From: Crocinitomicaceae bacterium
Lineage (GTDB): Bacteria; Bacteroidota; Bacteroidia; Flavobacteriales_D; Crocinitomicaceae
Direction of reading: 5' to 3'
Length of the DNA stretch: 32,059 nt
Assembly: GCA_008017065.1 (NCBI GenBank)
Contig: SSGT01000053.1
Coordinates: forward strand, 1-32,059
Shown piece after piece: positions 1 to 32,059 of this stretch (positions are counted from its first letter, which is position 1; every line of letters starts with the position of its first letter). The notes beneath the pieces are model-generated. The model was not told where the DNA came from, searched no databases, and worked only from the letters and a program-made list of their open reading frames with translations. Position numbers and translations under genes: made by a program.

Positions 1-557
1 CTTCCGTAATTATTCGAACAATTTGAAATTTTGATCGGAAAACCATACGTGTGATAAAAAGCATTCACAAAATGATCCGACGATGCCTTGGAAGCCGAAT
101 ATGGACTCCGTGGATCGTAAGGAGTTTCCTCCGTAAATAATCCTTCTGCCCCCAAACTACCGTAGACTTCGTCGGTAGAAACGTGGTGAAACACATGTTC
201 TCCTTCCTTCCAAAACGATTTCGCAACACTCAACAAATTGAGCGTACCAACCACGTTGGTCATTGCAAACTCGAGCGGACCTTCGATCGAACGATCGACA
301 TGCGATTCAGCAGCGAGGTGAATAACGTGTGTAATTTGGTGCTTTTCAAAAGCATTCGTTACGTCTTCCAACGAACAAATATCTCCTTTAAAAAAGGTGT
401 AATTTGGAAGATTTTCAACATCTTTCAAGTTCGCCAAATTACCCGCATAGGTCAACTTATCAAAATTAACGATGTTGTATGTTGGATAGTTTGTTAAAAA
501 TCTGCGAACCACGTGCGAACCAATAAACCCCGCGCCACCTGTAATTAAAATATTCAT
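1..557 (-). CDS. rfbB: dTDP-glucose 4,6-dehydratase, 3' end missing
   Basis: Converts dTDP-glucose to dTDP-4-keto-6-deoxyglucose, an early step to dTDP-L-rhamnose and other surface sugars; cytoplasmic, NAD-dependent, extended SDR fold. Translating the minus strand from the ATG at 557 gives MNILITGGAGFIGSHVVRRF, with the GGAGFIG nucleotide-binding loop in the first 15 residues. Further in come HLAAESHVDRSI, the STDEVYG block that carries the catalytic Thr-Asp-Glu, and SPYSASKASSDH, which holds the Tyr-x-x-x-Lys pair. All are diagnostic of RfbB/RmlB. About 185 residues are visible of the roughly 340-350 usual for the family, so the C-terminal sugar-binding half lies beyond the left edge. The gene follows ddl in the same direction after 85 bases in which I see no feature. 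Other rml genes may lie to the left. Confidence 0.95.
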   Translation of the reverse strand, partial: MNILITGGAGFIGSHVVRRFLTNYPTYNIVNFDKLTYAGNLANLKDVENLPNYTFFKGDICSLEDVTNAFEKHQITHVIHLAAESHVDRSIEGPLEFAMTNVVGTLNLLSVAKSFWKEGEHVFHHVSTDEVYGSLGAEGLFTEETPYDPRSPYSASKASSDHFVNAFYHTYGFPIKISNCSNNYG

Positions 558-642
558 TTGAATCGACTTGAAATTTGAAATGTAAATGTAAGCAAAATCC
601 GATTGAAGAGCGAAACTTGCGGGTAAGAGAATTGGGTTGAAC

Positions 643-1608
643 TTACTTCAGTTCAAATTCGAGGATCTCTTTCCAAAATTGGCGAATTGTATTTCCTTCG
701 CACGCGATCATTTGCGGAACTAAACTTGCTGGCGAAAATCCCGGGGTTGTGTTTACTTCAATTACATGAGGTACGTCATTCACCACCATAAAATCAATAC
801 GCGCAATGGATTTTAAACGCAAGAGTTGGTATATTTTTTTAGAAATTTCTTGAACATGATTGGTGATTGCTGCCGAAACGCGTGCCGGTGTGATTTCTTG
901 CGATGCCCCCAAATATTTTGCTTCGTAATCGAAAAAATCATTGTCTGTTGCAATTTCAGTCAATGGCAATGCATGAATGCCTGCTTTTGTTCGATACACG
1001 CCACAGGTCACTTCCGTACCATTTAAAAATGATTCGATCACTACGGTTTCTCCCTCTGCAAATGCTTTTTCCAAGGCAGGTTGCAACTCTTCCGCAGTTT
1101 TAACTTTTGAAATGCCGTAACTCGATCCAGAATCGGACGGTTTCACGAAACACGGAAGACCCAACGTTTCGAGGATGAACTCGTTTTCATACGCATCAAT
1201 CGAAGTGAGTAGCAGCGATTTCGCCACCGGGATGTCGAATCCTCGTAAAAATTGATTGCAATACCATTTATCGAACGAAAGTTCAGATGCAAGTGCTCCC
1301 GAATTGATGCATGGAATGTTTTTCATTTCAAAAAACGCCTGTAATTTTCCGTTCTCGCCCGGATTACCATGAATGTAAATCAACGCCGCATCGACCTGAA
1401 TCGCATTTCCGTTGTGTGAAAAACACATTTCCCACGGATTGAACTCCAACCGTTCTCCTTGGTAAATTGCTGTCCATTGTTCACGAGTCACTTCCACCAA
1501 GAAGGGATCGTATCCTTCCGGGAAATTGGTTAAAATAGTGGAGGCGCTTTTGATGGAAATATCAAATTCTGACGAGTATCCACCGCAAAAAATGGCAATG
1601 CGTTTCAT
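643..1608 (-). CDS. ddl: D-alanine--D-alanine ligase
   Basis: ATP-grasp ligase that joins two D-alanines for the peptidoglycan pentapeptide; cytoplasmic. The 321-residue length is normal. Visible marks are the N-terminal MKRIAIFCGG strand-loop, HGNPGENGKLQ (family HGxxGExGxxQ), the ATP-binding CFVKPSDSGSSYGI segment, and the C-terminal RIDFMV...EVNTTPGFSPASLVPQM block with the Mg-binding Glu/Asn and substrate loop. Asn replaces the more common Asp in the GEDG motif; this may be a lineage variant. It lies back to back with the PASTA gene across 341 bases. From memory, ddl and a PASTA gene are commonly neighbours in Bacteroidota, which suits a shared cell-wall role. The ATG at 1608 directly opens the conserved first strand, so the start is firm. 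Confidence 0.96.
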   Translation of the reverse strand: MKRIAIFCGGYSSEFDISIKSASTILTNFPEGYDPFLVEVTREQWTAIYQGERLEFNPWEMCFSHNGNAIQVDAALIYIHGNPGENGKLQAFFEMKNIPCINSGALASELSFDKWYCNQFLRGFDIPVAKSLLLTSIDAYENEFILETLGLPCFVKPSDSGSSYGISKVKTAEELQPALEKAFAEGETVVIESFLNGTEVTCGVYRTKAGIHALPLTEIATDNDFFDYEAKYLGASQEITPARVSAAITNHVQEISKKIYQLLRLKSIARIDFMVVNDVPHVIEVNTTPGFSPASLVPQMIACEGNTIRQFWKEILEFELK

Positions 1609-1949
1609 GGTATTGTGTATTGAAAATTAAAGCGTGTAAAATTCGGTTTTTAGGACGAATCACGCGCTTGTACGTTACGAAATTACGGCTGAAAAAGTGG
1701 TTTCATGGAATGATTTGACAAAAGTTTTCAGCACACCGACTTGGATAAAATCGTTTTTTGAAAGTCAGAAAACCACACGTGATTATAAGTTGCTGAATTT
1801 CAAATAAAAACAACTAATATTAGAATCTCGAATCCGCAAATAAAAAAATCGATGAACATTAAAAAAACCGTGTGCTTGGAATATTCTTGCGATATGAAAT
1901 TATCTCATCGCTATTTCCTATATTTGCTCCTCATATTTGAAAAACATTC
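1609..1949. other. Divergent intergenic region between ddl and the PASTA gene
   Basis: An AT-rich stretch with no convincing reading frame or RNA gene on either strand. It must carry the start signals for ddl (leftward) and the PASTA gene (rightward). Only the right-hand signal, a TATATTTG at 1919-1926, is recognisable. Several A-runs lie between 1800 and 1870, but I see no hairpin strong enough to call. Confidence 0.6.
1919..1926 (+). promoter_or_regulatory. Putative -7 promoter element of the PASTA gene
   Basis: TATATTTG fits the Bacteroidota -7 consensus TAnnTTTG exactly and ends 23 bases before the ATG at 1950, giving a short leader. No TTG -33 box sits at the usual 19-23 base spacing (the nearest, 1887-1889, is 29 bases away), so this is a half-supported promoter. 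Confidence 0.35.
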
Positions 1950-2747
1950 ATGGAATTTTTAACAAAACTGAAAAATTTTATTCTGACCAAGCATTTCGTA
2001 AAGCATGTCGGATTGATTATTTTAACTTACATCATTGTTGTTGGTGGAATGGTTTTGATTTTGGATAGCATGACCAATCACGGTCAGAAAATCAAAGTTC
2101 CCGCACTGTTTGGAAAAAATGTAAAAAACATTGCAGCATTGATGGAGGAAAATGACCTGCAATTTGAGATTTTAGATTCGATTTACGATCCGTCCAAACC
2201 CGAAGGTACAATTTTGAGTCAAGACCCACGGCCAACAGATTCTACAAATGTGTTTGTGAAAGAAGGTCGAATCATTCGGTTGCGCGTATCCAAAAAAACA
2301 CGTTTGGTGGAGATGCCAAGTTTGATTGATAAATCCCAACGATTTGCAGAAAGTGTTCTGAAAAACAGAGGATTAAAATACTCCATCACCTATGAAACCA
2401 CCACCGAAGCAGATGGAGCTGTCTTGAATCAAAAATACAAAGGACGAACAATCAAAGAAGGTACACGTATCCCAATCGGGTCAACGATCTACCTCGTTGT
2501 AGGAAAAAATCAAGGCGGTGAACCGGTTCAAATTCCAGATTTAAATTGCTTGACAATAAGTGAAGTAAAAGAACGTTTATCTTCCATGTCTTCAATTACA
2601 CTTTTCGAGTCGTATATCAACTGCCAAAATGCAGCCGATAGCGCTTCAGCGAAGGTAACTTCTCAAACTCCAGAGTTCATCGAAGGAGTGTTGAGTCCAG
2701 CAGGATCCACAGTTACCATCTTACTCGAAAAAGACGCTTGTCCGTAA
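1950..2747 (+). CDS. Membrane-anchored protein with three PASTA domains
   Basis: PASTA domains bind peptidoglycan or related ligands and are best known as the sensor part of Ser/Thr kinases and of some penicillin-binding proteins. Here there is no kinase or transpeptidase. The 265-residue chain has a short basic cytoplasmic N-terminus, one transmembrane helix at about residues 20-40, and then three PASTA repeats at about 46-115, 117-188 and 191-262. Each repeat starts with a V/I/M-P-x-L/D type strand (KVPALFGKN, EMPSLIDKS, QIPDLNCLT) and ends with the G-S/x-T/I-I-x-L strand. The helix places the repeats in the periplasm. It faces ddl and is followed after 28 bases by the T9SS-protein gene, possibly in one transcript. 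Stand-alone PASTA proteins beside ddl are a familiar Bacteroidota arrangement; their exact function is not established to my knowledge. Confidence 0.9.
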   Translation: MEFLTKLKNFILTKHFVKHVGLIILTYIIVVGGMVLILDSMTNHGQKIKVPALFGKNVKNIAALMEENDLQFEILDSIYDPSKPEGTILSQDPRPTDSTNVFVKEGRIIRLRVSKKTRLVEMPSLIDKSQRFAESVLKNRGLKYSITYETTTEADGAVLNQKYKGRTIKEGTRIPIGSTIYLVVGKNQGGEPVQIPDLNCLTISEVKERLSSMSSITLFESYINCQNAADSASAKVTSQTPEFIEGVLSPAGSTVTILLEKDACP

Positions 2748-2775
2748 ACGAAAGACAACGATAAAGTCTGAATGT

Positions 2776-5007
2776 ATGAAATTATTTTGCGCTTTCTGTA
2801 TAGTGTTGCTCTCAAGTATCAACTTGTTTGCCCAAGAATATCTCGGACCGTTGGGAGTAAATCCGGATATCCTCAAGCCCATTCAATTAAAAAGTGGAGC
2901 GAATACGTTTGATTCAACGTTTATTTACACGTCCGACACCTTGGTCGTGAGTCTCACGAGTTCGTTGTTTGACGAGTTTACCAACGACCATTTTCAAAAA
3001 TACGTCGCTGATTTTTCAGACCCTAGTGTGACTTTTGATACGCGTTACAAACTCCTGCACAAAACAACGAATTTACCGCTTGCATTGAATGTACGTTACT
3101 CCAACATTCCAACATTTCGAATTACGCGCAACATCGCCGCAGGAACGGTTGTAAGCACCGCTCTTCCCGCAGACACAGTTCAAGTGACCAACTTTGCCGT
3201 TTATCCACCCGAATACATTGTAACCACTGTATATCCTGCCTACGACATCATCGATACCGTTGACTTCCCCAATGATTCGGATACGTTGTGGCAACTTTCA
3301 CCGTTCTTTTTTCAAGATTCAGCGACCCAGTTTTTTGCCAATCTGAATGATCCAAACGCGTATTGGTTGGATCGACAAGCGTACCATAATTACCGCTTTG
3401 CCGACAAACCTTGGACGCTAGGTTTAGTTACTTTTGATGGCTTGGATGAAAATGGATATCCCTACAATTTTGGAAGTTCGGCAACTGGCTTAGCGGATAT
3501 GTTGCATTCGAAACCAATCAACATGAGTAGTTTGAATGCTGGAAACGAAGTGTACTTGAGTTTTTTGTACCAAACCGAAGGACTTGGCGACCCAACAGAA
3601 GAAACGGATTCGTTGGTTTTGGAGTTTTTTGCTCCAGAAGTCAATCAGTGGTTTCGCGCATGGTCCGCAACGGGAGCACCAGTTTCAGACTTTAAAAAAG
3701 TGCATTTAAAAATTCAAGACACCAAGTATTTCAAAAAAGGATTTCAGTTTCGTTTCAAAAACTACGGTGGACTTTCAGGAAGTTTGGATCATTTCCATAT
3801 TGACTACGTTAATTTAAGAGCATCCTCGGGTGCACAAGACACTTTATTTAAAGATTTCGCTTTTGTGTATCCGCTCGGTTCTTTTCTAAAGGACTACACT
3901 GCTGTGCCGTGGGAACACTACAAAAATAATTTTGAAAATAAAATGTCGGATTCAGTGCGCATTTTTCTCCGCAACGGAAGTAACATTACAGAAAACAGTC
4001 AGGATGGATCAGCTTGGATTACTTACAACAATGCCGCGGAAGGAAATTTTGTACTTACCGACGTGAAATTGACCAACGACCCCGTCCAAACCAACTACGC
4101 ACCACGCACCTTCTTTGAAAGTTTCCATGATTTTTCAGGAGGATATCATTTTGACGAGACGAAAGCCGGCGATCAACAAACGTTTGATTTGCACGCAACA
4201 GCTACTGCTCCATTCTCACAAATTACATTGAACGATACTGCCACAGGCAAACAAGTGTTTAGCAACTACTACGCGTACGACGATGGCAGTGCCGAACAAG
4301 TTTACGGAACGACAGGGGTACAATCGATGCTTGCTTACCAATTCACACCCTATGAGGCTGATTCGCTCATTGGTGTGATGATGCACTTTGTACCGAGCGT
4401 CAAAGATGTTTCCAACAATTTATTTTTACTTACCGTTTGGGACGACAACAACGGCCAACCAGGAAGTATTCTCTACCAAGATAATTTTTTCTTTCCGCGT
4501 CAACCCGTCTACGAAAGTGCACAAAACAAATTCACGTACTATTTCTTGAAAGACACCATGAAATTGGCAATCGACGGAACATTCTACGTTGGTTGGAGAC
4601 AATTAGAAGCCGATAAGTTATGTATTGGATTTGACCGAAATACAATCAACAGCGACAAAATTTTCTTCAGCAACGACAACGGTACAACGTGGCCAAATAC
4701 GTCCTTTTCGGGATCCCTGATGATTCGACCAATTTTCTCAACCGCATTGGATGCATCACTCGGATTGCCAGAAGTTGCACACGAAGAAATTTTGTTTGAA
4801 ATCTATCCGAATCCAGCCAACGAGTTGCTCAATTTACGTGTAAACGACGATCAGTTTGCAGGTGCACTTATTTTCGACCTTCAAGGGAAATTAGTCCGCA
4901 CGATTGAAAGAGACGAACGCCAAATTCAACTAGCGGATTTTGTTTCAGGTGTTTACTTCGTTCGGGATTTGAATTCAGGTGTCACACGTAAAATGATTAA
5001 AAACTAA
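2776..5007 (+). CDS. Secreted protein with T9SS type A sorting domain
   Basis: A 743-residue exported protein. MKLFCAFCIVLLSSINLFAQ is a Sec signal peptide. The last about 75 residues (from LFEIYPNPANELLNL to SGVYFVRDLNSGVTRKMIKN) form a type A T9SS C-terminal sorting domain, with the typical YPNPAN start, the GKLV turn and the final KMIKN strand. T9SS moves such proteins across the outer membrane and cuts off this domain, leaving them on the surface or released. The middle is beta-rich; residues of about 245-350 (LSFLYQTEG...LDHFHIDYVNL) resemble a MAM/concanavalin-like sandwich, a resemblance judged by eye. No catalytic motif is visible, so adhesion or an extracellular structural role is a guess. 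It is followed by ribF after 9 bases, an odd operon partner. Confidence 0.88.
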   Translation: MKLFCAFCIVLLSSINLFAQEYLGPLGVNPDILKPIQLKSGANTFDSTFIYTSDTLVVSLTSSLFDEFTNDHFQKYVADFSDPSVTFDTRYKLLHKTTNLPLALNVRYSNIPTFRITRNIAAGTVVSTALPADTVQVTNFAVYPPEYIVTTVYPAYDIIDTVDFPNDSDTLWQLSPFFFQDSATQFFANLNDPNAYWLDRQAYHNYRFADKPWTLGLVTFDGLDENGYPYNFGSSATGLADMLHSKPINMSSLNAGNEVYLSFLYQTEGLGDPTEETDSLVLEFFAPEVNQWFRAWSATGAPVSDFKKVHLKIQDTKYFKKGFQFRFKNYGGLSGSLDHFHIDYVNLRASSGAQDTLFKDFAFVYPLGSFLKDYTAVPWEHYKNNFENKMSDSVRIFLRNGSNITENSQDGSAWITYNNAAEGNFVLTDVKLTNDPVQTNYAPRTFFESFHDFSGGYHFDETKAGDQQTFDLHATATAPFSQITLNDTATGKQVFSNYYAYDDGSAEQVYGTTGVQSMLAYQFTPYEADSLIGVMMHFVPSVKDVSNNLFLLTVWDDNNGQPGSILYQDNFFFPRQPVYESAQNKFTYYFLKDTMKLAIDGTFYVGWRQLEADKLCIGFDRNTINSDKIFFSNDNGTTWPNTSFSGSLMIRPIFSTALDASLGLPEVAHEEILFEIYPNPANELLNLRVNDDQFAGALIFDLQGKLVRTIERDERQIQLADFVSGVYFVRDLNSGVTRKMIKN

Positions 5008-5016
5008 TCTCCATTC

Positions 5017-5964
5017 GTGAAAGTTTATACAGATTTTGAAAAAGTTGGCGTGATACCAAACGCCGTTTTAACAATCGGAACGTTTGACGGAGTGCATGTC
5101 GGACATCAAAAAATCATTCAACAACTCAATGAGGAAGCTGCCAAAATCGGTGGCGAATCGGTTCTTTTTACTTTTTTTCCGCACCCACGGATGGTAATTT
5201 CGCCAGATTCTCATGGATTAAAATTGATTCAAACACAAGCCGAGAAAATCGAGAATTTAGAGCGTTTGGGATTGGATAACCTCATCGTATTTCCATTTAC
5301 GAAAGCATTTTCAGCCGTCACCGCCACCGAATTTGTAGAAGAATATTTAGTCAAAAAACTCAAGGTACACACCATTGTTGTGGGCTACGACCATCAATTC
5401 GGGAAAAACAGAGAAGGTTCACTCGCCCACTTGCAAGCACTTTCAACCCGGTTGCCGTTCAAGGTACTCGAAATTCCGGCACACGAAATCGACGAAGTGA
5501 ATGTTAGTTCTACCAAGATTCGACATGCAATTGAATTGGGCGACATTGAAACAGCAAATCTGTACTTAAACGAACCGTTTCAACTTTCTGGAAATGTGGT
5601 CACGGGACAACAAATGGGGCGTACAATCGGTTTTCCTACTGCAAATATAGCGGTCGATGATCCACTCAAAATTATTCCCGCCATTGGTGTTTACGCGGTT
5701 CGAATAACCGTCGAAAATGGATCAACCTACGACGGGATGATGAACATCGGAATTCGTCCAACCGTCAGCGACGAGCAGATCGTCAAACTCGAAGCATTTC
5801 TGTTTGATTTCAGTGGTGATTTGTACAATCAAAAAATTACCGTACATTTATTCAAACGCATTCGAGGCGAACATCAGTTTCAATCCATCGAAATATTACG
5901 CAATCAACTCCAAAACGATGAACACACGGTTAGGCATTATTTTAGTACTCATCCTCCAGTTTAG
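5017..5964 (+). CDS. ribF: Bifunctional riboflavin kinase / FAD synthetase
   Basis: Makes FMN from riboflavin and then FAD from FMN; cytoplasmic. The N-terminal FAD synthetase half shows TIGTFDGVHVGHQKII, the nucleotidyltransferase HxGH-type motif, followed by FTFFPHPR and the VVGYDHQFGKNREG block. The C-terminal riboflavin kinase half shows GRTIGFPTANI, with the Mg/ATP-binding PTAN, and MNIGIRPTV. The length of 315 residues is standard. The start is a GTG at 5017; no in-frame ATG stands before the conserved first strand, and the upstream stop is only 9 bases away, so GTG is the sensible choice. The 3' end overlaps the LRR gene by 47 bases in another frame. Riboflavin synthase lies about 16 kb further on, on the other strand. 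Confidence 0.96.
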   Translation: MKVYTDFEKVGVIPNAVLTIGTFDGVHVGHQKIIQQLNEEAAKIGGESVLFTFFPHPRMVISPDSHGLKLIQTQAEKIENLERLGLDNLIVFPFTKAFSAVTATEFVEEYLVKKLKVHTIVVGYDHQFGKNREGSLAHLQALSTRLPFKVLEIPAHEIDEVNVSSTKIRHAIELGDIETANLYLNEPFQLSGNVVTGQQMGRTIGFPTANIAVDDPLKIIPAIGVYAVRITVENGSTYDGMMNIGIRPTVSDEQIVKLEAFLFDFSGDLYNQKITVHLFKRIRGEHQFQSIEILRNQLQNDEHTVRHYFSTHPPV

Positions 5965-6496
5965 CATTGCTCGATCTGCTGATAATTACCGTGTTTATTC
6001 ATGGGAAGATGCGTTGAAAAGTGATCCGATGGAAGTATTTGCGATCAGCTTTGAGAAATTGAAGTTGGACACAATCCCGCGGCAACTCACACAATTCAAA
6101 CGCCTCCGAAAATTGGATTTGAGTAAAAACAAACTGGCTTCATTGCCCGATTTCATGTATCAACTGGACTCATTGGAAGAGCTCAACCTCAGTAAAAACA
6201 AGTTTTTTAATTTTCCGGTACAATTGTGCAGTATGAAAAATTTGAAAAAGCTGGATTTATCCCGCAATCAGTTCGCCCAAATTCCAGACTGCATCCAATA
6301 CATGATTCAATTGAGTTATTTGGATCTATCAGACACGCCGGTTGGCTCCTTTCCCGAAGCTTTTGTGTCGATGCCGCAACTGAGAACCTTGGTCTTGAAT
6401 GGACTTTCTTATCCTTCCAGCTTTCAACTCCGTTGGAAAGAACGTTTACCCTGGATGCGCATCGAATTTGACGCACCCTGTCACTGCATGGAATAA
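5918..6496 (+). CDS. Small exported leucine-rich-repeat protein
   Basis: A 192-residue protein, starting at the ATG inside the end of ribF because MNTRLGIILVLILQFSIARS is a clear signal peptide; the frame is open further upstream but that part reads as ribF antiphase. After the signal come about five LRR units (residues about 55-160) of the LxxLDLSxNxLxxLPxxxxxL kind, for example LRKLDLSKNKLASLP, LEELNLSKNKFFNFP, LKKLDLSRNQFAQIP. The C-terminus ends CHCME with two cysteines that may cap the solenoid. LRR solenoids bind other proteins; the ligand cannot be told. No T9SS sorting domain or lipobox is visible, so a periplasmic location is likely. The overlap with ribF suggests translational coupling. 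It converges on the permease gene, 23 bases away. Confidence 0.85.
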   Translation: MNTRLGIILVLILQFSIARSADNYRVYSWEDALKSDPMEVFAISFEKLKLDTIPRQLTQFKRLRKLDLSKNKLASLPDFMYQLDSLEELNLSKNKFFNFPVQLCSMKNLKKLDLSRNQFAQIPDCIQYMIQLSYLDLSDTPVGSFPEAFVSMPQLRTLVLNGLSYPSSFQLRWKERLPWMRIEFDAPCHCME

Positions 6497-6506
6497 CTAC
6501 CATTTG

Positions 6507-6534
6507 ATCCGCAATTGCGTTAATTGAAGCGGAT
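6507..6534. terminator. Hairpin between convergent genes, possible terminator
   Basis: ATCCGCAATT pairs with AATT plus GCGGAT across a five-base loop, with a three-base bulge (GAA) on the 3' arm. It sits exactly where the LRR gene and the permease gene converge and runs into the last codons of the permease. No strong U-run follows on either strand, so intrinsic termination is uncertain. Confidence 0.3.
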
Positions 6535-8181
6535 TGCTTTGACGGGAGAAATGCGTGTGATCACGTATGATGGAATGATCAATGCCAGCATACAAACTAG
6601 AAGCGTAGCTGCATTGAGCACGAGAACTGCTACGATACTTAAATCAATCGGGACAGCATTTAGGTAATATACTTCCGGATTCAAGCGCATCACCTGACCG
6701 TATTTCTGAATCATGCAAAGTCCAATTCCAATTACATTGCCCCAAAACATACCACGTAAAACCAAAAAACCAGCTTGATATAGAAAAACTTTTCGGATGC
6801 TCCAATTGGTCGCTCCAATGGCTTTCATCATGCCGATAAAATTGGTTTTCACCAAAATCATTACCAACAAGGCTGATCCCATGTTGATCACACCGATCAC
6901 AATCATCAATACTAAAATGATGTAGACATTGATGTCTAAAAATCCCAACCAGACAAAAATATCGCTTTCACTATCCACGATACTCGTGACACGCAAATCT
7001 TCTCCTGACGGATCTTTAAACTGAATCTGTTTCTTAACAAATTTCACATCTTCTTGCAACGAATTCCAATCGCGCAAGGTGAATTCGAACGCACCGACGT
7101 AGTTGGAAAAACTTCCTTTTCCATCCAATTGCTCGAAGGTGATTTTTTTAGGTCCTGCTGAAACGGAGTAGCGGTAGCCCGATTCGTCCAAAAATTTCTT
7201 TTTTACTTTTCGATCTGCATCCACATCATACGGAAACAACGAAGTTTTATCACCGGAAACCTGCACGCGGATATAGGCCGTGTCGGGAATTACGGTGGGA
7301 TGATCCGATCCATCGATAAACATCCAATAATCTGAAACAACCAAGCGAACAACGGTATCGGTTGTCGGGAAAAAGGAAATTCCACGGTAATTTTCATATC
7401 CTCTTCCCCAATCGTATCGGTAATTTCCGTTGCCTCCAATCACATCCGCCTTGAGAATTAAATGTCCGTTCGACGCCAAGGTATCAGACACATGAATAGA
7501 GGCTTGGATTCCCCAATCGTTCAACTTTTGGATGTGTTGAATATCTGCAATTACAATTTCACGGTCAAAATCTTCCAAGCCCGTTTCAAAAATTCCAACA
7601 ATCGTAAACATCTTCTTGATGGGCTTATTTTTGACAAAAAAGGTACGCGCTTGATCGCCTACTTTATAATTGAGATCGTTGGCAATTTTTGCAGAAATCA
7701 GGATTTCATCAGTTACTTTCTTCCCATCAATTTTCGGAAGGCGACCCTCCACTAAGTTTTTTTTGAAGAAAGTCCAGTCGTAATTTTCATCCACACCCTT
7801 CACCATGATTCCTTGAATCTGCTGTTGCACATCGGTGTTTGCATCCGACTGCAACAACGCAGGTTTGTACGCAACCGGTTGAATGTGTCGCACCTGTGCA
7901 GAACGCTCCAACACGGGGTAAAAAAACTGATTTTTTAAAATGGGCTCACTTTCAAAAACAGAAGCTTCACCCGATTTTGTAACAACCGCGTGTGCGCCAA
8001 ATCCGATGACTTTGTCGCGCACTTCCTTCTGAAAACCAGTCACTACCGCAACGGTAATCAGATTTACTAACATTGCAAGACTGATACTAATTATAGAAAT
8101 GCGGACAATAGGTCGGGAAACTTTCTTACCTTCGACCTCATTTTTAAGGATTTTTCTTGCTATGAAATACTCGAATTTCAA
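6520..8181 (-). CDS. LolE/FtsX-type ABC transporter permease with an extra periplasmic module
   Basis: Permease of the lipoprotein-releasing (LolC/LolE) or MacB-like family, which pulls lipoproteins or other cargo from the inner membrane using a separate ATPase not found here. The N-terminus FEYFIARKILKNEVEGKKVS and helix 1 (about 25-50), then a periplasmic region, then three helices (about 410-440, 460-495, 510-540) and the closing IPSYVITRISPVKAIRF are typical. At 553 residues it is about 140 longer than the roughly 400-410 usual. The excess lies at about residues 224-360, between QKLNDW and YVGAFEF, which are adjacent in homologues I recall. The inserted part contains GGNGNYRYDWG, reminiscent of PKD/SprB-type Ig repeats. 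The start is a TTG at 8181; no ATG is available in frame close by, and the next residues match the family N-terminus. Its 5' end overlaps that of the NamZ-like gene. Confidence 0.9.
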   Translation of the reverse strand: MKFEYFIARKILKNEVEGKKVSRPIVRISIISISLAMLVNLITVAVVTGFQKEVRDKVIGFGAHAVVTKSGEASVFESEPILKNQFFYPVLERSAQVRHIQPVAYKPALLQSDANTDVQQQIQGIMVKGVDENYDWTFFKKNLVEGRLPKIDGKKVTDEILISAKIANDLNYKVGDQARTFFVKNKPIKKMFTIVGIFETGLEDFDREIVIADIQHIQKLNDWGIQASIHVSDTLASNGHLILKADVIGGNGNYRYDWGRGYENYRGISFFPTTDTVVRLVVSDYWMFIDGSDHPTVIPDTAYIRVQVSGDKTSLFPYDVDADRKVKKKFLDESGYRYSVSAGPKKITFEQLDGKGSFSNYVGAFEFTLRDWNSLQEDVKFVKKQIQFKDPSGEDLRVTSIVDSESDIFVWLGFLDINVYIILVLMIVIGVINMGSALLVMILVKTNFIGMMKAIGATNWSIRKVFLYQAGFLVLRGMFWGNVIGIGLCMIQKYGQVMRLNPEVYYLNAVPIDLSIVAVLVLNAATLLVCMLALIIPSYVITRISPVKAIRFN

Positions 8182-9466
8182 TGGATATACTAATAAAGTG
8201 CTAAAGTACGCAAAGCTTTTGTGCCTTAAAAGTATTTTGTTGATTTTGGTTTATTCTTGCGGGATAAAAAAGAAATACTTCGAGAATACAGACAAAAAAA
8301 ACGGTTCTGAAAACCATGTAATTATCAGTCCAAAAGAAGGAGATGAACTCCAAACGGAGGAAAAATATGCGCAACTCAAATTGGGATGCGAGCGGTTATA
8401 CCTTTACTTGGATTCACTGCGCGGAAAACGGGTAGCCATTGTCGGCAACCAAACGTCGATGATTGGAAAAACACATTTGGTGGACACACTACTTTCCTTG
8501 GGAATTGACATCAAGAAAGTTTTTGCTCCGGAACATGGTTTCAGAGGCGATGCCGATGCAGGTGAAAAAGTATACAGTGGTATTGATATGCGTACGGGTA
8601 TTCCCCTCGTTTCGCTCTACGGAAACAACAAAAAGCCAAAACCATCCCAACTCGCTGATGTAGACATCGTACTGTACGATATTCAAGATGTAGGTGTACG
8701 ATTTTACACCTACATTTCTACCTTGCATTACGTGATGGAAAGTTGTGCCGAAAACGACAAGCCAATCATTGTATTGGATCGTCCAAATCCAAATGGTCAT
8801 TATGTTGACGGTCCGGTTCGCGACAGTGCGCATCGCTCCTTTGTGGGTATGCATCCCGTGCCCATCGTGTATGGAATGACGATTGGTGAATACGCATTAA
8901 TGATTAACGATGAATGCTGGCTCGCCGACAGTGTACATTGCAAATTGAATGTCGTTCCGTGCAAAAATTACTCGCACAAAATGAGGCATTCCGTTCCGAT
9001 TCCACCGAGTCCAAACCTACGTTCCGACGCATCGATTGCATTGTACCCGAGTTTGTGTCTTTTTGAAGCAACGACGGTCAGTATCGGACGTGGGACAGAG
9101 CGTCCGTTTGAGTATTTTGGACATCCTAAATTTCCGGAACAGTCATTTTCATTCACTCCAATTTCCAGTTTTGGAGCTAAAAGTCCGTTGTGGGAGAACA
9201 AATTATGTTACGGATTTGATTTGAATCCGACGACCAAAAAACGCTCCTACGACCTCAACCTGAACTGGCTATTGGAAGCCAAAAATTTGTTGGGCGACAG
9301 CAGTCAATTCATCGATCAACCCGCATTTTTCGACCGATTGGCAGGAACGGCTGAACTGCGGAAACAAATCAACGAAGGATGGAGTGCGAAAGAAATTCGG
9401 GCTTCATGGAAACCAGCTATTCAAGAATTCCGAAAAATTCGTTCGAAATATTTACTTTACGATTGA
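8162..9466 (+). CDS. namZ: DUF1343 / NamZ-like exo-beta-N-acetylmuramidase lipoprotein
   Basis: The family includes NamZ, which removes terminal N-acetylmuramic acid from peptidoglycan fragments, so a role in wall recycling is likely. Family marks are RVAIVGNQTSM, KVFAPEHGFRG, VPLVSLYG-like IPLVSLYGNNKKP, DIVLYDIQDVGVRFYTYIST, VLDRPNPNG and GMTIGEYALM. The lipobox LVYSC (Cys 33 from this start) anchors it in a membrane. The ATG at 8162 overlaps the 5' end of the divergent permease by 20 bases; a GTG at 8198 would give a 20-residue signal sequence and remove the overlap, and may be the true start. Downstream it converges on purE with 3 bases between stop codons. The family call is firm; the precise substrate is inferred from characterised relatives. 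Confidence 0.9.
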   Translation: MKYSNFNGYTNKVLKYAKLLCLKSILLILVYSCGIKKKYFENTDKKNGSENHVIISPKEGDELQTEEKYAQLKLGCERLYLYLDSLRGKRVAIVGNQTSMIGKTHLVDTLLSLGIDIKKVFAPEHGFRGDADAGEKVYSGIDMRTGIPLVSLYGNNKKPKPSQLADVDIVLYDIQDVGVRFYTYISTLHYVMESCAENDKPIIVLDRPNPNGHYVDGPVRDSAHRSFVGMHPVPIVYGMTIGEYALMINDECWLADSVHCKLNVVPCKNYSHKMRHSVPIPPSPNLRSDASIALYPSLCLFEATTVSIGRGTERPFEYFGHPKFPEQSFSFTPISSFGAKSPLWENKLCYGFDLNPTTKKRSYDLNLNWLLEAKNLLGDSSQFIDQPAFFDRLAGTAELRKQINEGWSAKEIRASWKPAIQEFRKIRSKYLLYD

Positions 9467-9469
9467 GAA

Positions 9470-9949
9470 TTACTGTCCTAAATTCTCACCGCTTTTTAGC
9501 ACTGCTTGCTTCAATTCTTCCATATAATCAGCCAAACGTTGCAAGAGTGCTTCGTCAGATGTAGCGATCATTTTTGCAGCTAAGATCCCTGCATTTTTCG
9601 CCGCATTCAACGCAACCGTCGCCACGGGAATTCCATTCGGCATTTGCAGAATTGAGAGGATACTGTCCCATCCATCAATTGAGTTGCTCGATTTGATCGG
9701 AACGCCAATCACCGGTAATGGTGTCAACGAGGCTGTCATTCCTGGCAAATGCGCAGCGCCTCCTGCTCCAGCGATGATTACTTTGATTCCTTTTTTGTGC
9801 GCATTTTTTGCATACTCAAACATCAATTCTGGTGTTCGATGTGCCGAAACAACATTGATTTCGTACGCTACACCCAATTCTCTCAAAATTGTTGCTGCTT
9901 CTTGCATGATTGGAAGGTCTGACTTACTTCCCATGATAATTCCTACCAT
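9470..9949 (-). CDS. purE: 5-(carboxyamino)imidazole ribonucleotide mutase
   Basis: Class I PurE; moves the carboxyl group of N5-CAIR to C4 of the imidazole ring in purine synthesis, acting right after PurK. The 159-residue protein has [13 protein letters not shown] (phosphate loop), the conserved [14 protein letters not shown] with the catalytic His, [17 protein letters not shown], and PVIGVPIKS. All active-site segments are present. It starts 23 bases after the purK stop, so the two form an operon in the order K then E and are surely co-transcribed from the purK promoter. Confidence 0.97.
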
Positions 9950-9972
9950 TTCATTTCGTTTTGAATGATTAC

Positions 9973-11124
9973 TTATGATTGTGCAACAACACGAATCAAT
10001 GATTTGATATCTCTTCCTGTTTGCTTCGCTTCTTCAATCGTTTCAGCCGCAATGGTTACATGTCCCATTTTACGGAGCGATTTGGTATTGGCTTTACCGT
10101 ACACATGTACTTTTACTCCCGGAATCGCCATCGCTTTTTCCATGCCGTCGTAAATAGCTGCGCCTTCGAAGCCTTTTTCACCGAGTAAATTAATCATCAC
10201 ACCCGGCTGAATCATGCGCGTTGAACCCAACGGCAAATTCAAAATACTGCGCATGTGTTGCTCAAACTGAGAAGTAACATTGCACTCAATCGTGTGGTGA
10301 CCACTGTTGTGTGGACGCGGTGCGATTTCGTTGACCAATAAATCGCCTGATTTTGTCAAAAATAATTCAACGGCTAAGATTCCAACCATTCCAAGAGATT
10401 CGATGAGTTGAATCGCCAATTTCTCAGCATTTTTTGCGATTTCTTCCGTGATTTTTGCTGGAGAAAAAAGGAATTCTACCAAATTTGCTTCTGGATTAAA
10501 TTCGCATTCCACCACGGGGAAAACAGCCGTTTCTCCATTTTCGTTACGCGAAACAATCACCGATAATTCTTTTTCAAAATCAACAAAAGATTCCAATACA
10601 CTCGGCACATCAAATGCGTTTACAAGATCGGATGCTGTTTTGAGTGCAGTCACTCCTTTTCCATCGTAACCACCTTTGCGCATTTTTTGCATGAATGGAA
10701 ACTCTGGCAGAAAAGCGTCAATCGCTGCTTTGTTTTCCACCAAATGAAACGGAGGAGTTGGAATGTGATTGGCTTGATAAAATTGCTTTTGAAGTCCTTT
10801 GTCTTGCACCATTCTCAAAATAGCCGGCTGCGGAAACACTTTCTTGCCCTCCGCTTCCAATTGCTCCAACGCTTCGATATTGACGTGCTCGATTTCAACT
10901 GTCAATACGTCTTTATCTTGTCCAAATCGGTAAACGGTGTCAAAATCAGTCAATGATCCAACAGTAAACGAATGTGCCAAATCCACGCAAGGAGCTTGGG
11001 GATCAGGATCCAAACAATGTACATATACATCGTAGTTTACCGCCTCTTGAATCAACATTCTCCCCAACTGACCGCCTCCTAAAACGCCCAATCGGAAGTC
11101 TTTTCCGTACCATTTTTTTTGCAT
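9973..11124 (-). CDS. purK: 5-(carboxyamino)imidazole ribonucleotide synthase
   Basis: ATP-grasp enzyme that carboxylates AIR to N5-CAIR with bicarbonate; its product passes to PurE. 383 residues from the ATG at 11124, normal for the family. Visible features are [18 protein letters not shown] near residues 10-28, [15 protein letters not shown] (ATP-binding loop), and [19 protein letters not shown], the highly conserved PurK signature for metal and substrate binding. An in-frame start 14 codons upstream exists but those codons are unlike the family and overlap the promoter, so [10 protein letters not shown] is chosen. A very well-formed promoter ends only about 4 bases before the ATG, so the mRNA may have almost no leader. 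Confidence 0.96.
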
Positions 11125-11128
11125 GGCA

Positions 11129-11159
11129 CAAAGATAAGACAAAGGTTTGATTCCTTCAA
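11129..11159 (-). promoter_or_regulatory. Promoter of purK-purE (TTG, 20-base spacer, TATCTTTG)
   Basis: On the minus strand TTG (11157-11159) is followed after exactly 20 bases by TATCTTTG (11136-11129), matching the Bacteroidota sigma factor consensus TTG-N19..21-TAnnTTTG in both boxes and spacing. The -7 box ends 4 bases before the purK ATG. Confidence 0.7.
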
Positions 11160-11277
11160 CTTCCAAGCAGGAGAAATGGATTGGCGACCGATGCGTTACG
11201 AGTTTTTAAACAATGCTATGCGGACAATTAATTGAGTCAAATCGCATTTGCATGGTCGAAATGGTTTCTTTTGTACC

Positions 11278-12171
11278 GTGAAATGGTTTCTCGTTACGTT
11301 TTTAGTACTTCCGCTTCTTGGAAATTCGCAGCTGCTCGATAATTCGAACGGACACGCCTTTGGAGAATTACCCTTTTTCAACGAAACGTTTATCAAAAAC
11401 AACCAAATCAAAGAACTTAAAGGAACCTACACCTATAAAAAGCTCGACGACATCATGCGTCCGTCCAACTACATTTACCGCTATGAATTTGACCAAGAAG
11501 GGCATCTGATTCGCTCCTTAGAAACACGTAAAGGTGTGTACGGAACGGATTCATTGGTCTTATTTTACGGCTACGACGTGCGCGGAAACTTAGCCTATGT
11601 TCGGAAAAAAGACAACCACGGCTATTGGTCAACACACTTTGAATACGACTCCTTGAAACGGAAAATCAAGGAAACCTATCGACGTGATATCGACACCGCG
11701 GGAACGCTCCTTGTTCCTTTTTTTGAAAGAAGTACCGTGTTGAGTTTCGAAACATACACCTACAAACAAACAGGAAATCAACTCAAAAAAACGACTTACA
11801 ACAACTATGGATTTCCCTACAAAGAAGAAATCAGCTATTTAGATAGCGCAGGGTTTGTAATCAACAAAGAATCGAAGTTAAAAATGACTTCTGAAAAAAC
11901 AACCACATATTATGGCTACAACGCCAACGGTTGGATTTCAAAAATTACCGTCGAAAACGAATCAAATCCTACGTTCAACTCCGAAGTTTTCTTCAAATAC
12001 GACACTTTTGGGAATTTGATTGAGAAACAAGTGTACGAAAATGGAAAACACATCACTGAGATTCAATTGATTTACAACACAAAAGATGGATTAATTTCTT
12101 CAATCTTGATCCGTGATGTAAAAACAAGTTTAATTACCATTCTGCGTTTCGAAGAAATCAAATTTCAATAG
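11278..12171 (+). CDS. Exported protein with RHS/YD-like beta repeats, unknown function
   Basis: I do not recognise a named family. The chosen start is the GTG at 11278, because it opens VKWFLVTFLVLPLLGNSQ, a standard signal peptide; a TTG at 11248 would add ten residues without benefit. The mature part of about 275 residues consists of repeated aromatic-rich strands such as YRYEFDQEGHLIRSLETR, FYGYDVRGNLAYVRKKD, FEYDSLKRKIKETYRR, YYGYNANGWISKITVEN and FKYDTFGNLIEKQVYENG. This Y-x-Y-D/N-x-x-G-x-L pattern is that of YD/RHS-type beta repeats, which build beta-barrel-like wraps in larger RHS proteins. No sorting domain or lipobox is seen, so the protein is likely periplasmic or outer-membrane associated. 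It is divergent from purK and ends just before the terminator side of the candidate small RNA. Confidence 0.75.
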   Translation: MKWFLVTFLVLPLLGNSQLLDNSNGHAFGELPFFNETFIKNNQIKELKGTYTYKKLDDIMRPSNYIYRYEFDQEGHLIRSLETRKGVYGTDSLVLFYGYDVRGNLAYVRKKDNHGYWSTHFEYDSLKRKIKETYRRDIDTAGTLLVPFFERSTVLSFETYTYKQTGNQLKKTTYNNYGFPYKEEISYLDSAGFVINKESKLKMTSEKTTTYYGYNANGWISKITVENESNPTFNSEVFFKYDTFGNLIEKQVYENGKHITEIQLIYNTKDGLISSILIRDVKTSLITILRFEEIKFQ

Positions 12172-12172
12172 C

Positions 12173-12201
12173 AAAAAAAAATGCCCTAGTAAACTAGGAC
12201 A
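12173..12201 (-). terminator. Intrinsic terminator of the small RNA / pdxJ unit
   Basis: On the minus strand TGTCCTAG and CTAGGGCA pair across a TTTA loop (one mismatch), and the hairpin is followed directly by nine T residues (12181-12173). The U-run is on one side only, so it acts on leftward transcription. It lies two bases beyond the stop codon of the converging gene. Confidence 0.75.
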
Positions 12202-12263
12202 TTCTCACCACATTGTCATCATCAGTAGTAAATTTCTTTGTGGCGTATGCTTATTTCATTTCC
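12176..12263 (-). ncRNA. Candidate small RNA with own promoter and terminator
   Basis: The minus strand of this 214-base gap holds a complete small transcription unit. A consensus promoter (12268-12299) would start RNA near 12263. The RNA can form a hairpin from CGCCACA (12245-12239) and TGTGGTG (12212-12206) with a loop of about 26 bases, then a terminator stem (12201-12182) followed by nine U residues. The product would be about 85-90 bases. The only reading frame with ATG at its start is two codons long (ATG AAA TAA at 12259-12251), so it is probably non-coding. I do not recognise it as 6S, tmRNA, SRP RNA or RNase P. pdxJ lies 120 bases upstream on the same strand, so read-through could also end here. 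Confidence 0.5.
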
Positions 12264-12267
12264 ACTG

Positions 12268-12299
12268 CAAATATAAACGCATCGAAGGAAAAAAATCAA
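12268..12299 (-). promoter_or_regulatory. Promoter of the candidate small RNA
   Basis: Minus-strand TTG at 12299-12297, a 21-base spacer, and TATATTTG at 12275-12268 match the Bacteroidota -33/-7 consensus in both boxes. There is no protein gene downstream on this strand before the terminator at 12201, which is why a small RNA is proposed. Confidence 0.55.
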
Positions 12300-12385
12300 T
12301 TCCGTAGTTGGACATTCGCTGGACACAATGCAAAATTGTTTTAAACTAAAAATATAAAATACACAACTTATTCAAATACTATTAA

Positions 12386-13102
12386 TTAAACAAGCAAATG
12401 CTTGTATTGCTGAATTGTGTTTTCAAGACCTAAATACAGCGCGTCTGAAATTAAGGCATGTCCGATTGACACTTCCAACAGTTGAGGAATGTGTTGCTTG
12501 AAAAATTTGAGATTCTCCAAACTCAAATCATGTCCGGCGTTGATGCCTAAACCAAAATCTGTCGCGAGGTAAGCAGCATTGATATATGCTTCAATGGCTT
12601 CGGTAGGATTGTTGGGGTAATTTTCAGCAAATGGTCCGGTATAAAACTCTATTCGGTCCACGCCTGTGAGCGAGGCATATTCAATATTCACCAGGTTTGT
12701 GTCTACAAAAATCGATGTGCGCACACCGTGTGATTTCAACTCCGCGATAATCGCTTTCAATGATTCGATATGTTTCTTGGTGTCCCAACCGGCGTTCGAC
12801 GTCAATACATGCGGAGGATCGGGTACCAAGGTAGCTTGCTGTGGCTTAATTTCAGCAATCATTCGCATGAAGCGTTCGTCGGGATACCCTTCGATGTTTA
12901 GTTCGGTTTGAACTACTTGCTTCAAATCGTACACATCTTGGGTTGTGATGTGTCGCTCATCGGGACGCGGATGAATCGTAATTCCATCAGCACCAAATCG
13001 TTCACAATCAATTGCTACTTGAGTCACACTCGGAACATTTCCACCACGTGCGTTGCGTAATGTGGCAATTTTGTTGATATTTACACTCAATTTTGTAGAC
13101 AT
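12386..13102 (-). CDS. pdxJ: Pyridoxine 5'-phosphate synthase
   Basis: Condenses 1-deoxyxylulose 5-phosphate with 3-hydroxy-1-aminoacetone phosphate to give pyridoxine 5'-phosphate, the last step of DXP-dependent vitamin B6 synthesis; TIM barrel, cytoplasmic. The 238-residue chain shows the N-terminal [18 protein letters not shown], the signature [16 protein letters not shown], the phosphate-binding [13 protein letters not shown], and [13 protein letters not shown] near the end. The ATG at 13102 is chosen over a longer frame because family members start a few residues before LSVNIN. Downstream lies the small-RNA region. It is divergent from the CBS/nadK pair. Confidence 0.97.
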
Positions 13103-13123
13103 ACGGATTGTTTTTTTTGACAA

Positions 13124-13131
13124 CAAATTTA
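13124..13131 (-). promoter_or_regulatory. Putative -7 promoter element of pdxJ
   Basis: Minus-strand TAAATTTG matches TAnnTTTG and ends 21 bases before the pdxJ ATG. No TTG is found at the right spacing upstream, so support is partial. Confidence 0.35.
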
Positions 13132-13166
13132 AGAAATATCAACTTATTTAGTACTTTGGCAACACG

Positions 13167-13829
13167 ATGACAGCAAAAGATTTAATTACAGACGAAATCC
13201 CCCCGCTAAAACACACAGATACAGGTGAAATCGCATTGCGATGGATGGATGAATTTAAAGTGACTCACCTACCCGTGCTGAAAAATGACAATTTTGTGGG
13301 GCTTATTTCAGAATCTGATATTCTGGACAAGTTGGATTTGCATGAGACACTGGACAAACTGTTCGATCATCTCCCACGGCCTTACGTTTTTGCAAATGCG
13401 CACATTTACGAAGTCTTGTTTCGTGTTTCAGAGCAAAAAATTTCCGTTGTTCCTATCCTCGACACCGATGAAAGTTACCTCGGCTGCACGAGTATTCATC
13501 AGCTGATCACGATGATTGCCAACACCGGAAGCATCAAAGAAGTGGGTGGAATTATTGTATTGGAAGTCAACAAACACGATTATTCGTTGGCACAAATTGC
13601 ACAAATCGTTGAAAGCAACAACGCCAAAATTTTGAGTTCATACATCATGTCGTCGCCCGATTCCACCAAACTGGATATTACACTCAAAATCAATCAAATT
13701 GAGTTGGATCGCATCATTCGAACTTTTGAGCGTTACGATTATACGATCAATGCTTCTTTTCAAAAAAGTAATTTTGACGACGATTTGCAATTGCGGTATG
13801 ATTCGCTAATTAATTACCTTAACTTGTAA
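13167..13829 (+). CDS. CBS-pair protein with C-terminal ACT-like domain
   Basis: A 220-residue soluble regulator of the AcuB-like kind. Two CBS motifs occupy about residues 1-60 (DLITDEIPPLKHTDTGEIAL...HLPVLKNDNFVGLISESDIL) and 65-120 (RPYVFANAHIYEVLFRVSEQ...VVPILDTDESYLGCTSIHQL). CBS pairs usually bind adenine nucleotides. From about residue 128 (GGIIVLEVNKHDYSLAQIAQIVESNNAKILS) the pattern is that of an ACT small-molecule-binding fold. The gene is 5 bases ahead of nadK, so the pair is an operon. Since NadK uses ATP and NAD, adenylate sensing beside it makes sense, but a direct functional link is inference. From memory this CBS-nadK pair is widely conserved in Flavobacteriales. Confidence 0.88.
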   Translation: MTAKDLITDEIPPLKHTDTGEIALRWMDEFKVTHLPVLKNDNFVGLISESDILDKLDLHETLDKLFDHLPRPYVFANAHIYEVLFRVSEQKISVVPILDTDESYLGCTSIHQLITMIANTGSIKEVGGIIVLEVNKHDYSLAQIAQIVESNNAKILSSYIMSSPDSTKLDITLKINQIELDRIIRTFERYDYTINASFQKSNFDDDLQLRYDSLINYLNL

Positions 13830-13834
13830 ACAGG

Positions 13835-14713
13835 ATGAACGTTGCAATCTATGCTCAAAAAGTCAACAAACAAGATGCTCACACGTTTGAAGAATTGTTG
13901 AAAATTATCGCAGATTTCGGATGGAAAGCCATTCTTGAAAAAGACTTTAAAACGCAACTTGTCAAAAAAGCGGGATTGGGTAAAGAATGTAAAACGTTTA
14001 ACTCGCATCGGGATTTTAAAACGGGAATTGATTTCGCCTTTAGCCTCGGCGGTGACGGAACGTTCATAAAAACGGTAAGTTACATCCGAGATTCGGGCGT
14101 TCCGATTTTGGGGATCAATACGGGAAGACTTGGTTTTTTGGCCAACATCAACCGCGATCAAATCCACAGCACGCTCGATTTGGTGCGCGAAAAGAAATTT
14201 GTCTACCAAGAACGTTCCCTGCTGCGAGTTGAAACAGAAAATGACTTGTTTGGAGAAGACAATATTGCGCTGAATGAGGTAACCTTGCACAAAAAAGACA
14301 CCGCTTCGATGATCACCGTTCACGCTGCGCTCGACGATCATTACTTGAATTCCTATTGGGCAGACGGACTGATTGTTGCCACGCCTACCGGATCAACGGC
14401 TTACAGTTTGAGTTGCGGAGGACCGATCATTACACCCGGTTGTTTGGTGCATATCCTCACGCCAATCGCACCACACAACTTGAATGTACGCCCGATGGTG
14501 GTACCCGATCATTTGCCAATCAAATTGAAAATTGAAGGTCGTCAGCGGAAGTATTTAGTGAGTTTAGACTCCAACACGAAGCCCATAGCTGAAGGTGCAG
14601 AAATCTTTATACACAAAGCTGAATTCATGATCAACGTGATGAAATTTGAAGAAAACACCTTCCTCGACACCATCCGTAACAAAATGCTTTGGGGACTTGA
14701 TAAGCGGAATTAA
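13835..14713 (+). CDS. nadK: NAD kinase
   Basis: Phosphorylates NAD to NADP; cytoplasmic, the only route to NADP in most bacteria. 292 residues, usual length. Diagnostic segments: FSLGGDGTFIKTV with the GGDG motif at residues 72-75, GINTGRLGFLANI, ALNEVTLHKKD with the conserved Asn-Glu, DGLIVATPTGSTAYSLSCGGPI, and the C-terminal LTPIAPHNLNVRPMVVPD. The start ATG lies 5 bases after the CBS gene stop. The genes that follow downstream are unrelated and look accessory. Confidence 0.97.
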   Translation: MNVAIYAQKVNKQDAHTFEELLKIIADFGWKAILEKDFKTQLVKKAGLGKECKTFNSHRDFKTGIDFAFSLGGDGTFIKTVSYIRDSGVPILGINTGRLGFLANINRDQIHSTLDLVREKKFVYQERSLLRVETENDLFGEDNIALNEVTLHKKDTASMITVHAALDDHYLNSYWADGLIVATPTGSTAYSLSCGGPIITPGCLVHILTPIAPHNLNVRPMVVPDHLPIKLKIEGRQRKYLVSLDSNTKPIAEGAEIFIHKAEFMINVMKFEENTFLDTIRNKMLWGLDKRN

Positions 14714-14734
14714 ACCAAAGCAAACTAGACGTGC

Positions 14735-15385
14735 ATGCCCAATAAAATGAAACTAGAATACCCAACTAAATATTCTGACACCCGAGGAACTGAGCACAGT
14801 GTGTTTATCACGGATGGCGAAAGTCTGAAAATTAAAATCAGAGGGATCGTTTTTGAAGGCAATTTTTACGAATTGACACCAATTGCCGGTCAAGAAGAGA
14901 ATGCAAGCAAACTTTTTGACTTGAATGAATTTGGAGATTTAAGTGGAATATTGGATTTGACAGCCGGCGCAAAACCTCCAGCATATTCATTAACTGTACA
15001 AATACCGATTAAAATCATTTCTCATGAAAATAATGAACTGGATGCTATAATTGACTTTAGCATCAATCCGCATCAAATGGACCTTGTTTTTGAAGGAAAA
15101 ACATACAAATTCGAGAACCCAAATTTTGAATATGGACTGTCGCCAAATTACACAAAATCATTAAACATCAACTATATTAAATGTTGTATAAATTGTAAGT
15201 TTTCAGAATATTCCCCATTCGGTAACCAAGAATATGGTGATTTGATGTGTTTTAAAAAATGTAAAGAAGAATGGGCAAAAATTGGTTATACAGGATTAAA
15301 AGATACTGAAAACTGGGAGAAAATCGATAATCGAATTACAACACAAGAAGCTTATTGGTGCGAGGAATTCAAATTGAAGGATTAA
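14735..15385 (+). CDS. DUF6304-like cysteine-rich protein
   Basis: A 216-residue cytoplasmic protein with no signal peptide or membrane segment. I recognise the pattern of DUF6304, a family of unknown function: an N-terminal beta region (IKIRGIVFEGNFYELTPI), an acidic middle (DAIIDFSINPHQMDLVFEG), and a C-terminal cysteine block: CCINCKFSEYSPFG, then LMCFKKCKEEW, then EAYWCEEF. The conserved cysteines (C-x2-C, C, C) suggest a metal site. The gene is visibly more AT-rich than its neighbours and uses codons such as ATA and AAT more freely, which hints at transfer. It is bounded on the right by a short GCCAG...CTGGC palindrome. The first ATG (14735) is used; a second lies 12 bases in. The family call is from memory of the motif layout. 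Confidence 0.65.
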   Translation: MPNKMKLEYPTKYSDTRGTEHSVFITDGESLKIKIRGIVFEGNFYELTPIAGQEENASKLFDLNEFGDLSGILDLTAGAKPPAYSLTVQIPIKIISHENNELDAIIDFSINPHQMDLVFEGKTYKFENPNFEYGLSPNYTKSLNINYIKCCINCKFSEYSPFGNQEYGDLMCFKKCKEEWAKIGYTGLKDTENWEKIDNRITTQEAYWCEEFKLKD

Positions 15386-15389
15386 AAAT

Positions 15390-15416
15390 AATGCCAGCAC
15401 ACAACAGCAGTCTGGC
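15390..15416. repeat. Short palindromic element after the DUF6304-like gene
   Basis: GCCAG and CTGGC face each other across about 14 bases directly behind the stop codon, in a stretch (GCCAGCACACAACAGCAG) that recalls short elements I have seen behind accessory genes in Bacteroidota. It is not followed by a U-run, so it is not a plain terminator. The attC consensus (GTTRRRY/RYYYAAC) is not clearly met. Confidence 0.3.
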
Positions 15417-15472
15417 GGCAATCCTCCAATCTCACTTCGAAACAACAAGTAACTAATTTAATATTTCTAAAA

Positions 15473-15880
15473 ATGAAAAGATTACTCTACACAGCGTTTT
15501 TATCGCTTTTGTCAACCGTCGTGTTTGCGCAGCAGCAGCAATTCCAACTTTCGACGCATATTTTGGATGTCTCGAAAGGTTCGCCTGCACGTGATGTTTC
15601 GATCAAACTCGAAAAGTACGACGATCAAACGAAAACGTGGTCGTTTGTTGCCGATAATAAAACAGATTCAAACGGAAGAATTTCTGATTTCTTAAGTTCA
15701 GAGAAAACCAATTTGGGTGTCTACAAACTCACATTTCATACGCGCGAATATTTTCAAAAAGAGGGTGTAGAAAGCTTTTATCCATTTATCGAAGTGGTTT
15801 TTGAAATCACAGATCAAAATCATTATCATGTCCCAATCACACTGTCTGCTTTCGGTTATTCCACGTATCGCGGTAATTAA
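15473..15880 (+). CDS. Exported 5-hydroxyisourate hydrolase (transthyretin-like)
   Basis: Hydrolyses 5-hydroxyisourate, the product of urate oxidation, in the ureide pathway; homotetramer of the transthyretin fold. The 135-residue protein has FQLSTHILDVSKGSPARDV (catalytic His 29), NKTDSNGRI (Arg 69), YHVPITLS (His 119) and the C-terminal tetrapeptide YRGN. The usual end is YRGS; Ser to Asn is unusual. MKRLLYTAFLSLLSTVVFAQ is a signal peptide, so the enzyme acts in the periplasm, as is known for the enterobacterial homologue. No urate oxidase or OHCU decarboxylase gene is present in the window, so its substrate source is unclear. It stands alone between the DUF6304-like and HPP genes. Confidence 0.9.
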   Translation: MKRLLYTAFLSLLSTVVFAQQQQFQLSTHILDVSKGSPARDVSIKLEKYDDQTKTWSFVADNKTDSNGRISDFLSSEKTNLGVYKLTFHTREYFQKEGVESFYPFIEVVFEITDQNHYHVPITLSAFGYSTYRGN

Positions 15881-15981
15881 CCACAACAAGAAAAGCGGTA
15901 ATCGTGTGGTTTGTTGCCAACAAAACCGAAAAAATAAGTAGAAAAAAAGTAGTACAAACATGCCAAACTCATACTGCCAGG

Positions 15982-16671
15982 ATGCGATCGGTAAGTTGGC
16001 GAAACAAAACAACCGTGCTTAGAAAACAGATCAAGCGAACGTTCAGAATCAGTAAATACGTTGTTTACAAAGAGACTCTTGTCGACTTCAAAGAAAAATT
16101 TTGGTCTTTTGTGGGTTCGTTTGTAGGAATCGGACTGATTGCTTTTATCCAACACAGATATCTGCATGAACACGACAATCTATTTTTAATTGGTTCGTTT
16201 GGCGCAAGTAGTGTTTTGATCTACGGCGTAATTCATAGTCCGCTTGCTCAACCACGAAACCTCATCGGTGGACACGTGGTAAGTGCAATCATCGGTGTGA
16301 CTGTGCATCAACTTCTGCCGGAAATTCTATGGCTTACGGCACCGTTGGCTGTGTCGCTTTCCATTGTCGCGATGCAATATACAAAGACGTTGCATCCGCC
16401 GGGAGGCGCTACTGCTCTGATCGCTGTTACCGGTTCGGAAAAAATAAAAGCATTGGGGTATCTGTATGTTGTTTTTCCAGTCTTGACAGGAGTAATTATC
16501 CTGCTCGTAGTTGCACTCGTGGTAAACAACATGACTTCGCAGCGAAAATATCCAACAGACGGACGTTTCTCACGAAATTTCAGTTGGATGACTACCTTCG
16601 TGCGCAAACAGTCAGACAGAATGCAACAGAAGCGAGACAATTCATCGCGACAAACAAAAAACAGAAACTAA
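15982..16671 (+). CDS. HPP family integral membrane protein
   Basis: HPP proteins have four transmembrane helices and a HPPGGATAL motif; a plant plastid member has been linked to nitrite transport, but bacterial roles are unsettled. Here the motif is present as KTLHPPGGATALIAV, and helices lie at about residues 45-65, 75-95, 100-140 and 165-185 from the chosen start. The N-terminus of about 40 residues and C-terminus of about 35 are rich in Arg and Lys, which should keep both ends cytoplasmic. The ATG at 15982 is preferred; a GTG at 15904 would add 26 residues of low family likeness. The C-terminal tail (RKQSDRMQQKRDNSSRQTKNRN) is very basic. The 158 bases after it contain a 9-bp hairpin at 16725-16745 but no gene. 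Confidence 0.85.
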   Translation: MRSVSWRNKTTVLRKQIKRTFRISKYVVYKETLVDFKEKFWSFVGSFVGIGLIAFIQHRYLHEHDNLFLIGSFGASSVLIYGVIHSPLAQPRNLIGGHVVSAIIGVTVHQLLPEILWLTAPLAVSLSIVAMQYTKTLHPPGGATALIAVTGSEKIKALGYLYVVFPVLTGVIILLVVALVVNNMTSQRKYPTDGRFSRNFSWMTTFVRKQSDRMQQKRDNSSRQTKNRN

Positions 16672-16724
16672 ATCACTGCAAGCTCGTACCTAAATCTTCG
16701 AAATAGAACAACCGTGTGGCTGTC

Positions 16725-16745
16725 GTGCACATCCGTGATGTACAC
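16725..16745. repeat. Hairpin between HPP gene and OmpA-like gene
   Basis: GTGCACATC and GATGTACAC can pair (one mismatch) around a CGT loop. There is no U-run on either side, so a terminator is not supported. It may be a remnant of the same sort of palindromic element seen at 15390-15416; that link is a guess. Confidence 0.3.
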
Positions 16746-16829
16746 CGTTGAAGTTTGCAGTTGGGCGATTTCTGCAACACGCAGGCAATAAAATGCATGT
16801 TGAACTGTTATTTAGTAAAACACATGTAC

Positions 16830-17669
16830 ATGAAAAAAGGGCTACTTTTACTTGCATTGGCATTGAATCTTGTCGGATTTAGTCAAGATATCGTTTCGAG
16901 GACGTATTATTACAAGACCAACGAATCTACGCTTTCGAATGCGGAGAAAAAAGACCTTCTACGATGGCTAGCGCCGCATCTTCGTGTACGTGGCTTTGAA
17001 ATTATGCTGATTACATATACCGATACAATCGGTTCGGCAACTTACAACGATTCACTCTCTATGCAAAGGTTGAAAAACCTTCAAAACTGGCTAAAAACGA
17101 AGGATATACCTGTAAAAAACGTGTATTCTTTAGGGGAAAGATACGATCTGAAATCATACACGAGCAACGCGCGCTACCGCAAAGTAGAAATTCACGTCAC
17201 TTTTGCCACGCAAGTGCGACCTCCAAGTATTGTACAACCACTTCCGGAGGAAACGGATCTAGAACCGAAAAAGACTGTGCAATCCACGCAATCTGAAGAA
17301 GTGATCGCAGAGCGCATGGCAGCTTTTGCACAAGAAGAGAAAGCCATTCGATTGAAAATAGAATTTGTGGGCGGCCAAGATATTTACGTCGGTAATTCGG
17401 AGCAAGATGTGATATTGTTAGCGGATTACTTACTTCAAAACCCAACAAAAACGGCCGTTATCCGCGGACATGTATGCTGTTTCAACGACCTACCACTTTC
17501 CATTCTTCGCGCCAAAGCCGTGTATAGAGATTTGGTGTATTTGGGCGTTCACCCAAGCCGACTTTCATACAACGGCTACGGAAACACAATGCCAATCACA
17601 GAAGAAGTAGACGAAGAAACGCGTCAACTGAATCGACGTGTGGATGTAATTTTCAGCAACTCAAATTAA
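16830..17669 (+). CDS. Exported protein with two OmpA-like domains
   Basis: OmpA-like domains hold the diaminopimelate residue of peptidoglycan and tie the envelope to the wall. MKKGLLLLALALNLVGFSQ is the signal peptide, which fixes the start at the ATG at 16830 (an ATG two codons earlier is equally possible). The first domain spans about residues 25-125 (YYYKTNESTLSNAEKKDLLR...SLSMQRLKNLQNWL...NARYRKVEIHVTF). A linker of about 50 residues rich in Gln and Glu follows. The second domain spans about 175-279 (IYVGNSEQDVILLADYL...AVIRGHVC...LSILRAKAVYRDLVYLGV...LNRRVDVIF). Each has the strand, the helix with x-S-x-x-R-A/L, and the terminal N-R-R/Y-R-K-V-E/D-V pattern. No barrel is present. The stop codon shares four bases with the converging DUF5723 gene. 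Confidence 0.85.
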   Translation: MKKGLLLLALALNLVGFSQDIVSRTYYYKTNESTLSNAEKKDLLRWLAPHLRVRGFEIMLITYTDTIGSATYNDSLSMQRLKNLQNWLKTKDIPVKNVYSLGERYDLKSYTSNARYRKVEIHVTFATQVRPPSIVQPLPEETDLEPKKTVQSTQSEEVIAERMAAFAQEEKAIRLKIEFVGGQDIYVGNSEQDVILLADYLLQNPTKTAVIRGHVCCFNDLPLSILRAKAVYRDLVYLGVHPSRLSYNGYGNTMPITEEVDEETRQLNRRVDVIFSNSN

Positions 17670-19099
17670 TCAAATTTTGCTTTCGATTCTTTTTGCTTGT
17701 CGGTATTTCCAATGAGCAAATTGAGTCCTGTGCTGAAATGGAAATTTTTGGAAGCCTGCGGAAACACAAATCCGAGCACATTGTCAGAAATCGCAAACCA
17801 TTGAATCGGGCCTGCTTTGATCGTAAAACCAACGCCCATATTTGTAAACGAACGTGCATACATCGAATAATTGACTGTTGCTGCAAACCAATTGTTGACT
17901 TTAACATTGGCCGACAAAAGCAATCCTGCGCGGTATTTGCTGTTGAAAATCTCATTGAAAAGTGTTGCTCCAACATTGAAACTTTTATGAAACGCATAAT
18001 TTCCTCCGAGGTAAAACCGCGTGTACAAGCCCGTCCGATAACTGGAGGCATCTTCTTGTTGTGAGAAAATAGTTTCCAACGTATCAGTCAGCTTATCTTC
18101 AAACGTGCTCGTCGAGTCATTCAAAAAATCATTGATATATACCCCGTTGAAGGTATAATTCACGTTGTTCGTTTTGAAATTCGCATTCTCCGTTTTCCAT
18201 TGAATAGAACCCAAATCCACTACCGAAGCTGAGAGACGGATTTTTTCGGTCAACTCGTAATTCACCCCTAAATCCAATGCAAAACCACGGTTACTGAAGT
18301 TGTACGCTTTTTTTGATGGGTTGTAATTGGACGGCGTCAATGAATCGTAAAATGGTTTGATCCCGGATGTGTTTACAGCCGCAGACCCATCGATCGTCAA
18401 TGCAAACGACTCAGCATCTGTGGTGATTCCCAACTCCGATTTTTCCATGTGTACATTCGCAATTCCAGATAGAAGTTTCATTCGACCACCAACCGTTAGT
18501 TTCTCGTTGACTTTTCGATTGTACCCCACTGCATACTCTACATACGAAAGCAGGTTAAACCCCATGCCATCGAGCGACGCACGTTGTCCCAACAAACTTT
18601 TCCCATTTCCTTCGAATCCAAATACAAACAAATCTTTGGGATACACCAAACTGGAATGGAATTTATTCGTTACTCCAAAACTGAAATAATTGTCTTTCAC
18701 ACCAAAAGCAAACGCAAAAATTTCGTTCGTACTTTCGCCATTCAAATAATTGAGTTTGGCCATTTTTGACATCGTTAGCCCTGGATTCAACACCAATGAA
18801 TCGTCTTGCGCGCGCGTTTGTAGCAGATGATTGAGGGTAAACCCACTGTTGGAAACTCCGAAGCTTTGATATCCCAGCGGAAAACTGACATAGACCTTTG
18901 CCTTTGTTCGAAAAGCAGGATTCAAATAATGAGCTTGTGCTGTCTCATTCAAATTATACAAGGTGAAATTTGTTTGACTACTTCCCCAAACCGCAAAGCC
19001 CAAGATCCATGAAAAAAGAATCAAATTACGAAGGCTTCGTCCGATTGTGTGTGTACTTCGTGTATTCATTGTATGCATTTTTTCCGTGTTGTATGTCAT
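17666..19099 (-). CDS. DUF5723 family outer-membrane beta-barrel protein
   Basis: A 477-residue protein with the opening of DUF5723: signal peptide (LRNLILFSWILGFAVWGSSQ) followed by TNFTLYNLNETAQAHYLNPAF, then many amphipathic strands ending in aromatic residues (VYVSFPLGYQSFGVSNSGFTL, FAFAFGVKDNYFSFGVTNKF, FYLGGNYAFHKSFNVGATLF). Function is unknown; the layout resembles PorP/PorV-type barrels and a place in the outer membrane is inferred. The last residues KQKESKAKFD are not a sorting domain. The ATG at 19099 overlaps the stop of the upstream lipoprotein gene by one base (TAATG), which suggests translational coupling; ATGs at 19078 and 19069 would give a shorter signal-peptide n-region and may be used instead. 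Confidence 0.82.
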   Translation of the reverse strand: MTYNTEKMHTMNTRSTHTIGRSLRNLILFSWILGFAVWGSSQTNFTLYNLNETAQAHYLNPAFRTKAKVYVSFPLGYQSFGVSNSGFTLNHLLQTRAQDDSLVLNPGLTMSKMAKLNYLNGESTNEIFAFAFGVKDNYFSFGVTNKFHSSLVYPKDLFVFGFEGNGKSLLGQRASLDGMGFNLLSYVEYAVGYNRKVNEKLTVGGRMKLLSGIANVHMEKSELGITTDAESFALTIDGSAAVNTSGIKPFYDSLTPSNYNPSKKAYNFSNRGFALDLGVNYELTEKIRLSASVVDLGSIQWKTENANFKTNNVNYTFNGVYINDFLNDSTSTFEDKLTDTLETIFSQQEDASSYRTGLYTRFYLGGNYAFHKSFNVGATLFNEIFNSKYRAGLLLSANVKVNNWFAATVNYSMYARSFTNMGVGFTIKAGPIQWFAISDNVLGFVFPQASKNFHFSTGLNLLIGNTDKQKESKAKFD

Positions 19100-20718
19100 T
19101 AAAACCCTAAACTTCCTTGCACTTGCATCGCCAATTTCAAGTTCAGTTTGTATGTATCATACAACTTGACGATTTCACCGTTTGTTGCCTCCAAGGTTTG
19201 TGCGACACCGTTGATGAGAATATACTTCGCGTTTGGCAACAATGCGATTTGTCCTTCGGTAAGCGTTGCATCCGTCACCGCTTTCGTTCGTTGATTTACC
19301 TTTCCTTCGTTGTCAACCAATGCTGCTTGTAGGACATCTTGTGGAGTACCATAAATAGTGAAAAGTGGCGTGTAATTTTGATCCATGAATGTCATCTGTG
19401 CTTTGAACGCAACTGGAAATCCATTGTCTGAAATGACCCGAAACATCACCGACTCAATTTCATCGACACTCTCATTGAAATTGAAATCAACTGTATCCCG
19501 CAGTTCAAATCCATACGCCAAGCCTTCGAGCGGCAGTTCGACTTCGGTACGCACAGTGAATCGGCTATCGTCTTCCACAAAATTCAAGGGAGGTACCGCA
19601 CCGCTTGGATTGGACAAGGCATTTGCTTCGAAATAAAAAAACTTTGGTACCGATGAAATAATCGTCGTAAGATTTGCGGTGTTCGACGTGTTGAGCTCCA
19701 AGGTCGACGTTGTACTCGTCCCCATCGCCGCAGGAGAATTGATATTGAATGTAGAAGGAAATCCTGTTAATGGAAATTCTTGTCCCGTGATTGTATTGAT
19801 TGTCTTCATTTCTGCGAAATTAATGCGGACGGGAAATCCGAACGAGTTTTCAACAATGAATCTCACCGTTGGATTGGTTAATTCGAAATAGCCATCTGTA
19901 GTCGATTCAAACAAACGTAGCAAAATGGTATCGTTGGAAATACCGAGGTTTTGTTGTCCAAAATAGCCGATCGCATTTTCAAATTCCATGGCTGAAAAGT
20001 TGTAGGCAAAGTTGATATTTTCTGTTCCAACCACATTCTCCCCCGTTCCTGTGATCGTGGTTTGAAATGTAACGGGAAACGAATTGACAGTCGTGTTTCC
20101 CAGTGTGAAATCAGCCAACACATCTGTCAAATCAATTGAAGCTGTCGCTGTTTGTGGAGTAGAACCCGTGTATGTCAAATTCAATATTCTGGAAACCGGC
20201 GTGTTGTTTAACGTAAATTCAGGGAAAGTGACTACCACTGAAATATCGTGTTTCAGTTCTGTTGAAACATTCAAATTCAGCATTCCATCTTTAAAATTCA
20301 CTTGATGCAACTCAACTCCTGCATTTGCAGCAAAGACTACATTTTCGGTTTCATTCACGGATACGGTGCCTGAAAACGCAGGAGCAGCCGTTAGTGATAA
20401 TTCAGCTAGCGAAAGCGCGGATTGCTGGGTCTGATCGTCTAATTGAATAATTGTTTGCGCATCGTACGAAGCAATTTCTCCTTTGTACACCAACGCGATT
20501 GCACCGGTAGAAGGATCAATTACGACCAAGTCGGTCGAGTCTTGGCGTGCCAAAATATCGTAAACTCCGAAGTCAGCATACGCCAGCGGAATTGCTAAAT
20601 TGGGGTTCCAAGCCGTTTGCGCAATTTTATCAAATTCTAATTTTTTACAACTGGAGGCGAAGAAAATCAATGCGTAAACAGCGATCCATTTTCCAATAGA
20701 TGATTTCAGTGAATTCAT
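19099..20718 (-). CDS. Large lipoprotein of unknown function, paired with DUF5723 barrel
   Basis: A 539-residue protein starting at the ATG at 20718, where MNSLKSSIGKWIAVYALIFF leads to the lipobox ASSC with Cys 24. The frame is open for 51 codons further upstream but those lack lipoprotein features. The body is predicted all-beta by eye, rich in Thr, Asn and Val. Around residues 275-300, YFELTNPTVRFIVENSFGFPVRI resembles the NPxVxFxVxN...GxPVxI strand pattern of LEA14/WHy-type domains, and a similar pattern (VMFRVISDNGFPVAFKAQMTF) returns near 440. No enzyme motif is seen. Lipoprotein plus barrel with coupled translation points to an outer-membrane complex; what it does cannot be read from the sequence. 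Confidence 0.75.
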   Translation of the reverse strand: MNSLKSSIGKWIAVYALIFFASSCKKLEFDKIAQTAWNPNLAIPLAYADFGVYDILARQDSTDLVVIDPSTGAIALVYKGEIASYDAQTIIQLDDQTQQSALSLAELSLTAAPAFSGTVSVNETENVVFAANAGVELHQVNFKDGMLNLNVSTELKHDISVVVTFPEFTLNNTPVSRILNLTYTGSTPQTATASIDLTDVLADFTLGNTTVNSFPVTFQTTITGTGENVVGTENINFAYNFSAMEFENAIGYFGQQNLGISNDTILLRLFESTTDGYFELTNPTVRFIVENSFGFPVRINFAEMKTINTITGQEFPLTGFPSTFNINSPAAMGTSTTSTLELNTSNTANLTTIISSVPKFFYFEANALSNPSGAVPPLNFVEDDSRFTVRTEVELPLEGLAYGFELRDTVDFNFNESVDEIESVMFRVISDNGFPVAFKAQMTFMDQNYTPLFTIYGTPQDVLQAALVDNEGKVNQRTKAVTDATLTEGQIALLPNAKYILINGVAQTLEATNGEIVKLYDTYKLNLKLAMQVQGSLGF

Positions 20719-20923
20719 GGCAATTCTTTTTTTGTGGTAATCTGTAAGTAAATTTAATACAAATTGAGACAAATCGGTTGAAATAATTGGTATTTCTTTC
20801 TGACTTTCAACAGCCTTCACGCAAACAAGGGAGTAAATCGAACGCAGGAAACACGCGAAAGAACAACGCAATCACAATTTTCTTTGTAATTTTCCGTTTT
20901 TTAGTACAATGTAATTTGATACC

Positions 20924-21742
20924 ATGCGGATTTTCCAACTCTTATTTATCTTCCTTTGTTATTCATCCATTTTTGCACAAAAGCAAAATTTTAGATCGCG
21001 TTCTGAGATTGGTTTTTTGCTCGGTGGATCCTACTACATTGGCGATTTGAATCAATTTGGTCATTTCAAAAACACGCAATTATCTGGTGGCGTTTTATAC
21101 CGATTCAACATCAATCCACGCGTTAGTTTGCGTGCAAATGCAACATTCGGATCGGTAGAAGCAAGCGATGCTGCGTCGAGAAACAAAATAGTGCAAAACC
21201 GAAACCTGTCTTTTTCATCTCAACTTTACGAGGTGGGTGCAGGACTAGAATTTAGCTATTTCCCATTTCAATTAGGACATCCGCGTTACAAAGGGACAGC
21301 GTACTTATTGACTGAGATTGCGTTTTTTCACATGAACCCAATTGCAGAAATCAACGGCGATCAGATCGAGCTACAATCGTTAGGGACTGAAGGACAAGGT
21401 ACAAGTCTTTCTTCGAAAGGAAATTACAGCAAAACACAACTTGCCATTCCACTCGGAGTGGGATGCAAATTCTCCTTGGGGAAATCGATATCGCTCAGCT
21501 TTGAATATGGTATTCGTAAAACGTTTACCGATTACCTCGACGATGTGGGAGGAAGTCGCTATGTCAATCGAGATGAATTGGCAGAAATCAACGGTCCACT
21601 TGCTGCCGCACTCTCCAACCGGAGTTTAGACGGATCGATTTACGGGAGAAGAGGAAATCCAGCTACCAAAGATTGGTATGTTTTTTTCGGCGGAATGATC
21701 ACCTTCAAACTCGGACAACCCAATAAATGCGTTGCTCCTTAA
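20924..21742 (+). CDS. DUF6089-type outer-membrane beta-barrel protein
   Basis: A 272-residue protein with signal peptide MRIFQLLFIFLCYSSIFAQ, followed by SEIGFLLGGSYYIGDLNQFG, the opening seen in DUF6089 proteins, and then alternating amphipathic strands (LSGGVLYRFNINPRVSLRANAT, AIPLGVGCKFSLGKSISLSFEYGIRKTFTDYLDDV). The DYLDDV turn and the closing WYVFFGGMITFKL strand fit the family. The function is unknown. From memory, in many Flavobacteriales this gene directly follows nadK and precedes the undecaprenyl diphosphate synthase and bamA genes; here it stands 6.2 kb from nadK. Upstream a TAATTTG (20912-20918) is a one-base-short -7 box. Its stop codon shares four bases with the converging riboflavin synthase gene. 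Confidence 0.82.
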   Translation: MRIFQLLFIFLCYSSIFAQKQNFRSRSEIGFLLGGSYYIGDLNQFGHFKNTQLSGGVLYRFNINPRVSLRANATFGSVEASDAASRNKIVQNRNLSFSSQLYEVGAGLEFSYFPFQLGHPRYKGTAYLLTEIAFFHMNPIAEINGDQIELQSLGTEGQGTSLSSKGNYSKTQLAIPLGVGCKFSLGKSISLSFEYGIRKTFTDYLDDVGGSRYVNRDELAEINGPLAAALSNRSLDGSIYGRRGNPATKDWYVFFGGMITFKLGQPNKCVAP

Positions 21743-22320
21743 TTTTTCCCCATCAATTTCGCGACGTATTTTCCGATAATGTCAAATTCCAAGTTTACCT
21801 CATCGCCCACAGCAAGTTGATGAAAATTGGTGTGCTCAAATGTGTACGGAATAATACAAACCGAAAAAGAATGATCCGCAGAATCAACGACGGTCAAACT
21901 CACACCATTGATGGTGATCGACCCTTTTTCAACGGTTACTTGATTGGTTTGATACGCAAACGTAAATTTCCAACTCCCTGATTGATCTTCAATTGCTGTG
22001 CAAACCGCTGTTGTGTCTACATGCCCTTGCACAATATGACCATCCAAACGGCCATTCATTGGCATACAACGTTCTAAATTCACTTTGGTGCCGTTTTTCC
22101 ACGATCCGAGATTTGTTTTATCCAATGTTTCTTGAATCGCAGTTACCACGTAAGAGCTTTCTGAAATTGAAACCACCGTCAAACAAACACCGTTGTGTGC
22201 CACACTTTGATCTACTTTCAACTCCGCAGTGAATGGCGCAACGATACGAAAATGTATATTTCCTTTCTCTTTTTCAATGGAGATCACTTCTCCCATTTGT
22301 TCAATAATTCCTGTAAACAT
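21739..22320 (-). CDS. ribE: Riboflavin synthase, alpha chain
   Basis: Dismutates two 6,7-dimethyl-8-ribityllumazine molecules to riboflavin; trimer. 193 residues made of two lumazine-binding repeats. Repeat 1 begins MFTGIIEQMGEV and contains VAHNGVCLTVVSI. Repeat 2 contains LDGHIVQGHVDTTA and SITINGVSLTVVDSA. The MFTGIIE start is diagnostic, so the ATG at 22320 is preferred to an upstream in-frame start 18 codons earlier. It follows the thiamine pyrophosphokinase gene by 63 bases on the same strand. Its product feeds RibF, encoded at 5.0-6.0 kb. Gene naming varies: ribE in many Gram-positives and Bacteroidota, ribC in E. coli. Confidence 0.96.
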   Translation of the reverse strand: MFTGIIEQMGEVISIEKEKGNIHFRIVAPFTAELKVDQSVAHNGVCLTVVSISESSYVVTAIQETLDKTNLGSWKNGTKVNLERCMPMNGRLDGHIVQGHVDTTAVCTAIEDQSGSWKFTFAYQTNQVTVEKGSITINGVSLTVVDSADHSFSVCIIPYTFEHTNFHQLAVGDEVNLEFDIIGKYVAKLMGKN

Positions 22321-22383
22321 GTTGTTTGTATTTTTCAATTTCAAATTTCGGTATAAAAAAGTAGAACAAGTCAAAAAGGATTG

Positions 22384-23058
22384 TTAATCTCTGCATTCCA
22401 GCATCAACAAATCGCCCGATTCGTATGCAATTCGGATGATTCCATCGTTTTCCACTTCATTGCTTGTACCGATTCGATAGCCCAATTGCAGCGACTCGTC
22501 GACTAGGTTGTAAACCAAATTCTCGGTCGTTATCCCAGAAACAGTGCCGATGGGAATAAGTGAAATCGGAGTTGCTTTGGTGTACCATTTAGAAAATACG
22601 GCAGGCAACCGAGGAAGCTGATAAATGACTGAATAATCATCGAGTAGCGTGATGGTAATTTGATTTTTGTAGCGTACAATGCCGGTGATGTTTCCGAGTG
22701 TATGATCCGCTCTTTTTCCTGTCGCCCAAATGATATTGACTGCTTTGTGTCCTTTTTCGATCAAAAAATCAATCGCTTTTTCCAAGTCCGTTTTATTTTG
22801 ATCTGGAGCATACACGATCTCGATCGAATCTTGTTGCTTTTTTACCTCCTCCAATGGAATTTCGTTGCGGTCAAAATCACCCAACAAGACATCGACTTTG
22901 ATTTGAAGTGGCAAGACGCGATGAATTGCACCGTCTAATACCACCACATACGGACTCCATTCGAGCAATTCGCCGAGGAGTGTTTCGCTGCAAGCTTCCC
23001 CGTTTGCAATAATTAATGCGGGTTCTTGTAAATCTCGAACAACGTGATGAGAAGACAT
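22384..23058 (-). CDS. Thiamine pyrophosphokinase
   Basis: Transfers pyrophosphate from ATP to thiamine, giving the active cofactor; cytoplasmic. 224 residues from the ATG at 23058. Marks of the family are ALIIANGEACS at the first strand, VVVLDGAIHRVL, LLGDFDR (Asp pair for Mg-ATP), DQNKTDLEKAIDFL with the conserved Asp, and TGKRADHTLGNI (Arg, Asp, His). The C-terminal thiamine-binding half ends GISTEN-like GITTENLVYNL and SGDLLMLECRD. A longer frame back to a TTG at 23100 would run through a terminator hairpin, which favours the ATG. It is named tpk or thiN in other genomes. Confidence 0.92.
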   Translation of the reverse strand: MSSHHVVRDLQEPALIIANGEACSETLLGELLEWSPYVVVLDGAIHRVLPLQIKVDVLLGDFDRNEIPLEEVKKQQDSIEIVYAPDQNKTDLEKAIDFLIEKGHKAVNIIWATGKRADHTLGNITGIVRYKNQITITLLDDYSVIYQLPRLPAVFSKWYTKATPISLIPIGTVSGITTENLVYNLVDESLQLGYRIGTSNEVENDGIIRIAYESGDLLMLECRD

Positions 23059-23073
23059 ACTTTTTAGTTTAGC

Positions 23074-23097
23074 AAAAAGGGCAGAAAACTCCGCCCT
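23074..23097 (-). terminator. Intrinsic terminator after the UspA-like gene
   Basis: Minus-strand AGGGC and GCCCT pair, with an inner GA/TC pair step and a GTTT loop, and are followed by TTTTT (23078-23074). It lies 28 bases after the stop of the universal stress protein gene and ahead of the thiamine pyrophosphokinase ATG, so it separates these two same-strand genes. Confidence 0.6.
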
Positions 23098-23124
23098 CAA
23101 CTTATTAAATACGATTAAAACGAC

Positions 23125-23943
23125 TTATCCAAACAAAATACTTGATCCGTATTTACTTTCGATTGGGTTGACAATCAATGTTGGAATTTGTGCGTCGTTG
23201 GTGAGGATGTATTGCTCGTAATTCGCTGTAATCACCCCCAATAAATTATTTCGATTCAAATTCATGATCGCGATCAAATCAGCGTCAATTGTAACTGCGT
23301 GCTTTACAACTTCTTTGTCAAAGCCATTTGCAGGTGCCAAGGTCGTGGTAATTTCAATGTTGCGTTCGTTGAAAAATTTCTGCGCAAATTGAATGTTAAC
23401 ACGCACTTGATTTCTTAAATATTCGTCTGTTTCATCTGGAGTAATCAAGTGAACACGCGATTTAAAGTAAGTTGCTAAGTTTGCAACATACGCCAGTTTT
23501 TGCTTTGTTTCTTTGTTCAAATCCAACGGTACTACGATGTCGTCGTAACCAGATTCTTTGATCCCTTTTTCTTGTACCACCACAAACGGAACGTCTGAAT
23601 GCGTAATCACTTTCAGAGCATGACTACCTGTGATGTGCTGCCATCCGTGTTGACCGTGCGTTCCCATAAAAATAAGTTCGGCGTCATGTTCAGAGGCAAA
23701 GTCACCGATATCTTCAAAAATAGTTCCAACAATCACTGCAGGGACAATTTCAACAGAGGCGTTTTTCTGAGCGATCAACTCTTTCAATTGCTCTTCTGCT
23801 TCTGAGATAGATTTTTCTTTGGAAACTACATGCAACAAATAAATCTTCGCATTCACAATACTTGCAGTTGCTAATGCGTGATTTAAAGCATTGTCTGCCA
23901 CGGATGTAAAATCATGGGGAACAATAAATGTCTTATTTTTCAT
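23125..23943 (-). CDS. Tandem-domain universal stress protein
   Basis: A 272-residue cytoplasmic protein of two UspA domains (about 1-142 and 143-272). The first carries the nucleotide-binding motif G-x2-G-x9-G-S as GTHGQHGWQHITGSHALKVI, so it probably binds ATP. The second keeps the fold (DDIVVPLDLNKETKQKLAYV...ADLIAIMNLNRNNLLGVITA) but lacks the glycine motif, so it is likely non-binding. The ATG at 23943 opens MKNKTFIVPHDF, the usual first strand. A -7 box (TATATTTG) lies 32 bases upstream, giving a leader of about 25-28 bases. It ends at an intrinsic terminator and so forms its own unit. Confidence 0.9.
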   Translation of the reverse strand: MKNKTFIVPHDFTSVADNALNHALATASIVNAKIYLLHVVSKEKSISEAEEQLKELIAQKNASVEIVPAVIVGTIFEDIGDFASEHDAELIFMGTHGQHGWQHITGSHALKVITHSDVPFVVVQEKGIKESGYDDIVVPLDLNKETKQKLAYVANLATYFKSRVHLITPDETDEYLRNQVRVNIQFAQKFFNERNIEITTTLAPANGFDKEVVKHAVTIDADLIAIMNLNRNNLLGVITANYEQYILTNDAQIPTLIVNPIESKYGSSILFG

Positions 23944-23975
23944 AGGGCTTGGAATTTCTGGTTTTAAGTCCAATA

Positions 23976-23983
23976 CAAATATA
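23976..23983 (-). promoter_or_regulatory. Putative -7 promoter element of the UspA-like gene
   Basis: Minus-strand TATATTTG is an exact TAnnTTTG match located 32 bases before the ATG. I find no TTG at 19-23 bases upstream, so only the -7 half is supported. Confidence 0.4.
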
Positions 23984-24119
23984 ATTAATCATCCGCAAAC
24001 CGTTGCGTTTTCGATCAAAATAATTGGATTTGAACCGCGTGTTTTAGTTGCTTGCCAGAAACCGTTGTTTCTAAAAATGAACAATTCCAATTTTTCTTTC
24101 TAATTCCAGCAATTCTGTG

Positions 24120-24127
24120 TATTTTTG
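24120..24127 (+). promoter_or_regulatory. Putative -7 promoter element of the GH3 gene
   Basis: TATTTTTG fits TAnnTTTG and would give a leader of about 50 bases. No TTG -33 box is in place, and the region is T-rich, so a chance match is possible. Confidence 0.25.
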
Positions 24128-24184
24128 GTTGAATATTTGCTGCTACTAAAGACTGTTAAGATTCACCAACACGGATAAAAAGAT

Positions 24185-25720
24185 ATGCAGATTGTAGGAA
24201 GACTCATCAAAAAAACGGCGGAGATTGGACATAAACGAAGCTCTAAAAAAGGGTTTTCTTTCGAAAATCAGTCGAGCACGTTATTCAAGCTTATCGAATT
24301 TGCTAAGAAAACAAATTTTGGTAAAAGTCACCAATTCGGTGACGTGTTAGAGCATTCTGATTTCATCGAAGAGTACCAAAAAAATGTTCCAATCATGGAA
24401 TACGAGAAGTTTTACCAAACGTGGCTTCACCGTACCATTGATGGCGTGAAAGATAATACATGGCCTGGTCATGTGAAGCATTTTGCCCTTTCTTCTGGTA
24501 CAACCGGTTCTCCGAGCAAACGTATCCCGGTTTCGCAGCAAATGATCCGTTCCTTTCAGAAAACGAGTATCAAGCAAATGGCTACCTTACTCAATCTGAA
24601 TTTACCACCCGCTTTTTTTCAAAAGTCAATCCTCACGGTGGGAGGTTCCACAAAATTGCAAAAAATAGAAAACCACATCGAAGGTGATTTGAGTGGAATT
24701 TTGAAAAAACATACAACGTGGATCGTTTCTCCATTTACACGCCCAGGGACAAAGACAACCAACCTAAAAGATTGGAATAAAAAACTCGAAATCATGGTGC
24801 AAGAAGCACCGAGTTGGGACATTGGGATTGTGGCTGGTGTGCCGAGTTGGTGTATCATGCTCATGGAACGTATCGTGGAACACTACCAACTGAAATCCAT
24901 TCACGATATCTGGCCCAACTTTCAAGTGTATGTGCATGGAGGTGTTTTCATTCAACCGTACTTAAAACGATTGGAGCGTGTAGTAGGACAACCTGTTCAT
25001 TTACTCAATACTTACTTGGCAAGCGAAGGTTACTTTGCGTATCAATTGAGTCCGGAGAAAGAAGGGATGCAATTGTTACTAAATGCAGGGATTTTTTACG
25101 AATTTGTACCATTCAATGCGGAATATTTTAACGCGGATGGTTCGCTCAAAAACAAATACAACGCACTCACATTAAAGCAAGTAGAAAAAGGTGTAGACTA
25201 TGCGCTTGTGATCACCACCAACGCCGGATTGTGGAGGTATATCTTGGGCGATTTGGTGCAATTTACCGATTTGGAAAACTGTGAAATTAAAATTACAGGT
25301 CGAATCAAACAATACTTAAGCTTAGTTGGCGAACATGTATCGCTCGACAACATGCAAGAAGCGCTCAACGCGGTGAGTGCCGAAAAAGACGTCGAAATCC
25401 AAGAATACTGTGTTTTTGCTGATCCGATCCGACAGGGACATGTGTGGACCTTGGGCGTTGACAAATCCGTTGATGCTGAAGCAATTTCTGTGTGTTTAGA
25501 TCGCCATTTGGCCGCGCTCAACGACGATTATGCATCGGTACGGAAATACAATTTAAAGCAGCCTGAATTGCAATGCATTCCCACTGAATATTTTTATGAG
25601 TTTATGGAAAAATTGGGCAAATTGGGCTCTCAAAATAAATTCCCTCGGGTGATGAATGAGCATCAAGCTACACAGTGGAAACAGTTTTTGAAAGAAAAGA
25701 AACAAGAAGTTAAAGCTTAA
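24185..25720 (+). CDS. GH3-family acyl-adenylate enzyme
   Basis: Bacterial member of the GH3 family, known in plants for joining amino acids to jasmonate or auxin via an acyl-adenylate. The 511-residue chain has the ATP/AMP-binding motif ALSSGTTGSPSKRIPVS at about residues 101-117, the GVPSWCIMLMERIVEHY and VYVHGGVFIQPYLKRLE segments, LLNTYLASEGYFAYQ with the conserved Glu, YALVITTNAGLWRYILGDLVQF, and KITGRIKQYLSLVGEHVS, all in the usual GH3 order. In Bacteroidota these proteins are common single genes, but their substrate is unknown to me, so amide synthesis on a carboxylate is the most that can be inferred. The 3' end overlaps the converging PAS/SpoIIE gene by 11 bases. Confidence 0.92.
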   Translation: MQIVGRLIKKTAEIGHKRSSKKGFSFENQSSTLFKLIEFAKKTNFGKSHQFGDVLEHSDFIEEYQKNVPIMEYEKFYQTWLHRTIDGVKDNTWPGHVKHFALSSGTTGSPSKRIPVSQQMIRSFQKTSIKQMATLLNLNLPPAFFQKSILTVGGSTKLQKIENHIEGDLSGILKKHTTWIVSPFTRPGTKTTNLKDWNKKLEIMVQEAPSWDIGIVAGVPSWCIMLMERIVEHYQLKSIHDIWPNFQVYVHGGVFIQPYLKRLERVVGQPVHLLNTYLASEGYFAYQLSPEKEGMQLLLNAGIFYEFVPFNAEYFNADGSLKNKYNALTLKQVEKGVDYALVITTNAGLWRYILGDLVQFTDLENCEIKITGRIKQYLSLVGEHVSLDNMQEALNAVSAEKDVEIQEYCVFADPIRQGHVWTLGVDKSVDAEAISVCLDRHLAALNDDYASVRKYNLKQPELQCIPTEYFYEFMEKLGKLGSQNKFPRVMNEHQATQWKQFLKEKKQEVKA

Positions 25721-28700
25721 TTCCAACAACAAGTACATCGTCTACTTGTTCTTCGCTACCTTTCCATGCTTGGAAAAAACTGCGAAGTTGGTGGTTTTGT
25801 AACGCCATTTCTTGTGTTCCCACCTGATTGAATTGCTCAATCATCCGTTTTTTGAGCATCATCTTGTCATTTGGACCACCAAATTGAGAATAGTAACCGT
25901 CGGTTGTAAGGTAAATTACATCTCCTTTTTCGTAGCAAACCTTTGTTTCTACAAAGGACTTATCCCCCATACTGTACTCTGCACCTCCGATTGCCAATTT
26001 ATTGCCTTTAAACTCCGTCAGCCCTGTTGCTGCATTGAAATAAAACAACGGTCGCTGTGCACCCGCAAAATCAAATTCATTTGTTTTTTTGCTCACGCGA
26101 CAAAATATCATGTCCATTCCATCCAACGACGAACTATCGGTCGTGGAATGAAACAAGGCGTTAACTTCTTTATCCAACTCGGTGAGAACAGCACTTGGAG
26201 AATCAATTCCATTGATGATTACAATTTGATTCAGCAATTGAAATCCAACCATCGAAATCATCGCTCCCGGTACGCCGTGACCTGTGCAATCGACTACTGC
26301 AACCAAGTAATAGTTCTCATTTTCTGCACACCACAAAAAGTCACCGCTTACCTTGTCTTTCGGTTTAAAAAAGACAAAGGAATCCGGAAAAAACACTTCT
26401 AAATCCTTGTCTTTGTGCAAGATGGATGACTGAATGTTCTTTGCGTAAATAATACTGTCGCGTGTTTGCTGGTATTCATAGGAAAGTAATTCGTTGGCTT
26501 GATTGAGCTCGTTGGTGCGAATCAACACTTTTTCTTCCAAATCACGTGTCAATGATTTCAATTTGCGTTCATTTTGCTTTTCTCGCGTTATATCAATCGC
26601 CAACACCAAGCGCGCATCCTGACCTGCAAAATCAATTTCGTTACTTTGCAAATCCACATCGATCACTGTTCCACCATGCCGTAGGTGTTTCGTATCTCCT
26701 CTGAAAAAACCAGCATGAATTACACGACTAATTGTATCATCATAAACATCCGACTCGGTGTTCGGGCGAAGATCATACAGCGACATTTGAAGAAATTCTT
26801 TCCTCGAAAAACCATAATGGCGCACTGCTGCATCGTTGACATCCAAGAATCGAGCTTCCCAATCACACACCCACATCGGCAGTGGGCTCATAAAAAACAA
26901 ATTTCGGTATCGTTTTTCCGACATTTTCAACTCGTTGCTGAAACGTTTACGCTCGGAAATATTACGGATGAAAACCGCGAAGAAAATTTCGTCATTTTGC
27001 TGAACAGGGATTACGGTCAATTCGATCGGGAACTCTGTTTTTTCTTTGTTAATCGCTTTTTGCTCAATAAGCTGATTCATAAATGTATCATCGGCACGTT
27101 GAAGGTAATTTTCCAGAATGGAAATATACTCCGCTTTCACGTATTCGGGCGCGATCATCTCAATCAAATTTTGAAACAAAACATCTTCTTTCGTCCATCC
27201 AAAAGTGGATTCAGCTTGCGGATTCCAATACAGAATTGCTCCATTTGAATCGATCCAGATGATGGCATCTAGCGAAGCATCCATAATCAACCGGGTTTTC
27301 TCCTCGCTGTTTCGTAATGATTCTTCCGACTGATGTTTTTCAGTAATGTCGTGTAAAACACCATACATGCCGACCACGCGACCTGTATCTACCACATACC
27401 TACTTTCGGTGTAAACAATCCGTTCGATGCCCGATTTCGTGAAAATTCGGTGCTTGGAAACCCGAGAATTTTCAAAATTACCAGACGAAATTTTGAACAC
27501 TTGACGTACCAATTCTACATCTTCTGGATGCACAAATTTTAAGTAACTCGGCAATCCAGGCTCAATTTCTCCAGGCTCAAACCCCAGAATTCGATACATT
27601 TCATCCGACCAAACTGCTTGATCGTTTATGAAATCAAAATCCCAATTACCAATACTCGTGATCGCCTGTGCTTGTCGCAGTCCACGCTCACTTTTTTCCA
27701 ATTTAATTTGTGCCTTTTTGCTTGCCGTAATTTCTACAACCGTGATGGTCACAAAATCTATGTTTCCATTTTCATTTTGTACAGGACTGAATGAATGAGC
27801 AAACCACCGTTGTTCTCCAGTTTCTGTTTCAATTGGCACTTCGGTTACTTTGCTTGTTCCTTCAAAGACTTGTCCGTAAAGTTTTTTGAGCAGCGGAATT
27901 CGATCGGGCTGCGCCAAATCAAAAATATGCATTCCCTTTTTCAATTCCTTATGAAGCAATTGACTCGATTCGTTGGCTGCTGTTTTATTGAAAAAGATGA
28001 TTTCTAAATTTCGATCCACGATCATGAATGATTCCATTGTGTTGTTCAGAATCATCGACAAATTCTCTTGCAATTTCTGCTTTTCAGTAATGTCTTTTGC
28101 GATTCCAAACACTCCCACAATCTTTCCATCTTGAATGTTGGGAATGTTGGTGATGCTCAATATCAAGCGCTCACCACGTGGCGACAAAATTTCGATTTCG
28201 TAGTTTTGAGGTTCTCCTTGAATCGCCTTTTTAAACGCATCCAAAATTGTATCGATCTGATTCATCGAAACAAAACGCGCAAACGTAGTCTTTCGAAGCT
28301 CATCAATTGTTGCATTTAACATGCGCAATAAAACCGAATTTGCGCTCAGAAAACGTCCATTCAGGTCAAACGAAAAAACAGCATCGGGGTTTTCGTCGAA
28401 AAGCGACTTATACGCATTTTGACTTTCCTGCAACAGTTGGTTCATTTTGCGCAGTTCAATCAATTTTGAAACTTGATCGGCCAACAATTCAAGGGAATTC
28501 AACTGCGCTTTGGTAATCGTTTTCGCACAGTGATCTATCACACACAAAGTACCCAAAACACGGCCCTTACTATCCAATAATGGAATACCAATGTAAAACT
28601 GTATGTTAAAATTTAAAGCCGCGACCGGCATTGTGTCAGAAGTAAAATACGACTTAGCATCTTCTACAATCAATCGTTTTTTTCCGTCAAAAACGTTGAC

Positions 28701-28931
28701 ACAAAAACTTTCATCTAAATTCGCTTCTGTTACCTCTGTTCCAAAATGAGATTTAAAAATCTGTCTGTTTTCAACGGCAAACGTGATCAACGAAATCGGA
28801 ACTTGACAAATTGTCGCAGCAAGTTGCGTAATGCCATCAAAATCTGATTCGGGCAATTCATTCAATAAAGCATACTCTTTGAAAGCATTGATTCTTTGCG
28901 AACCATCTTTAAGAATGTCTTCTTCACTCAT
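25710..28931 (-). CDS. GAF-PAS5-SpoIIE protein serine phosphatase
   Basis: A 1073-residue cytoplasmic sensor with no membrane helix. GAF domain at about 25-160 (LAATICQVPISLITF...FYIGIPLLDSKGRVLGTLCVID). Five PAS units follow at about 172-288, 292-408, 418-535, 542-660 and 672-790, each closing with the PAC pattern D/N-I-T/S-E-x-K (KDITEKQK, HDITEKHQ, RNISERKR, DITREKQN). A coiled coil at about 785-825 leads to a PP2C-type SpoIIE phosphatase (840-1073) with the metal-binding acids in VSGDFLW, DCTGHGVPGAMIS, LTTDGYYSQ and VDDVLVV. Such enzymes usually dephosphorylate anti-sigma-factor antagonists, but no STAS or HptB-like partner is nearby. The third PAS (HPEDVELV) is of the PAS_3 type. The ligand is unknown. 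Confidence 0.92.
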   Translation of the reverse strand: MSEEDILKDGSQRINAFKEYALLNELPESDFDGITQLAATICQVPISLITFAVENRQIFKSHFGTEVTEANLDESFCVNVFDGKKRLIVEDAKSYFTSDTMPVAALNFNIQFYIGIPLLDSKGRVLGTLCVIDHCAKTITKAQLNSLELLADQVSKLIELRKMNQLLQESQNAYKSLFDENPDAVFSFDLNGRFLSANSVLLRMLNATIDELRKTTFARFVSMNQIDTILDAFKKAIQGEPQNYEIEILSPRGERLILSITNIPNIQDGKIVGVFGIAKDITEKQKLQENLSMILNNTMESFMIVDRNLEIIFFNKTAANESSQLLHKELKKGMHIFDLAQPDRIPLLKKLYGQVFEGTSKVTEVPIETETGEQRWFAHSFSPVQNENGNIDFVTITVVEITASKKAQIKLEKSERGLRQAQAITSIGNWDFDFINDQAVWSDEMYRILGFEPGEIEPGLPSYLKFVHPEDVELVRQVFKISSGNFENSRVSKHRIFTKSGIERIVYTESRYVVDTGRVVGMYGVLHDITEKHQSEESLRNSEEKTRLIMDASLDAIIWIDSNGAILYWNPQAESTFGWTKEDVLFQNLIEMIAPEYVKAEYISILENYLQRADDTFMNQLIEQKAINKEKTEFPIELTVIPVQQNDEIFFAVFIRNISERKRFSNELKMSEKRYRNLFFMSPLPMWVCDWEARFLDVNDAAVRHYGFSRKEFLQMSLYDLRPNTESDVYDDTISRVIHAGFFRGDTKHLRHGGTVIDVDLQSNEIDFAGQDARLVLAIDITREKQNERKLKSLTRDLEEKVLIRTNELNQANELLSYEYQQTRDSIIYAKNIQSSILHKDKDLEVFFPDSFVFFKPKDKVSGDFLWCAENENYYLVAVVDCTGHGVPGAMISMVGFQLLNQIVIINGIDSPSAVLTELDKEVNALFHSTTDSSSLDGMDMIFCRVSKKTNEFDFAGAQRPLFYFNAATGLTEFKGNKLAIGGAEYSMGDKSFVETKVCYEKGDVIYLTTDGYYSQFGGPNDKMMLKKRMIEQFNQVGTQEMALQNHQLRSFFQAWKGSEEQVDDVLVVGIKL

Positions 28932-29219
28932 TTAATGTCGATTACACTTTTTCCGTTTCCTAGTAGTTTGCATTTGCGCGCAAAAACACCTCACAAACAC
29001 TCAAAATCTCACGGCAATATAGGGAATTTGATCGAACAATTTAAATATAATTTAACAAAGTGGCGAACAATTTTACTTTTTGTTGGAAACTGAAGCTCCA
29101 CGGAATCGTTCTTCACGAATGAATCAATTGAAAATCAATCCGTGAAAAAAAAACAGGACGATTCAGACAAAAAAATGAACCAATCAGACAATTTACGAAA
29201 AATTAGTTGGCGTGTGATT
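28932..29219. other. Intergenic region downstream of the DUF4173 gene
   Basis: 288 AT-rich bases between two leftward genes. It should contain the start signal of the GAF-PAS-SpoIIE gene, but no TAnnTTTG box is seen on the minus strand near 28931. A 12-base perfect palindrome (28974-28985) and a weak TTCACG/CGTGAA inverted repeat near 29112-29146 are present; neither has an evident role. Confidence 0.5.
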
Positions 29220-30707
29220 TTACTTCTCGAGCTGCTTCAACGCGCGATACAACCGCTCATCTTCCTTGTTCCAAGAGCGCCAATCGGCATTTTCCCATTC
29301 TCTGCAAAATTGCTTGACTTTTAGCTCTAAAAAACGCTCGAAGATCTTGTCCGATTCAATCACCGAAAAATACGTACTGTAATAATCATTCGATAACGGC
29401 ATCTTTTCCCATTTTTGTTTCAGTAGAGGCAAACTCGCATCCGTCAATTGAAACAAGTAATATTCCCGTTCGACAGTCGATTTAAAACGTGAATTGTAAT
29501 CAATAATCACTTTGTTCCAGTTGACCGTTGTGCTGAATACCAATGTCAAAAACAACGACCAAAAATTAAATCGAACTAAATACCAGTTGCTTTTGATTTG
29601 CAGGATTTTAACAGTGGTTGTGATCAATCCCACCAACGTAAGCGCAATGTAGATGTAAACCCCGATGCGTTTGTGTGTCAGTCCACATTCCGCGATGTAC
29701 GTGTAATTTTTGTGCACACACAGTGCCAACAATACCGTATTCATCGCTATCCAAAGTAAGGCCAAGTACTTGACGGATTTATTGTCTGCTGTGCGATTCA
29801 GATTCCCTCTAAAAAAATAAAGAATAACGAAAATCGCAATGATAATCGAAAAAATAGAGCTGTTGATTCCTTGATGAACGTATTGAGAATAATCCATCGG
29901 TGCATTCAGTTTTCCCGACCAAATAAAATTTAAGTCCAACAAAACAACCAGCAACAGCAACAAATTGAGCATTCCAAAGGTCATTTTCGCTGCACTCATT
30001 TCTTTGTGCAACTCCTTAAAAATTCCATGTTCATTCGGATTGATCTCCAACGGAAGTCCATTCAAACTTTGTTGATCTTTTCGAAACAACTTCGGAAATG
30101 GTTCTTGGTAATAAAATCCATACAGCAGTAAAAATCCGAATGCCGCAAACCCAACAAAACTCCATGAAATAAAATCAAAATTCAGATTGTCTATAAACGT
30201 ATCAAAAACGGGATTGGAAGCGCGATAAATGAAAAAGAAGATCACCAAAATCAATAACGGCATAAAATACTTCAAAAAGGAGGCAAAACTGTACGGTTCT
30301 GTATCTGCCTTCGGCTCCACCGCTGGTTCGTTTTTCTTGGGATCAAAAATACGCTCCAAACCAAAATAAGGCAAGGTGGCAAAACTCAAGGTACCTTGAA
30401 AAAAAGTAAAAATCAAACTCGATTGTGGATTCAACGTCAAATTTGCCAACAACACCAACGCTGTGATGTTTCCGAGTAACGAAAGAAAATTACCATACAA
30501 AGTTGCCGAAACTCCCGTCAGAATAACGCTTGCAGCCACAAGCAACCAATTTTTACTTTGGAGTACTTTTCGATCAAGCGCTACGATCGATGCTACTATA
30601 AAAATACTGAATATAAGCACATTAACACCGATTGATTGCTTGTAGAACAAAAAGCAATAGGCAATTAACGCCAGTAATAGAAGGATTCTTTTCATTTTGA
30701 TTTGCAT
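29220..30707 (-). CDS. DUF4173-like polytopic membrane protein
   Basis: A 495-residue integral membrane protein with about eleven or twelve hydrophobic helices. Helices 1-4 fill the first 120 residues, then comes a short acidic cytoplasmic linker (PKKNEPAVEPKADTEP), more helices, and a soluble C-terminal region of about 90 residues that is rich in Trp, Glu and Lys. The segment ECGLTHKRIGVYIYIALTLVGL matches the GLTxKRIGVY core I associate with DUF4173, and VNWNKVIIDYN is another usual feature. The function is unknown. The start may be the ATG at 30707 or the one four codons later. It lies 65 bases after the transglutaminase-like gene and could belong to the same transcript. Confidence 0.75.
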   Translation of the reverse strand: MQIKMKRILLLLALIAYCFLFYKQSIGVNVLIFSIFIVASIVALDRKVLQSKNWLLVAASVILTGVSATLYGNFLSLLGNITALVLLANLTLNPQSSLIFTFFQGTLSFATLPYFGLERIFDPKKNEPAVEPKADTEPYSFASFLKYFMPLLILVIFFFIYRASNPVFDTFIDNLNFDFISWSFVGFAAFGFLLLYGFYYQEPFPKLFRKDQQSLNGLPLEINPNEHGIFKELHKEMSAAKMTFGMLNLLLLLVVLLDLNFIWSGKLNAPMDYSQYVHQGINSSIFSIIIAIFVILYFFRGNLNRTADNKSVKYLALLWIAMNTVLLALCVHKNYTYIAECGLTHKRIGVYIYIALTLVGLITTTVKILQIKSNWYLVRFNFWSLFLTLVFSTTVNWNKVIIDYNSRFKSTVEREYYLFQLTDASLPLLKQKWEKMPLSNDYYSTYFSVIESDKIFERFLELKVKQFCREWENADWRSWNKEDERLYRALKQLEK

Positions 30708-30772
30708 TAACAGTGAATATTCGAATTAACTCATACACACACTATTTCGTATGTGAAATATCACAATAAATA

Positions 30773-31339
30773 TTAAAAATCCATCCATTGGAGCACACAT
30801 TTTTCGCGAATCGCCCAAATCTGGTCTATCGTAAGATCAATTTGTTGTCGCTTGAGCCATCCTCCGATGTAATGTTTATGAATCATTGGCTTCCAATCGT
30901 GCATTTGATTGGGGTCGCAACGCTGCTCGCGAACGATTCGATGCTCGAAGTCCACGATCGACCAATCGGAACGTGAAAAATCATAACGCTGTTGTCCACA
31001 TCTCAGGAACGCATGATTTTCAGGCACTCCAATGATTCCATGTTCAATAAATACCGTTTTCAATTGTGGATGGGTGACCTCATCAATTAGGTAAATTCCA
31101 ACCATCAATTCAATGTCTTCTCGACCGTTTTCGAGCGCCAATGTTGCCAACAAGGCATGTTTGGTCGAACACGTTCCTTTTCCTTCAGAAAGCACACTCA
31201 AAAAATCAATGGGATTGTCAATTCGCGCAAACGGAAGCGACTGCACATGAAGGCATGCGTTCGAAAAATCATTGATTCCGCGAGCCAAAAAAGCCTTGCT
31301 TACAGGGCCAAAATCGATGATATTGAAAGTTGGAATCAT
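30773..31339 (-). CDS. Transglutaminase-like cysteine protein
   Basis: A 188-residue protein without signal peptide. It carries a plausible transglutaminase-type triad: Cys 57 in EGKGTCSTKHALLATLA, His 109 in PENHAFLRC, and Asp 120 in QRYDFSRSD. The G-x-C-x-x-K/x-H/A-x-L-L helix and the later H and D strands are in the right order and spacing for that fold. Whether it cuts or joins amide bonds, or is a small papain-like hydrolase, cannot be told. Its start overlaps the stop of the LEA14-like lipoprotein gene by four bases (ATGA), so translation of the two is coupled. The proteins would be in different compartments unless this one is exported by another route. Confidence 0.6.
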   Translation of the reverse strand: MIPTFNIIDFGPVSKAFLARGINDFSNACLHVQSLPFARIDNPIDFLSVLSEGKGTCSTKHALLATLALENGREDIELMVGIYLIDEVTHPQLKTVFIEHGIIGVPENHAFLRCGQQRYDFSRSDWSIVDFEHRIVREQRCDPNQMHDWKPMIHKHYIGGWLKRQQIDLTIDQIWAIREKCVLQWMDF

Positions 31340-31800
31340 GATTTCTTCTTGAAAAAATTCAATTGATCCCCCGAAATCATTTGAATCCGATCAATGTCCA
31401 TTTTCTTGGAAATTCCATAAACCGAACCTTTCACTTTGCCTTTGATACGCAATGGAATTTCTTTTTTCCCCATCAATTTCATCAACTCAAAGAATACACC
31501 ATCAGCAAGTTTCAAGCGCAAGCTCGTCTTGTAAACGCCTTCTGCTTTCTTCTTAAAAACCACTTTTTCATCCAAAAAAACCGTTCCCAGTTTTGATTCT
31601 GAAACAAACAAATCGACATTACATGGCTTGACTTTAATCTTGAACTTGTTGGGATTGTTGACTTTGAATGCCAAATTCAATAAAATTTCTTTATCGTCCA
31701 TTTTTGGCATTTTAAAGTCCTCCACGCCTTTGAATTGAATTTCTTCAAATTCGCACGAAGCAAGTAAAAAGACCATGCATATTAAATATACAAACCGCAT
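31336..31800 (-). CDS. LEA14-like (WHy-type) lipoprotein
   Basis: A 154-residue protein with signal MRFVYLICMVFLLASC, where Cys 16 is the lipidated residue. The mature part has the LEA type 2 pattern: ILLNLAFKVNNPNKFKIKV (the N-N-P-N signature), CNVDLFVSESKLGTVFLDE, LRLKLADGVFFELMKLM and PLRIKGKVKGSVYG. LEA14 domains are FN3-like sandwiches linked in plants to drying stress; in bacterial lipoproteins the role is unknown. It lies 34 bases behind the M20 peptidase stop and overlaps the next gene by four bases, so all three are probably one transcript. The large lipoprotein at 19.1-20.7 kb shows a weak likeness to the same fold. Confidence 0.8.
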   Translation of the reverse strand: MRFVYLICMVFLLASCEFEEIQFKGVEDFKMPKMDDKEILLNLAFKVNNPNKFKIKVKPCNVDLFVSESKLGTVFLDEKVVFKKKAEGVYKTSLRLKLADGVFFELMKLMGKKEIPLRIKGKVKGSVYGISKKMDIDRIQMISGDQLNFFKKKS

Positions 31801-31834
31801 TTCAACAATTTTTAAAGATGATTATCAGCAACGT

Positions 31835-32059
31835 TTATTTTGAAAGATCCGCAAAATGTTCGAAGAAATATGGAATCGTTTCAATTCCTTTGTAGAAATT
31901 GAACAATCCATAATGTTCATTGGGCGAATGAATCGCATCACTGTCTAATCCAAAGCCCATCATGACGGTCTTTAAACCAAGTTCTTTTTCAAACAACGCA
32001 ACGATTGGAATACTTCCTCCACTTCTTACAGGAATTGGTTTTTTGCCAAATGTTGTTTC
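31835..32059 (-). CDS. M20-family dipeptidase, C-terminal end only
   Basis: The last 74 codons of a zinc peptidase of the M20 (ArgE/DapE/carnosinase-like) family. The visible part reads KKPIPVRSGGSIPIVALFEK, a strand-turn of the dimerisation/catalytic region, then GFGLDSDAIHSPNEHYGLFN, in which the His is the expected zinc ligand and the N-E-x-Y/F follows as in the family. It ends FEHFADLSK. The 5' part lies beyond the right edge. These enzymes split dipeptides or acyl-amino acids in the cytoplasm. It leads the group of leftward genes that ends with the DUF4173 gene. Confidence 0.9.
   Translation of the reverse strand, partial: ETTFGKKPIPVRSGGSIPIVALFEKELGLKTVMMGFGLDSDAIHSPNEHYGLFNFYKGIETIPYFFEHFADLSK

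Follow-up and report, generated by a model that had tools for sequence, protein, structure and literature searches.

A probable small RNA gene behind pdxJ in a genus of Crocinitomicaceae, and a candidate sponge for multicopy small RNAs

The interval behind the pdxJ gene in a Crocinitomicaceae genome raises the question whether it holds only the end of the pdxJ mRNA or a gene of its own, and what the RNA of such a gene could do. The window (the whole stretch of DNA analysed, 32,059 nucleotides) belongs to a 73% complete assembly (G000; family f1, genus g1); the isolate names suggest a freshwater origin. A sequence-only reading of 12173-12299 had proposed an orphan small RNA on the minus strand, with a promoter of the form TTG-N21-TATATTTG, a 7-bp stem and a terminator with nine U residues, all of which are confirmed by direct reading of the interval. 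The transcript of about 88 bases given there agrees with the length predicted here. The element also occurs in three related species (G001, G002 and G004), so that the features below can be compared over four copies.

11248 to 12171, plus strand: gene of an exported protein, convergent neighbour of the element
12386 to 13126, minus strand: pdxJ (vitamin B6 gene), upstream neighbour of the element on the same strand
12297 to 12299, minus strand: -33 element TTG, in each of the four copies 20 or 21 bases ahead of the -7 box
12268 to 12275, minus strand: -7 element TATATTTG of the Bacteroidota primary sigma type, exact in G000, G001 and G004
12173 to 12262, minus strand: predicted small RNA of ~90 nt, 5' end predicted to +/- 3 nt
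12251 to 12259, minus strand: AUG-AAA-UAA triplets, not conserved and outside the proposed function
12206 to 12245, minus strand: 5' hairpin with a 7-bp stem (arms 12239-12245 and 12206-12212, CGCCACA and UGUGGUG) and a 26-nt loop
12219 to 12230, minus strand: invariant loop 12-mer UACUACUGAUGA, the proposed pairing site, whose complement UCAUCAGUAGUA lies in the type C small RNA described below
12173 to 12205, minus strand: intrinsic terminator, a 12-bp stem (12194-12205 and 12178-12189) plus nine U (12181-12173)

The sequence TAnnTTTG at -7 is the consensus of the Bacteroidota primary sigma factor (PMC7366714). In the window 21 bases separate the TTG from the TATATTTG box, and a start is expected near 12262; the score of 9/12 in a generic sigma-70 scan understates this promoter, since TAnnTTTG is the Bacteroidota form of the -7 element. 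The 90-nt RNA has a predicted folding energy of -23.1 kcal/mol (z = -4.06), and none of 200 shuffled sequences folds equally well. The terminator stem, AAATGCCC(TAG)..(CTA)GGGCATTT at 12178-12205, is common to many terminators of the genus, including some outside the element.

A search for pdxJ locates an ortholog in all five species of the genus (G000 to G004), each with the same convergent exported-protein gene as its neighbour. Between the two genes the element is found in G000 and in three of the four other species, with promoter spacing, hairpin, loop 12-mer and terminator recurring at the same site, as expected of a small RNA with its own promoter. Identity to the window copy is 72-75% from hairpin to terminator versus 38-46% upstream of the promoter box. 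Stems and promoter are kept in G001, G002 and G004, except that in G002 the -7 box is degraded to CACATTTA, with the TTG still 20-21 bases upstream. The element is absent from G003, where pdxJ and the exported-protein gene are ~94 bases apart. A covariance model (R1) built from the three relatives only, with the window copy left out, recovers that copy as the top match in G000 (E = 2.6e-5). Matches of R1 elsewhere were set aside, as they are mostly terminators of the genus that share AAATGCCC..GGGCATTT.

The Rfam search proposed in the sequence-only reading returns no family for the RNA within the window; low-scoring matches (PsrR1, AgvB, NsiR1 and others) are dismissed as chance or generic terminator shape. 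The compensatory changes expected there in both stems are scarce: 98.6% of cells are paired across the copies, and among 18 pairs there is one two-sided change, a result equalled by 134 of 500 shuffles. Given this single change, covariation decides neither for nor against the fold, and it was dropped as proof of an RNA gene. Scanning of named genomes for the hairpin pattern returns only three metagenome-assembled genomes of the genus and two unrelated Schlesneria sites; matches in other phyla and in viruses were rejected, as no terminator stands behind the hairpin. The element shows the hallmarks of an intergenic trans-acting small RNA, namely a promoter of its own, a terminator, no conserved reading frame and conservation as RNA. 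The sample is small (four copies, all from one genus and nearly free of covariation), but the conservation makes it very probable that the element is a genuine and previously uncatalogued RNA gene.

The most informative part of the element, which the sequence-only reading had missed, is the conserved loop. The 12-mer UACUACUGAUGA is unchanged in all four copies and the remainder of the loop varies; TACTACTGATGA is the longest unchanged stretch, and its distance to the stem arms varies slightly. The motif TACTACTGATGA-N-TGTGG is found in 4 of 240 genomes of the family, each time at the pdxJ site. If the RNA acts, it most likely does so by base-pairing through this loop. The loop sequence (...ACUACUG-AUG-A) resembles a translation start.

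Complements of the loop were sought in the five genomes of the genus. In G001 and G002 the search identifies an intergenic element, AAGAAGTTCATCATCAGTAGTAGTATGAATTGTTAGGTAAGAAAAACCCGGGGCCACCCGGGTTTTTGATTTTT, between speE and a D-Ala-D-Ala dipeptidase-like gene, identical in both genomes over ~75 nt with diverged flanks. This element (type C) is another uncatalogued small RNA, and the exact complement of UACUACUGAUGA is situated in its seed. Other complementary sites are antisense to copies of the loop or to coding sequences, apart from one sense match within a gene of G002. Three further genera hold sequences akin to it, GTAGTAG..TTAGGTAAGAA with a terminator behind, and a sequence model built on the 5' part of the speE element finds 2-3 copies per genome in the genus and others across many of the family's genera. 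These AGUAGUAG small RNAs are grouped into types A (GTTAGTTTTCATAAGTAGTAGTAGTTTAGG), B (5' end AGTAGTAGTAGGTTAGGTTGATTAG) and C (speE locus). All consist of a 5' seed and a terminator, and TAnnTTTG-type boxes are seen by eye upstream of several of the copies inspected. The type C seed CATCATCAGTAGTAG is specific to the genus, its relatives elsewhere having mostly CATAAGTAGTAG, and it differs from most other genera in having CATCATCAG in place of CATAAG; the loop, likewise specific to the genus, matches the genus form of this seed. Loci of the family in G000 include C170:10214-10243 on the plus strand (L126) and C63:31378-31395 on the minus strand (L121); further loci are L110, L111, L113, L114, L125, L127 and L071-L079.

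The loop is complementary to type C over a perfect 12 bp, to type A over 12 of 13 positions and to type B over about 8. Among 1000 shuffled loops only 14 and 3 form as good a duplex with type C; for types A and B the fraction is 1.9-10.4%. Cofolding yields a net gain of -9 to -12 kcal/mol with type A or C and of -5 to -10 kcal/mol with type B, and the loop of G000 would pair with type C of G001 and G002 over 15 nt (-23.7 kcal/mol). Seeds are predicted to be unpaired at 54-85% and the loop 12-mer at 52-68% on average, and the loop is thus only partly free in the folds. As a rough estimate rather than a computed statistic, the chance that an 11-mer complement falls in such a small RNA is below 1%, from which some discount is due because partners were actively sought. 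Both RNAs are present together in two genomes (G001 and G002), and neither is detected in G003, a 99% complete assembly. Neither the G000 assembly nor that of G004 yields type C, and the adjoining speE gene is missing from both as well. Conserved and accessible complementarity to a small RNA seed is found, an exact match being confined to type C of G001 and G002.

The best single explanation, to which we assign a probability of roughly 0.4, is a stand-alone small RNA that pairs through its loop and acts on the AGUAGUAG small RNAs as a sponge or target mimic. The ~90-nt intergenic RNA would be transcribed independently from its own Bacteroidota-type promoter, and its hairpin would present the conserved 12-mer to the 5' seeds of these small RNAs, with 12 bp for type C, 12/13 for type A and ~8 bp for type B. 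Such pairing would titrate them off their mRNAs. The anatomy of the gene, its conservation, the complementarity and the predicted accessibility are shown, and from these transcription, pairing in the cell, the regulatory direction and the existence of downstream targets are inferred. The sponge reading draws on complementarity and on a small sample of co-occurrence, and its main rival is a small RNA that targets mRNAs.

According to this rival, the element encodes an ordinary trans-acting small RNA with a loop that serves as a seed for mRNAs, and the match to the AGUAGUAG small RNAs is coincidental or secondary. Loop seeds of such kind are common in small RNAs, and in G002 the 11-mer complement matches once in sense orientation within a coding region. 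However, the window contains no other complement of the loop of 9 nt or more, and no conserved mRNA site was found in searches that stop short of genome-wide target prediction. We regard this explanation as rather unlikely, though it is the strongest of the alternatives.

A second alternative is that the element is no more than the 3' end of the pdxJ mRNA, consisting of a terminator and a hairpin that protects the transcript, from which processing might release a fragment. From pdxJ to the exported-protein gene the scan shows, on the minus strand, no terminator besides that of the element, and the pdxJ mRNA therefore probably ends there; the small RNA would stop at the same terminator. The element also follows pdxJ in the three relatives, and a similar hairpin and terminator are found behind other genes in G001 and G004. 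In these respects it resembles small RNAs derived from 3' UTRs, being likewise located behind a gene on the same strand with a probably common terminator, but it differs from them in having a conserved promoter of its own. Three of the four copies retain the TATATTTG box and, 20-21 bases ahead of it, the TTG, in surroundings that diverge; termination does not require an invariant 12-nt loop, and pdxJ of G003 manages without the element. The claim that there is more structure than a pdxJ trailer needs is accordingly borne out by promoter and hairpin conservation, and the 3'-end explanation is improbable.

We consider it very improbable that the RNA is a dual-function or mini-ORF RNA in which the AUG of the loop starts a five-codon peptide (MNIVE, MSFVE or MMTMW): a stop follows after five codons in all four copies, but the residues are not conserved, nothing downstream on the strand is available for attenuation, and the two extra hairpins of G001 and G004 lack the five-codon stop. 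The sequence-only reading had seen no frame beyond two codons; in the window the loop AUG opens the frame MMTMW in addition to AUG-AAA-UAA. The latter, suggested to be a decoy or leader peptide, has no counterpart in the relatives. Of that overall interpretation the small RNA gene thus stands, and the leader peptide and the covariation do not.

The extra hairpins differ from that of the pdxJ element in the stem (GAATCA/TGATTC) but share its type of loop (ACTRCTGATGAAT); each is followed by a terminator, and they lie at these positions.

G001, C25, 24234 to 24311, minus strand: extra hairpin (L027) behind a fasciclin-like gene
G004, C14, 24578 to 24660, minus strand: extra hairpin (L028/L052) behind an uncharacterised gene

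The two sites look like one orthologous locus, and the hairpins seem to be another version of the pdxJ small RNA loop, carried in 3' UTRs. Separately, the start of a gene of G000 which we take to be SiaB-like (C204, 11812, minus strand; L049/L134) reads TACTACTG-ATG-AATATTGT, a stretch in which 19 nt recur unchanged in the loop region of the pdxJ small RNA in G001 and G004. This start was weighed as a possible conserved type C target and rejected, as it is not kept in the orthologs.

Sponges of small RNAs are known from enterobacteria, for example AgvB, SroC and the chbBC spacer. Like the window RNA, these are short and carry a site that complements the seed of a multi-target small RNA; the window RNA differs in phylum, has an unrelated sequence, and its role as a sponge is a prediction. 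Its match to AgvB is weak (17.7 bits against 56) and reflects hairpin-terminator shape only. Closer in phylogeny are FopS and GibS of Bacteroides (PMC11697453, PMC7366714), which are likewise short RNAs with a Rho-independent terminator. FopS genes have a primary-sigma promoter, as does the window RNA, and the seeds of FopS (RF04319) pair with the translation starts of susC-like mRNAs (PMC11697453). Unlike FopS, the window RNA presents its loop on a hairpin, lacks a FopS seed and has no match in Rfam; it stays below the gathering score of RF04319, and a permissive scan lists no FopS. Types A to C resemble FopS in layout, with an unpaired 5' seed, a terminator, a TAnnTTTG-type promoter and 2-3 copies per genome, but they do not belong to the FopS family: one copy (L071) aligns to the model over its full length at 22.2 bits, compared to a gathering score of 56, and the model matches neither the six type A and B loci tested nor type C.

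Post-transcriptional regulation in Bacteroidota is known from few small RNAs, and the mRNAs of these bacteria lack Shine-Dalgarno sequences. No RNA sponge of this phylum is described in the literature searched. The pdxJ-linked RNA may tentatively be seen as one, a mimic of a translation start that would titrate FopS-like multicopy small RNAs, their seed and its anti-seed changing in concert within one genus. The AGUAGUAG small RNAs themselves are present in many genomes of the family and have no Rfam entry (none at gathering score). As the conserved pdxJ-linked RNA has a pairing site defined to 12 nt and its candidate partners are named, the RNA-RNA pair is open to direct testing.
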